DNA of 64,000 bases, from the NCBI GenBank assembly GCA_011523795.1, contig WTFY01000008.1, positions 1 to 64,000 on the forward strand, in the 5' to 3' direction. The DNA is from Gammaproteobacteria bacterium (lineage in GTDB: Bacteria; Pseudomonadota; Gammaproteobacteria; UBA4575). Within the stretch, counting starts at the first letter, position 1, and each line of letters starts with the position of its first letter. Below are positions 1 to 64,000 of the stretch, piece by piece. The translations under genes were made by a program, and so were the position numbers. The notes under the pieces are model-generated. The model saw only the letters and a list, made by a program, of their open reading frames with translations, made no database searches and was not told where the DNA came from.

Positions 1-45
1 TTCGGGAGGCAGGGGTCGGAGGTTCAAATCCTCTCACTCCGACCA
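1..45 (+). tRNA. tRNA-Pro (CGG), 3' part only
   Basis: The window opens inside a tRNA. The first seven bases, TTCGGGA, fit an anticodon loop with anticodon CGG. They are followed by the 3' anticodon stem, a variable loop, a T arm (GGAGG, loop TTCAAAT, CCTCT), an acceptor strand CACTCCG, discriminator A and an encoded CCA ending at 45. The run GGGGTCGGAGGTTC matches the same part of enterobacterial tRNA-Pro. About 31 bases of the 5' half lie outside the window, so stem pairing with the D arm and acceptor could not be checked. Confidence 0.88.
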
Positions 46-61
46 TTAAATCAATCACTTA

Positions 62-114
62 ACGAGTTTCCGAGACTCGTAATTCCCATCGAAACTGGGG
101 AAATCCCCAGTTTC
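62..114 (+). terminator. Two tandem hairpins downstream of tRNA-Pro
   Basis: ACGAGT/ACTCGT (62-67 with 75-80) forms a 6-bp stem. GAAACTGGGG/CCCCAGTTTC (91-100 with 105-114) forms a perfect 10-bp stem with loop AAAT. They probably end or protect the tRNA transcript. No U-run follows, so a classical intrinsic terminator is not certain. Confidence 0.45.
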
Positions 115-128
115 ATCATTACTTCATC

Positions 129-160
129 TTGAAAAATCCAAACCAACGCCCATATATACT
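129..160 (+). promoter_or_regulatory. Putative sigma-70 promoter of the small-gene cassette
   Basis: TTGAAA (129-134) lies 18 bases before TATATA (153-158), which overlaps TATACT (155-160). It sits 27 bases before a strong AGGAGAAAGG ribosome site and the ATG at 187. It is inferred only from similarity to the consensus. Confidence 0.4.
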
Positions 161-186
161 TCTGTATTCAACATCAGGAGAAAGGC

Positions 187-372
187 ATGTACCAACCAGA
201 TCAATTTACAGATGATGAAATCAGTAGTTTAAAGCGTGAATTGTGTGCGCGAACTAGGCAGGTTTACTTTCACACTGCCGAAGATAGGGAAGATGATGAT
301 GTGTTGGAAAAGTTTAAGGATGACATTCTGCGTATTTCTATGACTCTTTTAGCGGTAAGGGAAAGCACTTGA
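187..372 (+). CDS. Hypothetical protein, 61 aa, first gene of AT-rich cassette
   Basis: I do not recognise this protein. It is short, highly charged and acidic (a DREDDD stretch in the middle), probably helical, with no signal peptide or membrane segment. The ATG has an excellent ribosome site (AGGAGAAAGG). Its TGA stop overlaps the TTG start of the next gene (TTGA), so the two are probably translationally coupled and made in similar amounts. The DNA is clearly richer in A and T than the core genes from 2385 onward, which suggests recent acquisition. Confidence 0.6.
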   Translation: MYQPDQFTDDEISSLKRELCARTRQVYFHTAEDREDDDVLEKFKDDILRISMTLLAVREST

Positions 373-764
373 ACTCCTGCTGCCGAAACTGCCACTTTCT
401 GACACGTTTTAACTGGATGGGCAATCCGCCCAGGTATGAACAGATTTCTCTAGAAAGACGGGCTGATATAAGCAGCGCAGGTCCGTGTTGCTATCACGGC
501 GAATGGAATAGTGACAACCCCATACTAGCCAGATCAATAAAAGATTTTACAGAACTCTTGGATCAATCAGAGCGTGACTGTTTTTGGCCACATAAGGAAG
601 GTATGACGCTTGAAGCAGGGGAAAGGCGACAAAAGAAGGAAATTGAAGAGAAACGGGTGAAGAAAACTTACCTCTTAATGAAGATAAGCATAATTTTTTC
701 TGCAGTAGCAGCCTTTAGTGGACTTGTATATATGATTGATTCAATCAGTGCATGGGGTAGTTGA
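369..764 (+). CDS. Hypothetical Cys-rich, tail-anchored protein, 131 aa
   Basis: Unrecognised family. The N-terminus has a CCRNC cluster (residues 4-8) and a second group PCCYHGEW around residues 37-44, a Cys/His pattern that could bind a metal. A charged stretch (QKKEIEEKRVKK, about residues 87-98) precedes one hydrophobic segment (about residues 102-123), so the protein may be anchored in the membrane by its C-terminus with the Cys part in the cytoplasm. It starts at TTG with AAGGG upstream, overlapping the previous stop. An initiator TTG is plausible given the coupling, but no ATG alternative is available nearby. Confidence 0.55.
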   Translation: MNSCCRNCHFLTRFNWMGNPPRYEQISLERRADISSAGPCCYHGEWNSDNPILARSIKDFTELLDQSERDCFWPHKEGMTLEAGERRQKKEIEEKRVKKTYLLMKISIIFSAVAAFSGLVYMIDSISAWGS

Positions 765-798
765 TCTAAGTTTGTGAAACAAAAAAGAAGGAATGTAA

Positions 799-1554
799 AT
801 GCCAAGCAATGACAGCAGCAATCAACCTGAACTAAATAAAGAAAACTTTATTTGTCCGCATTGCGGTGTGGTAGCACAACAAGTTTGGGGGAATGCTAGT
901 AGGTCTACTGATCATACACTCGAATTGGTAGACCGATTTTACCGGGATTACAGAAAAGGTATAGATCAATACAAAGATAAAGCAATTGGCAACTTTCTCA
1001 ATCGCATGAATGAGGTATTGCCTCGTCAATTAATGACTGCTTTCCCAAAAGGCCTTAGCTTCTCATTTTGCGGAAATTGCCATGAGCTAAGTTTTTGGTT
1101 CGGAAATAAATTAATTTTCCCAAAGCAATCTTCTTTCTCAGAACCCAATGAGGACATGAGCGAGGAAATTAAAAATCTTTATAGTGAAGCGGCTGAAATA
1201 TCCTCCTATTCCCCGCGTGCATCTGCTGCATTACTGCGTTTGTGTGTTGAAAAACTATGCGCTGACGACTTGGAAGAAAAAGGAAATTTAAATACCTGCA
1301 TAGGGAATCTAGTACAAAAAGGACTACCTGTACAAATACAACAGGCTTTAGATTACTGTCGCGTCATTGGTAATAATGCTTTACATGCAGGAGAGATAAG
1401 CCTTGAAGAAGATCCTCAAATAGTTCCTCTTCTCTTTAGCCTAGTGAATGACATTGCCCAAGAAATGATAACCAAGCCTAAGCATTTAAAGGAAAAGTAT
1501 GATGCCTTACCTGCGGGTTACATAAAGCAAATCGAAAAAAGAGATGACAATTAA
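799..1554 (+). CDS. DUF4145 domain protein with split zinc ribbon, 251 aa
   Basis: The N-terminal half has two Cys pairs, CPHC (residues 19-22) and CGNC (about residues 91-94), which could form one zinc ribbon split by about 70 residues. The C-terminal half (about residues 125-225) reads like DUF4145: EIKNLYSEAAEISSYSPRAS followed by an ALLRLCVEKLC helix and a VIGNNALHAGEI motif. In known families DUF4145 occurs alone or fused to restriction or nuclease domains; its molecular role is not established. The start is ATG with AAGGA upstream. A link to phage or plasmid defence is inference from family habit and location beside a tRNA. Confidence 0.75.
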   Translation: MPSNDSSNQPELNKENFICPHCGVVAQQVWGNASRSTDHTLELVDRFYRDYRKGIDQYKDKAIGNFLNRMNEVLPRQLMTAFPKGLSFSFCGNCHELSFWFGNKLIFPKQSSFSEPNEDMSEEIKNLYSEAAEISSYSPRASAALLRLCVEKLCADDLEEKGNLNTCIGNLVQKGLPVQIQQALDYCRVIGNNALHAGEISLEEDPQIVPLLFSLVNDIAQEMITKPKHLKEKYDALPAGYIKQIEKRDDN

Positions 1555-1665
1555 GTTTAAGCTAGAGCACTTAATGTAACTAACGCTTTGGGAATTATAT
1601 CTAATAGTTCCTAAGGTAAACTTTTATGTCACAACAAAAACAAATACTTAAGAGGAATAACAATT

Positions 1666-1968
1666 ATGAAGATATTGTTTACTAATGATTTCTACAAATT
1701 GGAACGATCTCTTGCAGTGTTTATGGCTGAAGTTAAAGGGTATGAAGTGATAAAAACCTTTTCCAAAAAAAATCTGCCAGATGTAGTGTGTATAGGTCTT
1801 AAAGAATCAGCATTTCGCAAACGTTATTCAAGTGAAAAGATTAAAAATAATGAACCGACTTCAAAAGAAAGGAAGACACTAGAAGCCATTGAGAATGGAG
1901 CAAATATAAAGATTTTGAGAGGAGTGGAAGAATTTGTGCGTTTTATCGTTTTAGATGAGTTTCCTTAG
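1666..1968 (+). CDS. Hypothetical protein, 100 aa
   Basis: I do not recognise this gene. It starts at ATG with GAGGA nine bases upstream and encodes a basic soluble protein without signal peptide or membrane segment. The pattern of short hydrophobic strands (KILFTNDF, DVVCIGL, IKILRGVEEFVRFIVL) suggests a small alpha/beta fold. It shares the AT-rich composition of the three genes before it and is the last gene of that cassette. A short imperfect stem (GCAAG/CTTGC, 1969-1988) follows the stop. Confidence 0.5.
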   Translation: MKILFTNDFYKLERSLAVFMAEVKGYEVIKTFSKKNLPDVVCIGLKESAFRKRYSSEKIKNNEPTSKERKTLEAIENGANIKILRGVEEFVRFIVLDEFP

Positions 1969-2384
1969 CAAGGCAAAGTCGTCTTGCAATTCACTTTTTC
2001 GTCTTCTTAATCGGTCCTGCTGCATCAGCCCCCACAATCATCTGGCACCTGAACTTCCGTTCCATTCGATAGCATGAAAACGACCGCTCGCTAACTTAAG
2101 AGTACGAACGTTCACACCTGCAACATGAGCAAGTTCAGCAGCACAGCAATGAGCTTCGGCTCAGGGTAAAAAAGCAACGTTAAGGAAGTGTGAAACCTTG
2201 ACTACACTTTCATGAGCCAGGCTGCTTCGACATCGGGCATCAAAGCAGGGTTGCCGACGGACTGGATGCTCGAAGAGTTTTCATCGAAAGTGCATCAGGC
2301 ACTCTGGAAAGATGCGATGAGCAGAGCCCCCTTTATGCAGAGGGAAAAACCCGCCCATCGCGGGCAGCTGATGCTGCCCGCGGA
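1969..2384. other. Intergenic stretch with a possible gene remnant
   Basis: 416 bases without a convincing gene lie between the AT-rich cassette and the pntB terminator. On the minus strand 2157-2038 reads open and ends at a stop with the segment AAELAHVAGVNVRTLKLASG, which has helix-turn-helix-like spacing. No start or upstream continuation is visible, so it may be the tail of a decayed gene. A plus-strand frame from 2212 runs through the pntB terminator hairpin and lacks a ribosome site. No repeat of the tRNA 3' end (an attR) was found here by eye. Confidence 0.4.
2345..2382 (-). terminator. Rho-independent terminator of pntAB
   Basis: Read on the minus strand, a perfect stem CGCGGGCAGC/GCTGCCCGCG with a 4-base loop (2382-2359) begins 3 bases beyond the pntB stop. 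It is followed by ATGGGCGGG and a short U-run (TTTTT, 2349-2345). Confidence 0.75.
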
Positions 2385-3773
2385 TCAATCCAGATGTTGC
2401 AATACCGCACTCATGCTGTCCTTGGCATCCCCGAACAGCATTTCCGTGTTGTCATGAAAGAACAGGGGATTGTCTACCCCGGCATACCCCGATGCCATGC
2501 TGCGTTTGAGCACGATACAGGACTTGGCTTTCCATACCTCGAGTACAGGCATGCCTGCAATGGGGCTGTTCGGGTCCGTTTGGGCACTGGGGTTGACGAT
2601 GTCGTTCGCTCCGATTATCAGGGAGACGTCGGTATCCGGGAAGTCCTCATTCAGTTCGTCCATCTCCAGGACGATGTCATACGGGACCTTGGCTTCCGCC
2701 AGCAACACGTTCATGTGGCCCGGCAGGCGCCCTGCGACAGGGTGAATGCCGAATCGTACGTTGACACCCTTTGACCGCAGTTTCTTGGTAATTTCGCTGA
2801 CAATTCCCTGGGCCTGCGCAACAGCCATGCCGTATCCAGGTACGATGATGACCTCGCTGGCATCCTTGAGCAGTCCCGCAACTTCCTCTGCATTCGTGGA
2901 AGTCACTTCACCTTGCTCGGAGTCGACAGCCGTTCCACCCGAGGTACCAAACCCGCCCAGGATGACGCTCACAAATCTGCGGTTCATGGCTCGGCACATG
3001 ATGTAACTCAGGATGGCACCGCTTGATCCTACCAGGGATCCCACGACGATCAGCGCGATGTTACCCAGCATGAAGCCGGTGGCCGCAGCCGCCCAGCCCG
3101 AGTAACTGTTCAGCATGGAGACGACGACCGGCATGTCGGCGCCCCCAATGGCCATGATGAGATGAATGCCGATGACGAATGCAATAAGGGTCATGGCCAG
3201 CAGCGGGTAGAGGCCGGATGCATGTGAACCAGCGCTCAGGAAGACATACCCGAGGTAGATGCAGGCCAGAATGGCGATCAGGTTCAGCCAATGCCTGGCG
3301 GGCAGCATCAGGGGTTTGCCGCTGATGATGCCCCTGAGCTTTCCAAAGGCAATCACCGAACCGGTGAAGGTAATTGCGCCGATGAAGACACCCACGTAGA
3401 CCTCGACTTCATGGATGGTTTTTTCGGCCCCTTCTAAATGGAGGCTTGGGTCGAGGTAACTCGATACACCCACCAGCACGGCAGCCAGACCGACGAAGCT
3501 GTGCAGGATGGCAACCAGTTCAGGCATTTGTGTCATCTCGACACGGGATGCGATGAATGCGCCAATCAGGCCGCCGATGATCATGGCAGGAAACAGTTTC
3601 TCAAACCCTCCTACCTGCCCACTGAGTATGGTAGCGATGATCGCGATCGCCATGCCCAGCATGCCGCACAGGTTGCCGCGACGTGCAGACTCCTGATGGC
3701 TCAGTCCGTTCAGACTCAGAATAAAGAGAGCGCCCGCTGCAAGGTAGGACGCTGTCAGTAATTGTGGATTCAT
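2385..3773 (-). CDS. pntB: NAD(P) transhydrogenase subunit beta
   Basis: This is the beta subunit of the proton-translocating transhydrogenase, which uses the proton motive force to move hydride from NADH to NADP+ in the inner membrane. At 462 aa it matches the family. About nine membrane segments fill residues 1-260, with the conserved channel histidine in AILHSFVG (near residue 90). The C-terminal NADP-binding domain (from about residue 290) has the [10 protein letters not shown] and [18 protein letters not shown] motifs and ends with [11 protein letters not shown]. It follows pntA by 14 bases in one operon and is closed by a strong terminator. Confidence 0.97.
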
Positions 3774-3787
3774 GCGTGCGTTCTCCC

Positions 3788-5353
3788 TTATTCTTCCTTA
3801 CGAAACATCTGCAACATTCGTTGCGTGACGAAAAACCCGCCACCGATATTAATCGAGGCAATGAGCACGGAAATGGTTGCCAGCACCACAATCAAGACAC
3901 TGCTGCTGCCAATTTGCAGCAGTGCACCGATGATAATCACGCTGCTGATCGCGTTGGTCACGCTCATGAGGGGAGTATGCAGTGCAGGAGTCACATTCCA
4001 GACTACCCAGTAACCGATGAAGCAGGACAGAACGAAAACGGTAAAGTGCTGCATGAATTCGGTCGGGGCATACTGTCCCAGTCCCAACAGGGCGAGTGCA
4101 GCCACAAGCAGCGTGACGGCAAACTTGACCCCGCTTTTCTTCTTTTTTGGTGGTTCGGCAACAGGCGCCTGCGCAGCTGCCTGTGCAGGAGGAGCCGCAG
4201 TGACTGAAATGGGCGGCGGCGGCCAGGTGATCTCACCGTTGTGAATGACCGTGGTGCCCCGAATGACATCGTCCTCCATGTCGACCGTCAGGTTGCCGTC
4301 TTTTTCCGGTGTCATGTCTGTCAGCAGGTGACACAGGTTGGAGCCGTATAGCTGGCTGGACTGCGTAGGCAGGCGGCTGGGTAAATCCATATAGCCGATC
4401 AGTGTGACACCATGCTTGACGACGACCTCGCCCGGGCTGGTCAGTTCACAGTTGCCTCCCTGTTCAGCAGCCAGGTCGACCACGACACTGCCTTCCTTCA
4501 TGAGTTCGACCATGTCAGCCAGGATCAGTTTGGGTGCAGGCTTGCCAGGGATCAAAGCGGTGGTGATGATGATATCGACTTCTTTCGCCTGCTCCCTGAA
4601 CAGGGTCATCTCCGCCTCGATGAACTCCTTGCTCATGACCTTGGCATAACCGCCCGCGGTACTGCCGTCTTCCTCTTCCTCGAAATCAAGTTCCAGGAAC
4701 TGCGCACCCATGCTTTCAACCTGCTGTTTTACTTCCGGGCGTGTATCGAATGCGCGCACGATGGCACCAAGTCCGCTTCCGGTGCCAATCGCTGCAAGTC
4801 CAGCAACGCCGGCGCCGATCACCATAATCTTTGCCGGAGGCACCTTTCCCGCAGCGGTGATCTGTCCGGTAAAAAACCTGCCGAAATGATTGGCAGCTTC
4901 AATCACTGCGCGGTAACCCGCGATATTCGCCATGGATGACAGGGCATCCAGTTTTTGTGCGCGTGAAATTCTTGGGACGGAATCCATGGCCAGCACCGTG
5001 CCCTTGCTGGTTTTCAACCTGTTCATCAGGTCTTCGTTCTGGGCGGGCCAGATGAAGCTGACCAGGGTGCAGCCTTCATGCAGCAGGTCCGACTCATGCA
5101 TGCCCAGGTCCGGGTGTTCCTCAGGGGCCCGCACCTTGAGCACGATGTCGGAATCGGCCCAGAGTTGCTTGGTATCCGTGACTACGGTTACTCCTGCCTC
5201 CCGGTAGGCCTCATCGCTGAATTTTGCACGGGTGCCTGCGCCCGACTCGATGGTGCACTCGTAGCCCAGTTTTTGCATGCGGGCAGCAGTGTCTGGCGTC
5301 AGGGCCACGCGGCATTCGTTTTGATGGATTTCTCTTGGGACTCCAATCTTCAT
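3788..5353 (-). CDS. pntA: NAD(P) transhydrogenase subunit alpha
   Basis: This is the NAD(H)-binding alpha subunit and partner of PntB. The start is placed at the ATG of MKIGVPREI, which has AAGGAAAT nine bases upstream; 18 more residues are open upstream but do not resemble the family. The 521-aa protein has the alanine-dehydrogenase-like domain I (residues 1 to about 380, [13 protein letters not shown] nucleotide loop and [12 protein letters not shown]). A Pro/Ala/Lys linker (about residues 395-430) and a membrane part of about four segments follow. It is thus the one-chain, E. coli-type alpha subunit and not the split A1/A2 form of alphaproteobacteria. Confidence 0.96.
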
Positions 5354-5743
5354 GCTTGAAATTTCCTTGGATAAACGTGGGTTAGGTTTGCGGATTCGTT
5401 TCTGCACAGGGTTCTTTGGATCACTGCACGTACGTACCCTGCGCGGTCAAGTGGTAAATGTCAGCTATTGAATCCAGTAATTTATACTTTCGAAACGGTT
5501 GTTTACACTGGGCGGCTATACTATATAATTATTGGCGAAACGGCCACAGGAAAATTCCTCCCTGAGAGGAAAACGTTACAGGTTTATAATTCGGCAAGCC
5601 TTGAGTCTGAATCATCTGACGATCAAACCATCTGTGGCGTTCCTGCAAGTTTACATCCCTTATTTTGGTGTCCCTGGGTGCGAATGCAGATGAGCGCATG
5701 TGCCTGACCGGACTTTTTCGGCCGGAATCCACGGGGAAGGACA
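5354..5743. other. Divergent pntA/ppx intergenic region
   Basis: 390 bases hold the pntA leader on the left and a plus-strand promoter at 5502-5529. A leader of about 208 bases then runs up to ppx. The leader contains an imperfect stem near the end (CCGGAC...GGCCGG around 5708-5725) but I recognise no known riboswitch or small RNA. A plus-strand frame from 5468 is open for 79 codons but overlaps the promoter and has no ribosome site. Confidence 0.5.
5502..5529 (+). promoter_or_regulatory. Putative sigma-70 promoter of ppx
   Basis: TTTACA (5502-5507) is separated by 16 bases from a perfect TATAAT (5524-5529), in an AT-rich patch within GC-richer sequence. Transcription would start near 5536. 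Confidence 0.6.
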
Positions 5744-7333
5744 TTGCCCGTTGTCGACTATGTAGACAGTAACATGCAAGGCGTTTCTCCCCAACCTGCT
5801 ATTTACCCGGAAAAATCTTCTCCGGAAACTCCTTCTGTAATTGCCGCGGTGGACCTGGGTTCAAACAGTTTTCACATGGTGGTTGCGCACGACCAGCATG
5901 GACAACTGAAAATCATTGACAGGATTCGCGAGATGGTTCGCCTGGGAGCCGGACTTGATGATTCCGGCAGGATTTGCGAGGAAGCGCAGGAGCGGGCCAT
6001 CAAGTGTCTGCAGCGATTCGGTCAGCGCATGCAGGAAATGCATGCCCATTCAGTGCGTGTAGTCGGTACCAACACGTTTCGTCATGCCAAGAACAACAGT
6101 GGTTTCGTACAGCGTGCGGAAGAGGCACTTGGACACCCTATCCAGGTGATTTCGGGCGTAGAGGAAGCGCGCCTGGTATATCACGGGACGACCCATTCGA
6201 TCACCGGTCCGCATGGAAAGTGGCTTGTGGTTGATATTGGCGGTGGCAGTACCGAGGTCATCATCGGAGAACAGAGGGAGCCAATCCTGATGGAAAGTGT
6301 ACAGATGGGTTGCGTCGGCATGAGCCAGAGGTTTTTTGAACAGGGTGGCCTGGAGAAAAAACGATTCAAGAATGCCCTGGTGGAGGCCAAGCTTCAGCTG
6401 CAGCCGATCATCGCTTCAGTAAAGAAGCTTGGCTGGAACTATGTGGTGGGTACTGCGGGGACGATTCGTACCATTGACCAGTTGATGCGTGAACTCGGAC
6501 TCAGTGACCGCGGCATCACGTACGGGGGCATTCAGGCCCTGATTGCCGAGTTGAAGGCAGCCGGGCAGATGGATAATGTCCAGTTCAATTCCCTGGCGGC
6601 TGAACGAAAACCCGTCTTTGCAGGAGGACTGGTGGTGCTCAAGGCGATCTTTTCCGAACTCGGAATCGGTGAAATGATGACTTCCGAGGGAGGGTTGCGG
6701 GAAGGATTGCTGCTGGACCTCGCCGGGCGTATTCATCACCGGGATACACGCGACCGGACCGTATTTTCACTGATGCGCCGATACCATGTCGATTTCAAGC
6801 ATGCCGCGAGAATTAAAACCACTGCACTGCACGTGCTGGACCAGGTGTCGGGGATACTGGAAATTGACCGGGACCTCGCCTATCCCTTCCTGATCTGGGC
6901 TGCAGACCTGCACGAAATCGGCCTGGATATCTCGCACTCACGCTATCACCGTCATGGCGCCTATGTACTGGACCATGGTGACCTGCTTGGATTTTCATGG
7001 AACGAGCAACGCCTGCTCGCCTGCCTCGTGGGGAATCACCGCCGCAAGATCAATATGGAGATGGTGGAGCAGTTGCCGAGTCAGTGGCAGGCGCAGGCCG
7101 TATACATGATTGTTATATTGCGGCTGGCAGCATTGCTTAATCGAGACAGGGTTCCGAAAAGGATTCCCCCTGTGAGAGTTACCCGCCATGCCCGGCACAT
7201 CAAGATTGCACTGGACCGCAAATGGCTCAAACGGCATCCCTTGACGGCTGCAGAACTTGAGATGGAAGAAAGCTACCTGAAAACCCTGAACATAGAGGTG
7301 AGAATCGGCGGTCTTGAGCAGACTGCACGGTAA
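5744..7333 (+). CDS. ppx: Exopolyphosphatase (Ppx/GppA family)
   Basis: This enzyme releases phosphate from the ends of long polyphosphate chains; related GppA enzymes hydrolyse pppGpp. The ASKHA-fold N-terminal part starts with AAVDLGSNSFHMVVA (about residues 34-48) and has the second phosphate loop VVDIGGGSTEVIIGE. The C-terminal HD-like half (about residues 320-520) matches long proteobacterial Ppx (529 aa against about 513). The longest frame starts at TTG (5744) behind GGGGAAGG; an ATG at 5774 lacks a ribosome site. It converges on ppk, so synthesis and breakdown genes face each other 42 bases apart. Confidence 0.93.
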   Translation: MPVVDYVDSNMQGVSPQPAIYPEKSSPETPSVIAAVDLGSNSFHMVVAHDQHGQLKIIDRIREMVRLGAGLDDSGRICEEAQERAIKCLQRFGQRMQEMHAHSVRVVGTNTFRHAKNNSGFVQRAEEALGHPIQVISGVEEARLVYHGTTHSITGPHGKWLVVDIGGGSTEVIIGEQREPILMESVQMGCVGMSQRFFEQGGLEKKRFKNALVEAKLQLQPIIASVKKLGWNYVVGTAGTIRTIDQLMRELGLSDRGITYGGIQALIAELKAAGQMDNVQFNSLAAERKPVFAGGLVVLKAIFSELGIGEMMTSEGGLREGLLLDLAGRIHHRDTRDRTVFSLMRRYHVDFKHAARIKTTALHVLDQVSGILEIDRDLAYPFLIWAADLHEIGLDISHSRYHRHGAYVLDHGDLLGFSWNEQRLLACLVGNHRRKINMEMVEQLPSQWQAQAVYMIVILRLAALLNRDRVPKRIPPVRVTRHARHIKIALDRKWLKRHPLTAAELEMEESYLKTLNIEVRIGGLEQTAR

Positions 7334-7375
7334 GCCGGCATCCCCGGGGCGGCTGCCTTGGGCATCCGTGCCAGG

Positions 7376-9448
7376 CTAGACCCGCGCGAACTGGTTCAGC
7401 AGGGCCTGCTGAGCACAATAGGAGTCCGGCTCGCTTTCGGGTGTGTTGGTGTAGGTGCCGTCAGGCTGAAGGATCCACGCTTGCTGGTTGTCTTTGAGGT
7501 AGATTTCAAGTTCCTCAATGATCCGGTCACGCATGTCTGTATCGCGTATGGGCCAGCAGACTTCCACACGGTGGAAGAAGTTCCGGTCCATCCAGTCTGC
7601 ACTGGAACAGAATACCTTCGGGTCGGTGTCATTCCGGAAATAGTAGACGCGTGTATGCTCCAGAAAACGTCCAACGATGGAGCGCACCTCGATGTTTTCC
7701 GATATCCCGGGAAGACCCGGGCGCAGGCAGCAGGTGCCACGGACGATCAGGTGAATCCTAACCCCGGAGTTCGAGGCCCGGTACAGGGCCTGGATGATTT
7801 GCGGTTCCACCAGGGAGTTGCATTTCGCGATGATCCGGCCCTCCCGGCCCTGCCTGGCATGCTCGGTCTCGATGTCAATCATCCGTATCAGCGAGTTGTA
7901 GAGCGTGAACGGTGACTGCAATGCGCTGTTCAGGCTCGGTACCTTGGTGAAGCTGGTCAGTTCGAGAAATATTTCATGGGCATCGGCCGTAAGCTCCGGA
8001 TCGCTGGTGAACATCCCGTAGTCCGTATACAGGCGCGTGGTTTTTTCGTGATAGTTGCCGGTACCGAAATGCGCATAACGACGCAGCCCGCCCTGTTCAC
8101 GGCGTACGACCAGAATCATCTTGCCATGTGTTTTCTTGCCTACGATACCGTAGACAACATGGGCACCGGCCTTCTGCAGCCGGTTCGCAAGGGAAATGTT
8201 CGCAGCCTCATCGAAGCGTGCCATGAGTTCGATTACGACTGTGACCTCCTTGCCCGCCTTGGCCGCCTTGACAAGGTTGTCGACGATGGGTGAGTCTGGT
8301 CCGGTCCGGTACAGGGTCTGCTTGATTGCCAGCACCTTGGGATCTGCAGCCGCCTGACGTACAAAATCTATGACGGGCGCAAAGGACTGGTATGGGTGGT
8401 GCAGCAGGATGTTGCTCTGTCTGATCAGTGCAAACAGGTCGGCATTGTGACTGAGCCTTTTCGGCAGGCCGGCAGAGAACGGAGGGTATTTCAGGTCCGG
8501 CCGGTCAACCAGGTCGTAGGCCTGGCTGAGCCGGTTAAGATTGACGGGCCCGTTCACCCGGTACAGGTCTACCGCCGACAGGGAAAACTGCTGCAGCAGG
8601 TAGGTCACCAGCTCACCGGGACAGTTGTCCGCGACTTCAAGACGCACTGCATCTCCGTACCTGCGTGAAGCCAGTTCGCCTTCCAGGGCACGCATGAGGT
8701 CATCAATTTCCTCATCGTCCAGGAACAGGTCGCTGTTGCGCGTAAGCCTGAACTGGTAGCTTCCTTTCACTTCGAGTCCCTCGAACAGCTCGTGTACAAA
8801 GGCATGCATGACCGAAGACAGGAACACATAGTTTTCTCCTTCCTGGTCATGGGTATCGTCAGGCAGGCGGATCAGACGCGGCAGGGAGCGTGGTGCCTGC
8901 ACGATTGCATGTTCGCCCCGTCGTCCGAAGGCATCCAGTCCTTCCAGCTGAACGATGAAGTTCAGGGACTTGTTGATGATGCGTGGAAATGGATGGGCCG
9001 GGTCCAGGCCAAGAGGACTCAGTACCGGCTCGACTTCCTCCAGGAAATACCGGCGCAACCAGGTGCTTTGGGCCGGGGTCCATTGTTCACGGGCGATAAA
9101 GCGGATATTTTGCGCGACCAGTTCCGGCTTAAGCTCTTCGTTGAAAACGCGGTATTGCTCGGCAACCAGTTCGGAAGCCTCGCTGTGGATCTGCTTCAGC
9201 AGATCGCGGGGGGTTATTCCATCTGCAGCAAGGCTCGCGATATCCAGTTCGATATGCGACTTGACTCCCCCTACACGTATCTCGAAAAACTCATCCAGGT
9301 TGGTGCAGGAGATGCACAGGAACTTCAGGCGCTCCAGCAGGGGCGTCGACGGCTCTCGCGCCTGTTGAAGCACCCGGGAATTGAACTTCAGCAGGCTGAG
9401 TTCCCGGTTGATGTAATTTTCGGCTAGTCCGAAGTTCTGTTCGTCCAT
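7376..9448 (-). CDS. ppk: Polyphosphate kinase 1
   Basis: PPK1 reversibly polymerises the gamma phosphate of ATP into polyphosphate. The 690-aa length is normal. The N-terminal domain begins with YINRELSLLKFN and LDEFFEIRVGG. The two catalytic histidines lie in HFGTGNYHEKTTRLYTDYG (autophosphorylated His) and in GRFLEHTRVYYF (second His). The minus-strand gene is separate from ppx, not co-transcribed, which leaves room for independent control of storage and release. The glycosyltransferase gene lies 51 bases upstream on the same strand, so ppk may be read with it. Confidence 0.97.
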   Translation of the reverse strand: MDEQNFGLAENYINRELSLLKFNSRVLQQAREPSTPLLERLKFLCISCTNLDEFFEIRVGGVKSHIELDIASLAADGITPRDLLKQIHSEASELVAEQYRVFNEELKPELVAQNIRFIAREQWTPAQSTWLRRYFLEEVEPVLSPLGLDPAHPFPRIINKSLNFIVQLEGLDAFGRRGEHAIVQAPRSLPRLIRLPDDTHDQEGENYVFLSSVMHAFVHELFEGLEVKGSYQFRLTRNSDLFLDDEEIDDLMRALEGELASRRYGDAVRLEVADNCPGELVTYLLQQFSLSAVDLYRVNGPVNLNRLSQAYDLVDRPDLKYPPFSAGLPKRLSHNADLFALIRQSNILLHHPYQSFAPVIDFVRQAAADPKVLAIKQTLYRTGPDSPIVDNLVKAAKAGKEVTVVIELMARFDEAANISLANRLQKAGAHVVYGIVGKKTHGKMILVVRREQGGLRRYAHFGTGNYHEKTTRLYTDYGMFTSDPELTADAHEIFLELTSFTKVPSLNSALQSPFTLYNSLIRMIDIETEHARQGREGRIIAKCNSLVEPQIIQALYRASNSGVRIHLIVRGTCCLRPGLPGISENIEVRSIVGRFLEHTRVYYFRNDTDPKVFCSSADWMDRNFFHRVEVCWPIRDTDMRDRIIEELEIYLKDNQQAWILQPDGTYTNTPESEPDSYCAQQALLNQFARV

Positions 9449-9499
9449 GTCCGGCTGAATATCGTTGTTCAGGACGGATAGTATACGTGATGCAGGTTT

Positions 9500-10552
9500 T
9501 CAGGAGGAGTCTCCTGCCTGTCGGCTGTGACCTTTTTCCTGCACGTGCCGGCCGTTGATGACCGGTGTAATGTTTGACAGAAACATGTGGGTAGCGCTTT
9601 CCCACGTGTACTCCAGGGCCTGGTTTCGACAGTCTTCCGGGTCCAGTTCCAGGGCATCCAGGGCAGCCTGTCCGAGGTCCTTGTCAAGGCAGCCCGTAAC
9701 CCGGTTTCGAACCACGTCAATGGGACCGGTTACAGGGTAGGCGGCGACCGGTGTGCCGCAGGCCATCGCCTCCAGCATGACAATTCCAAACGTGTCAGTC
9801 TTGCTGGGAAACACGAATACATCCGAAGCGGCCAGGTAACTGGCCAGCTCCTCTCCGAACTTGTAGCCTGCAAATCGGACCTCTCGGTATGCCTTGCGCA
9901 GTGCATGGTAGGCCGGTCCGTGTCCGATGACGTACTTGGTGCCAGGCAGGTCAAGCTTCAGGAATGCCTCGATATTCTTCTCGACTGAAACCCGTCCCAC
10001 GTATATCCAGATGGGTCGTGGGTCCGGGATCGAAGCCCTTTTGTCAGGTTTGAATACCCCCGTATCCACGCCACGGGGCCAACGGACAAGGTTTTCAAAC
10101 CCGCGCAACCTCATCAATTTCTCCATGTACGGAGTACCGACCATGGTACAGGCGGAGGCGGAATGAAACCAACGCAAGAACATGTAGGATGCCCATAATG
10201 GCACCGGGTACCGCTTGCGTATGTATTCCGGAAACTGGGTATGGTACGAAGTTGTGAAGGCCCACCGCTTGTTTTTGCACAGTGCACGTGCGGCGAGACC
10301 CATCGGTCCTTCTGTAGCAATGTGGACGGCTTCCGGGCCGTAGGATGCAAGCGATTTTTTCAGGCTTCCACCGGGGTTCAGTGCAAGCCTGATTTCCGGG
10401 TATGAGGGGCAGGGCACGGACTTGAAGCCGCTCGGCTCGAAGACTCGAACCGTGTGACCCTGGCGAACCAGTGTTTCCCGCGTAATTTTCAGGGTAGTGA
10501 CGACACCGTTGACCTGTGGTTCCCAGGCATCCGTGACGATGGCTAATTTCAT
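9500..10552 (-). CDS. GT4-family glycosyltransferase
   Basis: This GT-B-fold sugar transferase begins MKLAIVTDAWEPQVNGVVTT, typical of GT4 lipid or polysaccharide mannosyl/glucosyl transferases of the MgtA group. The acceptor-side domain includes TSYHTQFPEY. The donor side has WPRGVDTGVF, WIYVGRVSVEKN and the EX7E-like block TDTFGIVMLEAMACGTPVAAYPV that binds the nucleotide sugar. There is no signal peptide, so it is cytoplasmic or peripheral. The substrate cannot be told. In related genomes this gene stands beside an LpxH-like phosphoesterase, and the remnant of such a gene overlaps its start here by 4 bases. Confidence 0.85.
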   Translation of the reverse strand: MKLAIVTDAWEPQVNGVVTTLKITRETLVRQGHTVRVFEPSGFKSVPCPSYPEIRLALNPGGSLKKSLASYGPEAVHIATEGPMGLAARALCKNKRWAFTTSYHTQFPEYIRKRYPVPLWASYMFLRWFHSASACTMVGTPYMEKLMRLRGFENLVRWPRGVDTGVFKPDKRASIPDPRPIWIYVGRVSVEKNIEAFLKLDLPGTKYVIGHGPAYHALRKAYREVRFAGYKFGEELASYLAASDVFVFPSKTDTFGIVMLEAMACGTPVAAYPVTGPIDVVRNRVTGCLDKDLGQAALDALELDPEDCRNQALEYTWESATHMFLSNITPVINGRHVQEKGHSRQAGDSS

Positions 10553-10911
10553 GCTGCCCGTTTTGAAATTCCTGTCTTGAGATCGTCAGGCGGGGTGCTC
10601 GGCACCCGGGTATTGGTCCATTTCAGCAAATGGAGACTGCCATCAATTGATTCGGCGAGTGCCGTGCAACTTTCAACCCAGTCTCCGTCGTTGCAGTACA
10701 GTATACCGTTAATCTCCTCTATTTCCGCATGGTGGGTATGCCCACAGATGACGCCATCCACGTGTTGCGGCCCGCAGCCATGCCTGTCAAGGCTTCCTTG
10801 AAATGTGCGATGTGTTTCTCGGCGTTTTTTACCTTGTGTTTCAGATGGCTTGAGAGGGACCAGTATGGAAAATTGAACCGTTATCCATGGTTTGTCTGGA
10901 GTGTTCGTCAT
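10549..10911 (-). pseudogene. Decayed LpxH-like UDP-2,3-diacylglucosamine diphosphatase
   Basis: The open frame ends with the C-terminal signature of LpxH-like metallophosphoesterases: VDGVICGHTHHAEI, then GILYCNDGDWVESCTAL. Its first 50 residues do not fit. In a shifted frame, 10880 to about 10780 instead reads FPYWSLSSHLKHKVKNA and IAHFKEAL, which is the family segment expected just before VDGV. An in-frame TAA (10883-10881) lies before this segment. The catalytic N-terminal two thirds (DVHLG, GD, GNH blocks) are missing. One frameshift, one stop and a large 5' deletion are therefore visible, and the gene cannot make an active enzyme. Confidence 0.8.
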
Positions 10912-11002
10912 GCAGGCTACCGATGCGGTCTGTGGGCATTAGAAACTTAGTGGCTCAAGCCCTGTGTTAGAATTCACAGCCCTGCCCGATGATGAAGTGA
11001 CC

Positions 11003-11482
11003 ATGAGAATAATCAAGTCTATTGCACTGATTGTCCTGGTGTGGTTTGCCGCAGGCAGCCTGTTCGCCGATGAAAAGCGCATCATCTACGATTTCGAGTA
11101 CGGAATATTCTCAAGAGGCATGGAAGACTACAGGGGAGGCGACCGGTACCTGACGCCCGAAGGGCCCTTGGAGAAGACCACCGTGATTCCGGCCAGGCTG
11201 GGGATGAAATTCGGTGTCCGTTACTGGCTGTCGCGAGGCGGCTTTCTCACCAAACCCACGTTGCACCTGATCTATCACGTGCCCACCATGATCAATCCCG
11301 ATACAGGTGAATTCATCGACAAGATTGAAATCTTGCAGGAAGAGTCCGAGCTTGATTACATGCATACGATGGCTTTCGAGATTGCCCACCAGCATGAACT
11401 GGTACCGGGTGAATACCGGTTTTACGTGTTCTTTGAGAACCAGAAGCTGCTGGAGCAGGTCTTTCAGGTTGTGCTGCAGTGA
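11003..11482 (+). CDS. DUF3859 domain periplasmic protein
   Basis: The ATG at 11003 (MRIIKSIALIVLVWFAAGSLFA) gives a clear signal peptide cut before DEKRII; a longer frame from GTG at 10964 adds 13 residues that would bury it. The mature part of about 137 residues resembles DUF3859: YDFEYGIFSRG at the start, TTVIPARLGMKFGVRYWL in the middle and HELVPGEYRFYVFF near the end, probably a beta-sandwich. Its function is unknown. It stands alone on the plus strand, convergent with the porin gene, with a shared hairpin between them. Confidence 0.75.
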   Translation: MRIIKSIALIVLVWFAAGSLFADEKRIIYDFEYGIFSRGMEDYRGGDRYLTPEGPLEKTTVIPARLGMKFGVRYWLSRGGFLTKPTLHLIYHVPTMINPDTGEFIDKIEILQEESELDYMHTMAFEIAHQHELVPGEYRFYVFFENQKLLEQVFQVVLQ

Positions 11483-11554
11483 CCATGCATTTGAAATCGA
11501 TTGCCTGCAAGGGTCGCAACGGGTGTTATTTTTCCGTTGATGTGACGTGCATCA

Positions 11555-11587
11555 CTGCAAAGGCCACCTGTGAGGCGGCCTTTGCAG
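11555..11587. terminator. Bidirectional hairpin between DUF3859 gene and porin
   Basis: CTGCAAAGGCC (11555-11565) pairs with GGCCTTTGCAG (11577-11587), an 11-bp perfect stem with an 11-base loop, midway between two convergent stops. No strong U-run follows on either strand, so termination strength is uncertain. Confidence 0.6.
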
Positions 11588-11605
11588 GGGAAGTATCAAC
11601 CGTGG

Positions 11606-12856
11606 TCAGAATGCGTACTGGGCGCGGAAGGATACGGCCTGGCCGTCCTCATCTTGTCCCGGGTCCACTTGGTTTGCGTGATCGGTATCAACGTCAAGGT
11701 AGTTCAGCATGAGCTTTACGTTCTGGGTCGCATACCAGTTCACTCCCAGAGTGAACAACTCGAACTCATTCTTTTCTGCCACGTCATCTATGTCGAGTTC
11801 ACCGTCCTCGTACTTGGCAACAAGTTCAACCGCTCCGTTCGGCCCCTTGGGCTTCACCTTGTCGAACTTGCCGGACCTGCCTTTGTACCCTCGGGTTTCA
11901 CCCGTGACAATATAGCTGGCCTGCACGTAGTAGCCTTCCGCCTCTACATCACCTTTGCCTTGGTATTCAGCGTCCTCTGCTGTTTCTCTCCCGTCAAAGT
12001 CCACATTGCGATATTCAGCCTGAAGGGAGAATGGCCCCAATACTGCGGCGGCTTCCAGTCCGTACTGATCCGCATCATCGACAGCAATTTTATGATCAAT
12101 GGGCATGGAACCGATTGAATGGATACCCAGGCGTGTGCGGAAACGCTTTTGTCCGTCATTTCCGAAGTCACGGGATGCAAGGGATCCCGCCAGGTGCATG
12201 AAGCTGTCCTCACCCATTGAGAAGTACCCGCCGACGCGACCGGCAATACTGTACGCATCGCTGCCATCGTCGTCTTCGTTATCTTCATCGATCAGGGCGG
12301 CCTGCCAGAACATCGGCTCGCTGTGGCCGTGCAATGCGAACTGGAAAGACGGCTTGTCTGCCAGGAACCCCAGCTCCGGAGTTGGAGAGCGTTCGATGGT
12401 GCTGACCCATTTTGAGCTGGTCAGTTCTTCCAGCCCAAAAGGCGCCTTGAACCGGCCCACTTTTGCGGTCCCGAAGCCCATGCCTTTATAGGAGATCACG
12501 GCTGTGTCCATTTCAGCTTCGCTCTCGTCAATATCGACCGCGAACTTGTAACCCCAGTTCTTGCCGGAGGTGCCCTTCAGTGTCACGCGGGTGCGGCGAA
12601 ACTCGGATTCCGAGGCGGAGTCATCTTGATCGTGGTTGACTTCGCTCCAGGGGCCGTCGTAACTGTCATAGTCATACATGATACGGCCACCGATTGCGAA
12701 GCTGTTGCCGTTGTCCGATTTGATTTTGATGCCGCCACCCGTCGTGCTGATCTTGAGCTCTTCCTTTGACGTCACGGCCCCGGCAAGTAGTGCCGAGCTG
12801 GAGCAGAAGACTGTGGCAACGCCGACAGCGCAAAGTAACTGCAGAGTACGTCTCAC
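11606..12856 (-). CDS. Phosphate-selective porin O/P family outer-membrane protein
   Basis: This 416-aa beta-barrel starts at GTG with GGAGG seven bases upstream. Residues 1 to about 27 form a signal peptide (MRRTLQLLCAVGVATVF, cut near AGA). The mature protein alternates short amphipathic strands (GGRIMYDYDSYDG, WGYKFAVDIDES, FGTAKVGRFKAPFGLEEL) and ends in Phe (FRAQYAF), as outer-membrane barrels do. The pattern matches the OprO/OprP group, which passes phosphate or polyphosphate. Position beside phoBR-pst makes phosphate entry the natural job. Acidic loops (DEDNEDDDGSD) are unexpected for an anion channel, so selectivity should not be assumed. Confidence 0.85.
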   Translation of the reverse strand: MRRTLQLLCAVGVATVFCSSSALLAGAVTSKEELKISTTGGGIKIKSDNGNSFAIGGRIMYDYDSYDGPWSEVNHDQDDSASESEFRRTRVTLKGTSGKNWGYKFAVDIDESEAEMDTAVISYKGMGFGTAKVGRFKAPFGLEELTSSKWVSTIERSPTPELGFLADKPSFQFALHGHSEPMFWQAALIDEDNEDDDGSDAYSIAGRVGGYFSMGEDSFMHLAGSLASRDFGNDGQKRFRTRLGIHSIGSMPIDHKIAVDDADQYGLEAAAVLGPFSLQAEYRNVDFDGRETAEDAEYQGKGDVEAEGYYVQASYIVTGETRGYKGRSGKFDKVKPKGPNGAVELVAKYEDGELDIDDVAEKNEFELFTLGVNWYATQNVKLMLNYLDVDTDHANQVDPGQDEDGQAVSFRAQYAF

Positions 12857-12965
12857 GAGGTAACCTCCCTAGTGTGATTTGAATGAGTTGTCCTGTCTGG
12901 TACTGCTGATCGAGAATTTCACAAGCCCTATCCTATGGCTGTTGTATGAAATGAAAGTGAATAAA

Positions 12966-12983
12966 TTGTTATAGTTTTGTTAT
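12966..12983 (+). promoter_or_regulatory. Direct repeat TTGTTAT-N4-TTGTTAT, possible degenerate Pho box
   Basis: Two identical 7-mers separated by AGTT give the 11-base period of PhoB sites (consensus CTGTCAT-N4-CTGTCAT). The repeat lies 110 bases upstream of the porin start but is oriented toward phoB, so it may serve either gene or neither. Confidence 0.4.
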
Positions 12984-13125
12984 ATGAAGGCATGGCACCT
13001 TGGGTTGAACCCATTTGGAATCCTTGGAACAGGACCGGGACGAATGATCGTATGCCTCAGTTTTACGCTGGCCGGGCACTGAAAATGAGGAATATTTGTG
13101 TCGGCAGGACAGCTTGTTTACGCAG

Positions 13126-13159
13126 ATGTAATAGTCGTGTAATAAAAATTGAAAATAAT
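13126..13159 (+). promoter_or_regulatory. Pho box and -10 of phoB
   Basis: ATGTAAT (13126-13132), four bases, GTGTAAT (13137-13143), then ten bases to AATAAT (13154-13159). This is the layout of PhoB-activated promoters, where the box replaces the -35. It predicts autoactivation of phoB and a start of transcription near 13166, which rules out the upstream TTG at 13149 as the phoB start. Confidence 0.7.
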
Positions 13160-13196
13160 CAGGGTGTTTACTTCCACTAATGTCAGGAATACCACC

Positions 13197-13943
13197 ATGC
13201 CAAACCAGGATGCAGCCGAAGCCCTGCAGGGTTCCAGCACTTGTGCCGGGCCAATGAACGGCAAGCGTATCCTGCTGGTTGAAGACGAGCGCCCGATACG
13301 GGAAATGGTAACGTTTGCCCTCACTCAGGATGGCTACCAAATTGATGAAGCGGAAGACGGCACGGCTGCGGAAGCCAAGATGGCCGAGCACTTGCCAGAC
13401 CTGGTCCTGCTGGATTGGATGTTACCGAATGTGAGCGGACTGGAACTGCTGCGTCGATGGAAACGTAATGAATCCATGCAGGAGATTCCGATCATCATGC
13501 TCACGGCGCGGGTCGAAGAGCGTGACAAGGTGGACGGGCTGAACTCGGGAGCGGACGACTACATCACCAAGCCTTTTTCGGTCAAGGAGCTGTCTGCGCG
13601 GATTCGTGCCGTACTGCGCCGGGGTGCGAGCATCCTCGATGACCAGCTCCGTGTCGGCCCCCTCCAGCTGGATTCCAAGGCGCATCGTGTCCATGCGGAC
13701 GGGCAGCCCATTAGCCTGGGCCCGACCGAGTTCAGGCTGCTCGAGTTTTTCATGAGCCATCCTGACCGGGTCTATACACGCACCCAGTTGCTGGATTACG
13801 TGTGGGGTCGCAACATGTATGTGGAAGAGCGAACCGTGGATGTGCACATCGTGCGCCTGAGAAAACTTCTCAAGCCCCTGGAATGTGGCAAGATGATCCA
13901 GACGGTCCGCGGGTATGGATACCGGTTTTCAGCCACGCAGTAA
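13197..13943 (+). CDS. phoB: Phosphate regulon response regulator PhoB
   Basis: This is an OmpR-type transcription factor. The receiver domain (from about residue 22) has the acidic pair at residues 30-31, phosphoacceptor Asp73 (LLDWMLPN) and the switch Lys in DDYITKPFS. The winged-helix domain ends with ERTVDVHIVRLRKLL and VRGYGYRFS. The ATG at 13197 has AGGAA eight bases upstream and lies just after the predicted promoter. The first 20 residues (MPNQDAAEALQ and onward) are extra compared with E. coli PhoB, where the protein begins near the equivalent of residue 22; a second ATG at 13254 would remove them. The stop overlaps the phoR start. Confidence 0.96.
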   Translation: MPNQDAAEALQGSSTCAGPMNGKRILLVEDERPIREMVTFALTQDGYQIDEAEDGTAAEAKMAEHLPDLVLLDWMLPNVSGLELLRRWKRNESMQEIPIIMLTARVEERDKVDGLNSGADDYITKPFSVKELSARIRAVLRRGASILDDQLRVGPLQLDSKAHRVHADGQPISLGPTEFRLLEFFMSHPDRVYTRTQLLDYVWGRNMYVEERTVDVHIVRLRKLLKPLECGKMIQTVRGYGYRFSATQ

Positions 13944-15253
13944 TGTCATTTAGCGCATGGTTGTCCGAACTCAATCGAGTGCTGGTCGTATTCGTACCCT
14001 GCGTGATACTCGGCCTGGCCATCGGGTACCTGCAGGAATTCATCATGATCGGGCTTGTCGTGTATGGCATCTGGACGGTTACCCAGATGGTAACCCTGAA
14101 GCAATGGCTCGAAGGTGGCGCCCGGCCGGACGATGCGCCGGAGTACCTGGGTCTGGCTGATCTGCATGTTTCCTGCATTGTGGACATTCAGAAAGAATAC
14201 ATGGACAGGCAGGACACACTGGAGGAATTTGTTGGCCAGTTCAATGAAATGATCGCGGCATTGCCGGATGCCGTGGTCGTATTGAAGGTGTCCGGAGAGA
14301 TACAGTCTTGCAATCGTGCGGCGCATGACCTGCTCCAGATCAATCCGGCCAGTGATTTGCACAGCCGAATCACCCAGCTTTTTCGTGATCCCTCCTTCAA
14401 CGACTATTTCTATGCCGGCCAGTACGATGAGCCTCTGGAAGTGCATGGTTCGGAGGTCGGGGGAAAGGAGCTGAGCATTCGGATCATCCCTTTTGGCCAG
14501 GACCGCCTGCTCCTGATTGCCCAGGACCTGTCGCAGGCGGCCCGGGTCTATGCAATGCGGCGCAGTTTCATCTCCAACGCTTCACATGAACTGCGAACTC
14601 CGCTGACTGTAATTCTCGGCTACCTGGAAACCCTGTCCGAACACCCGACGCTTCCGAAGGAATGCCAGATTGCCGTGCATTCAGCACGCCTTCAGGCCCA
14701 GCGCATGAAGCAGCTGGTCGAGGACCTGCTGGCCTTGTCACGCATCGAGTCCACCGCTTCGGTCGCCAAGGAATCCACCGTGGTTCCGGTCCCTTCCGTC
14801 GTCATGGAAGTCGTCAAGGAAGTCCGGCTCTCTCCGGGAGTTGCCGCTCACGACATCCAGGCGCGTATCGAGACGGATGCCGGGCTGAAGGGTGACCTGC
14901 GGGAAATTGAAAGCGTTGTTTCCAATCTGGTGAACAATGCCGTCAAGCATACCGAACCCGGCACGGATATCCAGGTGATCTGGAGGCTGGGAGATAGCGG
15001 TTCGGTGCAATTGACAGTCTCCGATACCGGACAGGGAATTGCACCGGAGCACATTGACCGGCTGACGGAGAGGTTTTACCGTGTCGATGCGGGGCGCTCG
15101 CGGGAAAAAGGGGGAACAGGGCTGGGCTTGTCCATTGTCAAGCATGTGGTGGAAAGGCACGAAGGGCAGCTGAAGATCAGCAGTGAACTCGGTCAGGGGG
15201 CCTGTTTCACGTGCAGCTTTCCTGCCAAGCGGCTGTCTTTCAACGGTTCCTGA
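13943..15253 (+). CDS. phoR: Phosphate regulon sensor kinase PhoR
   Basis: This membrane histidine kinase phosphorylates PhoB when phosphate is low. The ATG at 13943 overlaps the phoB stop (TAATG), giving 436 aa. A hydrophobic N-terminal hairpin (about residues 11-52) contains the two membrane segments with almost no periplasmic part, as in PhoR. A PAS-like domain follows (about residues 95-200). The kinase core has the H box SHELRTPLT, N box NLVNNAVKHT, G1 DTGQGIAPEH and G2 GGTGLGLSIVKH. Signal input probably comes from PstSCAB and PhoU, encoded directly downstream. Confidence 0.96.
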   Translation: MSFSAWLSELNRVLVVFVPCVILGLAIGYLQEFIMIGLVVYGIWTVTQMVTLKQWLEGGARPDDAPEYLGLADLHVSCIVDIQKEYMDRQDTLEEFVGQFNEMIAALPDAVVVLKVSGEIQSCNRAAHDLLQINPASDLHSRITQLFRDPSFNDYFYAGQYDEPLEVHGSEVGGKELSIRIIPFGQDRLLLIAQDLSQAARVYAMRRSFISNASHELRTPLTVILGYLETLSEHPTLPKECQIAVHSARLQAQRMKQLVEDLLALSRIESTASVAKESTVVPVPSVVMEVVKEVRLSPGVAAHDIQARIETDAGLKGDLREIESVVSNLVNNAVKHTEPGTDIQVIWRLGDSGSVQLTVSDTGQGIAPEHIDRLTERFYRVDAGRSREKGGTGLGLSIVKHVVERHEGQLKISSELGQGACFTCSFPAKRLSFNGS

Positions 15254-15286
15254 AACCGCATCTGCATTCTGACTGGGTTCATAAAA

Positions 15287-15315
15287 CTGTAATAAATCAC
15301 CCATAAGCTTGTAAC
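15287..15315 (+). promoter_or_regulatory. Pho box upstream of pstS
   Basis: Three 7-mers with 4-base gaps: CTGTAAT (15287-15293), CACCCAT (15298-15304) and TTGTAAC (15309-15315). The first and third resemble the phoB box repeats (ATGTAAT, GTGTAAT). It lies 61 bases before pstS. A -10 is not clear; TAAGAA at 15341 is a weak candidate. Confidence 0.6.
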
Positions 15316-15375
15316 ACTTCAGGTTCACCATGGATCGGCATAAGAAATACATTTCGTAACCTCAAGGAGTTACAC

Positions 15376-16356
15376 ATGTACAGGATTTTTGGCAAGTGCA
15401 CTGCAATGCTGGTCGCGTTGTTGGTACTGCTGCCCTTTTCCGTGTCGGCCGAAGTCAAGGTTGACCAGGAACTCGGGGAATATGCTGCTACCCGTGGCGT
15501 TTCAGGCAACTTGTCCAGTGTGGGTTCGGACACGCTGGCTAACCTGATGACACTGTGGGCCGAGGAGTACAAGCGGTTCTATCCGAATGTGAACATTCAA
15601 GTCCAGGCTGCGGGATCCTCGACGGCCCCGCCTGCCCTGACGGAAGGGACTTCCAACCTCGGGCCGATGAGTCGCAAGATGAAAGACAAAGAGATTGCAG
15701 CGTTTGAGAAGAAGTTTGGCTACAAGCCGACCCCTGTTCCGGTTGCAATCGATGCGCTGGCGGTGTACGTGCACAAGGACAACCCGATCGCGGGCATGTC
15801 CATCGCAGACGTGGATGCAATTTTTTCCAGCACCCGCAAGTGTGGCGCAAGCATGGACCTGACCACCTGGGGCGAACTTGGTCTGGTAGGCGATTGGGCC
15901 AGGCGTGACATGCAGCTGTTTGGACGCAACTCCGTTTCCGGCACCTACGGCTATTTCAAGAAGAAAGCGCTGTGCAAGGGTGACTACAAGTCTACCGTGA
16001 ACGAACAGCCAGGTTCAGCCTCCGTGGTGCAGTCCGTATCTTCATCATTGAACGGCATTGGCTATTCCGGTATCGGGTACAAGACATCCGGTGTGCGGGC
16101 TGTCCCACTGTCGAAAAAGGCTGAGACAGAGCGTGTGGAAGCCACGTCTGAGAACGCCATTTCCGGAGCATATCCCTTGGCCCGTTTCCTGTATGTGTAT
16201 GTAAACAAGGCACCCGGGCAACCCTTGTCACCCCTCGAGGGAGAATTTGTCAGGATGGTTCTGGCAATACAGGGCCAGAAGGTCGTAGTAAAGGACGGTT
16301 ACATTCCACTGCCGGCGAAAGTGGCGTCCAAGGCACTGGCTAAGCTTGAACTCTAG
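15376..16356 (+). CDS. pstS: Phosphate ABC transporter, substrate-binding protein
   Basis: This is the periplasmic phosphate receptor of the high-affinity uptake system. A signal peptide ([25 protein letters not shown]) is cut near residue 25. The mature protein has the phosphate-contact loops of Pst[35 protein letters not shown], and [18 protein letters not shown]. It belongs to the 320-330-residue type common outside enterobacteria. AAGGAG lies 7 bases before the ATG. A terminator-like hairpin after the stop would lower expression of the membrane genes relative to the abundant binding protein. Confidence 0.95.
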
Positions 16357-16436
16357 GTCAGTTGGAAAACAACAAAAAGCCTGGGTTGAACCGGGCCCGC
16401 AGCCAACTCGAGGTCTGCAAGCAGTAAGCCAGTTGA

Positions 16437-16465
16437 GGCCTTGGTGTAATGCCGGGGCCTTTTTT
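16437..16465 (+). terminator. Intrinsic terminator/attenuator between pstS and pstC
   Basis: GGCCTTGG (16437-16444) pairs with CCGGGGCC (16452-16459), allowing two G-U pairs, and TTTTTT (16460-16465) follows. Partial read-through would set a high PstS to PstCAB ratio. Confidence 0.75.
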
Positions 16466-16527
16466 AGGGACACTCGGGTTCCTATCCACAGTCCAGGCAT
16501 CAGGATTCCCCAGACACAACAAAAGCC

Positions 16528-18810
16528 ATGACGCCGGAATCAGGTTCCAAAACCGCACTCGTACCCAGGTCGCTTGAGTTCAACCAGAGTCTTTGGCAAA
16601 GACGGGCCATCCGGAATTTTCTGGCCCGCTACCTGGTCGGTGCTGGCGGGATTGCCGTCATCGGTTCGATCATCCTCATATTCGTCTTCCTGTTTGCTGT
16701 GGTATTTCCCCTGTTCAAGGGTGCACAGATGCATCGGGTCGCGAGTTATACCCTGCCTGTGGCGGGCGCCGGGGATAGCCTGCTGTATTCGACAGAAGAA
16801 CAGGCAGAAATCTCCATGCGTCTGGATTCGAAGGGGACGGTACACTTTTTCCATGTGGATACCGGTACAGCCGTACAGAAGGTTGACCTGCTGGCGGATC
16901 TTGATGCCAGCCGGATCAGCAGCTGGACCCGAATCAGCATCGAAAACAACATTATCGGGCTGGGACTGGACACCGGGCAGCTCCTGGTATTCCGGCACAG
17001 TTATGACCTGAGGTACGATGACGGTCGTCGCACCATCATCCCCAGAATTACCTTTCCGTACGGCGAGTTGCCCATTGATCTGGGATTGGGCAGGCAAGAG
17101 CTGATGCATATCGCAGTAGGGGATGACGAAGAGGGCCTGACCGTATTCGCCTATACCGAAGCTGGCACGAGCCTGGTGGATTTTGAAAAGGTGTCGTCGT
17201 TCCTTGATGAAGACGAGCTGGAACTGGAAATGGCCAGCCAGGTGAAATTGCCTTACGTCGATACTCTGACCCGTGCCTTGCTGTCACCCGAAAGACAATG
17301 GCTTTACCTGCTGAACCGGGAGGGTGTGATTTCCTATTATGATGTCCGTGCCAAGGACAGGCCCGTACATGTCGAGGATGTCTCGCCTCTGTCCAATGAC
17401 CGGTCGCCTGCCTCGTTCGAGTTCCTGATCGGTGGGATTTCGGTACTTCTGGGTGATGACCAGGGCAATATCCATCAGCTGTTTCCGGTGCGCGATGACG
17501 ACGGTGTTCATCATCTGACCGATATCAGGCAGTTCAACAGCGGGGATGCGAAGATCTCGAGTATTACAGCCGAGCAATTGCGCAAGGGATTCCTGGTCAC
17601 GGATGATGCGGGCAACGTCTCGATTTTTCACACCACCGCCTCCAGGCACCTGTTGAGCGAGGGGATTTCGGATCGCCCCCTCAGGCATCTCAGTATTGCG
17701 CCGAGAAGCGACAAGATTCTGGCCGAAGACAGCGCCGGTGCGCTGCATGTCTGGAAGCTGGACAGTGAACATCCGGAAGCTTCGTTCAGTTCGATCTGGG
17801 GCAAGGTCTGGTACGAGAGCTACGAAAAACCGGAATTTGTATGGCAGTCGTCCTCAGCATCCAGTGATTTTGAACCCAAGTTCAGCCTGACTCCACTTAC
17901 CTTTGGAACATTCAAGGCGGCGTTCTATGCCATGTTGCTCGCCATGCCGCTTGCCATATGCGGGGCCATCTTCACGGCCTATTTCATGGCCCCGAGAATG
18001 CGGGGACTTGTCAAGCCGACGATTGAGGTGATGGAGGCGCTGCCTACCGTGATTCTCGGGTTTCTCGCAGGTTTGTGGCTGGCACCGTATGTGGAAGCCC
18101 ACCTGCCCGGAATCTTCGTCTGCCTGCTGGTGATCCCTGTGGGAATGTTTCTTGCCAGCCTGGTCTGGTGGCATGTTCCGGAAAATGTCAAGTTGCTCAT
18201 CCCGGACGGATGGCAGGCGGCGCTATTGATTCCCATTGTCCTGATTTGTGGCTGGATGGCCCTGGCATTAAGCCCCTGGATGGAGAACACGCTGTTCGAT
18301 GGCAACATGAGGATCTGGATCACCGATACCATGGGAATCGGTTATGACCAGAGAAATTCAATCATAATCGGTATTGCAATGGGGTTTGCCGTGATCCCTA
18401 CCATCTTCTCCATTGCAGAGGATGCGGTGTTCAGCGTGCCCAAACACCTGACTGCAGGGTCTCTTGCGCTGGGCGCGACTCCCTGGCAATCCCTGGTACG
18501 GGTCGTGCTGCCTTCTGCCAGTCCCGGAATCTTTTCTGCAACCATGATCGGGCTTGGCCGTGCAGTGGGAGAAACCATGATCGTGCTCATGGCGACCGGA
18601 AACACTCCCGTTATGGATTTCAGCATCTTCGAGGGGATGCGCACGCTTTCTGCCAACGTGGCGGTGGAACTGCCGGAGTCGGAAGTAGACAGCACGCATT
18701 TCAGGATACTGTTCCTGGCCGCGCTGGTGTTGTTTGTGTTCACGTTCTTCTTCAATACCGTTGCGGAGATCGTTCGCCAGCGGTTGAGGGAAAAATACAG
18801 CACGCTTTAG
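16528..18810 (+). CDS. pstC: Phosphate ABC transporter permease PstC (long form)
   Basis: This is a membrane subunit of phosphate uptake, 760 aa. One membrane segment (about residues 40-64) is followed by a long, mostly beta-rich region (about residues 70-440) absent from the 319-aa E. coli protein. The canonical permease core follows, with the cytoplasmic EAA loop AGSLALGATPWQSLVRVVLPSASPG near residues 640-665. Long PstC proteins with this insert are known in Pseudomonas and Vibrio relatives. The insert would face the periplasm if one segment precedes it. It is paired with a similarly extended PstA. Confidence 0.92.
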   Translation: MTPESGSKTALVPRSLEFNQSLWQRRAIRNFLARYLVGAGGIAVIGSIILIFVFLFAVVFPLFKGAQMHRVASYTLPVAGAGDSLLYSTEEQAEISMRLDSKGTVHFFHVDTGTAVQKVDLLADLDASRISSWTRISIENNIIGLGLDTGQLLVFRHSYDLRYDDGRRTIIPRITFPYGELPIDLGLGRQELMHIAVGDDEEGLTVFAYTEAGTSLVDFEKVSSFLDEDELELEMASQVKLPYVDTLTRALLSPERQWLYLLNREGVISYYDVRAKDRPVHVEDVSPLSNDRSPASFEFLIGGISVLLGDDQGNIHQLFPVRDDDGVHHLTDIRQFNSGDAKISSITAEQLRKGFLVTDDAGNVSIFHTTASRHLLSEGISDRPLRHLSIAPRSDKILAEDSAGALHVWKLDSEHPEASFSSIWGKVWYESYEKPEFVWQSSSASSDFEPKFSLTPLTFGTFKAAFYAMLLAMPLAICGAIFTAYFMAPRMRGLVKPTIEVMEALPTVILGFLAGLWLAPYVEAHLPGIFVCLLVIPVGMFLASLVWWHVPENVKLLIPDGWQAALLIPIVLICGWMALALSPWMENTLFDGNMRIWITDTMGIGYDQRNSIIIGIAMGFAVIPTIFSIAEDAVFSVPKHLTAGSLALGATPWQSLVRVVLPSASPGIFSATMIGLGRAVGETMIVLMATGNTPVMDFSIFEGMRTLSANVAVELPESEVDSTHFRILFLAALVLFVFTFFFNTVAEIVRQRLREKYSTL

Positions 18811-18833
18811 GGAACGGTCAGCCAGGTCAGTCC

Positions 18834-20516
18834 ATGTCAGCACGCACCAACCAGAGCAGTTTCAAGTCATTCATGTCATCCGGGCAGCCCTGGGTATGGA
18901 TGAATGGGGGGGCCGTGGCCATCAGCATGATCATGGTGGCGGGCCTGCTCCTGCTGATTGCGATGCGCGGTCTGGGCCATTTCTGGCCCAAGACAGTGTA
19001 CGAGATTGAATATGACAACGGTACCCGCATGGTCCAGATTGTGGGCGAGCGTGTGGAGACCGAGGAGGTGCCCAGAAAACGCATCGTTGAATCCGGAATC
19101 AAGATCGACAGCGACGCGGACATGGTTGAGCGCAGCCTGATCAAGGTCGGCATTCGGGAAGTCCTGGGTGTGGACTTCATGCTTACTGTGGCCCCCAACG
19201 AGAAAAGCGTAAGCGTCCCGGAAGACGTGCTGGTGCTGGAACGTACGCAATGGGGAAATTTCTATGGCTTTCTGACTGGCGTGAAAGAAAGCGGCCAGCC
19301 GGTTGATGTGGCAAAGGCGTCCCTGTGGGAGGAAATGCAATTCCGCCTGCATCGCGTGAAGGAACTGAGGGAGCGCATCGAGGGGATCGAGAAAATAAAG
19401 ATCGGTGCAATCAACTTCCAGCTGGAAAAATTGCGGCTCAAGAAACGGGGGCTTGAACTGAAAAGCGTGACCGAACGGAAGCCGTATGCACAAATCGAGG
19501 CCAGGGAAGACCAGTACACGCGTGATTACGAGATACTGAAAGAGGAGCTGGATAACCTGTACAGGGATATCGCGCGTGACAGCATCACGGCGCGAGTCAT
19601 GACCGGGGACGAAGTCGAGATCAAGCTGGCCAACGTGGTCAAGGCCTACCGGCCCAACGCGATGAGCCTCGGCGAGAAAATCGTGTTCTACATCAAGACA
19701 TTCTGGGGTTTCGTTGCTGACGACCCGCGCGAAGCGAATACGGAAGGCGGCATATTCCCGGCCATTTTCGGCACGGTCGTGATGGTATTGCTGATGTCGA
19801 TCATCGTTACTCCGTTTGGTGTCGTTGCCGCGATATACCTGAGGGAATACGCACGCCAGGGTTTGATTACGCGCCTGGTGAGAATTTCGGTCAATAATCT
19901 CGCCGGGGTGCCGTCCATTGTGTACGGGGTATTCGGACTGGGCTTTTTCGTGTACGTGGTTGGTGGCACGATCGACGAACTGTTCTACCGCGAAGCCCTG
20001 CCGTCCCCGACCTTCGGTTCCGGGGGTGTACTCTGGGCCTCCCTGACCCTGGCGCTGTTGACCGTTCCGGTGGTCATTGTCGCCACGGAAGAGGGGTTGT
20101 CGCGCATACCGCGGTCAATTCGCGAGGGTTCGCTGGCGCTGGGTGCGACGAAGGCTGAAACACTCTGGCGCACGGTTCTGCCCATGGCAAGTCCTGCCAT
20201 GATGACCGGTCTGATTCTTGCCGTGGCGCGTGCGGCCGGAGAGGTGGCACCCCTGATGCTCGTGGGCGCTGTCAAACTCGCGCCCTCGTTGCCGATCGAT
20301 GCGAATGCGCCGTTTGTTCACCTTGAACGCAAGTTCATGCATCTGGGTTTCCATATCTATGACGTGGGTTTCCAGAGCCCGAATGTTGAAGCGGCCCGCC
20401 CGCTGGTTTATGCAACCGCTTTGATACTGGTGGCAGTGATTGTTATCCTGAACATCTCTGCAATATATATCCGCAATCACCTGCGGGAAAAATACAGAAA
20501 CCTGGAAGAGCACTAG
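18834..20516 (+). CDS. pstA: Phosphate ABC transporter permease PstA (long form)
   Basis: This is the second membrane subunit, 560 aa against about 296 in E. coli. One N-terminal membrane segment (about residues 22-45) precedes an added region of about 250 residues. That region is highly charged and partly coiled-coil (LHRVKELRERIEGIEKIKIG and onward). The permease core starts near residue 305 and has the EAA loop EGSLALGATKAETLWRTVLPMASPAM and then ILAVARAAGEVAPLML. It lies 23 bases after pstC. The matched extensions in PstC and PstA probably face each other outside the membrane. Confidence 0.93.
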   Translation: MSARTNQSSFKSFMSSGQPWVWMNGGAVAISMIMVAGLLLLIAMRGLGHFWPKTVYEIEYDNGTRMVQIVGERVETEEVPRKRIVESGIKIDSDADMVERSLIKVGIREVLGVDFMLTVAPNEKSVSVPEDVLVLERTQWGNFYGFLTGVKESGQPVDVAKASLWEEMQFRLHRVKELRERIEGIEKIKIGAINFQLEKLRLKKRGLELKSVTERKPYAQIEAREDQYTRDYEILKEELDNLYRDIARDSITARVMTGDEVEIKLANVVKAYRPNAMSLGEKIVFYIKTFWGFVADDPREANTEGGIFPAIFGTVVMVLLMSIIVTPFGVVAAIYLREYARQGLITRLVRISVNNLAGVPSIVYGVFGLGFFVYVVGGTIDELFYREALPSPTFGSGGVLWASLTLALLTVPVVIVATEEGLSRIPRSIREGSLALGATKAETLWRTVLPMASPAMMTGLILAVARAAGEVAPLMLVGAVKLAPSLPIDANAPFVHLERKFMHLGFHIYDVGFQSPNVEAARPLVYATALILVAVIVILNISAIYIRNHLREKYRNLEEH

Positions 20517-20559
20517 GCCCTTGTACTGCAGAGCAAAATTGAACGGGAGTTGAGGAATT

Positions 20560-21384
20560 GTGACTATGGCGGCACCACAAATCTCGGAAGATGTGCTTCT
20601 TCACCGGGCAAGCCCGAAACTGGAAGAGGAAAAGACCTGCTTTGAATGCAAGGACCTCAGCCTCTATTACGGGTCCGCGCAGGCCCTGAAGGAAATCAAC
20701 ATGCTGGTTCCCGAGAAAAGGGTGACGGCGTTCATCGGTCCCAGCGGTTGCGGAAAATCCACGTTGCTGCGCTGCATGAACCGCATGAATGACTTGATCG
20801 ACATCGTCCGGCTGGAAGGCGAACTGATGCTTTATGGAAAGGACATTAACAAGAAATCGGTCAATGTGGCGGAGTTGCGCCGCAAGGTAGGCATGGTGTT
20901 TCAAAAGCCCAATCCCTTTCCGAAAACCGTCTACGAAAATGTAGCCTACGGGCTGCGGTTGCAGGGTGTGAACAAGAAACGGGTACTCGACGAGCGCGTC
21001 GAATGGGCGCTGAAAGGTGCCGCGTTGTGGGACGAGGTCAAGGACCGCTTGCAGGACAATGCGCTGGGCCTGTCGGGAGGGCAGCAGCAGCGTCTGGTGA
21101 TTGCACGGGCCATCGCAATTCAGCCCGAAGTGATCCTGCTGGATGAACCGGCTTCTGCGCTGGACCCCATTTCCACGCTGAAGATCGAAGAGCTGATCAT
21201 CCAGCTGAAGGCGAACTACACCGTCGTCATCGTCACTCACAACATGCAACAGGCCGCCCGGGTTTCAGATTACACGGCCTTCATGTACCTGGGAGAACTC
21301 GTCGAGTTCGGTGCAACCGACCAGTTGTTCACCAACCCGGCCGAAAAGCAGACTGAAGACTACATCACGGGCCGCTACGGCTAA
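20560..21384 (+). CDS. pstB: Phosphate ABC transporter ATP-binding protein
   Basis: This is the ATPase of the Pst system and, with PhoU, part of the signal to PhoR. It has Walker [10 protein letters not shown], signature [16 protein letters not shown], Walker [13 protein letters not shown] and switch His in [10 protein letters not shown]. The full ABC domain is present (274 aa including a 30-residue N-terminal extension). Two starts are close: GTG 20560 and ATG 20566, both downstream of GGGAGTTGAGG. Confidence 0.97.
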
Positions 21385-21411
21385 TCACGCTCGGATCATT
21401 TGGAGTATCAC

Positions 21412-22137
21412 ATGGTATTTCAGGACATCGGACAACACATATCCCGCCAGTTCGACGAGGATTTGGAATCCTTGCGCAGCAAGGCACTGAACATGGGAGG
21501 CATGGTCGAGAAACAGGTTGAAAACGCGCTGGCGGCACTGACACGTGCTGACAGCAGCCTTGCGGAAGACGTGGCGACCAGTGACTACCGCATCAACTCG
21601 ATGGAGGTCGCGATTGACGAGGAGTGTGCGCAAGTGATTGCACGAAGGCAGCCGGCTGCCAGTGACCTGCGTCTGGTGATCGCAATATTCAAGACCATCA
21701 CGGATCTGGAAAGGATCGGGGACGAGGCGGAAAAGATCGGCAGACATGCCGTGAAACTCGCAGCAGTGGAACGCTCACCCACCTATTTCATGGAACTCAG
21801 GCATCTTGGAGACCAGGTGTGCAAGATGCTGCACGATTGCCTCGATGCCTTGGCACGCATGGATATCGAGAGTGCACTCGCGATTGCAGAAGGGGACAGG
21901 GCGATCAACGATGAATACGATTCGCTGACCCGTCAGCTGATTACCCACATGATGGAAGACCCCCGTACCATTAAACGCTCGCTTCGTGTCATGTGGTGTG
22001 CACGTTCGCTGGAACGTATCGGAGACCATGCGAAAAACATCTGTGAGTACGTGATCTATACCGTGGCCGGGAAAGATATCCGGCACACCAGTTTTGATCA
22101 GGTCAAGGCCGAGCTAGGCGATATTAACGACAACTAG
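21412..22137 (+). CDS. phoU: Phosphate signalling protein PhoU
   Basis: PhoU is the negative regulator that links PstB activity to PhoR. The two repeated three-helix halves each carry an ExxxD-type metal site, seen in ITDLERIGDEAEKIGRHAV and ARSLERIGDHAKNICEYVIY. The ATG at 21412 has GGAG six bases upstream; the open frame starts four codons earlier at a TTG. It ends the phoBR-pst-phoU series, 27 bases after pstB. Confidence 0.96.
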   Translation: MVFQDIGQHISRQFDEDLESLRSKALNMGGMVEKQVENALAALTRADSSLAEDVATSDYRINSMEVAIDEECAQVIARRQPAASDLRLVIAIFKTITDLERIGDEAEKIGRHAVKLAAVERSPTYFMELRHLGDQVCKMLHDCLDALARMDIESALAIAEGDRAINDEYDSLTRQLITHMMEDPRTIKRSLRVMWCARSLERIGDHAKNICEYVIYTVAGKDIRHTSFDQVKAELGDINDN

Positions 22138-22385
22138 CCCGTTCGGGGGCGCCTGCGGGAACCCGTATCCTGTGGTTTTCTCATCGATACAGCATCCGGT
22201 ATACTTGATTGCAACCCTGCACTATTGTTACCCTGCACGGGTCATGCTCAGGAATTCTCGACGTGGTTGAGCAGCACTGCGGCTGTATTGGCTCTCGTCA
22301 AATCCGCTTTTGAGCAATAAAATTAGAGGCTTTACGGGGTGAAAAGCCCAAGACAACGTGGAATAAACTAAGGAGTGACATTGAA

Positions 22386-22577
22386 ATGCGTAGATCAATT
22401 CTTGTTTTGTTCGCTTCTGCACTACTAGTTGCCTGCAGCGGTGAAAAATCTGAAGAAGCTGCGGAAGCAGAGGATACCAGTGCTGCTTTAACAGCCCAGG
22501 ACAAGGTAAGCGACAGCGAGTACTCAAAAAAATATGGGGCTGCAATGAAGCAGGCCATGAGCAAGAAGGAAGAATAG
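22386..22577 (+). CDS. Small lipoprotein, 63 aa
   Basis: The signal peptide MRRSILVLFASALLVACSGE ends in a clear lipobox (LVAC, lipidated Cys17). The mature part is about 47 residues, very acidic first (EKSEEAAEAEDTS) and then basic (SKKYGAAMKQAMSKKEE), without a recognisable fold. AAGGAG lies ten bases upstream of the ATG. The 248-base gap from phoU suggests its own promoter. Serine after the lipidated Cys fits outer-membrane sorting. No family is recognised. The 256 bases from its stop to gmk hold nothing I could identify. Confidence 0.65.
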   Translation: MRRSILVLFASALLVACSGEKSEEAAEAEDTSAALTAQDKVSDSEYSKKYGAAMKQAMSKKEE

Positions 22578-22806
22578 CAGCCTGGCCTGCATGACAGAGC
22601 TCTGACCTGTTTGCAGGTGATAAGCAGTCAGACTTTATATATTTGGAGCCGGAGCAGGGTTTAGTTAGGGCTGCTCCCGTATCTGCAGCAGCCTGCTATG
22701 TGCACGGGGCTGGCCTCGTCGGTCCGTAGTCGTATCTATTGAATTGTGCCGGGATTTGTACCAGGCCCGCGGTGTCCTGCAGGGTGTGATTTGGGTGCAA
22801 GGCTGA

Positions 22807-23469
<663 letters not shown>

Positions 23470-23519
23470 ATTCGTTACACTCGGCGCATCGGGAGATCAG
23501 ATTCGATCAGGAGTACAGG

Positions 23520-24074
23520 ATGGCTCGGATAACAGTGGAAGACTGCTTGGAACACGTGGAAAACCGTTTCAAGCTGGTGTTGCTGGCAAGCAAGCGCGCA
23601 CGCCAGCTCGCACGGGGCATGGAGCCCCTGCTGCCCTGGGAGAATGACAAGCCTACTGTGGTGGCATTGCGCGAGATCGCTGACAACCTGGTCAATGAGG
23701 AGATGATGCGCCAGTCTACGGCCGCGCAGGCAGAGGGCGAGGGAGCCGAGCTTGTAGAAGACGAGCTGGCAGCCCTGTATAGCGAGATCAGTCGTGAAAT
23801 GAGTCAGGCAGGATTTGACAACGACCGTAAACAGGAAACTCCGGAAGAACCCGGAAAAGTTTTCAGACAGGGCATGAATCCTCCCGATGAGCAGGGAGAC
23901 GAGCAGGGAGACGGGACCGAGGATCGCGCAAGCGGTCAGCCACCCGCTCCGGATTCCGGAATGTGGAACTCAAGCTGGCAGCTACTGGACTCTCCGGATG
24001 CGCCCAGGGAGGCCGGCTCAGATGAATCCACTGCAAGCCCGGATCCATCGTCTGAAGAGGAACAGGGGCGCTAG
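23520..24074 (+). CDS. rpoZ: RNA polymerase omega subunit with long C-terminal extension
   Basis: Omega helps assemble RNA polymerase by holding the beta' C-terminus. The N-terminus [17 protein letters not shown], the LASKRARQL helix and the [10 protein letters not shown] segment are canonical. The protein runs to 184 aa, about twice E. coli omega (91 aa). From about residue 75 it is acidic and low in hydrophobics, rich in Glu, Asp, Pro, Gly and Ser, and it includes a tandem DEQGDEQGD repeat. It is probably disordered. The frame stays open until TAG 24 bases before SpoT, with good GC-rich codon use, so this is not an obvious frameshift artefact. The ATG is at 23520 behind AGGA. Confidence 0.92.
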
Positions 24075-24101
24075 GTGACCCGGTAGACCTTTGCTTCACC
24101 G

Positions 24102-26273
24102 ATGGCTAGTGTTGCAGAATCCGCTAGCGAAAAACTCGTTGCAAACTTACCGTCGCGGTTCTTGATCAGTGACCTGTGTGCGTTGCTGGAAACGTACCTG
24201 GAACCGCAACCCATAAAAAACGTATATCACGCCTACCTGTTCAGTGCCGCCGCACATGAGGGCCAGACTCGCCTTACCGGAGAGCCCTACATCTATCATC
24301 CGCTAGCCGTGGCCAGGATCCTGGCCGGGATGCATATGGATGCGCAAACGATCACCGCTGCAATTCTTCATGACGTCATCGAAGACACGGAAACGGCCAA
24401 GGACCAGATTACCGATGAATTTGGCAAGGACGTGGCCAATCTGGTCGATGGGGTCAGCAAGCTTACCCATCTGGAGTTCGAGTCAAAGCAGGAAGCACAG
24501 GCAGAAAATTTCAGGAAAATGATGCTCGCCTTTGCAAAGGATATCCGGGTCATCATCATCAAGTTGTCCGACCGTTTGCACAACATGCGCACGATCAGCG
24601 TGATGTCCGTGGCCAAACGCAAACGAATCGCCCGCGAAACGCTGGATATCTATGCGCCAATCGCCATGCGGCTGGGCATGTCGGAACTGTGCATGGAACT
24701 GGAGGAACTTTCGTTTCAGACGCTGTGGCCTCACCGTTTCGAGGTATTGCGTGATGCCGTAAAGCGCACGAACGTGAACCGCAAGAAACTGCTGCAGGAG
24801 GTGGAAAAGAAGATTTGCGAAAAACTGGAAAGGGCGGAAATTGTCAGCCGGATTCACGGGCGCGAAAAAAATACGTACAGCATCTACAGGAAAATGAAAG
24901 AAAAGCGCCTGCAGTTTTCGGAAGTGTTTGATGTATTCGGCTTCCGGATTGTCGTGGAAGACGTGGATACGTGTTATCGGGTGATCGGTGTGATCCATAA
25001 CCTGTACAAGCCGGTTCCGGGCAAGTTCAAGGACTACATAGCCATTCCCAAGAAGAACGCCTATCAGTCGCTGCATACCGTTTTGTTCGGGCCCAGGGGG
25101 ATTCCGATCGAGGTGCAGGTACGTTCCGAGGAGATGGATCAGGTCGCACAGTCCGGGATTGCTGCACACTGGATGTACAAGGGCAGCAAGCTGGAGGATG
25201 CCGCGCCCCACACCCGCACCCGCGAATGGCTCAAGTCCGTATCGGAGATGCAGCACAGCTCAGGCAGTTCGCTTGAATTTCTCGAGAGTGTGAAGATCGA
25301 CCTGTTTTACGATGAGATCTACGTGTTCACGCCGAGAGGAGACATCATGGAATTGCCGACCAATGCCACGGCAGTGGATTTTGCCTATGCGGTACATTCG
25401 GATATCGGGAATCACTGCGTGGCAGCGCGGATCAACCGCAGGCTGGAACCCCTGAACACGGTTCTGGAGAATGGACAGACTATCGATATCATCACTTCAC
25501 CCGATGCCCATCCGAACCCGGCCTGGCTGAATTTCATCGTTACCGCCAAGGCGCGAACGAATATTCGAAGCTACCTCAAGAATCTGCAGAGAGAGGAAGC
25601 GCGCGTGCTGGGCAGGCGGCTACTGGACCAGGCACTGCAGGCCTACGGGAAATCCTGGGAGGATGTCGGCAAACGGGACCTCGCCCATCTGCTCAAGGAG
25701 CTCCAGCTGGAATCCGAGCAGCAACTGTTTGAAGAGGTGGGCCTGGGGGACCGCATGGCGCCGTTCGTGATCAAGTATCTGGTATCCCTGCGTGAGCGAT
25801 GGATCCGCCTGCGCCGCAGGAGTGATCGGAAAAGCCCTCTGGCAATTCGTGGCACGGAAGGCATGGTGGTGACTTACGGAAAATGTTGTCATCCTATCCC
25901 CGGCGACCCGGTCGTCGGCGTGATGACATCGGGCCGGGGTCTGGTCGTGCACTATGTCAAGTGCCGGAATATCTCAAGGAGCAGATTGCAGAGCAGGGAC
26001 AAATGGATCCATGTCTACTGGAGCAGCACCCAGTCCAGCGAGTTTACAGCCGGCATCAGCATCAAGACTGCCGACGAGCCGGGTGTGCTGGCCGTGGTGG
26101 CGGCAAAGATTTCCGAGGAAGGCTCCAATATTGAAAACATCATGATGGATGAAAAACATGGTGAAACGACCACCATTACTGTCCTGCTCACGGTCAAGGA
26201 TCGTGATCATCTGGCCCGTATCATCCGGGCCGTGCGCAATACACCGAAAATCTACAAGGTCAAACGTATTTGA
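24102..26273 (+). CDS. spoT: Bifunctional (p)ppGpp synthetase/hydrolase SpoT
   Basis: It makes and degrades the stringent-response alarmone. The HD hydrolase domain has HPLAVARIL, ILHDVIEDT and KLSDRLHNMRT (about residues 60-165). The synthetase domain has GREKNTYSIYRKMKEK and DYIAIPKKNAYQSLHT (about residues 250-330). A TGS domain (DEIYVFTPRGDIMELP) and a C-terminal ACT domain (GISIKTADEPGVLAVVAAKI) follow. All motifs for both activities are intact; 723 aa is slightly longer than E. coli SpoT (702). The intact HD domain favours SpoT over RelA. Confidence 0.96.
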   Translation: MASVAESASEKLVANLPSRFLISDLCALLETYLEPQPIKNVYHAYLFSAAAHEGQTRLTGEPYIYHPLAVARILAGMHMDAQTITAAILHDVIEDTETAKDQITDEFGKDVANLVDGVSKLTHLEFESKQEAQAENFRKMMLAFAKDIRVIIIKLSDRLHNMRTISVMSVAKRKRIARETLDIYAPIAMRLGMSELCMELEELSFQTLWPHRFEVLRDAVKRTNVNRKKLLQEVEKKICEKLERAEIVSRIHGREKNTYSIYRKMKEKRLQFSEVFDVFGFRIVVEDVDTCYRVIGVIHNLYKPVPGKFKDYIAIPKKNAYQSLHTVLFGPRGIPIEVQVRSEEMDQVAQSGIAAHWMYKGSKLEDAAPHTRTREWLKSVSEMQHSSGSSLEFLESVKIDLFYDEIYVFTPRGDIMELPTNATAVDFAYAVHSDIGNHCVAARINRRLEPLNTVLENGQTIDIITSPDAHPNPAWLNFIVTAKARTNIRSYLKNLQREEARVLGRRLLDQALQAYGKSWEDVGKRDLAHLLKELQLESEQQLFEEVGLGDRMAPFVIKYLVSLRERWIRLRRRSDRKSPLAIRGTEGMVVTYGKCCHPIPGDPVVGVMTSGRGLVVHYVKCRNISRSRLQSRDKWIHVYWSSTQSSEFTAGISIKTADEPGVLAVVAAKISEEGSNIENIMMDEKHGETTTITVLLTVKDRDHLARIIRAVRNTPKIYKVKRI

Positions 26274-26288
26274 AAAGGAGATGTACAC

Positions 26289-26672
26289 ATGGTCCGCGAG
26301 ACAATTGCAACCGAGCACGCACCCCAGGCCATAGGCACCTATTCGCAGGCAGTCAGGGTAGGCAGCACTGTATACCTGTCCGGGCAGATCCCGCTGGACC
26401 CGGCATCCATGCAGCTCGTGGACCAGGACATGCGGGCACAGATTCGTCGGGTATTGGACAATCTCAAGGCCGTGGCCCAGGCAGCAGGCGGCAACCTGGA
26501 TCAGGTTGTGAAGCTGACCGTGTTCCTGACCGATCTGGCCCATTTCCCCCTGATCAACGAGGTCATGCAGGAATACTTCACTCAACCCTATCCCGCCCGT
26601 GCCGCCGTCGGTGTGGCAGCATTGCCCAAGGATGCGGGAGTTGAAATGGAAGCCATCATGAAGCTCGATTGA
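26289..26672 (+). CDS. ridA: RidA family 2-iminopropanoate deaminase
   Basis: It hydrolyses reactive enamine/imine intermediates released by PLP enzymes such as threonine dehydratase. The 127-aa protein has the family pattern [25 protein letters not shown], the conserved Arg in [13 protein letters not shown] and the final [14 protein letters not shown] precedes the ATG, and the gene starts 15 bases after spoT. It forms a trimer in known members, with active sites at subunit interfaces. Confidence 0.95.
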
Positions 26673-26717
26673 AAACAAGGTGCCAAGGCCAGCCCATCAA
26701 ATCCATCCGTTTCGTAA

Positions 26718-28823
26718 ATGAACCTGAATGAACGCCCCTTGAGAGGGGACATGTTTCCGCCTGTCACCGTTCTGAAGGGGATTGGCTCCAAGATCATGGA
26801 ACACCTGCAACGCTTGCAGATCCACACCGTGCAGGACCTGCTGTTCCACCTTCCGATCCGGTATCAGGACCGCACACAGGTTCGGGCCATCGGGACCCTG
26901 AAACCTGGCGATGAATGCGTCTTGATCGGTACGGTTGAGCACAGTGAAACCGTCTACCGGAAAAGACGCATGCTGCTGGCCAGCGTGAGCGACGGTACAG
27001 GCAGGATCCTGCTGCGTTTCTTTTATTTCAGCAGGGCACAGTCCGATAACCTTGCTTCAGGTGCGAGTATCCGCTGTTTTGGTGAGGTCAGGCGTGGGGT
27101 CAGAGGTCTGGAGATGGTGCATCCGGAGTACGAAGTCCAGCCCGAGCGAACGGTAATCAAGCTGGAGGACCACCTGACCCCGATCTATCCGACAACAGAA
27201 GGCCTGCACCAGATTGTCTTGCGCCGCCTGACCACGCAGGCACTGAAATGGCTCGATGGTGAAAAATTACCTGAACTGGACTTGCTGCCTGTGCCGCCTG
27301 ATATAGACGGGCAGCAGGTTTCGATCATCGAGGCGCTGAAGTTTGTACACCGCCCACCGCCTGAAGCCAATACCCTGGCACTGGCTGGCGGGACACACTT
27401 GATGCAGCGAAGACTGGCCTTCGAGGAATTGCTGGCACAACGACTGAGCCTGTTCAAGCTGAGACTGAAGATCCAGAAGCAGCCTGCAGTTTCCATCACT
27501 CATCCAGGCAGCCTGTTTGCAAGCTTGGTGGAAAGACTGGAATTCGAGCTCACGAAGGCCCAGCAACGAGTGATTAAAGCTGTCTTTGCTGACCTGCAGA
27601 ACCCTTACCCGATGTTGCGCCTGGTACAGGGTGATGTGGGCAGTGGCAAGACGTTGATTGCCATTGCGGCCTGTCTGCAGGTGATCGAGGCCGGATACCA
27701 GGCCGTGGTAATGGCCCCCACGGAAATACTGGCCGAGCAGCATGTGCAGGTATTTTCAAACTGGCTCGCCCCGCTGGGCGTGCAGCTCGCGTGGCTGTCA
27801 GGCAGCATGAAGGCGGCCAGGAGCAATGAAATGAAAGACCAGATTGCCAATGGCCAGGCACAAGCCGTTGTGGGGACCCACGCCCTGTTTCAGCAAGGTG
27901 TAACTTTCAGGGATCTGGCACTGGTAGTCGTTGACGAGCAGCACCGCTTCGGTGTCCACCAGCGTCTGGCCTTGCGTGAAAAGGGCATACAGGGTGCCCT
28001 GCATCCGCATCAACTGATTATGACTGCCACTCCGATTCCGCGAACCCTGGCCATGACTGCTTATGCCGACCTGGACTACTCGGTAATCGATGAACTGCCG
28101 CCAGGACGCAAGCCGGTTGGCACGATTGCAGTCCCGCGGGAAAGGCGACATGAAGTGGTTGCGCGGGTAGCCAGCGCCTGTCGGAGAGGGCAGCAGGCTT
28201 ACTGGGTCTGTACGCTGGTCGAAGAGTCGGAAGCCATGCAGTGCAAGGCGGCCGAGGATGTGTACAGGGAACTCGGCAGCATGCTGCAGGACGTCAGGGT
28301 TGGGCTTGTTCACGGACGCATGAAGGGCAAGGAAAAGAATGCCGTGATGCAGGGTTTTGCGAATCGGGAAACTGACCTGCTGGTGGCAACCACGGTGATT
28401 GAAGTCGGAGTGGACGTGCCCAATGCCAGCCTGATGATTATAGAGAATGCTGAACGTCTGGGTCTTGCACAACTGCACCAGTTACGGGGACGCGTTGGAA
28501 GGGGCGGACAGGACAGCAGTTGCGTGCTGCTTTTCAGCCCTCCGCTGACGGAAAATGCCAAGCTGCGCATCGATACCATGCGCGGCACCACCAACGGGTT
28601 CGATATTGCCAAGGTCGATCTGGAAATCAGGGGGCCGGGAGAGGTGCTGGGTACCCGCCAAACGGGCATGCTGCAATTGCGGATTGCCGATATCCTGCGT
28701 GACCAGGACCTTATTCCTGATGTTCAGGAGTGTGCGAAGCAGCTGTTTACCGAACACCCTGAAAGGGTGGATGCTCTGATTGACAGGTGGCTCGGCAGGT
28801 CGATGGAGTTCGGGCAGGTATAG
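26718..28823 (+). CDS. recG: ATP-dependent DNA helicase RecG
   Basis: RecG remodels stalled replication forks and branch-migrates junctions. The wedge/OB domain occupies about residues 1-200 (PLRGDMFPPVTVLKGIG, HLPIRYQDRT). The helicase core has Walker A QGDVGSGKTLIA, DEQHRFG in place of DEAD, the TATPIPRTLAMT motif, and the C-terminal RGRVGRGGQDSSC. At 701 aa it matches E. coli (693). Its place after spoT and ridA is a common gammaproteobacterial arrangement. Confidence 0.96.
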   Translation: MNLNERPLRGDMFPPVTVLKGIGSKIMEHLQRLQIHTVQDLLFHLPIRYQDRTQVRAIGTLKPGDECVLIGTVEHSETVYRKRRMLLASVSDGTGRILLRFFYFSRAQSDNLASGASIRCFGEVRRGVRGLEMVHPEYEVQPERTVIKLEDHLTPIYPTTEGLHQIVLRRLTTQALKWLDGEKLPELDLLPVPPDIDGQQVSIIEALKFVHRPPPEANTLALAGGTHLMQRRLAFEELLAQRLSLFKLRLKIQKQPAVSITHPGSLFASLVERLEFELTKAQQRVIKAVFADLQNPYPMLRLVQGDVGSGKTLIAIAACLQVIEAGYQAVVMAPTEILAEQHVQVFSNWLAPLGVQLAWLSGSMKAARSNEMKDQIANGQAQAVVGTHALFQQGVTFRDLALVVVDEQHRFGVHQRLALREKGIQGALHPHQLIMTATPIPRTLAMTAYADLDYSVIDELPPGRKPVGTIAVPRERRHEVVARVASACRRGQQAYWVCTLVEESEAMQCKAAEDVYRELGSMLQDVRVGLVHGRMKGKEKNAVMQGFANRETDLLVATTVIEVGVDVPNASLMIIENAERLGLAQLHQLRGRVGRGGQDSSCVLLFSPPLTENAKLRIDTMRGTTNGFDIAKVDLEIRGPGEVLGTRQTGMLQLRIADILRDQDLIPDVQECAKQLFTEHPERVDALIDRWLGRSMEFGQV

Positions 28824-28845
28824 CCGCAACTCAGCCTGATTTGGC

Positions 28846-29151
28846 CTAGATCCCGAATGTACCAATCAGGATGGTAGCCGAGTAAATTCCGCTCAGGGCC
28901 AGCAGGGCCAGCAGGGTCAGGATGTCGATCCAGTTTGATTTGCGGGTAACCATGACGCCGATGTTGAAAATTAGGCCCAGCGCGGCAACCGTGAAGGAGA
29001 TCCAGAATACCGTGTTGACGCACGAAGTCTGGCAGATTCGGCCATCGAAGGTTCCGGACAAGAGCTGAGCAACCAGAAAAAACGCCAGTGCCCAGCTGAC
29101 GAGAGTGCTCAGTACAGAGATCAGTGTGTACGATTTCACGGCTGTTGCCAA
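28846..29151 (-). CDS. Small membrane protein of unknown function, 101 aa
   Basis: Not recognised. Three hydrophobic segments are visible (about residues 9-31, 47-67 and 75-98). Two cysteines (ICQTSC) lie in the first extracellular or cytoplasmic loop and might form a disulfide if periplasmic. It lies on the minus strand between convergent recG (22 bases) and the Mrp cluster (190-base gap), so it is probably transcribed alone or by read-through from the Mrp genes. No clear ribosome site was seen. Confidence 0.55.
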   Translation of the reverse strand: MATAVKSYTLISVLSTLVSWALAFFLVAQLLSGTFDGRICQTSCVNTVFWISFTVAALGLIFNIGVMVTRKSNWIDILTLLALLALSGIYSATILIGTFGI

Positions 29152-29340
29152 AAATGCCTTTGATGAATTTTTCTCCTCCAGTCAGCCAATTATGCCATAT
29201 CAGGAAATCCGATGTCCCGTGCGGTTCGCAGGCTGGTCAAGGCAGGAGATAGGCCATTCGGTCCCGTACCACGCACTCCAGCGACCGGAGGCACTGGTTT
29301 GCACATGGGCCGTACAGGCACAGGCCATCGTGGATTCTGA

Positions 29341-31035
29341 TCAGAAAAGGTAGTAGAAGATCAGGTAGACCCCCAGGAGAAATGCCACCCACAGGACCAT
29401 GCTGCCTGTTGGCCAGGTCCGTGCAAGCAGCCCCTTGGGGCCGTGATGGCGGTGCAGGCGGGCGCCTGCCATGAAGGACAGTTTCCTGATCGTGATGAAC
29501 AGGCCCTTTTCGCCGGATTCAACGGAGTGCAGGGCTTGGTGTGCAAGCCATGCCCCGGGTTTGCGGTAAAGCCAGTCCGAATCGAGGTTTACGGAATGCA
29601 GTTCCGGGGGGTAGATACCTCGTCGAATCAGCCAGGTGAAAGCGAGTGCCGAGAAAAACAGCAGTTGGAGCTGCGTGACGACGTGCGTGAGGGTGAACGG
29701 CTCGTATCCGGTTTGGTAGGGCAAAAGTGTGTACAGGGTCTGCGGGAAGATGCCGATGCACATGGACAGGGATGCGGCGAGTGCCATTGCAATCAGCATG
29801 CTTGCAGGGGCTTCCTTGCAGCGGATACCGCTGTCATGGGCAAAGAATGCAAAAAACGGGATTTTGATTCCGGCATGGTGGAACACGCCGGCCGAGGCGA
29901 ACAGCAGGATCAGCCAGGCGACGGTAAGTCCTTCCTGGGCCGCCGCCTCCATGATCATGGATTTGGTGACAAAAGCGCTGAACAGGGGAAAAGCGGATAT
30001 GGAGGCCGCGCCGATGATACAGAATCCGGTGGTATAGGGCATGGATTTGTACAACCCGCCCAGGTCGGAGCCGTTGATCTTTCCCGTACGCAGCAATACT
30101 GCGCCCATGCTCATGAACAGCAATGCCTTGAACAGGATGTCTGCGAATGCGTGGGCCGCCGCACCGTTGAGCGCCAGCTCGGTACCTATTCCCACACCCA
30201 CCACCATGAATCCCAGCTGGTTGATCATGCTGTAGGTCAGCACCCGGCGCAGGTCATTCTCGATCACTGCATAGAAAATCGGGAACGCGGTCATCACCAG
30301 CCCGATCCAGATCAGGATTTCCGTGCCGGGAAACGCAGTAGCCAGCGCGTAGACTGCCATCTTGGTGGTAAATGCCGACAGCACCACCGTGCCTGTCACG
30401 GTGGCTTCCGGATAGGCGTCCACCAGCCAGTTGTGCAGCAGTGGAAACGCGCACTTGATACCGAAGGCGATGAAAATGAGCAGACCACCGGCCGTATCCA
30501 GGTCCAGCTGGGTGAACTCGATTGAACCGCCGGAGCCGGTGTGAAGGATGATACCGCCCAGCAGCATGAGCCCGGAGATAACCTGTATGATCAGGTAGCG
30601 CATGCCGGCCCGGTAGGAAGCCGGAGTGCGGCGGGCCCAGATCAGGAATACTGAGGAGATTGCCGCCGCTTCCCAGTAGATGAAAAGGGTTACCAGGTCT
30701 CCAGCCAGAACCACTCCGAGGGCACAGCCGGCATAAATCAGGCTGATGGCCTGCTGCATGGGGTCGCGCAGGTGCAATGAATACACCACGGTGATGAAAG
30801 CCGCGATATGAAAGATCACCGCGAACATGAAACTGAGCCTGTCAACATGCAGTGTCGTCAGGGTCATGCCAAGCACTTCAAGTTCAGCATGGCTGCCTGC
30901 CGGAAGTGAGTACAGCTGCAGGAATGACAGGACAGGCAGCAGCAACGCATAGGCAGCACGCCAGTAACCTTTGAATAGCGGAATCAGCAATGGCCCCATC
31001 ACCATGATCAGGGCCGGGTTCAGGTCAGCGATCAC
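29341..31035 (-). CDS. Mrp/NuoLMN-like antiporter subunit (third copy), 564 aa
   Basis: This is a proton-conducting membrane subunit of the NuoL/M/N-MrpA/D superfamily. It has about 14 membrane segments, then an amphipathic region and a final C-terminal segment (GSMVLWVAFLLGVYLIFYYLF). The key charged residues of the channel are present: Glu in IYWEAAAIS, Lys in FGIKCAFPLLHNWL, Lys in FTTKMAVYA and Lys in FVTKSMIME. It is longer at the C-terminus than the two D-like subunits upstream, somewhat like NuoL/MrpA. It overlaps the preceding 84-aa gene by 11 bases and is the last gene of the cluster. Confidence 0.88.
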   Translation of the reverse strand: MIADLNPALIMVMGPLLIPLFKGYWRAAYALLLPVLSFLQLYSLPAGSHAELEVLGMTLTTLHVDRLSFMFAVIFHIAAFITVVYSLHLRDPMQQAISLIYAGCALGVVLAGDLVTLFIYWEAAAISSVFLIWARRTPASYRAGMRYLIIQVISGLMLLGGIILHTGSGGSIEFTQLDLDTAGGLLIFIAFGIKCAFPLLHNWLVDAYPEATVTGTVVLSAFTTKMAVYALATAFPGTEILIWIGLVMTAFPIFYAVIENDLRRVLTYSMINQLGFMVVGVGIGTELALNGAAAHAFADILFKALLFMSMGAVLLRTGKINGSDLGGLYKSMPYTTGFCIIGAASISAFPLFSAFVTKSMIMEAAAQEGLTVAWLILLFASAGVFHHAGIKIPFFAFFAHDSGIRCKEAPASMLIAMALAASLSMCIGIFPQTLYTLLPYQTGYEPFTLTHVVTQLQLLFFSALAFTWLIRRGIYPPELHSVNLDSDWLYRKPGAWLAHQALHSVESGEKGLFITIRKLSFMAGARLHRHHGPKGLLARTWPTGSMVLWVAFLLGVYLIFYYLF

Positions 31036-31279
31036 CGTAATACTCCTCGTCCCGTTTCACGATTTTCCGCATCTGCTTGGCGAGCAGGACCAGGGCCACA
31101 CATGCAATGAACCCGAACCAGCCGAAAAATCCGAACCAGTTTTCAAACGGGAAATACGTGTGCTTGTGGTAGAAGAAATCGAACAGCATCAGTGCGGCAC
31201 ACACCGCATACAGCCCGTATACGAGCCGGTCAATGTTACCGCGGTGGTCCAGCCAGTATCTTTTTTTCGGATTGTTCAT
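31025..31279 (-). CDS. Small membrane protein within Mrp cluster, 84 aa
   Basis: Two membrane segments (about residues 18-35 and 45-68) lie between a basic N-terminus (MNNPKKRYWLD) and a charged tail ending KRDEEYYGDR. The first loop has HKHTYFPFENWFGFFGW. The gene overlaps both neighbours (4 and 11 bases), so it must be co-translated with the antiporter subunits and is likely an accessory subunit or assembly factor. I recall similar short proteins beside MrpD-like genes in other proteobacteria but cannot name a family. Confidence 0.7.
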   Translation of the reverse strand: MNNPKKRYWLDHRGNIDRLVYGLYAVCAALMLFDFFYHKHTYFPFENWFGFFGWFGFIACVALVLLAKQMRKIVKRDEEYYGDR

Positions 31280-32745
31280 GGATCGAAAACAGGGTAAAGA
31301 AATTCATACAAGGGCTGTATATAGAAAAATAGCAGCAACGTGGCGATAGCGGTAGCACACAGGGGTACCAGGCAGGCCAGCGGGGCTTCCCTGATTCCGG
31401 GCCCCGCTGCAGTTACGTCGGGTCCAGGCGGCCTGAAGAATGCCCGCAGTGCCACGGGAAGCAAATAGGCACAGTTCAGCAGGGTACTCAGTCCAAATGC
31501 AGCCAGCACGAAGTAGTGCCCGGTACTGGCACTGCCTTCAACCAATAGCCACTTGCTCCAGCTGCCGACAAACGGAGGCAGGCCAATCACGCTGAGCGCA
31601 GCGAGCAGGAAGGCCATGAATGTAAACGGCATCTTGCGTCCCAGGCCGTCGAACTGGCTGACGCGCGTGAACTTTACGGCGGTGTAGATGGCGCCGGCAC
31701 AGAAGAACAGCGTGATCTTGCCAAACGCATGCGTCACCATGTGCAGGGCTCCTCCCAGGGCAGCGACTGGCCAGGCCAGTGATGCTCCGATTACGATATA
31801 AGCGAGCTGGCTGATCGTTGAATAGGCAAGACGTGCCTTGAGGTTGTCTTTGCTGAGCGCTACCACCGAAGTCGTGAGCATGGTGATCACTGCCAGCCAC
31901 AACACCCAGGTTGCGGCATCCTGGGTGGCGATGAAATCAATCCCGAAGATATACACGGTGACTTTCAGCACGGTGAACACCCCTGCCTTGACCACCGCGA
32001 CAGCATGCAGCAGGGCGCTGACCGGAGTGGGTGCAACCATGGCAGCTGGCAGCCATCGGTGGAACGGCATCAGGGCTGCCTTGCCGATCCCGAGCATGAA
32101 CAGGGTGAACAGCAGCGCGGCCGTGATTCCTTCGATTTTCCCTTCCAGGATCCCGTCGGGTGTGAACTCCAGGGTACCTGTGTGGATCCAGGTAATGACC
32201 AGGGCACTCAGGAAAAACATGATTGACGTGCCGAGCAGCACGCCCAGGTAGACGCGCCCCCCGTTCTGGGCTTCCGGGGTCTGCTTGTGCGTCACCAGGG
32301 GATAGGTGCAAAGGGTGAGCGTTTCGTAAAAGATGAACAGCGTGAACAGGTTGGCGGCAAATGCAATGCCCATGGTTGATGCGATGGACAGGGCAAAGTA
32401 CAGGTAGAACCGGGTCTGGTTTTTTTCGGCATTGCCATTCAGATAGCCGATTGAGTACACGGTGGTAATAACCCAGAGTCCGGATGCCAGCAGGGCAAAG
32501 ACCAGTCCCAGTGGCTCCAGGTGGAAGGCGATGGAGAGCCCTTCTGAAATTTCGAGCAGTGTGCGGGCTTCGGTCCTTTCCGTGTCAGGGTCCAGCAACC
32601 GGGTGACGTACAGGAACAGGAGTGCCCCGGCAAGGATCGAACTGGTTTCGCGAAGCTTCGGCCGGTTGCGGAATACCAGGATGCACAGGCCGCCCAGCAT
32701 GGGAATCAGGATGGCCAGTTCGAGATGTTCGGCAAGCCAGGACAT
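31276..32745 (-). CDS. Mrp/NuoLMN-like antiporter subunit (second copy)
   Basis: A 489-aa protein of about 14 membrane segments. The conserved charges are Glu in FIFYETLTLCTYPLV, Lys in GIGKAALMPFHRWLPAAM and Lys in AVVKAGVFTVLK. PFHRWLPAAMVAPTPVSALLHAVAVVKAG is close to NuoL/NuoM wording, so this copy may be the NuoL/M-like one, whereas the next upstream is more MrpD-like. It starts 3 bases after the previous stop. Confidence 0.9.
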   Translation of the reverse strand: MSWLAEHLELAILIPMLGGLCILVFRNRPKLRETSSILAGALLFLYVTRLLDPDTERTEARTLLEISEGLSIAFHLEPLGLVFALLASGLWVITTVYSIGYLNGNAEKNQTRFYLYFALSIASTMGIAFAANLFTLFIFYETLTLCTYPLVTHKQTPEAQNGGRVYLGVLLGTSIMFFLSALVITWIHTGTLEFTPDGILEGKIEGITAALLFTLFMLGIGKAALMPFHRWLPAAMVAPTPVSALLHAVAVVKAGVFTVLKVTVYIFGIDFIATQDAATWVLWLAVITMLTTSVVALSKDNLKARLAYSTISQLAYIVIGASLAWPVAALGGALHMVTHAFGKITLFFCAGAIYTAVKFTRVSQFDGLGRKMPFTFMAFLLAALSVIGLPPFVGSWSKWLLVEGSASTGHYFVLAAFGLSTLLNCAYLLPVALRAFFRPPGPDVTAAGPGIREAPLACLVPLCATAIATLLLFFYIQPLYEFLYPVFDP

Positions 32746-32748
32746 GAC

Positions 32749-34227
32749 TTATGGAAAGAATGCCCGCATGGCAGTGTCTGCAAAGCCTGCACTGAACGAA
32801 GTGTCCAGGCCAAGATAGAAATTGCCTGCCACGAGCAACCAAAGAGGAACCAGCATTGTGAGGGGCGCTTCCCGTGTGGCAGGGATGTCCCGGGCAGGAT
32901 TTGGCGAGGGCCTGAAATAGGCGTGTTCGACGATTTTCCAGACATACAGGATGGCCAGCAGGGATCCGCCGAGTATCACTATGGCACTCAGCCACCTGTC
33001 CTGTTCGATGGCTGCAGACAGGATGTACCACTTGCTGATGAAGCCGGCGGTAAGCGGGACACCGATCAGTCCCAGGCCCAGCAGCAAGATCGCGCTCATG
33101 GTCCAGGGCATGCGTCTTCCCAGTCCGTTGAAGTCCTCCAGCTGTACCGACTGGATTCTGAACACAACGCATGCGATGGCGAGAAACAGGCCACCCTTGA
33201 TCAATGCGTGATTCAGCAGGTACACCAGGCTGGCAATGCTGCCGGCCTGGGTGCCCAGACCGATTCCCAGGGTCATGTACCCGATCTGGGCCACGCTGGA
33301 GTAGGCCAGCATGCGCTTGATATTGTCCTGAAATATGGCGATAAAGGAAGCCGTAAGGATGGCAACAATAGAGAGTGGCAGCAGGATTTTTCCCAGATAG
33401 AAGTATTCGAATGAAACCTCGGGGGAGAACAGTCCAAAAAAGAATCGGAACAGTACGTACAGCGAAACCTTGGTTGCAGTGGCCGACAGGAAGACGGTCA
33501 TCATCGAGGGTGCATAGGCATAGGCGTTCGGGAGCCACAGATGCAGAGGAAAAAGAGCGATTTTCAGTGAAACCCCTGCGGTCAGGAAAGCGAAAGCTGC
33601 ATGCAGTGTTCTGGAACCGATTACGGCAGGTATCCTTTGCTGCAGGTCCATGATGTTCAGGGTGCCTGTGAGCATGTAGAGCAGCCCGACACCAATCAGT
33701 ATGAACGTGGCACCAATTGTTCCCATGATCAGATACTGGTATGAGGCGGTCAGGGCCCTTCGGTCCCTGCCCATTGCAATCAGCGCATAGGATGACAGGG
33801 AACTGATTTCCAGGAACACGAAGATATTGAACGCATCCCCCGTGGCGACGATACCCAGCAGGCCGGTGAGGCACAGCAGATAGGCGGAATAAAACAGACC
33901 GGATTTCCGGTCGGCTACTTCCTGCCCGATGCTTTTGTGCGCAGCGATCATGGTGATGCTGGCGGTCGCTGCGACGATGATCAGTATGTAAGCGCTGAGA
34001 TGATCAATCCGGTATTCGATACCCAGCGGCGGCACCCACCCCCCCAGGTGGTAGGAAAGCACCCCCTTGGAGGAAACCTCGCGCGCCAGCAGCACGGCCA
34101 TGGCAAAGGCTGCAATGCTGACCGCTGTCGCGATCCTCCATGCCCATACTGCACGCGTGACCAGCATGCAAACGGGTGCACTGATAAGCGGCACGATGAC
34201 TTGTAACGCGGGAAGGTGATCCAGCAC
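32749..34227 (-). CDS. mrpD: Na+/H+ antiporter subunit MrpD (MnhD)
   Basis: This is the classical MrpD-like ion-translocating subunit, 492 aa and about 14 membrane segments. The functional residues are Glu in FVFLEISSLSSYALIAMG, Lys in GVSLKIALFPLHLWLPNAY, Lys in ATATKVSLYVLF and Lys in GFISKWYIL. It overlaps mrpC by one base (stop/start), the standard C-D order of Mrp operons. In known complexes MrpD works with A, B, C, E, F and G in the inner membrane to exchange Na+ for H+. Confidence 0.94.
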   Translation of the reverse strand: MLDHLPALQVIVPLISAPVCMLVTRAVWAWRIATAVSIAAFAMAVLLAREVSSKGVLSYHLGGWVPPLGIEYRIDHLSAYILIIVAATASITMIAAHKSIGQEVADRKSGLFYSAYLLCLTGLLGIVATGDAFNIFVFLEISSLSSYALIAMGRDRRALTASYQYLIMGTIGATFILIGVGLLYMLTGTLNIMDLQQRIPAVIGSRTLHAAFAFLTAGVSLKIALFPLHLWLPNAYAYAPSMMTVFLSATATKVSLYVLFRFFFGLFSPEVSFEYFYLGKILLPLSIVAILTASFIAIFQDNIKRMLAYSSVAQIGYMTLGIGLGTQAGSIASLVYLLNHALIKGGLFLAIACVVFRIQSVQLEDFNGLGRRMPWTMSAILLLGLGLIGVPLTAGFISKWYILSAAIEQDRWLSAIVILGGSLLAILYVWKIVEHAYFRPSPNPARDIPATREAPLTMLVPLWLLVAGNFYLGLDTSFSAGFADTAMRAFFP

Positions 34228-34586
34228 TAGGCTTCATCCTGGGTTTCATCCTGCTCGTGAATCAGGGTTTCGTCCACGGTACCGTAAGCCCGGTGAATCC
34301 TGGAAATGAGCGCAAGACCCAGTGCGGAAGTTGAAACGCCTACCACGATTGCAGTAAGGATCAGCACATGAGGCAGAGGGTTCGAGTACAGGCTGGCCTC
34401 TTCGGTCAGTATGGGAGCGGTCCCGCCTTTTACCTTGCTCATGGAAATGAACAACACGAAGACTGAAGTCTGGAAGACATTCAGCCCGATGATCTTTTTG
34501 ATCAGGTTGGAATCAGAGACCACGATATAAAAACCCATCATCATCAGGACTATGACAACCCAGTAATTGAAATGGCCCGCGATCAC
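34227..34586 (-). CDS. mrpC: Na+/H+ antiporter subunit MrpC (MnhC)
   Basis: A NuoK-like subunit of 119 aa with three membrane segments. NYWVVIVLMMMGFYIVVSDSNLIKKIIGLNVFQTSVFVLFIS and the DPLPHVL-like NPLPHVLILTAIVVGVSTSALGLAL are the family hallmarks. The hydrophilic tail (ETLIHEQDETQDEA) is acidic. It lies three bases after mrpB and overlaps mrpD. Confidence 0.94.
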   Translation of the reverse strand: MIAGHFNYWVVIVLMMMGFYIVVSDSNLIKKIIGLNVFQTSVFVLFISMSKVKGGTAPILTEEASLYSNPLPHVLILTAIVVGVSTSALGLALISRIHRAYGTVDETLIHEQDETQDEA

Positions 34587-34589
34587 AGG

Positions 34590-35012
34590 TTACTCGCAGA
34601 ACTCGTCAAGCAGATAAAAAATCGTAATCATGACCGCGGCAACCGTTATACCGACACCCAGTTCAATGAGGAAGATACCCAGATGCTGGGCGTGTTTGGG
34701 GTCATGCAGCAGCACGTTGTAGTCTAGGAAGTTTCCTCCTAGAAATATCGTTCCCACACCGACACCCGCATACAGCAAGACGCCTGCTGCGATGAATATC
34801 CGCACGGTGGTCAAGGGAAGGATGCGCTGGGCAGTCTCCCTGCCGAATACCAGCGCGTATAGGATCACGCCAGCTGCGAATATGACTCCCGCCTGGAATC
34901 CACCGCCCGGGCCGTATTCTCCATGAAACTGTACATAAAGGGCAAACAGCAACACTGCGGGAATGATGATCTTGCACACCTCACGCAAAATCACTACGGC
35001 ACGGGTATCCAT
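34590..35012 (-). CDS. mrpB: Na+/H+ antiporter subunit MrpB (MnhB)
   Basis: MrpB of 140 aa has four membrane segments and the signature QFHGEYGPGGGFQAGVIFAAGVIL in the first loop, and LFLGGNFLDYN and GVGITVAAVMITIFYLL later. It is the small subunit that in Mrp and Mbh complexes packs beside the C-terminal part of MrpA. Its start overlaps the stop of the DUF4040 gene by one base, in keeping with that partnership. Confidence 0.93.
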   Translation of the reverse strand: MDTRAVVILREVCKIIIPAVLLFALYVQFHGEYGPGGGFQAGVIFAAGVILYALVFGRETAQRILPLTTVRIFIAAGVLLYAGVGVGTIFLGGNFLDYNVLLHDPKHAQHLGIFLIELGVGITVAAVMITIFYLLDEFCE

Positions 35013-35554
35013 TATTTGTTCCGTTTTCCGACGGTCTTGCCCAGCAGCAGCAGGACACCGATCGCAGCCGTGAAGATCACGATGACCTCGCCCAGCGTGT
35101 CGTATCCCCGGTAGCTGGCCAGGACCGAGGTGACAACATTGGGGATGCCTATCTCATTTGTGCTTTCTGTCAGGTAGTGCGGTGCGACATGGGTGTGAAT
35201 CGGGGCCTTGGGGTCGCCAAATGGGGGCATGTCCAGCGTGCCGTAAATCAGGGCCGCACCCGTAATGAAGATGACTACCAGTGGCAGAAACTTTCCATGC
35301 CGGCTGACCGTCTGTTCCATGCCCGTTACGGCAATGGTTCCCAGCAGCAGGACGGTGGTAATGCCTGCACCGACTGCTGCCTCGGTGAATGCCACATCAA
35401 CCGCATCCATGGTCACGAACAGCCCGGCCGACAGCAGGCTGTAGATGCCATTGGTCAGTGCCACGCCCAACAGGCTTTTCAGGCGAATCAGCACCACGAC
35501 GACCAGCATCATCAGTGTCAGCAGGGAAAAATTGACGAGGATTGCAATATCCAT
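35012..35554 (-). CDS. DUF4040/MrpA C-terminal-like subunit
   Basis: This 180-aa membrane protein corresponds to the C-terminal end of MrpA, encoded here as a separate gene. The first 85 residues match DUF4040 (LKSLLGVALTNGIYSLLSAGLF, DVAFTEAAVGAGITTVLLLGTI). The end (NVVTSVLASYRGYDTLGEVIVIFTAAIGVLLLL) matches the MbhE-like segment. No full-length MrpA is visible in the cluster, so the complex appears to be built from split parts, as in archaeal Mbh and in some proteobacterial Mrp loci. Confidence 0.88.
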   Translation of the reverse strand: MDIAILVNFSLLTLMMLVVVVLIRLKSLLGVALTNGIYSLLSAGLFVTMDAVDVAFTEAAVGAGITTVLLLGTIAVTGMEQTVSRHGKFLPLVVIFITGAALIYGTLDMPPFGDPKAPIHTHVAPHYLTESTNEIGIPNVVTSVLASYRGYDTLGEVIVIFTAAIGVLLLLGKTVGKRNK

Positions 35555-35566
35555 GGGCTTATTTGG

Positions 35567-35875
35567 TCAGGACAGCTGGCTTGCCGAATCCGGTTCGGAG
35601 TCTTTTTCTTTGAGCGATGCGGTATGGGCCAGGGCATGCACTGCAGTCGGGCCGGTCAGCATCATGAACAGCAGGATCAGGATCAGCTTGGCAATCACCA
35701 GGATGTCCTGCGTCTGCACTAGCAGGCCCAGCAAGACCAGTATCGTGCCCATGCTGTCTATAATCGAGGCGGCATGCACCCGGGAATAAAAGTCTGGCAG
35801 ACGCATGAGTCCCAGTGTACCGATCAGGCAGAATGCACTGCCCAGCAACAGCATGACCCAGCTTATTACGATCAT
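35567..35875 (-). CDS. mrpG: Na+/H+ antiporter subunit MrpG (MnhG)
   Basis: MrpG of 102 aa has three membrane segments with the family signature GTLGLMRLPDFYSRVHAASIIDSMGTILVLLGL near the first third. It lies 12 bases before the DUF4040 gene and 14 bases after mrpF. It forms, with E and F, the peripheral membrane module of Mrp complexes. Confidence 0.94.
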   Translation of the reverse strand: MIVISWVMLLLGSAFCLIGTLGLMRLPDFYSRVHAASIIDSMGTILVLLGLLVQTQDILVIAKLILILLFMMLTGPTAVHALAHTASLKEKDSEPDSASQLS

Positions 35876-35889
35876 GTCTTCGATTCCGC

Positions 35890-36159
35890 TTACCTGTCCG
35901 CGGCCTTGCCCAGGCGCTTGTACCGGAATAGCTTCAGTACTGCGATCGTGGAGATAAAGTTGGTCAATGCGTACAACAGGGCGATGTCCAGGAAATCAGG
36001 GCGGTCGACCAGAAAGCCGAACAGGGCAATCAGCAATACGATTGCCGTTCCAAAGGTGTTCACCGCCAGGATGCGGTCGAACACGGTGGGTCCCAGGGCC
36101 ACCCGGATCAGCAGGAAAAACATAACGATCAGGATGGCGATGAATGTGACAGTGAACAT
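35890..36159 (-). CDS. mrpF: Na+/H+ antiporter subunit MrpF (MnhF)
   Basis: MrpF of 89 aa has three membrane segments and the conserved LGPTVFDRILAVNTFGTAIVLLIALFG stretch with the Asp-Arg pair, then DIALLYALTNFISTIAVLK. It lies between mrpE (15 bases) and mrpG in the usual E-F-G order. Confidence 0.94.
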   Translation of the reverse strand: MFTVTFIAILIVMFFLLIRVALGPTVFDRILAVNTFGTAIVLLIALFGFLVDRPDFLDIALLYALTNFISTIAVLKLFRYKRLGKAADR

Positions 36160-36174
36160 GCGGGTTGCGGCCGG

Positions 36175-36663
36175 TCAGCTTGTTTTTCCCGAGCCACGCA
36201 GGGCTGCAATCCGTTTTTTCATTTTTCCATGCCGAAGGTTTTCTGCCGTCTCTTTCGTGAGAGAGTGCACCTCGATCGTATCGGTACCGGTGTTTAGGGT
36301 GTAGGTTCCCGGTGTCAGGGTGATGCAGTTCGCATAGGTCGTCTTGGCCACGTCACTGAGGCTTTTGGTGGAAATGGTGCTCAGGTTGGGAGAGATCGGC
36401 AGTTTCGGATGCAGGATTCTCCAGCTGACATCCAGGTTGGAGCGAAAAACCTCTAGAAAAAACCATGGCAGGAATCTTGGCAGGTCGAGGCTGAACTTGA
36501 GCGTGTTAAAAGCTGGGTCGGGCAATGCAAGCCTGTGGGCCAGCCACGCCGTGAACAGGCAACTGCCCAGCCCCAGTCCCAGCAACAGGATATCCATGTG
36601 TCCGGACAGCAGGACCCAGAGGATCAGCAGGAGGGATGCCGCAGTCAGAACACGTATCAGCAT
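36175..36663 (-). CDS. mrpE: Na+/H+ antiporter subunit MrpE (MnhE)
   Basis: MrpE of 162 aa has two N-terminal membrane segments (about residues 5-45), then PRFLPWFFLEVFRSNLDVSWRIL and a cytosolic domain with CITLTPGTYTLN, the family hallmarks. It is first in the Mrp cluster and follows hemY by 66 bases on the same strand. No obvious terminator was seen between them, so the cluster may be read partly from the hem operon. Confidence 0.92.
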   Translation of the reverse strand: MLIRVLTAASLLLILWVLLSGHMDILLLGLGLGSCLFTAWLAHRLALPDPAFNTLKFSLDLPRFLPWFFLEVFRSNLDVSWRILHPKLPISPNLSTISTKSLSDVAKTTYANCITLTPGTYTLNTGTDTIEVHSLTKETAENLRHGKMKKRIAALRGSGKTS

Positions 36664-36729
36664 GGCTTGCAGACAGGCAATCGATAGTACACGTGCAGAA
36701 TACGTGTCTCAATGAATCTGTTCAAGCGA

Positions 36730-37929
36730 TCATGCCTGCGTGGCACGGGTTGCCAGCAGGAGGCCCTTTTTCGAACAGTGTTGTGCCGCCTCGCTTTCGT
36801 CGAGGTGTTCATGCAGTTCGGCTAGCTCGGCATAGGTCTCTGCGAAAGGTTTTCGAATCAGGCTCTGTTCAAGATAACTCTTGGCCTTGCCCCACAGTTG
36901 AGCCTGCTTGCACAGGCGCCCCAGGGTCAGGTAAAGGACTGGATCCTCGTCATGCTGTCCCGTCCACTGCTCGGCCTGGTGCAGTGCGCGGTTAACGTCC
37001 GCATGCTTCATCAGGCCGTATAGACGGGCCAGTCCGGCATTCCAGTGGTGGCCAAGGATCTCAAGACTCAGCGCAGCTGCCGGGCCCAGCCTGTCCTGGT
37101 CAAGAAGTGTCTCGACGTAGGCTACGGCCAGATTGTCATTATTCATGATGACTTCCTTGTAGCGGGTCCCAAGCTTTTCCGCATCTTCGGCTGTATTCCC
37201 GTTTCGGACTGCAGCGAGCAAGCCGTGCACGGTCTTATTCTGCAATATTTCCAGTTCAGTGCGGTCGAAACATGGGTTTTTTTTGAGATCCGGCAGGATG
37301 CGCGCGAGTTGCTGCCAGTCCTGCAGCTGGTCATAGGCCCCGGCCAACAGCCCTGCTACTTTTGAATTGCTGCGAAGCTCTCCGCAGTGTGGTTCGATGC
37401 AGGACAATGCCTGCTCTGGCTGGCCCTGCTGAAGCAGGATTTCCGCATGCAGAATGTCCAGAGCAGCCCTCTGTTTTGCAGGCATGCACTTTTCAGCCTG
37501 TTCAAGGTAATGATTGAGCGATTCGTCATTTCCGGACAGTTTTGCAGCCTGCGCAGCCAGCAGGTAGTGGATGAACGGGTGGTTTGCATGTTCCGCTGCG
37601 CGTGCCAGCAGTTTTTCAGAGCGGGCCCAGTCCCCGCTTACAAAACGCGTCAGGCCCTTTCGGGTGTCCTGCTCCGACGCACGCTGCCTGTGGCGTGCGC
37701 GTGCTGCATGGATGCGCCTGGGCATGTGAATTATCAGGTTCAAAAGGCGTAGCAGGAGGTAAAGCAGCACAAACACGATGAATATTCCGATTACAAATCC
37801 GACCAGGGGCAACTCGATGGTGGTATCACCATAAGTCAAGATGGCCTGACCAGGAGCCTGCAGGACGAACAGAACGATTCCTGCGAAGATGATCAGGAAA
37901 ATTATGAAAATCAGCAGCGCACGCAGCAT
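36730..37929 (-). CDS. hemY: HemY, TPR membrane protein of the hem operon
   Basis: 399 aa. Two membrane segments (about residues 3-25 and 42-65) precede a cytosolic or periplasmic TPR-like helical repeat region (FIHYLLAAQAAKLSGNDESL, YLTLGRLCKQAQLWGKAKSYLEQSL). This is the proteobacterial HemY, which is unrelated to the Bacillus oxidase of that name and whose exact role in haem synthesis is unsettled. It starts directly after hemX (no gap). Confidence 0.92.
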   Translation of the reverse strand: MLRALLIFIIFLIIFAGIVLFVLQAPGQAILTYGDTTIELPLVGFVIGIFIVFVLLYLLLRLLNLIIHMPRRIHAARARHRQRASEQDTRKGLTRFVSGDWARSEKLLARAAEHANHPFIHYLLAAQAAKLSGNDESLNHYLEQAEKCMPAKQRAALDILHAEILLQQGQPEQALSCIEPHCGELRSNSKVAGLLAGAYDQLQDWQQLARILPDLKKNPCFDRTELEILQNKTVHGLLAAVRNGNTAEDAEKLGTRYKEVIMNNDNLAVAYVETLLDQDRLGPAAALSLEILGHHWNAGLARLYGLMKHADVNRALHQAEQWTGQHDEDPVLYLTLGRLCKQAQLWGKAKSYLEQSLIRKPFAETYAELAELHEHLDESEAAQHCSKKGLLLATRATQA

Positions 37930-39012
37930 TTAGCGGTTCTCTATCGTTTCCAGAAATTCGGTAAGCAGGAGGGCGGGCTCGCTGATGTCCGGCAGATCAG
38001 GTTCGAGGTCGATGCCGTTAAGCTCGTCAAGTTCATCAATCAGGCCGCTCGTGTTCTTCAGGGTGTCCGTGCTCCGGAGCCATGCCAGGGCTGCATCAAG
38101 TTCTAGATGGTAGCTTTCGTTGTCACGGCTTGCCAGGGCATACTTGGCCCCCAGCAGCCGGGCGCGCAGGAATTCGTAGGCATGCTGCCTTTCCTGGCGG
38201 CTGATAAATACCTTGGAATTGATGTCTTTCCGGGTGACCGTGACAGAACGGTTTACGGTGTCTTTGACATATTCGATCAGCCTTTTCCATGCAGGCAGTT
38301 CAGGATGACCAGGCTCCAGACCCTGTGATGCATTCGGGGCTGTTGGGGCTACCGGTTCGGCAATGTCCGGCCTGACACCCGCCAGGAGGTTGTTGAACTG
38401 CAGGCTGATACCTGCCCAGTCCGGGTTCGGGACTTTTTTCAGCTCGCCGATCTGCCTGGAGATCGATTCGCGCACCATGAGCAGGCGTGGATCGTTGAGT
38501 TCATGCAGACGCGAACTGGCTGTGTCTAGGGCAGTGATTGTTCCCGTGATATCACGTTCGATGCGAAGACGGTGGTTGGCCATGTGCAGGACATGCAAGG
38601 CTTCCTTCAGTCCCCAGCCCAGTTGGCTGCGGTTCACACGGGTCAAGGTTTCCTCGATGAATTCCCGGAGCCCCTCCTGCCGGTTTGCAAGCTGCTCCAC
38701 TTGTCCGGACAGCTCGTTCAGTCTGTTGTCGAGTTGGTCGGCCTGTTCCTGCGTGTCCTGCTTGAAGTTCTGGAATTTTGCGCTTTCGTCAACGGTGGCA
38801 ATATCATGTGCGATGGACTGGCGCGCGACAGCTGCCTGGTCAAGACGCGTGTTCAGGTCCACCCACCCATAATATCCCGCACCGCTTGCAGCCAGCAGCA
38901 AGACGATTACCAAAACGAAGAGCAGCGGGCCTGCGTGCATTTTCCTGGAATGCCTGGCTTTCTGGCTATCTGCTCCAGGCTTGGGAGTCAGGGGATCTTG
39001 TGTACTTTCCAT
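37930..39012 (-). CDS. hemX: HemX, membrane protein of the hem operon
   Basis: 360 aa with a basic, unstructured start, one membrane segment (about residues 28-48) and a long helical, partly coiled-coil region (LDQAAVARQSIAHDIATVDE, LDNRLNELSGQVEQLANRQEG). A helical domain with WGLKEALHVLHMANHRL follows. This matches the HemX uroporphyrin-III C-methyltransferase-related family in name only: no methyltransferase motif is present, and the role is likely structural. Three bases separate it from hemD. Confidence 0.91.
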   Translation of the reverse strand: MESTQDPLTPKPGADSQKARHSRKMHAGPLLFVLVIVLLLAASGAGYYGWVDLNTRLDQAAVARQSIAHDIATVDESAKFQNFKQDTQEQADQLDNRLNELSGQVEQLANRQEGLREFIEETLTRVNRSQLGWGLKEALHVLHMANHRLRIERDITGTITALDTASSRLHELNDPRLLMVRESISRQIGELKKVPNPDWAGISLQFNNLLAGVRPDIAEPVAPTAPNASQGLEPGHPELPAWKRLIEYVKDTVNRSVTVTRKDINSKVFISRQERQHAYEFLRARLLGAKYALASRDNESYHLELDAALAWLRSTDTLKNTSGLIDELDELNGIDLEPDLPDISEPALLLTEFLETIENR

Positions 39013-39015
39013 GGT

Positions 39016-39801
39016 CTAGGTTTCACGGGTCCAGGTCAGCAGGGCGTCCAGCATGGATGCATCACTGGCATTCGCAGCTATTATAGGGGTTTTTGAGAAG
39101 CCTATGGCAGTGGCAGTTCGGGCAATACGCGGACTGCCGGCAATCAGCGCCGCCTTTGCTAGCCAGGCATGCTCTTCTTTCGTGCACAGGGTCCACAGGT
39201 TTCGCATGGATTCACCACTGTAGGCCAGTACTGCCGAATCGTTTTCTGGATGGGTGCACAGGCTGTGTGCCGGGCGCGTGGCCGGGCAAAGCCGCTGGTA
39301 TACTTCCGCAATGTCAACACGGCTGCCGCGGGCCCGAAGTTCGCGCGCCAGGTGGCCGCGCCCGCCCACACCCCGGATGATCAGGATGTCCTGTCCCCAC
39401 AGGTCCTCATGTGCCAGCAGGTCTTCGCTGCTGAACCCGGCCTCGGGCACGACGTCAGCCTGCATGCCGAGATTTTCCAGGGCATCTCGCGTAGCAGGGC
39501 CTATTGCGGCGATGCACTGCGTACTGAGTGACCTGCCCAGTGTCTGCAGGAGTTGCGCTGCATGACGAACGGCATTTGCGCTGCTGAATATGACCGTGTC
39601 GTAATCGTTCAGGTTCCGCAGTAACCTTGTTGCGGGATCCGGGTCTTCGGGTGCCCGGATGATGAGGGAAGGGAACCGGATGACCGTCGCACGGTGATGC
39701 TCCAGGGATGCCTGTATGCCCCCGGCCTGTTCGGCCGGGCGCGTGACCAGTACCGTCTTGCCGGCCAGAAGTCCAGGTGTGCGTGACCCTGTCACTGCCA
39801 T
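39016..39801 (-). CDS. hemD: Uroporphyrinogen-III synthase
   Basis: It closes the linear tetrapyrrole with inversion of ring D. The 261-aa protein shows the two-domain pattern: VLVTRPAEQAGGIQASLEHHRATVIRFPSL at the start, YDTVIFSSANAVRHAAQLL, then ILIIRGVGGRGHLARELRARGSRVDIAEVYQR and the late SPRIARTATAIGF. Sequence is poorly conserved in this family, so gene order (hemC before, hemX after) adds much of the confidence. It starts 32 bases after hemC. Confidence 0.93.
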   Translation of the reverse strand: MAVTGSRTPGLLAGKTVLVTRPAEQAGGIQASLEHHRATVIRFPSLIIRAPEDPDPATRLLRNLNDYDTVIFSSANAVRHAAQLLQTLGRSLSTQCIAAIGPATRDALENLGMQADVVPEAGFSSEDLLAHEDLWGQDILIIRGVGGRGHLARELRARGSRVDIAEVYQRLCPATRPAHSLCTHPENDSAVLAYSGESMRNLWTLCTKEEHAWLAKAALIAGSPRIARTATAIGFSKTPIIAANASDASMLDALLTWTRET

Positions 39802-39833
39802 GCACCTGTCTGGATTCCGTGTGTGTACACCGC

Positions 39834-40748
39834 TCAGGGCAATGCCGCCAGGATATGGTCAGCGCCTTGTGCCAGGAGGTCCTGTGCGACCGACTGGCCC
39901 AGTTGCACCGGATCCCGTTTGCTGCCAACGTCGCGGCTGCGGCAAATCCTGCTTCCATCGGGATACCCCACCAGGGCGCGTAGCTCAAGTCGTTCATGGT
40001 TTGCTTCGGCCAAGCCCGCAATCGGCAACTGGCATCCCCCTTCCAGTGCCTGGCTCACTGCGCGTTCAGCCAGGATGCATGCCTGGGTATCGCCATGATT
40101 CAGGGGCCGGATCAGGGATTCGGTATGCGAATCGTCCTGTCTGCACTCAATGCCAATTGCTCCCTGCCCGATGGCCGGAAGGACTACATCGGCGGACAGG
40201 CAGGCCCGGATACGCTGCGAAAGGCCCAGACGTTTCAGCCCGGCTACGGCAAGTATGATCGCATCATACTCTCCCTGGTCAAGCCGGGTCAGGCGTGTGC
40301 CGACATTTCCGCGCAGCAGCCTGATTTCAAGGCCTGGTAATGCGGCCTTGAGCTGACAGGCACGGCGCTGGCTGGAGGTTCCCACCCTGGCATGTTCCGG
40401 CAATGCATCCAGCGTGCCGTAGTGGTTGGAGACCAGTGCGTCACATGGGTTTTCCCGCCTGAGCACGGCTGGCATATGAAGCCCGGACGGCAGTTCGACG
40501 GGGACATCTTTTATGGAGTGCACGGCGATATCGGCCCGGTTTTCCAGCAGAGCATGTTCCAGCTCCTTCACGAACAGGCCTTTTCCGCCCTGGGCGGCCA
40601 GTGACTGCTGCAACAGGCGGTCCCCTGTGGTGGTCAACCTTACCAGTTCCGTCGACATGTCGGGGTGGGTCTTGCACAGTTGTCGTGAAACTTCCCGAGC
40701 CTGCCACAGGGCCAACTCGCTGTTACGGGTAGCGATTCTTATATGCAC
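39834..40748 (-). CDS. hemC: Porphobilinogen deaminase (hydroxymethylbilane synthase)
   Basis: It joins four porphobilinogens into hydroxymethylbilane. The dipyrromethane cofactor Cys lies in ALEGGCQLPIAG. Other hallmarks are RIATRNSELALWQAREV at the start, HSIKDVPVELPSG (catalytic Asp region) and RLLRGNVGTRLTRLDQGEYDAIILAVAGLKRL. The 304 aa length is normal. The first gene of hemCDXY, it follows hemS by about 150 bases in which I see no clear promoter. Confidence 0.96.
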   Translation of the reverse strand: MHIRIATRNSELALWQAREVSRQLCKTHPDMSTELVRLTTTGDRLLQQSLAAQGGKGLFVKELEHALLENRADIAVHSIKDVPVELPSGLHMPAVLRRENPCDALVSNHYGTLDALPEHARVGTSSQRRACQLKAALPGLEIRLLRGNVGTRLTRLDQGEYDAIILAVAGLKRLGLSQRIRACLSADVVLPAIGQGAIGIECRQDDSHTESLIRPLNHGDTQACILAERAVSQALEGGCQLPIAGLAEANHERLELRALVGYPDGSRICRSRDVGSKRDPVQLGQSVAQDLLAQGADHILAALP

Positions 40749-40896
40749 AGGGTACTGCTCATGTCCCCATCATGGGTGCCGCACATCAGGAATGGCATGC
40801 CGTGGCGCAATCCTGGCCGGTTTGGAAGTGCCACGTTCACAGCCGGTAGCCGCCCGGTGGCCACGGGCCGTTCAGGCCTGCAAAGGACCGGAGGTC

Positions 40897-41997
40897 CTAG
40901 GCCACACATGCCGTTCCCTCCCCGCCACCCGGCAGGGTGTCGATAATCCGGCGCCACAGTTCCTGCTCGGGAATGCCAGGCTTGCGCTTGCCGAAAAACA
41001 GGGCAATCAGTTCACCATCCTTGTCGAAGATCTCCAGGGCCGTGACCGTGCCGTCTTCAGTCGGTTTTCTCGTCACCCAGGAGCGGGCTATCCTGTCTTC
41101 GCGCAAATGCAGGCTGAATTCCGGGTCAAGGATGTTATACCAGTTCCCGTGCACGACCAGTCGGCTTATGAGTCCCGTATGGATCTGGATACAGCCTCGG
41201 TTGCCTACGAACACCATGATCTCGCATTGTCTGTCACGTGCCTGTTCCAGTGTGCGACGAACTGAATTATTCGGAACCTGATTGGCAAATTCCTGCCCTA
41301 CACCCTTGAGAGCCTGTTCACGACGGACTCCGAACCTGCGAAGCATCGGCTTGAAATCGTGCGTGTCTTTCAGGTTTTTCCAAGCCGTGCGAAACCCTTC
41401 CCAGTCAACCCTGCTTCGTGCTGTGTCAGGTGCATCGGGCACATAGGCCTCAGTTTCAATAGACGTGTCCTGCCTGGCATGCCGATGGTTTTTGACCAGA
41501 ACATCGAGCGCAGCCGCATCGGAGTTTGAAGTCAGGTAGATCTTGTGAACCGCCTCACCGGATTTATCGAAGAACTGGAGGCTTTTCCGCAGTTTGCCAC
41601 GACCCGGCTCGACGGCATGAAAACAGAATTTCCAGTGTTCCAGGAACAAGCGCAGGTCAATGTCCGGGTTCAGGAATAGTCCCATCGACTTCCTGCCGTG
41701 GCTGAAGAAGTGGCAGTTATCGTACAAGCCTTTGCGCTCGTGCACACAGGATTCATTGCGGGTGAGCGCCATGACTTCACCCAGTGCCAGAACGTCCTTG
41801 AGGATGGCCTGTGCATTGTCGTCCAGCCGTGTCACGTTCGAGCCTACGTGTGCGGCCAGCAAGCTGCCTTCGGGGACACCCAGTTCCCGCGCGGCATCCC
41901 GAGCCCGGATACCCGGCCTTTCCTGTTTCAATAGCTGATACTGTGCCTTCAGTTCCCTTGAGGCATCGTCTCCCAACTCACTGGTGGATTGATTCAT
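40897..41997 (-). CDS. hemS: HemS/ChuS-type haem-binding or haem-degrading protein
   Basis: 366 aa from the ATG at 41997 (AAAGGAG just upstream; a GTG one codon earlier is the longest start). Two repeated halves are visible, as in HemS/ChuS: LKAQYQLLKQERPGIRARDAARELGVPEGSLLAA in the first, and in the second the GNRGCIQIHTG and WYNILDPEFSLHLRE motifs. Family members bind haem in the cytoplasm and some degrade it. No TonB receptor or haem ABC transporter is visible, so the role here may be internal haem handling next to haem synthesis. A divergent argH begins 247 bases away. Confidence 0.9.
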   Translation of the reverse strand: MNQSTSELGDDASRELKAQYQLLKQERPGIRARDAARELGVPEGSLLAAHVGSNVTRLDDNAQAILKDVLALGEVMALTRNESCVHERKGLYDNCHFFSHGRKSMGLFLNPDIDLRLFLEHWKFCFHAVEPGRGKLRKSLQFFDKSGEAVHKIYLTSNSDAAALDVLVKNHRHARQDTSIETEAYVPDAPDTARSRVDWEGFRTAWKNLKDTHDFKPMLRRFGVRREQALKGVGQEFANQVPNNSVRRTLEQARDRQCEIMVFVGNRGCIQIHTGLISRLVVHGNWYNILDPEFSLHLREDRIARSWVTRKPTEDGTVTALEIFDKDGELIALFFGKRKPGIPEQELWRRIIDTLPGGGEGTACVA

Positions 41998-42186
41998 CAC
42001 GCTCCTTTCGGTCTTCAGTAGCGGCTCACGCCATGTACGCCCACGCCTGTAACGGGCGGTTCGGATTCCCGGCTTACGGTCTCGGCAGCAGGCTGACCAG
42101 CCGAATCACCCGGAAAATCCTTTCCTGTTCAGTTTACCCGGAAACCTGTCCGGCATCCCAATATTCCCGTTTCCACGAATAAATCG

Positions 42187-42214
42187 TTGAGCTTTGGCTT
42201 GTTTGGGGGATAAT
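42187..42214 (+). promoter_or_regulatory. Putative sigma-70 promoter of argH
   Basis: TTGAGC (42187-42192) is 16 bases from GATAAT (42209-42214); transcription would start near 42221, 23 bases before the ATG. Confidence 0.5.
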
Positions 42215-42243
42215 TCAGACTTTAGTCACGGACAGCACACAGC

Positions 42244-43644
42244 ATGAAAGAAAAGGGTACAAAACCTTGGGCAGGCCGGTTTTCGGAAACAACCGATGCA
42301 TTGGTCGAGCAATTCAGTGCCTCGGTAGGATTTGATAAACGGCTGTACAAGCAGGACATCCAGGGTTCCCGGGTACATGCCCGTATGCTTGCCCGGATCG
42401 GCATTCTTGATGACCGGGAATGCGAACAGCTGTTGCAGGCACTGGATACGGTTGCAGCAGAAATCGACGCCGGTTCGTTCCCCTGGGACAGTTCTTTGGA
42501 AGACGTTCACATGAACATCGAGTCAAGGCTGGTGGAACTTGCGGGAGATGTTGGCAAGCGGCTCCATACCGGCCGTTCAAGAAACGACCAGGTTGCCGCC
42601 GATTTGCGGCTCTACCTGCGTGAGGCCATCGATCGCATTGACCCGCTGCTGGAAACCCTGCAGCGTGCCATGGTTGACCTGGCGGAACAGGAGTCAGGTA
42701 CGGTCATGCCAGGGTTCACCCATTTGCAAGTAGCCCAGGCCGTCACGTTTGGACATCACATGCTGGCATGGTTTGAGATGATTTTTCGCGACCGTGAACG
42801 CCTGGCCCGGTGCCGGAAAGGTGTCAACCTGTCCCCGTTGGGTGCGGCGGCCCTTGCAGGCAGCAGCTTTGCCCTGGACCGTGAATTCGTTGCCAGGGAA
42901 CTGCAGTTTGCAGCACCTTGTGACAATAGTCTGGATGCCGTGAGCGACCGGGATTTTGCGATTGAGTTCTGTGCCTTCGCGGCGATTCTGTTCACACATC
43001 TGTCGCGAATTGCAGAAGAGCTTGTGTTGTGGGCTTCAGCACAATTCGGTTTTATCGAGCTCCCGGACCGGTTTTGCACGGGCTCTTCCATGATGCCGCA
43101 GAAAAAAAACCCCGATGTGCCGGAACTGGTACGTGGCAAAAGCGGGCGCGTGTTTGCCAGCCTGCTTGCCTTGCTGACGCTCATGAAGGGTCAACCACTG
43201 GCCTATAACAAGGACAATCAGGAAGACAAGGAAGCCTTGTTCGATACGGTAGACACCGTGCTCGATTGTGTCACGGTCCTTGCGAGCCTGCTTCCGCATG
43301 TCCGTGTAAACCGTGAGCAGATGCTTGCTGCTGCACAGCAGGGTCATGCCACCGCCACGGACCTTGCGGATTATCTTGTACAGAAGAAACTGCCGTTCCG
43401 GGCCGCGCACGAAACGGTCGGCAGGATTGTTCGGCATGCAATCACCCGGAACAGGCGGCTGGAGCAACTGGATTTGCAGGAACTGCAGGCATTCAGCCCC
43501 CTGATAGAACCGGATGTTTTCGATGTGCTTTCCCCGGAGGGTTCGGTGCGCTCCAAGAATACCTATGGCGGAACCGCACCGGCACAGGTAGCCATGCAGG
43601 TCGAGCAGGCACGCCTGCGCCTGAAAGCCTTCAAAGCTGACTGA
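42244..43644 (+). CDS. argH: Argininosuccinate lyase
   Basis: Last step of arginine synthesis: argininosuccinate to arginine and fumarate. The 466-aa protein has the superfamily signature [12 protein letters not shown] (about residues 282-293, with the mobile catalytic Ser loop), the N-terminal [18 protein letters not shown] and the TH pair in FTHLQVAQ. It stands alone and converges on the esterase gene with a 9-base gap. Confidence 0.97.
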
Positions 43645-43653
43645 GGAAGCGAA

Positions 43654-44316
43654 CTACTGCCAGCATTGCAACAGCCAATTCCGGATGTCTTCGATTTCTT
43701 CCGGAGCCACCGTGTGCTCGCAGGCATATGTCCGCAGGGATACTGTAAAGCCCTCCTGTTTGAGGAGGTTACGCATGTTCCCGGCGACATCGACCGGGAT
43801 AATCTCATCGCGGTTGCCATGAGCCAGCAGGATCGGCATCGTCCGGTCGGCGTTCGCAGCGTAGGCTGGCAGTTCACGCCACAGTGGCAGGTAGCAGGAC
43901 AAAGCAAGGATGCCAGCCAGCCGGTGCTCGCAGGACAGTCCCGTGTATAACCCGAGTGCCCCGCCCTGTGAAAATCCGGCCAGCACGACTCGACCTGGCG
44001 GAATGCCGGACTCTTCGAGTTGCCCGATCAGCAAGCTGATGGCGGACTTGCTGTGTTTCAGCCCTTCGGCATCTTCCGGGCTGTCCTTGTCCAGGCCGTA
44101 CAGGTCGTACCAGGCCGGCATCATTGTTCCGCTGTTGAGTGTAACGGCCTGGACCGGTGCATGCGGAAAGATAAATCGGGCGTGCACGTCGGAGGGAAGA
44201 GCCAGCTGGCCCACGACGGGCTCAAAGTCGTGTCCGCTGGCTCCGAGACCATGCAGCCAGATCACGGCACGGTCGGGGTCTGCCCCGGTATCGACGGTAA
44301 TGGCCTTGAGGCTCAC
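43654..44316 (-). CDS. Carboxylesterase (phospholipase/carboxylesterase family)
   Basis: A 220-aa alpha/beta hydrolase without signal peptide. The catalytic triad is visible: nucleophile Ser in LAGFSQGGALGL, Asp in LAHGNRDEIIPVD and His in ACEHTVAPEE. The oxyanion loop is IWLHGLGASGHDF, and MMPAWYDLYG is the family's substrate-side motif. Relatives (Pseudomonas EstB, human acyl-protein thioesterase) hydrolyse short acyl esters; the true substrate cannot be told. Confidence 0.93.
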   Translation of the reverse strand: MSLKAITVDTGADPDRAVIWLHGLGASGHDFEPVVGQLALPSDVHARFIFPHAPVQAVTLNSGTMMPAWYDLYGLDKDSPEDAEGLKHSKSAISLLIGQLEESGIPPGRVVLAGFSQGGALGLYTGLSCEHRLAGILALSCYLPLWRELPAYAANADRTMPILLAHGNRDEIIPVDVAGNMRNLLKQEGFTVSLRTYACEHTVAPEEIEDIRNWLLQCWQ

Positions 44317-44383
44317 GAGATGGTTTCCAGCACGTATAAGGGCCTATACAATGATGCCTGATTTACTATGAAAGGGTATGTCC

Positions 44384-44521
44384 ATGTTCCACCCCAGATT
44401 ATGTGCCTTGAGCCTGGTTTTTTTTCTTGCAGTCATTCTTGCAGCATGTGGCCAGACCGGCGACCTGTATTTGCCCGAAGATAATCCTAAAGAAAAAGTA
44501 AAAAATCAATCCCGAAACTGA
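44384..44521 (+). CDS. lptM: LptM (YifL)-type small lipoprotein, 45 aa
   Basis: The frame is shorter than most gene callers accept. The signal peptide MFHPRLCALSLVFFLAVILA ends in a lipobox before Cys22 (AAC), and the short mature part starts CGQTGDLYLPE, close to the CGLKGPLYFPP-like motif of LptM. LptM assists assembly of the LptDE lipopolysaccharide translocon in E. coli. AAAGGG lies seven bases upstream of the ATG. Position directly before lysA-dapF is the standard gammaproteobacterial location. Confidence 0.88.
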   Translation: MFHPRLCALSLVFFLAVILAACGQTGDLYLPEDNPKEKVKNQSRN

Positions 44522-44573
44522 GCAGCGCACACACCTGGACACATACCGCATCCGTTCCATACAGGACCCCGCC

Positions 44574-45821
44574 ATGAACCCTTTCGAGTACCGAGACAAC
44601 CAGCTGTATGCCGAGCAAGTGAGCTGTGCCGAGATTGCGAACGCCTACGGGACACCCAGCTACGTATATTCGAAGGCAGCCATCGAGGACAGGTACCGGG
44701 CTTTTGAGGATGCCCTGCAGGACTGGCAAGCGAGGATCTGTTATTCAGTCAAGGCGAATTCCAGTCTGGCCGTACTGAGCCTTTTGGCACGCCTCGGTGC
44801 CGGGTTTGACATCGTGTCCGGGGGTGAACTTGAACGGGTCTTGCGTGCAGGTGGCGATGCGCGAAAGGTTGTTTTTTCGGGTGTGGCCAAGCGGGCAGAT
44901 GAAATTCGCCGTGCACTGCTTGCGGGAATTTACTGTTTCAATATCGAATCCCTTCCGGAACTCGACCGCATCGAGCACATCGCCGGGGAAATGGATATCC
45001 CGGCAAATGTCTCCTTGCGTGTCAATCCGGATGTTGATGCGGATACCCATCCGTATATATCCACCGGACAGAAGGAGAACAAGTTCGGCCTAGGCATTGA
45101 CCAGGCCCGGGAACTTTACCAGCGGATTGCGGACAGCCGTTCCCTGCGCGTCACGGGAGTGGACTGCCACATCGGTTCCCAGTTGCTCGACCTGGCGCCT
45201 TTCCGGTCCAGTTTTGAGAAGGTATTCGAGCTGGTGGACTGGCTCGAAGACCGGGGTATTCCTTTGCGCCATGTCGATCTTGGTGGCGGACTCGGCATTC
45301 CGTACACGCGTGCGGACCTGGCTCCTGCGCCGGTTCAGTACGCCCGCGCCATCGAGCCGTTCATGCACGGCAGGCAACTCGAACTGGTGGTCGAGCCGGG
45401 GCGATCGATCGTGGGCCATGCAGGATTGCTTTTGTGCAGGGTCGAATACCTGAAAAGCACAGATGAAGGAAATTTTGCGCTGGTCGACGCGGGCATGAAC
45501 GATTTCATGCGTCCGTCCCTGTATTCCGCATGGCATGAAATCAGTGCCGTGCACCGGGAAAGCGGTGAACAGGTTCTCTACGATGTGGCTGGACCGGTTT
45601 GTGAGAGTGCAGACGTGCTGGGTCGCCAGCGAAGCCTGTGTATCCGGCCGGGCAGCCTGCTTGCCGTTCACGATGCAGGTGCCTACGGGTTTACCATGGC
45701 CAGCAACTACAATTCGCGCATGCGTCCAGCAGAAGTGCTGGTTGACGGGGACCTGGCAAGGTTGATCAGAAAGCGAGAGAGTATCGATCAGCTGTTTGCC
45801 GATGAAATCATACCGGACTGA
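44574..45821 (+). CDS. lysA: Diaminopimelate decarboxylase
   Basis: PLP enzyme that turns meso-diaminopimelate into lysine. It has the Schiff-base Lys in CYSVKANSSLAVL (about residue 60), SGGELERVL, HIGSQLLDL, the glycine loop HVDLGGGLGI and the substrate Cys in GPVCESADVLG. The 415 aa length is typical. Its TGA shares one base with the ATG of the methyltransferase gene, so the two are coupled. Confidence 0.97.
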   Translation: MNPFEYRDNQLYAEQVSCAEIANAYGTPSYVYSKAAIEDRYRAFEDALQDWQARICYSVKANSSLAVLSLLARLGAGFDIVSGGELERVLRAGGDARKVVFSGVAKRADEIRRALLAGIYCFNIESLPELDRIEHIAGEMDIPANVSLRVNPDVDADTHPYISTGQKENKFGLGIDQARELYQRIADSRSLRVTGVDCHIGSQLLDLAPFRSSFEKVFELVDWLEDRGIPLRHVDLGGGLGIPYTRADLAPAPVQYARAIEPFMHGRQLELVVEPGRSIVGHAGLLLCRVEYLKSTDEGNFALVDAGMNDFMRPSLYSAWHEISAVHRESGEQVLYDVAGPVCESADVLGRQRSLCIRPGSLLAVHDAGAYGFTMASNYNSRMRPAEVLVDGDLARLIRKRESIDQLFADEIIPD

Positions 45822-46492
45822 TGCTGCGCCAGCCAGAACCCGAGTTGATGGACGATCAGGAGCAGGCTCTCGCCTATGCCCAGGCCGATTTCGAGGTGAC
45901 TCACAATACCTTGCTGGGACATTTCCCGCGCGTATTCCCTGAGCTGTCATCCCCTCGAACGATCCTGGATTTGGGGTGTGGGCCGGCTGACATCTCAATC
46001 CGCCTCGCGCAGCGGTATCCTGACTGCAGGTTTGATGCCGTGGATGGCGCTGCGTGTATGCTGCATCAGGCTCGGAACAGAATAGAGGCTGCAGCACTGC
46101 AGGACCGGATCACGCTTTACCTGCAGCGTTTGCCGCACTGCGAGCTGCCGGAACAATCCTACGAGGCCATCGTTTCGAACAGCCTGCTGCATCATCTCCA
46201 CGAGCCCCAGCATCTTTGGTCCACGGTCCGCAAGTACGCCTCGAACAGGACCGCCATTTTCATCTGTGATTTGTACAGGCCCGCGTCTGCCGCACAGGCC
46301 CGCGTCCTGGTGTCCCGTTATGCTGCGGGCGAACCCGACATCCTGCGCCGGGATTTTTACAATTCGCTGCTCGCGGCATTCACTCCAAACGAAGTTCGTG
46401 AACAGCTTGACCGGGCAGGACTGGAAAGCCTGCAACTAGAACAGGTCAGCGATCGGCACATGCTGGTACACGGATACCTGCGGCAACCTTGA
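45821..46492 (+). CDS. Class I SAM-dependent methyltransferase
   Basis: 223 aa. Motif I is ILDLGCGPADISIRLA (about residues 48-63), followed by FDAVDGAACML (acidic ribose contact) and the post-motif SNSLLHHLHEPQHLW. The C-terminal part (RRDFYNSLLAAFTPNEVREQLDRAGL) matches small-molecule methyltransferases of the UbiE/TAM type. The substrate is unknown. It interrupts the usual lysA-dapF adjacency and is coupled to lysA by a one-base overlap, then a 116-base gap precedes dapF. Confidence 0.88.
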   Translation: MLRQPEPELMDDQEQALAYAQADFEVTHNTLLGHFPRVFPELSSPRTILDLGCGPADISIRLAQRYPDCRFDAVDGAACMLHQARNRIEAAALQDRITLYLQRLPHCELPEQSYEAIVSNSLLHHLHEPQHLWSTVRKYASNRTAIFICDLYRPASAAQARVLVSRYAAGEPDILRRDFYNSLLAAFTPNEVREQLDRAGLESLQLEQVSDRHMLVHGYLRQP

Positions 46493-46608
46493 CGGCATCC
46501 TGGCGATGAGACCTGTCCGGGATAAGGTTGCACAGGCGGCACATGAGGTAATATTCTTGAGCCGGGAAGCATCTTCGCACAGCATCGCATTAACCGGGGT
46601 GAACTCGC

Positions 46609-47439
46609 ATGCAGGTACGATTCGCAAAAATGCACGGTCTGGGGAATGATTTTGTCGTGTTCGATAGTATTAACCGGGACCTGCAACTGAACCGCGACCA
46701 GTTGCGCTGGGTAGCGGACCGGAGGCTGGGCGTAGGCTGTGACCAGATATTGGTAATACGGGCAGCCGGTGCGCCCGGTGCAGATTTTGACTACCAGATC
46801 TACAACCAAAACGGCGAGGAAGCTGAACAGTGCGGCAACGGTGCGCGCTGCATCGGCAAGTTCCTTTCGCGTAACGGGCTCACAGGCAAAAGTTCGATTC
46901 GCATCCGGACAGTCAGTGGCGTGTACTGCGTGGAACTGCGCGAGGACGACTTGGTGACCGTGGACATGGGTGTCCCTGTCATTGAGCCTGGTGATATCCC
47001 TTTTGCTGCGGCCCAGGCTTCACAATGCTATACGCTCAAGGTTGATGGCCAGCCTGTCGAGATAGGAGCCGTGTCGATGGGGAATCCACATGCCGTGATA
47101 GAGGTCGAGGACGTCGAGCATGCACCGGTGGGTGAGCTCGGCCCGAGGGTCGGGAGCCACCCGATGTTTCCCCATAACGCCAACGTCGGCTTCATGCAGA
47201 TTGTGGATGAACGGCATGTCGTACTGCGGGTGTTCGAGCGGGGCGCAGGTGAAACCGGTGCTTGCGGTACAGGAGCCTGCGCAGCCGTGGTGGTGGGTCG
47301 TATCTGGCAGCGGCTGGATACGGAAGTGACCGTGCAGCAGCCCGGAGGCAGCCTGCTGGTCGAGTGCAGTGACCTGTCCGGTCCGGTCCGGCTGACCGGT
47401 CCGGCCGAACAGAGCTTTGAAGGGAGCCTGGAATTGTGA
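46609..47439 (+). CDS. dapF: Diaminopimelate epimerase
   Basis: It interconverts LL- and meso-diaminopimelate for lysine and peptidoglycan. The two catalytic cysteines lie in EQCGNGARC (about residue 73) and ETGACGTGACAA (about residue 219). The N-terminus MQVRFAKMHGLGNDFVV and the 276 aa length are typical. The stop overlaps the GTG of the DUF484 gene by four bases. Confidence 0.97.
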   Translation: MQVRFAKMHGLGNDFVVFDSINRDLQLNRDQLRWVADRRLGVGCDQILVIRAAGAPGADFDYQIYNQNGEEAEQCGNGARCIGKFLSRNGLTGKSSIRIRTVSGVYCVELREDDLVTVDMGVPVIEPGDIPFAAAQASQCYTLKVDGQPVEIGAVSMGNPHAVIEVEDVEHAPVGELGPRVGSHPMFPHNANVGFMQIVDERHVVLRVFERGAGETGACGTGACAAVVVGRIWQRLDTEVTVQQPGGSLLVECSDLSGPVRLTGPAEQSFEGSLEL

Positions 47440-48164
47440 CTACACGCAATCCCTCGGATGTCACGCCTGAAGACGGGGAATTCGACCGGGAAAAGCTTAC
47501 CCGGGAAGAGGTGGAGCACTACCTGCGCAAGCATCGGGATTTCTTTGTCCACTACCCCGGACTGATCGAAACACTCGCCATACCTCACGAAACGGGGGAG
47601 GCCGTGTCGCTTGTCGAGCGGCAGGTTACCATACTGCGCGACAAGGTCCGGGAGCTCGAGAAGAAACTGGACCGGTTCATTGCCACCGCCGGGGAAAACG
47701 AGAAGGCAAGCCGCAGGCTGCATAACCTGGCCCTGAAAGTCATGTCCATCAATGGATTTGACGAGTCACTGGCCGGAATCTGCGAGCAGCTGCATGCGGA
47801 ATTTCCGGGCACGTTCGTCAGGATACGCCTGCTGGATGCACTGCCTGCAACCCTTGTGCCGGACTGTGCCGCGATGGAGGCGTCCCTTCGCGGGTCCGGC
47901 CTGGTTCAGGAACTGTTTTCTGACCGGCACCAGGGTGTGGCATTTCTGAACGAGACTCAGATTGACGCTGTGTTCAAGCCCGGGCCAGGTGGCCAGACGG
48001 TTCACTCGGCCGCATCGGTGGTCCTGAAGAACTCCCGGCATCTCGGCGTGATGTTCTTGGGCAGCGCGGATGCATGCCGCTACCAGAGTGGTATCGGCAC
48101 ACTGTTCCTGGAATGCCTGGGCGAGATCGTCAGCACCAAGCTGCAGCAATTCGCTTCAGGATAG
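47436..48164 (+). CDS. DUF484 family protein
   Basis: 242 aa, GTG start inside the end of dapF. The N-terminal part has YLRKHRDFFVHYPGLIETL and PHETGEAVSLVERQVTILRDK, the DUF484 signature, followed by a helical linker and a GAF-like C-terminal domain (about residues 95-240). The function is not established. The position between dapF and xerC is conserved across gammaproteobacteria, which is the main clue. Confidence 0.92.
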   Translation: MTTRNPSDVTPEDGEFDREKLTREEVEHYLRKHRDFFVHYPGLIETLAIPHETGEAVSLVERQVTILRDKVRELEKKLDRFIATAGENEKASRRLHNLALKVMSINGFDESLAGICEQLHAEFPGTFVRIRLLDALPATLVPDCAAMEASLRGSGLVQELFSDRHQGVAFLNETQIDAVFKPGPGGQTVHSAASVVLKNSRHLGVMFLGSADACRYQSGIGTLFLECLGEIVSTKLQQFASG

Positions 48165-48236
48165 GTTTTTGACTGATTCTGTATTTTGCCTGCAACCAGT
48201 GGTACCGTACTCAGAATCCGTTACTGAATTGTCAGG

Positions 48237-49184
48237 GTGTGCGAGGCCGTGAGTCTGCCGGATACCGAGGAACTCGTTCAAAATTACCTGCGTTACCTGA
48301 GTGATGAACGCAGGTACTCTCCTGCAACAGTGAGCAGTTACCGGAGAGATATCCGGCAGTTTGTGGAATTCATCTTCGCAGCCGGTGTCAAGCACTGTTG
48401 TCAGGCGGATGCCCTGCATGTCAGGGATTTCGCCGGATCCCGCAGGAGGAAGGGCATTTCGGCCCGCAGCCTGCAGCGGGCCCTGAGCGCACTCAGGGGG
48501 TTCTACCAGTACCTGCAGCGCGAGCAGCAGGTAGGGCATAACCCGGCTGCCGAGGTCAGTGCACCCCATGTCAGCAAGAAACTTCCTCAGCTTCTGGACG
48601 TGGATGAAATCCAGCGCCTGCTTGCCACGCCTTTGCAGGACCCGCTCAAGTTGCGGGACCATGCCATGATGGAACTGATGTACTCGTCCGGTCTTCGCCT
48701 GTCTGAACTGGTCAGCCTGGACATTGGAGACATCGACTTGTCCCAGGGCCAGTTGCATGTGCTCGGCAAGGGCAACAAGGTTCGTTACCTGCCAGTCGGG
48801 CGGGCCGCCTGCAAGTCTCTTGAACGCTGGCTTGCTGTTCGTGCCGGGAAGGCTGCTGAAAACGAGCAGGCCGTGTTTGTCAGCCATCGTGGCCGCAGAT
48901 TGTCCCCGCGGGCCGTGCAGCAGCGCATGAAACGCCTTGGCAGTGAGCGGGGACTTGACAAACATGTTCACCCGCACATGCTGCGGCACTCCTTTGCCAG
49001 TCATCTGCTGGAGTCCAGCAATGACCTGCGCGCCGTACAGGAGATGCTGGGGCATGCCGACATCAGTACAACCCAGATCTATACCCATCTGGATTTTCAG
49101 CACCTCGCAGAGGTCTATGACCAAAGTCACCCGCGTGCCAGAAAAGGGGCATCGCGCGCCCGGCCCGATGCCCAGGAAGAATAA
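48237..49184 (+). CDS. xerC: Tyrosine recombinase XerC
   Basis: With XerD it resolves chromosome dimers at dif. The catalytic set is complete: Arg in SGLRLSEL, Lys in LGKGNKVRYLPV, HxxR in HPHMLRHSFASHLL, His in LGHADISTTQIY and nucleophile Tyr in the same block (TQIYTHLDFQHLAEVYD). The N-terminal SAM-like DNA-binding domain covers about residues 10-95. Two GTG starts are close (48237 and 48249); the second has AGGG eleven bases upstream. A C-terminal LAEVYDQSHPRAR is typical of XerC rather than XerD. Confidence 0.95.
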   Translation: MCEAVSLPDTEELVQNYLRYLSDERRYSPATVSSYRRDIRQFVEFIFAAGVKHCCQADALHVRDFAGSRRRKGISARSLQRALSALRGFYQYLQREQQVGHNPAAEVSAPHVSKKLPQLLDVDEIQRLLATPLQDPLKLRDHAMMELMYSSGLRLSELVSLDIGDIDLSQGQLHVLGKGNKVRYLPVGRAACKSLERWLAVRAGKAAENEQAVFVSHRGRRLSPRAVQQRMKRLGSERGLDKHVHPHMLRHSFASHLLESSNDLRAVQEMLGHADISTTQIYTHLDFQHLAEVYDQSHPRARKGASRARPDAQEE

Positions 49185-49304
49185 GCGGCGTGAGACCGGT
49201 ATAATCTGCCTGCAGTTTTTGCTAACCTGCCCCCTGTAGGGTGGAACCGGCGGATGCAGCGTTCTGCAGTACCTTTCTTTCTGTCAGCAGGATCACTGGA
49301 CAAC

Positions 49305-49838
49305 ATGGAACAATTCAAGGGCACTACCATTGTCAGCGTAAGGCGTGACGGCAAGGTGGCATTGGGCGGGGATGGCCAGGTTTCACTGGGAGATACCGTC
49401 ATGAAAAGCAATGCGTGCAAAATCCGGCGCCTGTACGAGGACAAGGTCATTGCAGGTTTTGCAGGGGGTACCGCCGATGCCTTTACCCTGTTCGAGCGAT
49501 TTGAATCCAAGCTGGAACAGCATAATGGCCAGCTGGCCCGGGCTGCCGTCGAGCTTGCCAAGGACTGGAGGACTGATCGCCTCCTGCGCAGGCTTGAGGC
49601 CCTGCTTGCGGTGGCAGACCGGTCCACATCGCTGGTCATTTCCGGTAACGGCGATGTCATCGAACCCGAAGATTCGCTGGTGGCAATCGGTTCCGGGGGG
49701 GCCTATGCCCAGGCCGCAGCCCGGGCACTGCTGGACGACACGCAACTGAATGCCAGGGAGATCGTACAGAAGGCGCTGGGTATCGCAGCCGGGATCTGTA
49801 TCTATACCAACACGAATCTCACGATCGAAGAGCTTTAG
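49305..49838 (+). CDS. hslV: ATP-dependent protease subunit HslV
   Basis: Proteasome-like peptidase chamber of HslUV. The ATG at 49305 gives [24 protein letters not shown]; the first Thr after Gly6 is the expected N-terminal nucleophile once a six-residue propeptide is removed. E. coli HslV removes only Met. An upstream frame from 49254 adds unrelated residues. SGNGDVIEP and [15 protein letters not shown] are typical. It starts 121 bases after xerC and is followed by hslU. Confidence 0.96.
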
Positions 49839-49864
49839 GATTTGTTTGCAAGAAGGGCTGGCAG

Positions 49865-51196
49865 ATGTCAAACATGACTCCGCGAGAAATTGTCCAGGAG
49901 CTGGACCATCACATTATCGGACAGGATGAAGCCAAGCGTGCCGTAGCGATTGCGCTGCGCAACCGGTGGCGGAGAATGAAGTTGCCGGAGATATTGCGAG
50001 TGGAGGTCACACCGAAAAACATCCTGATGATGGGCCCGACGGGGGTAGGAAAGACCGAGATCGCACGACGCTTGGCACGCCTTGCCCGTGCTCCGTTCAT
50101 CAAGGTGGAGGCGACGAAATTCACGGAGGTCGGCTATGTCGGGAAGGAGGTCGATTCCATCGTGCGGGAACTGGTCGACACCTCGGTGAAAATGATGCGT
50201 GAACAGGAGGTTGAGAAGGTGTGCTTTCGTGCCGAGGAAGCGGCAGAGGAGCGCGTGCTGGACGCATTGCTGCCTGCGAGAAACGATGATGCCCAGGCTG
50301 AGGATCGTGCCGAGTTTGCGAGTGATACGCGGCAGAAATTCCGCAAGCGGCTGCGCGAGGGGGACCTGGATGATACCGAAATCGAGGTGGATGTCGCGAT
50401 CGCACCGATGGGCGTGGAAATCATGACACCCCCTGGCATGGAGGAGATGGCCAGCCAGCTGCAGGGCGTGTTCCAGAATCTGGGCGGCGGCAAGAAGAAA
50501 ACGCGCAAGATGCGCATTCAGGAGGCCATGCGGGTGCTGACCGATGAAGAGGCGCAAAAACTGATCAATGAAGACGAACTGAAGGCCCAGGCCCTTGTGA
50601 ATGTAGAGCAGAACGGCATTGTGTTCCTGGACGAGATTGACAAGGTCACAAAACATGGCGAGATGAGCGGGGCAGATGTCTCGCGGGAGGGAGTGCAGCG
50701 GGACCTGTTGCCCCTGGTGGAAGGCTGTACGGTAAGCACCAAGTATGGAATGGTGAAGACCGATCATATCCTGTTCATAGCTTCCGGAGCATTCCATGTC
50801 TCCAAGCCCTCCGATCTGATTCCTGAATTGCAGGGCCGCCTGCCGATCCGTGTGGAACTGAAGGCGCTTACCACGGATGACTTCGTACGCATACTGGTCG
50901 AACCTGATGCCTCGCTCACGGAGCAGTATGCTGCGCTGCTGGCGACGGAAGGTGTACGGCTCAAATTTACCAAAGGCGGCATTCGCAGGATTGCCCAGAT
51001 TGCCCATGATGTGAATGAATCAACGGAAAACATTGGCGCACGGCGGCTGCACACCGTGATGGAGCGCCTGCTGGAGCAAATCTCGTTTTCAGCACCCGAT
51101 TCCAGAGGCAAATCCGTTACTGTGGACCAGGGCTATGTGGATGAAAATATTGGTGAACTGGTCAAGGATGTCGATCTGAGTCGGTATATACTGTAA
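49865..51196 (+). CDS. hslU: HslU ATPase of the HslUV protease
   Basis: AAA+ unfoldase, 443 aa. Walker [16 protein letters not shown], pore loop GYVGKEVDS (GYVG), Walker [12 protein letters not shown] and the arginine-finger helix [10 protein letters not shown] are present. The insertion (I) domain, about residues 110-240, is rich in charged helices ([15 protein letters not shown]). The C-terminus ends with SRYIL, which enters the HslV pockets. It follows hslV by 26 bases. A heat-shock promoter was not clearly visible. Confidence 0.97.
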
Positions 51197-51241
51197 CTCC
51201 TGCCGGATGATTCAGGCATAAGAAGTAAGGGTTTTCAAGCT

Positions 51242-51610
51242 TTGGCGAAAAGGGTCCCGATTGAAATCCAGTTGCATCAGAAATCGAGAAAACTGGAAAT
51301 TGAGTTCGATGACGGCAAGCGCTTCGTGCTGCCCTGTGAATACCTGCGTGTTCATTCACCTTCAGCGGAGGTGGCGGGGCATGGCCCGGGGCAGGAGGTG
51401 TTGCAGATCGGGAAGGAAGATGTCGGCATCAATACCATTGAACAGGTGGGCCATTATGCGGTGCAGCTGGTATTTGATGATAATCATGATACGGGCATCT
51501 ATTCCTGGGAGTACCTGTATGAGCTGGGCATACACCAGGAACAGAAGTGGAAGCGGTATCTGGAACGGCTGGAAGAGGCAGGTCATTCGCGCAAGGCTTC
51601 GAATGAATAA
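51242..51610 (+). CDS. DUF971 protein (gamma-butyrobetaine hydroxylase-like N-terminal domain)
   Basis: 122 aa from a TTG start with AAGGG ten bases upstream; there is no ATG at this end. PIEIQLHQKSRKLEIEF, YLRVHSPSAEV and the GIYSWEYLYEL motif identify DUF971. In gammaproteobacteria it usually lies between hslU and ubiE as here. Its molecular role is unclear; related domains occur in iron-sulfur-associated proteins and at the N-terminus of gamma-butyrobetaine dioxygenase. Confidence 0.9.
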   Translation: MAKRVPIEIQLHQKSRKLEIEFDDGKRFVLPCEYLRVHSPSAEVAGHGPGQEVLQIGKEDVGINTIEQVGHYAVQLVFDDNHDTGIYSWEYLYELGIHQEQKWKRYLERLEEAGHSRKASNE

Positions 51611-51705
51611 GCCCGAGACGCTGTCATCCGTCAATGCAGGTCCAGGCATCCGTACAGCACCCGGTTTGGAATAGTTAACCATTCATACTGCCATCGACAC
51701 ATACC

Positions 51706-52455
51706 ATGCAGCAGAAGAATACCCATTTCGGCTATCAGGATGTCAGTCCTGAGGAGAAAACAAGTGAAGTCGGGAGGGTGTTTGATTCCGTAGCGGACAA
51801 GTACGACTTGATGAACGACTTCATGTCGCTGGGCCTGCATCGCCTCTGGAAGCGACAACTCGTACACCTCGCGAACATACGGCCACATCACAGGATACTG
51901 GACCTCGCAGCCGGAACGGCGGATATCACGAGGTTGCTTGCCCCCAAACTTGACAAGCAGGGAGGAGTTACTCTCTGTGACCCCAACCGGGTCATGCTTG
52001 AACATGGGAGGGCAAAACTGGTTGACAGGGGCCTGTTGAGAAACTTGGAATTCGTACAGGCCATGGCAGAAAATCTGCCGTTCCGGGAAAATCATTTTGA
52101 CCGGGTCGTACTGGGGTTTGGCCTGCGGAACTTCACGGACAAGACCCAGGCTCTGCAGTCGATGTACAGGGTGCTCAGGCCAGGCGGACAGCTCATGATC
52201 CTGGAGTTTTCCAGGCCCGAAAAATGGTTGCAGGGTGCTTATGACGCCTACTCGTTTGGCCTGCTGCCAAGGCTGGGCAGCGTGGTGGCCAGGGATGCGC
52301 AAAGCTACAGGTATCTTGCCGAGTCCATCCGCATGCACCCTGATCAGGAAACCCTGCAGGCAATGCTGGAGACGGCAGGTTTCCAGGCATGCGACTACCT
52401 TGATTTCAGCCTGGGGATTGTCTGCATTCACCGTGGCTACAAGCTTTCTGCATGA
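51706..52455 (+). CDS. ubiE: Ubiquinone/menaquinone C-methyltransferase UbiE
   Basis: SAM-dependent C-methylation of the quinone ring, 249 aa. Characteristic blocks are VADKYDLMNDFMSLGLHRLWKR, ILDLAAGTADITRLLA (motif I) and VVLGFGLRNFTDKTQALQSMYRVLRPGGQLMILEFS. Its stop overlaps the start of ubiJ (ATGA). With no menaquinone genes in view, ubiquinone is the likely product. Confidence 0.97.
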   Translation: MQQKNTHFGYQDVSPEEKTSEVGRVFDSVADKYDLMNDFMSLGLHRLWKRQLVHLANIRPHHRILDLAAGTADITRLLAPKLDKQGGVTLCDPNRVMLEHGRAKLVDRGLLRNLEFVQAMAENLPFRENHFDRVVLGFGLRNFTDKTQALQSMYRVLRPGGQLMILEFSRPEKWLQGAYDAYSFGLLPRLGSVVARDAQSYRYLAESIRMHPDQETLQAMLETAGFQACDYLDFSLGIVCIHRGYKLSA

Positions 52456-53069
52456 GCGAGTCCATGCTGGTCAGGCTGATTAATTTTTTCCTGCAAAAAT
52501 ATCTTGATTGTGACCCTGAAGTGGCCCGGCGGCTGCATGGGCTAGAAGGCTCAAACCTCGTATTCAGACTGAAAGACCTGGACAGGGAGTTTCTTGTCAT
52601 ACCGCGGCAGGCCGGAATTGATGTCACTGAGTATCGTGGCGGTGAATCAGATGGGATGGCCACATGGGTTGAAACGGACATGCAGGCCCTGGCCAGAGCC
52701 GTGCTGTGCAAGGCATGCGAGTCGATGCTGGAGGATGGCACCCTGCATGTGGTGCGGGGCGACCCTGGGCCGGCAAGGCAGCTCGCTGCGGTGCTGGATG
52801 CCGTTGAAATGGACTGGGAAGAACTCGCTTCAGCCTATCTGGGTGACCTTCCTGCACACCAGATCGGCTCGTGGCTGCGCAAGACCCGGCAATACAGGCG
52901 CCGCTCCCTGGAAAATTTCATGTCCGATGTGAGCGAGTTTCTGCAGGAAGAATCCAGGATCTTGCCTGCAAGGGCGGAAATGGAGCGGTACCTGGAAGAC
53001 ACGGAGGAGCTGGATGCCTCCATTGCCGGCCTTGAAGACCGAATCCGCCGTTTGACTGAAGCAGACTGA
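52452..53069 (+). CDS. ubiJ: UbiJ, ubiquinone biosynthesis accessory factor
   Basis: 205 aa, with an SCP2-like lipid-binding fold (about residues 1-110) and a helical coiled-coil C-terminus (RRRSLENFMSDVSEFLQEESRILPARAEMERYLEDTEEL and onward). UbiJ helps organise the soluble Ubi complex and binds polyprenyl intermediates. Sequence is weakly conserved, so the ubiE-ubiJ-ubiB order supports the call. It overlaps ubiE by four bases and is two bases from ubiB. Confidence 0.9.
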   Translation: MSESMLVRLINFFLQKYLDCDPEVARRLHGLEGSNLVFRLKDLDREFLVIPRQAGIDVTEYRGGESDGMATWVETDMQALARAVLCKACESMLEDGTLHVVRGDPGPARQLAAVLDAVEMDWEELASAYLGDLPAHQIGSWLRKTRQYRRRSLENFMSDVSEFLQEESRILPARAEMERYLEDTEELDASIAGLEDRIRRLTEAD

Positions 53070-53071
53070 TC

Positions 53072-54643
53072 ATGCGCTACGTACGGCTGCTGTTCAGGAT
53101 CCTGCATATCAACCTGGTATTTGTCCGGCATGGGCTGGAAGAAGTCCTTTTTGCCGTTCCCTACTTTCGACCGATCCGTTTCCTGCTTTTCATGTTGCCA
53201 TGGCGCTGGTTCAGGAAAGCGGAAATTGCCTTGGGCATCCGGATTCGCAATGCACTGGAGGACCTTGGCCCGATCTTCGTGAAGTTCGGACAGACCTTGT
53301 CTACACGCCGGGACCTGCTTCCGGAAGACATCGCCGATGAACTGGCCAAGCTTCAGGATCGTGTTCCGCCATTTTCGGGGAAAATCGCGCGCGAGATAAT
53401 TGAGCAGGCCCTCGGGAAGCCGGTAGACAAGGCCTTTGGGCAATTCGACGTGGTGCCCATGGCCTCCGCCTCGATTGCCCAGGTACATGCCGCCAGGCTT
53501 CATGATGGAGTGGAAGTCGTGGTAAAGGTGCTGCGGCCGGGTGTAGAGAAACATGTGCGTCAGGACCTGGAGCTTTTGCATGTCTTGGCGGCCATCATGC
53601 ACCGCTACTGGAAAAATGCGCGCATGCTGCAGCCTCGGGAAGTCGTGCGGGAGTTCGAGAGGGTTCTTCTGGATGAACTGGATCTCATGCGGGAAGCAGC
53701 CAATGCCAGCCAGCTGCGCAGGAATTTTGAAAAATCTTCCGAGTTGTACGTGCCGAAGGTCTATTTTGACCTGTGCCGGCGCAACGTGATGGTCCAGGAG
53801 CGCATCTACGGTATTCCGATCAGCGATACCGAGGTGCTGCGTGAGCATGGCGTGAACCTGAAAAAGCTCTCGGAACGTGGATGCCGGATATTTTTCACGC
53901 AGGTATTCAAGCACAATTTTTTTCATGGCGACATGCATCCTGGCAATATCTTCGTCTCCTATGAGCACCCGGAAGATCCCACATTTATCAGCGTGGACTT
54001 TGGCGTGATCGGCACGCTCACCAAGTCAGACCGGAAATACCTGGCGGAGAATCTTGTCGCCTTTTTTGATCGTGACTACCAAAGGGTAGCAGAGTTGCAC
54101 CTGGAATCCGGCTGGGTACCGCCCGACGTCCAGGTGGAACAGCTTGAGGCGGTGATCCGGACGGTGTGCGAGCCTGTTTTTCAGCGGCCCCTGAGCGAGA
54201 TATCCTTCGGCAACCTGCTGGTCCGTCTGTTCCAGACTGCCAGGCGTTTCAACATGAAGGTGCAGCCCCAGCTGGTTCTGCTGGAAAAAACCATGCTGAG
54301 CATAGAAGGCTTGAGCCGTCAGCTGGACCCGGAGCTCAATCTGTGGGATACGGCCAAACCTTTCATGGAGCGCTGGATGAGCGAGCAGGTTGGCGTGCGA
54401 GCACTGGCTTTGGGGATGAGAAGGCAGTTACCCCTGATTGCCGAACGCCTGCCTGGCATTACCGATCTTGTCTATTCGAGTGTCAAGAAGTTCGAGCAGA
54501 ATCAGGGCAGGCTCGAGCAGTACAGCCGTGAACTGGAAGAACTCCGCTGGGAAGTCAGGAAATCAAACCGTAATGTCGTGCTCATCCTGATCCTCATACT
54601 GGTATTTGCCCTGCTGGGGCTTTGGTATTTTCAGTTTTCCTGA
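53072..54643 (+). CDS. ubiB: UbiB, ADCK-like ubiquinone biosynthesis ATPase
   Basis: 523 aa. The ADCK hallmarks are present: KxGQ motif FVKFGQTLSTRRDLLP, A-rich loop MASASIAQVHAA, VVVKVLRPGV (nucleotide Lys), Glu in REAANASQLRRN, HGDMHPGNIF catalytic loop and DFGVIGTL metal site. Two C-terminal membrane segments (VVLILILILVFALLGLWYF) tie it to the inner membrane. UbiB is thought to aid extraction or delivery of quinone precursors rather than phosphorylate proteins. Confidence 0.97.
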   Translation: MRYVRLLFRILHINLVFVRHGLEEVLFAVPYFRPIRFLLFMLPWRWFRKAEIALGIRIRNALEDLGPIFVKFGQTLSTRRDLLPEDIADELAKLQDRVPPFSGKIAREIIEQALGKPVDKAFGQFDVVPMASASIAQVHAARLHDGVEVVVKVLRPGVEKHVRQDLELLHVLAAIMHRYWKNARMLQPREVVREFERVLLDELDLMREAANASQLRRNFEKSSELYVPKVYFDLCRRNVMVQERIYGIPISDTEVLREHGVNLKKLSERGCRIFFTQVFKHNFFHGDMHPGNIFVSYEHPEDPTFISVDFGVIGTLTKSDRKYLAENLVAFFDRDYQRVAELHLESGWVPPDVQVEQLEAVIRTVCEPVFQRPLSEISFGNLLVRLFQTARRFNMKVQPQLVLLEKTMLSIEGLSRQLDPELNLWDTAKPFMERWMSEQVGVRALALGMRRQLPLIAERLPGITDLVYSSVKKFEQNQGRLEQYSRELEELRWEVRKSNRNVVLILILILVFALLGLWYFQFS

Positions 54644-54667
54644 ACAGGCTGCATTTTCTGTGGACCG

Positions 54668-56839
54668 ATGGACGTCAGCCCGATTCTTGACCCATTGAAT
54701 GAGGCACAGCGAGCCGCGGTGACTTCCGAGGATGTTCCGGCCCTGGTCATTGCCGGGGCTGGCAGCGGCAAGACACGCGTGCTGGTGCACCGGATTGCGT
54801 GGCTGTGCGAGGTACACTCCGTTTCCCCGTTCAGCGTGCTTGCTGTCACCTTTACCAACAAGGCAGCCGCAGAGATGCGTGCACGGGTGGAAAGCCTGCT
54901 GAAGCATGCGTTGGGCGGAATGTGGATCGGTACCTTTCATGGCATTTCGCATCGACTGTTACGGGCACACTGGCAAGAGGCCGGACTCAAGGAAAATTTC
55001 CAGATTCTGGACAGCGATGACCAGTTGCGCCTGGTCAAGCGCATCATCCAGGACATGGGACTGGATGATTCCAGATGGCCGCCCAAGCAGGCACGCGGAT
55101 ATATCAATGCCCGGAAGGAAGAGGGTCTGAGGGCCGGACAACTGCAGCACCGGAATGATCCTGCAGCCCGTCAGCTGGTCCGGATCTATACCGCCTACGA
55201 ACAGGAATGCGAGCGCACGGCTTCAGTGGATTTTGCCGAACTGTTGCTGAGGAGTCTGGAACTGCTGCAGCAAAACCAGGAGATTCTTGACCACTACCGC
55301 AGGAAGTTCCGTCATATCCTGGTAGATGAATTTCAGGATACGAATGCGATTCAGTATGCGTGGCTCAGGACATTTGCAGGAGAAGAAAACCCGGTGTTTG
55401 CGGTAGGTGACGATGATCAGTCCATTTATGGATGGCGAGGAGCGCGTATCGAAAACCTGCACAACTTCGAGCGCGATTACCGGAACACGCAATTGTTCAG
55501 GCTGGAGCAGAATTACCGTTCAACCAATACGATACTGTCGGTCGCCAATGCACTGATCGATAACAACCGTGAACGCATGGGGAAAAAGCTCTGGACGGAG
55601 GGTGTGACCGGTGATCCAGTCTGCCTGTATGCAGCGTTCAATGAACAGGATGAGGCACGCTTTGTAGCGGAAAGGATCCGGCAATGGGTCGAGGCCGGTC
55701 ACAGCCGCCGGGACGACATTGCAGTGCTGTATCGCTCTAATGCCCAGTCCAGGGTTTTTGAAGAGGTTTTCATTTCGCACAGTGTCCCGTATCGCGTGTA
55801 CGGAGGTTTGCGTTTCTTTGAACGGGCGGAGATCAGGGATGCCTTGGCCTACCTGCGCCTGGCAAGAAATCCGGATGACGACCCGTCGTTCGAGCGAGTC
55901 GTGAACGTGCCTTCGCGTGGTATCGGTCAACGCACGATGGCCTTGGTGCGAGAAAGGGCTGTACGAAACAGGGTCACGCTCTGGAAGGCAGCCGAAGAAA
56001 TGCTGCAGTCGAGGAGCTTGACAACCCGTGCTGCGCATGCGCTTGAGCGGTTTCTGCAGTTCATGAGTACACTGGAAGAGGAAATCAGGGCGCTGGTACT
56101 GGATGCGCAGATCGACCATATCCTTCGGTCAACTGGCCTGATGTCACACCATGGCCGCGAGGGCAGTGAAAAAGCCAAGTCACGGGTCGAGAACCTCAAG
56201 GAATTGGTTGTGACGGCACGCAGTTTTGATCTGGACAACGAGCTGTACAAGGAAATGCTGCCAGCAGACGCCTTTCTGGTGCATGCCGCACTCGAGGCGG
56301 GTGAAGGTCAGGGGGCGATATGGGAGGACTGCGTGCAGCTGATGACCCTGCATGCTGCCAAGGGCCTGGAGTTCGCACTGGTATTTATAGTTGGCATGGA
56401 AGAAGGCCTGTTTCCTTCCGACATGTCGAAGGAGGAGCCGGGTCGCCTGGAGGAGGAACGGCGTCTGTGTTACGTGGGGATCACCCGTGCACGCGAGCAA
56501 CTGGTATTCACCTATGCGGAGTCGAGACGCCGCTACGGGGCCGACAGCTACTACAACTCACCCTCGCGTTTCATTGGTGAGCTCCCGCCTGAACTGATTG
56601 CCGAAGTGCGCCCCCGTGCAATGGTTTCAACACCTGTTCGCACCCGTTCCATGCCTGGCCGCCCCGGGCAAAACTCGGGAATCGGTGTCGGGGACAGTGT
56701 GGTGCATGCCAAGTTTGGCAGGGGAGTGGTGCTCGACTGTGAAGGGGCCGGATCGAACGCGCGGGTGCAGGTAAATTTCGAACGGGAAGGAAGCAAATGG
56801 CTGGTCCTGGCCTATGCCAACCTGGATAAGCTTGTATGA
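54668..56839 (+). CDS. uvrD: DNA helicase II (UvrD)
   Basis: Superfamily 1 3'-5' helicase for mismatch and excision repair. Motif I AGAGSGKTRVLVHRI, motif Ia VTFTNKAAAEM, motif II ILVDEFQDTN, motif III VGDDDQSIYGWRGA, motif IV RLEQNYRST and motif VI YVGITRAREQLVFTYAESRR are complete. The last 60 residues form the UvrD Tudor-like domain (VGDSVVHAKFGRGVVLDCEG), which separates UvrD from Rep. The 723 aa length matches. It starts 24 bases after ubiB with a weak ribosome site. Confidence 0.96.
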   Translation: MDVSPILDPLNEAQRAAVTSEDVPALVIAGAGSGKTRVLVHRIAWLCEVHSVSPFSVLAVTFTNKAAAEMRARVESLLKHALGGMWIGTFHGISHRLLRAHWQEAGLKENFQILDSDDQLRLVKRIIQDMGLDDSRWPPKQARGYINARKEEGLRAGQLQHRNDPAARQLVRIYTAYEQECERTASVDFAELLLRSLELLQQNQEILDHYRRKFRHILVDEFQDTNAIQYAWLRTFAGEENPVFAVGDDDQSIYGWRGARIENLHNFERDYRNTQLFRLEQNYRSTNTILSVANALIDNNRERMGKKLWTEGVTGDPVCLYAAFNEQDEARFVAERIRQWVEAGHSRRDDIAVLYRSNAQSRVFEEVFISHSVPYRVYGGLRFFERAEIRDALAYLRLARNPDDDPSFERVVNVPSRGIGQRTMALVRERAVRNRVTLWKAAEEMLQSRSLTTRAAHALERFLQFMSTLEEEIRALVLDAQIDHILRSTGLMSHHGREGSEKAKSRVENLKELVVTARSFDLDNELYKEMLPADAFLVHAALEAGEGQGAIWEDCVQLMTLHAAKGLEFALVFIVGMEEGLFPSDMSKEEPGRLEEERRLCYVGITRAREQLVFTYAESRRRYGADSYYNSPSRFIGELPPELIAEVRPRAMVSTPVRTRSMPGRPGQNSGIGVGDSVVHAKFGRGVVLDCEGAGSNARVQVNFEREGSKWLVLAYANLDKLV

Positions 56840-56932
56840 GCCTTGTGCAATGTCCTGTACGGAATGCATTCGTGCGAGAGGCCGGGTCCAGGTGATCATC
56901 CGCGGAATGTTCCGGTCGAATTTCATGCGAAT

Positions 56933-56962
56933 TTAGAAGTCTTTCCGCAAGTAGCTTATACT
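56933..56962 (+). promoter_or_regulatory. Putative promoter of the TRAP binding-protein gene
   Basis: TTAGAA (56933-56938) is 18 bases from TATACT (56957-56962). It places transcription start near 56969 and argues for the GTG start at 56990 over the long upstream frame from 56843. Confidence 0.4.
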
Positions 56963-56989
56963 GGCCCCGGAATACGGATCGGGTTGCAC

Positions 56990-58093
56990 GTGCAGAGAAG
57001 AAAATTTTTACGTTATGCGGGGATCGGTGCGGCGCTTGCCGGGGGTCTTGCCGGATGCAAGGAAGGACCTACTCCGGCACCGTCCAAACCGGCGGCATCC
57101 CGGGTCTGGAAATGGAAAATGGTCACTACATGGCCGAAAAACTTTCCGGGACTTGGCAGCGGGGCAGAATTTCTTGCAGAGCAGATCAATGTGATGTCCG
57201 GCGGGCGGATTCACGTGGAGGTGTATGGAGCGGGCGAGCTTGTCCCGGCCTTCGAGATTTTTGATGCCGTGGAAAGTGGCTCTGCCCAGATGGGGCATGG
57301 TTCGGCCTATTACTGGAAAGGCAAGTACCCTGCCTTGCAGTTTTTTTCTACCGCCCCGTTCGGGATGACTGCCATGGAAATGAACAGCTGGCTGTACCAT
57401 GGGGGTGGCATGCAGCTGTGGCAGAAGGCTTATGACCGGTTCGGCCTGGTCGCGGCAGCATCTGGAAATACCGGTGTGCAAATGGCTGGCTGGTTCAACA
57501 AGGAAGTGAATTCTCTGGATGACCTCAAGGGCCTCAAGATGCGCATACCCGGCCTGGCAGGAGAGGTGTTGAAGCGTGCGGGCGGCACCCCGGTCAATCT
57601 GCCGGGAGGCGAGTTGTTCACTGCATTGCAATCCGGTGCGATCGATGCCACGGAATGGGTAGGCCCCTACAATGACCTGGCTTTCGGGCTCCACAAGATT
57701 GCCCGATACTACTACTACCCTGGGTGGCATGAACCGGGCACGGCGATGGAATGTTTCATTAACAAGGCTGCTTTCGAGGCATTGCCCGAAGACCTGCAGC
57801 GCATGGTACTCAACGCCTGTCGCGTGGCGAACCAGGATATGCTTGCGGAATACATCGCGCGCAACAACGATGCATTGGAGACGCTGGTGAACGAGCACCA
57901 TGTCGAGTTGCGGAAACTGCCCGTGGAAGTCACCGAAAGGTTTGGAGTCCTTTCAGAGGAGGTTACTGCCGAACTGGCATCCAACGACGATTTGGCACGT
58001 GAAATATTCGACTCCTACCGCAATTTCTTGAAGAAATCACGTGCCTGGGCGGAAATTTCCGAGCGCGCGTACTTGAACTTGCGGGCCGGATAG
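56990..58093 (+). CDS. TRAP transporter substrate-binding protein (TakP-like, Tat/lipoprotein signal)
   Basis: Start at GTG 56990 gives VQRRKFLRYAGIGAALAGGLAGC. A twin-arginine motif (RRKFL) is followed by a lipobox Cys23, so it is probably a Tat-exported lipoprotein. The mature domain matches the TakP group of DctP proteins: KWKMVTTWPKNFPGLGSGAEFLAEQI, GAGELVPAFEIFDAVESG, GNTGVQMAGWFNKEV, GLKMRIPGLAGEVLKR and EWVGPYNDLAFGLHKIA. Known relatives bind alpha-keto acids, some with a cation, as swapped dimers; the ligand here is not known. It lies head-on to the membrane subunits instead of in one operon. Confidence 0.92.
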   Translation: MQRRKFLRYAGIGAALAGGLAGCKEGPTPAPSKPAASRVWKWKMVTTWPKNFPGLGSGAEFLAEQINVMSGGRIHVEVYGAGELVPAFEIFDAVESGSAQMGHGSAYYWKGKYPALQFFSTAPFGMTAMEMNSWLYHGGGMQLWQKAYDRFGLVAAASGNTGVQMAGWFNKEVNSLDDLKGLKMRIPGLAGEVLKRAGGTPVNLPGGELFTALQSGAIDATEWVGPYNDLAFGLHKIARYYYYPGWHEPGTAMECFINKAAFEALPEDLQRMVLNACRVANQDMLAEYIARNNDALETLVNEHHVELRKLPVEVTERFGVLSEEVTAELASNDDLAREIFDSYRNFLKKSRAWAEISERAYLNLRAG

Positions 58094-58155
58094 CATAAAA
58101 CTGTCCCTAAGCGATACGAATTTACCATAAGAAGATATAAAGAGGAGCTGAAATC

Positions 58156-58395
58156 GTGGAAGAACTCTTTGTCCAGTGGCGTACAATGTGGGATGCCAAG
58201 GAATACACAACCCAGTTATTCTTTCTGTTTAACCTGGTGTTTGCAGTGTATGTGGCGTGGCTTCCGTTTCGCGCAGTGAGCAAGGACACCACTGCACTGA
58301 ACCGGGGCATCATGTTCGGCTTCGGGATTGGATACGCGCTGTTGATCATTTACGCGTACATCGCACTGGTACCTACCTTCTCTCCGTACGAGTAA
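58156..58395 (+). CDS. Small membrane protein, 79 aa
   Basis: Two membrane segments (about residues 19-40 and 51-72) with a short loop (RAVSKDTTALNRG) between. AAAGAGGAG lies upstream of the ATG. It follows the TRAP binding protein by 62 bases on the same strand. I do not recognise the family; length, topology and place suggest a helper of the transporter, but this is only inference. The start MEELFVQWRTMWDAKEYTTQLF is amphipathic and likely cytosolic. Confidence 0.65.
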   Translation: MEELFVQWRTMWDAKEYTTQLFFLFNLVFAVYVAWLPFRAVSKDTTALNRGIMFGFGIGYALLIIYAYIALVPTFSPYE

Positions 58396-58404
58396 TTCTT
58401 TTCC

Positions 58405-58420
58405 GCGGGAGCCTTCCCGC
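58405..58420. terminator. Hairpin between convergent TRAP genes
   Basis: GCGGGA (58405-58410) and TCCCGC (58415-58420) with loop GCCT, ten bases after the stop of the small membrane gene and 51 bases beyond the dctM stop. No U-run is present on either strand, so it is a weak candidate for a shared terminator. Confidence 0.35.
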
Positions 58421-58470
58421 CGGGTGGGTAAGTGCGCCGTGGGTGCAGCTTAACTGTACGGTGCAAGGGC

Positions 58471-59844
58471 TCAGTAAATTCTGTGAGGCAGCCAGGTAGC
58501 GAGGGCCGGGAAACTGGCCAGCAGGACCAGAGTCAGGACCTGCAAGGCAATAAACGGTGCCACACCACGATAGATCTGCCGAGTTCTTATTTCAGCCGGT
58601 GCCACACCACGCAGGTAAAACAGGGCAAACCCGAATGGCGGTGTCAGGAAGGAGGTCTGAAGATTGATCGCAATCATGATTCCCAGCCAGACCGGGTCGA
58701 TTCCGAGACTCAGCAACACCGGTCCCACGATCGGCACTACGACAAACGTGATCTCGATGAAGTCCAGGATGAACCCGAGCAGGAACATCAGGACCATGAC
58801 TATCAGCACTGCAGAAAACGTGCCTCCGGGCAGATGCATCAGCAGGGCATGTACGGCATGATCTCCCCCGAATCCGCGAAATACGAGTGAGAAGACGGAC
58901 GCCCCGATAAAGATCATGAACACCATACAGGTGATACGTACGGATTTTTGCATGACATCACGCAGGCATTCGAGGTCAAGGCGGCGATAGAAGAGTGCCA
59001 GAAGCACTGCCCCTACAGCTCCCACCGATGCGGCCTCAGTGGGGGTAGCGATTCCCTGGATGATGGAGCCGAGTACCGCGATGATCAGCAGCAGTGGCGG
59101 CACGAGTACATGCAAGATCTTGCGAATCCATTCAGAAACGGTGATTTCAGACTCCTGTTTGATGGCAGGCATCGCTTGAGGCTTGATCCAGGCAATGATG
59201 ATCAGGTACAGGAGGTACAACCCTACAAGCAGTAGTCCAGGGAAAATTGCTCCGACAAACAAGTCTCCCACAGAAACGGTGTCAGGTGTGAAATTGCCTT
59301 GGGTAAGCTGGGACTGCTGGTATGCCGATGACAGGACATCACCCAGCAGCACCAGAATAATGGAAGGAGGGATGATTTGCCCGAGGGTGCCCGAAGCACA
59401 GATCATGCCGGTTGAAATCTCAGGCTGGTAACCTCTTTTGAGCATGGTAGGCAACGACAGCAGTCCCATGGTGACCACTGTGGCCCCCACAATGCCGGTG
59501 CTTGCTGCCAGTAGCATGCCAACCAGGATCACGGATATTCCCAGACCCCCTCGCAGGGAGCCGAAAAGGGTCGCCATGGTGTCCAGCAGGGTGTCGGCAA
59601 TTCTTGAACGCTGCAACATGACACCCATGAATACGAACAGGGGCACGGCGATGAGCGTCTCGTTGGTCATGATGCCGAAGAGACGACTCGGGAAGGCATG
59701 CAGCAGGGCTGGTTCGAACGCACCGCCTGCGATTCCGCCTGCAGCAAATACCAGTGAGACCCCCGCGAGCGTGAAGGCGACCGGAAATCCGAACAGCAGT
59801 ACCAGGATCACGGCAAGAAACAGGATGAAGGCAAAAATTTCCAT
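58471..59844 (-). CDS. dctM: TRAP transporter large permease (DctM)
   Basis: 457 aa, about 12 membrane segments, of the ion-coupled transporter superfamily. Typical are FPVAFTLAGVSLVFA, the helical-hairpin motif LAASTGIVGATVVTMGLLSLPTML, GTLGQIIPPSIILVLLGDV and NLQTSFLTPPFGFALFYLRGVAP. It carries the substrate and Na+ through the inner membrane with DctQ and the binding protein. The gene is separated from dctQ by six bases and faces the binding-protein genes. Confidence 0.95.
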   Translation of the reverse strand: MEIFAFILFLAVILVLLFGFPVAFTLAGVSLVFAAGGIAGGAFEPALLHAFPSRLFGIMTNETLIAVPLFVFMGVMLQRSRIADTLLDTMATLFGSLRGGLGISVILVGMLLAASTGIVGATVVTMGLLSLPTMLKRGYQPEISTGMICASGTLGQIIPPSIILVLLGDVLSSAYQQSQLTQGNFTPDTVSVGDLFVGAIFPGLLLVGLYLLYLIIIAWIKPQAMPAIKQESEITVSEWIRKILHVLVPPLLLIIAVLGSIIQGIATPTEAASVGAVGAVLLALFYRRLDLECLRDVMQKSVRITCMVFMIFIGASVFSLVFRGFGGDHAVHALLMHLPGGTFSAVLIVMVLMFLLGFILDFIEITFVVVPIVGPVLLSLGIDPVWLGIMIAINLQTSFLTPPFGFALFYLRGVAPAEIRTRQIYRGVAPFIALQVLTLVLLASFPALATWLPHRIY

Positions 59845-59850
59845 GGCTGC

Positions 59851-60345
59851 CTATTCGCGCATAACCAGCCACGCCTGTCCGCCCATTGCAACCGCTTGCA
59901 GGAACAAGAGCATAGCCATGGCAGGAATCAGGGTTTTCAGAATAAAGACGAATGGCAGTCCGCCCGCCTCGCGGGATCCTTCCATGAGCTTCCACGAGTT
60001 GATGACATAGTCAAAACTGGTCCAGACGATGAAGCCAGTAAACGGCAGCACCAGGAGAATGCATCCGAAAAAGTTCACTCTGGCCTGGTTCTTCCGGGAC
60101 ATGCCCTGGTAAATGATGTCCACGCGCACATGCTCATTGTGTTTCAGCGTGTAGGCGCCTGCGAGCATGAAAACGGATGCGTGCAGGTAGGTAATTGATT
60201 CCTGCATGGCGATGCTGCCGAAATTGAAACCGTAGCGCAATACTGCAACCGAAAAGGTAATAAGCGCCATGATCGGCAACAGCCATGCCACGAGCGTACC
60301 CACGCGTTCGTTGAATGTACTAATCCCGCCGCACAGCTTTTTCAT
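59851..60345 (-). CDS. dctQ: TRAP transporter small permease (DctQ)
   Basis: 164 aa with four membrane segments. FNERVGTLVAWLLPIMALITFSVAVLRYGFNFGSIAMQESITYLHASVFMLAGAYTLKHNEHVRVDI is the DctQ pattern (read in pieces: VLRYGFNFGS, AMQESITYLH and LKHNEHVRVD). It supports the large subunit in the inner membrane. It lies 27 bases downstream of thrB on the same strand, so the TRAP membrane genes may be co-transcribed with thrB. Confidence 0.93.
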   Translation of the reverse strand: MKKLCGGISTFNERVGTLVAWLLPIMALITFSVAVLRYGFNFGSIAMQESITYLHASVFMLAGAYTLKHNEHVRVDIIYQGMSRKNQARVNFFGCILLVLPFTGFIVWTSFDYVINSWKLMEGSREAGGLPFVFILKTLIPAMAMLLFLQAVAMGGQAWLVMRE

Positions 60346-60372
60346 GAAGGGCTCCAGGATGACCAGGCTGCT

Positions 60373-61314
60373 TCAGGAATCCAGTTCGGGTGTGTGGCGG
60401 ATGCGTGCCTGCAGGATTCGTTTGAAAACATCAGGATCCTTGATGTGAGTGATTTCGCCGTCCTTGGGATAGATCTGGTCATGCAGGCGCGATAGCCAGA
60501 ATCTGAGCGCCGCGGCACGCAGCATGTACTCCCAGATTTCAGCTTCCCGGGGATGGAGTGTACGTTCCATGCGGTAGCCCTTGATCAGCGCAGCATACAA
60601 CTCTGGATCCAGTTCGCCGCTGTCATCGCTGCACCAGTCATTCACGGTCACGGCAAGGTCGTACAGCAGGTAATCGTTGCAGGCGTAGTAGAAATCAATG
60701 ATACCGGTGAGTGCATGACGCTTGAACATGACATTGTCGCGAAACAGGTCTGCATGCACCACGCCCTGAGGGATCTCTAACCCAAGCGGATGCTTGCGTA
60801 GATGAACCTCTTGTTCAAGCAACTGCTGGTCTTCTGGGGACAGTTTGTGGGATACCCTGCCGGCCGTACGTTCTGCCCAGGCAATTCCTCTGGGGTTTGC
60901 CTGCATACCATTGAACGAATTGCCCAGCAGATGGATCTGTGCCAGGGCATGTCCCACTGCCATGCAGTGTCTGGCATTGGGTGTCAGCACATTCTGTCCC
61001 TCGAGACGTCGAACGATGGCTGCAGGTTTGTCTTTCAGCACAAGTACGTAATTTCCCTGCAGGTCTGCAATCGGGTGTGCGGTAGGCATTCCGTGATCAG
61101 AAAGATGAGCCATGAAGTTCAGGTAATATGGCAGGCGATCGAAACCTACCTCTTCAAAGATCGTCAGTACGAACCTGCCATTTTCCGTGGTCACAAAGTA
61201 ATTGGTGTTTTCGATGCCAGCATTGATTCCTTCGTGGTGTAATAATGCCCCCAGCGAGTAATTCTTCAGAAACCCTTCGAGTTCCTGTAATGTGATGTTG
61301 GTGTAAACGGACAT
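60373..61314 (-). CDS. thrB: Homoserine kinase (APH-fold type)
   Basis: Phosphorylates homoserine on the way to threonine, 313 aa. This is the aminoglycoside-phosphotransferase-like ThrB found in many proteobacteria, not the GHMP-type of E. coli. The catalytic loop is VVHADLFRDNVMF and the metal site IIDFYYACNDYLLYDLAV. The N-terminus MSVYTNITLQELEGFLKNY and the motif GIENTNYFVTTENGRFVLTIFE are typical. It is divergent from polA with 211 bases between. Confidence 0.95.
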   Translation of the reverse strand: MSVYTNITLQELEGFLKNYSLGALLHHEGINAGIENTNYFVTTENGRFVLTIFEEVGFDRLPYYLNFMAHLSDHGMPTAHPIADLQGNYVLVLKDKPAAIVRRLEGQNVLTPNARHCMAVGHALAQIHLLGNSFNGMQANPRGIAWAERTAGRVSHKLSPEDQQLLEQEVHLRKHPLGLEIPQGVVHADLFRDNVMFKRHALTGIIDFYYACNDYLLYDLAVTVNDWCSDDSGELDPELYAALIKGYRMERTLHPREAEIWEYMLRAAALRFWLSRLHDQIYPKDGEITHIKDPDVFKRILQARIRHTPELDS

Positions 61315-61525
61315 GTAGGCTGGCTGTGGTCGGTAAATTTGCAGTGTTGAAGGGTTACAGTCTACAAGTCCGGCGAATCCCGTTTCCCGGACAACAACTC
61401 ACACTTGCCCGGGATATACCGGGATGTAGTTCTGTGAGGAATGTCATGCAACCTTTACATAAAACACGCGCAATGATAACGCGTCAACCGTTCTCCCTCT
61501 AGTCGTCACAGGTGTAAAACTGCAC

Positions 61526-64000
61526 ATGTCCGAAACCCGGGTTCCACCTCTTATTCTGGTAGATGGATCATCCTACCTGTATCGGGCCTTTCATGTTCCG
61601 CAGTTGCAGGCGTTGACCACGCGCTCCGGTCAGCCTACCGGTGCCGTGTACGGTGTGGTCAACATGCTCAGGAAACTGCTGGCTGAAGAGCATCCCAGCC
61701 ATATTGCAGTGGTATTCGATGCCAAGGGCAAGACTTTCCGTCATGAGTTGTACCCCCAGTACAAGGCCAACCGTCCGGTGATGCCGGAGGAACTTCGCAT
61801 GCAGATTGCGCCCTTGCATGCTGTGATCAAGGCTCTGGGCCTGACACTGATTTCCGTGCCGAACGTCGAGGCGGACGATGTCATCGGAACGCTGGCATCG
61901 CATGCTGCGGGTCAGGGCCATGAAGTACTGATTTCAACCGGTGACAAGGACATGGCTCAACTGGTCAATGAACAGGTCACGCTGGTGAACACCATGACTA
62001 ACTCAAAGATGGATGCATCCGGTGTCATGAAGAAATTCGGGGTGACTCCCCCGCAGATTGTCGATTTCCTGGCATTGACCGGTGACAAGTCCGACAATGT
62101 CCCGGGCGTACCGGGTGTGGGCCTGAAAACTGCAGCAAAGTGGCTGAACAAGTACGGCACGCTGGAGCAGCTCGTCAGCCAGGCGAATGACATTCCCGGG
62201 AAGGTTGGCGAAAAACTGCGCGCACACCTTGAGTTGCTGCCTCTGGCGAAGGAACTTGTATCCATCCGATGCAGCCTGGATCTCGGTATCCGTGTAGAGG
62301 ATCTGCAACTGCATTCACAAGACCCGGGAGAGCTGGCAAGGCTGTACACGGAGCTTGAGTTCAAGTCCTGGTTAGGGACACTCGATTTGCCGGAAAACAG
62401 GTCGGCGGGTTCAATCAAGCCGGTCAGCGCCACGGTCGTTCCAAGCTACGAGGTCGTGCTGGACGAAGCAAAGCTCGACCGGTGGCTGACACGGTTGCAG
62501 CAGGCAGACAGGATCGCCATGGACATCCAGACGGATCACCCGGACGATTACATGCAGGCTGACGTGGTCGGACTTTCGTTTGCAGTGCAGCCAGGTGAGG
62601 CTGCCTATGTTCCGTTTACCCATGAATATCCCGGAGCCCCCGGGCAGCTGGACCGTACCCGCACCCTGAAGCTGCTTGAACCCGTGCTGGGTGCAATGCC
62701 GGGAAAAATTCTTGGCCACAACCTGAAGTACAGCCGGAATGTACTGCTTAATCATGGAATATGTCTGCGAGGCATACAGCACGACACCATGCTGCAGTCC
62801 TATGTGTGCAATTCTGTAGCCAGTCGGCATGATCTCGCGACCTTGTGCGAGAAGCACCTGCAGCACACGAAAACCGATTTGAATGGCCTTCTGGGTCAAG
62901 GTGCAAAACAGGTCAGTTTCAATCAGGTCAAGGTGGAGGATGCGGCACAATATGCAGCGGAATGTGCGGACATGGTACTGAGGCTGTACCCGGTATTCTG
63001 GTCTGAACTGGAGAAAGTGTCCAGTCTGCAGGAACTATATCTGAAGCTAGAGCTTCCCATGCTGAAAGTACTGTCCAACATCGAACGTGAGGGTGTGCTG
63101 GTTGATTCGGGGCAGCTCAAGGAGCAGAGCAGGGAGCTGGCCGAAAGGATCAGCGAGATTGAAAGCCAGGCGTTCGAGCAGGCAGGTGAGGTATTCAACC
63201 TGGGGTCACCCAAGCAGATACAGGAGATCCTGTTTGAAAAGCAGGGCTTGCCGGTTATCCGCAAAACACCCACCGGTCAGCCTTCCACGGCGGAAGACGT
63301 GCTGCAGGAACTGGCAAGAGACTATCCCTTTCCCAGGCTGCTGCTGTCACATCGCATGCTCAGCAAGTTGAAATCGACGTATACGGACAAGCTTCCTGTA
63401 CTGATCAACCCCCGTACAAAAAGGATACATACGTCGTATCACCAGGCAGTTGCCGCAACCGGCCGCCTGTCCTCTTCAGATCCCAACCTGCAGAATATTC
63501 CCATCCGCACTGAGGAAGGAAGGCGGATTCGAAGGGCCTTTGTTGCACCGGAGTCCTGCGTGATCCTGGCTGCCGATTATTCGCAGATTGAATTGCGCAT
63601 CATGGCGCATTTGTCGAAGGATGAAAGGCTGTGTGATGCATTTTCCAGGGGCGCTGACATTCATCGTGCCACGGCTGCGGAAGTGTTTGCGATCAATATG
63701 GAGGATGTCGGTACCGTGCGCCGTCGCGCAGCCAAGGCAATCAACTTCGGATTGATCTACGGCATGTCGGCCTTTGGTCTGGCAGCCCAGCTCGGGATCA
63801 CGCGTGGAGAGGCGCAGCAGTATGTAAATCTCTACTTTGAGCGATACCCGGGCGTGAAGAAATTCATGGGCAATATACGTGAACAGGCCCGCGCTCAAGG
63901 CTATGTTGAAACACTGTTCGGCAGACGTCTGTATCTGCCGGACATCAATCACAGGAATGTGAAACTTCGCCAGTATGCCGAGCGTACTGCCATCAACGCA
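61526..64000 (+). CDS. polA: DNA polymerase I, 3' end outside window; proofreading site degenerate
   Basis: The 825 visible codons run off the right edge. The 5'-3' exonuclease domain is intact (LVDGSSYLYRAFH, FDAKGKTFRHELY, NVEADDVIGTLA, STGDKDMAQLV, GDKSDNVPGVPGVG). The polymerase palm has motif A DYSQIELRIMAHLS (Asp684) and motif B RRRAAKAINFGLIYG; motif C lies beyond the window. In the 3'-5' exonuclease domain the E. coli acidic residues Asp355, Glu357, Asp424 and Asp501 correspond to Asp333, Gln335, Ser403 and Cys480. Three of four metal ligands are thus gone while Tyr476 (E. coli Tyr497) remains, so proofreading is probably lost. A weak promoter may be TTTACA (61454) with TAACGC (61477). 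Confidence 0.95.
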   Translation, partial: MSETRVPPLILVDGSSYLYRAFHVPQLQALTTRSGQPTGAVYGVVNMLRKLLAEEHPSHIAVVFDAKGKTFRHELYPQYKANRPVMPEELRMQIAPLHAVIKALGLTLISVPNVEADDVIGTLASHAAGQGHEVLISTGDKDMAQLVNEQVTLVNTMTNSKMDASGVMKKFGVTPPQIVDFLALTGDKSDNVPGVPGVGLKTAAKWLNKYGTLEQLVSQANDIPGKVGEKLRAHLELLPLAKELVSIRCSLDLGIRVEDLQLHSQDPGELARLYTELEFKSWLGTLDLPENRSAGSIKPVSATVVPSYEVVLDEAKLDRWLTRLQQADRIAMDIQTDHPDDYMQADVVGLSFAVQPGEAAYVPFTHEYPGAPGQLDRTRTLKLLEPVLGAMPGKILGHNLKYSRNVLLNHGICLRGIQHDTMLQSYVCNSVASRHDLATLCEKHLQHTKTDLNGLLGQGAKQVSFNQVKVEDAAQYAAECADMVLRLYPVFWSELEKVSSLQELYLKLELPMLKVLSNIEREGVLVDSGQLKEQSRELAERISEIESQAFEQAGEVFNLGSPKQIQEILFEKQGLPVIRKTPTGQPSTAEDVLQELARDYPFPRLLLSHRMLSKLKSTYTDKLPVLINPRTKRIHTSYHQAVAATGRLSSSDPNLQNIPIRTEEGRRIRRAFVAPESCVILAADYSQIELRIMAHLSKDERLCDAFSRGADIHRATAAEVFAINMEDVGTVRRRAAKAINFGLIYGMSAFGLAAQLGITRGEAQQYVNLYFERYPGVKKFMGNIREQARAQGYVETLFGRRLYLPDINHRNVKLRQYAERTAINA

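Follow-up and report, generated by a model that had tools for sequence, protein, structure and literature searches.

PD-T7-4 and RAZR are the described systems closest to the locus analysed here. PD-T7-4 is a single-gene system, and the trigger of RAZR is a phage ring or portal protein. The motif of HEPN proteins is usually quoted as R-x4-6-H. PMC9519451 describes PD-T7-4 as a validated anti-phage system linked to mobile elements. According to PMC3710099, DUF4145 belongs to the HEPN superfamily, and fusions to zinc ribbons are among those recorded for its branch. The branch is a broad one that phage defence does not define. A literature search for the structure entry 9Y9C and for RAZR found no paper on either.

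The DNA studied (the window) covers positions 1-64,000 of contig C9 (214,103 bases), from a genome of 22 contigs and 2.07 Mb that is 97% complete. An AT-rich insert near its left end carries four genes, and the product of the third (799-1554) is, by its profile matches, a member of the PD-T7-4/RAZR family. It matches the PADLOC profile for PD-T7-4 (PDLC04109) with E 6.6e-69, best over residues 84-250 of 251, but is longer than the 211 positions of that profile. It also matches phrog_1305 (E 1e-27) and DUF4145 (PF13643, E 1.2e-12, above the Pfam cut-off). The only clear sequence match in the PDB is 9y9c (E 3.5e-45), a DUF4145 protein of 219 residues in 24 chains; across its printed parts, where 184 residues align, approximately 46% are identical. 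Foldseek (E 8.4e-7) gives the title of 9Y9C, which names a RAZR:GP77 complex and describes the models as AlphaFold predictions fitted into cryo-EM density. By its molecule name, the DUF4145 chain is presumably RAZR rather than GP77.

Like RAZR, the window protein has a putative zinc-knuckle domain with two CxxC pairs (C19/C22 and C91/C94) and a C-terminal HEPN-type DUF4145 domain with R188, N192 and H196. The residues C91, C94, R188, G191, N192 and H196 are invariant in all 69 aligned proteins, and C19 and C22 are both kept in 58 of them. The alignment consists of the window protein and 68 of 76 distinct proteins from 83 loci, eight having been removed by hand as near-duplicates or because of doubtful starts. 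The R188-x7-H196 spacing exceeds R-x4-6-H. The two proteins differ in the spacer between the knuckles, which is 68 residues in the window protein and 29 in 9y9c, and the trigger may therefore differ. The idea that the long spacer is unique was rejected because it varies between 12 and 86 residues in the family and exceeds 50 in 21 of the 69 proteins, the window protein included, with lengths being unsure in the 11 rows where the first CxxC pair is incomplete.

The AlphaFold model of the protein has a pLDDT of 84 and a helical C-terminal domain. HEPN appears in the titles of nine of the best 30 VIA-align rows, and these 30 include HepT, Csm6, AbiA, AbiV and HepS, which we take to be HEPN proteins. 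The best row has a Z-score of 12.7 (3.1 Å over 112 residues), and for helical bundles a Z-score below about 13 can reflect a common arrangement.

Composition and organisation of the insert

The G+C content is 38.2% for positions 46-1968 compared with 56.0% for 2385-64000. The lowest value is 52.3% among 1,192 segments, each 1,923 bases long and taken every 50 bases from about position 2,500 on, and three further stretches of the same genome have 55-57%. By reading frame, the G+C content is 39.8% in orfA, 43.2% in orfB, 39.0% in the DUF4145 gene and 33.0% in orfD. The insert is foreign DNA.

Features of the left part of the window are collected in Table 1. The overlap of orfA and orfB consists of TTGA, with the TTG start of orfB at 369 and the TGA stop of orfA at 370-372, and 34 bases separate the stop of orfB from the start of the DUF4145 gene. 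Sequences resembling ribosome-binding sites precede orfA and the DUF4145 gene (read by eye). Pattern scans gave five terminator-like hairpins in 1-2500 against 2.4 (sd 1.5) in shuffled sequences, and two promoter-like sites against 5.1 in shuffles, neither of them 5' of orfA.

Table 1. Coordinates of features at the left end of the window
Feature	Position	Strand	Evidence
3' 45 bases of tRNA-Pro(CGG), anticodon loop to CCA	1-45	+	Identity to C18:1-45(-)
Left end of insert; resembles sequence after tRNA-Pro in G001 and G003	46-186		Alignment
orfA, 61 aa, orphan	187-372	+	ORF list
orfB, 131 aa, TTG start, orphan	369-764	+	ORF list
DUF4145 protein of the PD-T7-4/RAZR family, 251 aa	799-1554	+	PADLOC, Pfam, PDB 9y9c, alignment
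Terminator-like hairpin between DUF4145 gene and orfD	1585-1617	+	Pattern scan
orfD, 100 aa, orphan, 33% G+C	1666-1968	+	ORF list
Terminator-like hairpin 3' of orfD	1968-1987	+	Pattern scan
Sequence common with insert-free congeners resumes	2141-2216		Local alignment to tRNA-pntB gaps of G002 and G004
pntB, conserved chromosomal flank	2385-3773	-	Pfam PNTB; 89-94% identity in four congeners

The small neighbours of the DUF4145 gene are without credible relatives in Pfam, PADLOC, PHROGs and NCBIfam, and the same searches gave neither an MNT nucleotidyltransferase nor any other antitoxin family for orfA, orfB or orfD. None of the three has a match in plasmids, and orfB and orfD have none in phages or IMG/VR. 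Among 369 genomes of the class and 170 of the phylum, orfD was found in its own genome only. No match to orfB was found in the 170 phylum genomes, and weak matches (E 0.002-0.009) in seven of 368 other class genomes were discounted because chance alone would give about four at this cut-off and three of the seven cover the hydrophobic stretch only. This stretch is C-terminal, and the N-terminus of orfB is Cys-rich (read from the sequence). A comparison with 20,173 reading frames of 193 loci, PD-T7-4-like loci included, found no relatives of orfA, orfB or orfD near genes of the family, and weak scores occurred only in loci that the search with orfB had retrieved. The sequence pattern of orfD suggested a BRCT-like or Rossmann-like fold, an idea that was dropped since neither the PDB nor the family matches rose above chance. 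The single-sequence AlphaFold model of orfD has a pLDDT of 45, too low for use.

The tRNA-Pro site in related genomes

Contig C18 of the same genome has a complete tRNA-Pro(CGG) at its tip, and bases 1-45 of the window are identical to the final 45 bases of this tRNA; neither ARAGORN nor Rfam finds a tRNA in the window itself. A polyprenyl synthetase gene (Pfam E 4e-81), here labelled ispB, is located 5' of the tRNA-Pro on C18, and ispB likewise precedes tRNA-Pro in each of the four congeners and in both other family members examined. In three of these congeners (G002, G003 and G004) pntB and tRNA-Pro are on one contig, all without the insert, and the distance between them is approximately 0.5, 3.2 and 0.5 kb, respectively, compared with 2.3 kb here. 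Neither of the two outcomes that an earlier reading of the sequence had named as refuting was observed: the DUF4145 gene is present in one of 55 genomes, its own, and in none of the 54 relatives, the four congeners among them, and the base composition of the insert differs from that of the remaining window and of the three further stretches.

The gap between tRNA-Pro and pntB is filled in different ways. G002 and G004 have in common a gene of 68-73 amino acids (L032, L035), which is absent from the window and, when searched with a 27-base pattern allowing up to three mismatches, from the whole genome under study. G003 has an outer-membrane efflux gene and an HlyD-like gene, and relatives of these two adjoin pntB in G001 (read from translations). 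At this site G001 has other cargo (L093 5280-6890, L033 2716-3195), namely a PIN-domain gene and genes of unknown kind, together with a worn copy of the 45-base tRNA end. These gene contents indicate that the tRNA-Pro/pntB interval is a variable spot and a cargo hot spot in the genus. At the right side of the insert, the local alignment to the G002 and G004 gaps was not equalled in any of 100 shuffles. The similarity to G002 and G004 resumes at 2141-2162, which places the right edge of the insert before this stretch, and by alignment the insert, or replacement, spans 46 to about 2140. The segment 1969-2140, between orfD and the resumed shared sequence, has no match to G002 or G004 and is possibly a gene remnant.

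No integrase was found among the four cassette genes (Pfam, PADLOC, PHROGs, NCBIfam), a difference from PD-T7-4, but the contig starts at the tRNA piece. A repeat of the tRNA end is not present in 46-6000, where the best 25-mer has 16 of 25 identical bases (14-17 in 100 shuffles) and the best 45-mer 24 of 45 (22-26 in shuffles). The sequence-only reading had described an AT-rich cassette directly downstream of a tRNA-Pro 3' end, with stop/start coupling of the first two genes, only a DUF4145 domain that was familiar, and neither an integrase nor a repeat of the tRNA end; the results given above agree with it on all these points.

Several genomes have an extra tRNA-Pro match that begins at the anticodon loop; three of them (G022, G035 and G044) were chosen for this reason for a closer look at the tRNA end, and G001 was added. 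In G022 the final 45 bases of the tRNA are repeated without mismatch 4,931 bases downstream, with identity extending three bases further up and four further down. In G035 an exact 45-base copy is found on another contig, with no extra identical base on either side. Upstream of the copies, similarity to the tRNA drops to what unrelated sequence would give (11/32 in G022 and 8/32 in G035). Integrases were sought next to these two copies, and a tyrosine integrase with an arm-binding domain adjoins both (PF00589 with E 3e-34 in G022 and 4e-14 in G035; PF13356). The copy in G044 has 35 of 45 bases, and the worn copy in G001 has 36 of 45 (next best 22), with the PIN-domain gene beyond it. Because exact copies are located beside tyrosine integrases in G022 and G035, the 45-base end of tRNA-Pro(CGG) is a real recombination core in the class. 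No exact match to it was found in IMG/VR. The element in G022 (contig C25, L200 1349-6356) also encodes an FAD-binding oxidase and has a hydrolase-like gene, with a fragment of an integrase adjoining the tRNA, and the element in G035 (its contig C14) corresponds to L201 2198-3762.

Seven pairs of contig tips in this assembly have exactly 55 bases in common, as expected for one k-mer size, and the tips of C9 and C18 have exactly 45, which is also how long the exact repeat in G035 is (pairs consisting only of N were left out). Since C9 and C18 share 45 bases and not the usual 55, bases 1-45 are probably a second copy of the core, with more DNA present between the tRNA on C18 and C9 in at least part of the sampled population and with the cassette as an older islet beside it. 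The alternative is a coverage gap within a single tRNA-Pro. In the same assembly, the first and last 46 bases of the 36 kb contig C14 are identical. This contig may be circular, may be an element with terminal repeats, or may have a coding repeat.

Proposed function of the islet and alternative explanations

The region from 46 to about 2140 is best explained, with a probability of roughly 0.75, as an acquired islet whose functional component is, most likely, the DUF4145 gene, encoding an abortive-infection RNase of the RAZR/PD-T7-4 type. Points against this reading are the R188-x7-H196 spacing, the Z-score near the level of common helical arrangements, the predicted nature of the 9y9c models, the long branch of the window protein, the different spacer length and the absence of a promoter-like site before orfA. 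Acquired defence cargo is supported because syntenic congeners are without the insert, the tRNA end is used by integrases in other genomes of the class and the protein belongs to the PD-T7-4/RAZR family. The sequence-only reading had proposed a small mobile cargo of defence or toxin type. This stands as regards acquired DNA at a tRNA hot spot with a defence gene, but no complete mobile element is evident, with neither an integrase among the four genes nor a repeat at the right end.

The RNase activity, the trigger and the outcome in this organism are put forward by analogy with relatives. The DUF4145 protein would be produced and kept idle in a latent form. During infection a phage protein, which is GP77 for the solved relative, would dock on the zinc-knuckle region and gather many copies of the DUF4145 protein, whereby the HEPN domains might become active. 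The active domains would cleave RNA so that translation halts, and the infected cell would die or stall ahead of phage release.

An alternative is that the four genes work together as a single operon-like defence system, with the DUF4145 protein as effector and with orfA/orfB or orfD as its modulators or membrane anchors. They are on the same strand with low G+C content throughout, and the TTGA coupling and the short gap before the DUF4145 gene would suit such a system. Set against this, orfA, orfB and orfD are without relatives at the 193 loci apart from the weak ones retrieved with orfB, PD-T7-4 needs only one gene, and a terminator-like hairpin sets orfD apart; one system is therefore unlikely. 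Because the DUF4145 gene alone has relatives, the four-gene unit suggested earlier is unsupported. A more specific version, in which orfB, together with orfA and perhaps orfD, senses for the RNase or anchors it and the long helical spacer answers to another trigger in a multi-gene immunity of RAZR type, is improbable. The DUF4145 protein is very unlikely to be the toxin of a HEPN toxin-antitoxin pair with one small neighbour as antitoxin and phage defence as a secondary role: HEPN toxins have the same fold, as the structure model would have it, and small coupled genes are located upstream, but HEPN/MNT pairs have an MNT partner and neither this nor another antitoxin family is seen in the three neighbours, whose relatives are absent near relatives of the DUF4145 gene, and the match to PD-T7-4 and 9y9c is strong.

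A further improbable reading sees in the islet a decaying remnant that no longer has a function. The four genes include no integrase, the right end has no repeat, and a relative in Limisphaerales (L028 8001-8750), which is 46% identical over positions 4-249 of the query, is interrupted by a stop codon. The DUF4145 reading frame in the window is nevertheless intact with its motif residues conserved, and ribosome-binding-like sequences are found before orfA and this gene. Read as a RAZR/PD-T7-4-type RNase, the DUF4145 protein adds a member to a newly described family of phage-sensing RNases, and the spacer of this member is long in what is probably its sensor region.

Occurrence of the family and a second copy

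The family is seldom carried in this lineage (5 of 368 other class genomes). The DUF4145 protein has matches in 6 of 369 class genomes with its own included, and the other five comprise two clear matches (G373, with 45% identity, and G120), two with an internal stop codon and a weak one. A profile search at E 1e-10 gave matches in three of the 368. The collections searched are mostly mobile DNA, so the following counts do not amount to a census: of 202 candidate stretches from IMG/VR, 154 encode relatives (80 kept), nine phage records and 25 plasmid records also have them, and a scan of genome contigs with a single sequence gave two loci. In one of the nine phage records, that of a filamentous phage of Vibrio (L109 9123-9788), the gene was labelled PD-T7-4 by its depositors, and it adjoins a DUF2726 gene. 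A search with PF00589, covering 50 records out of 84 loci of relatives, found an integrase match in 26 of 48 virus records, in 24 of them above the cut-off. It superseded a simple search for integrase motifs near relatives (4 of 76 loci), which was too crude.

A second copy of the DUF4145 gene is present in the same genome on contig C18, and its product is 40% identical to the window protein. It faces an integrase remnant approximately 20 bases away, and a tRNA-Met is located at about 0.5 kb. The naming of the remnant comes from tblastn to annotated plasmid integrases; Pfam gave nothing for it at E 0.1. The two copies fall on different branches of a 76-row tree, in which the window protein has a long branch and an unsure position. 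Two separate acquisitions account for the copies better than a recent duplication would. A single genome with two such diverged copies, located near two tRNA genes, is a usable system for studying whether phage triggers are divided between sensors of this kind. The second islet, near tRNA-Met, corresponds to L038 7230-11244 (C18:293229-297243) and also has a HEPN-like gene (E 0.001, below the cut-off), and an NYN gene near the C18 copy matches the candidate defence profile HEC-09.
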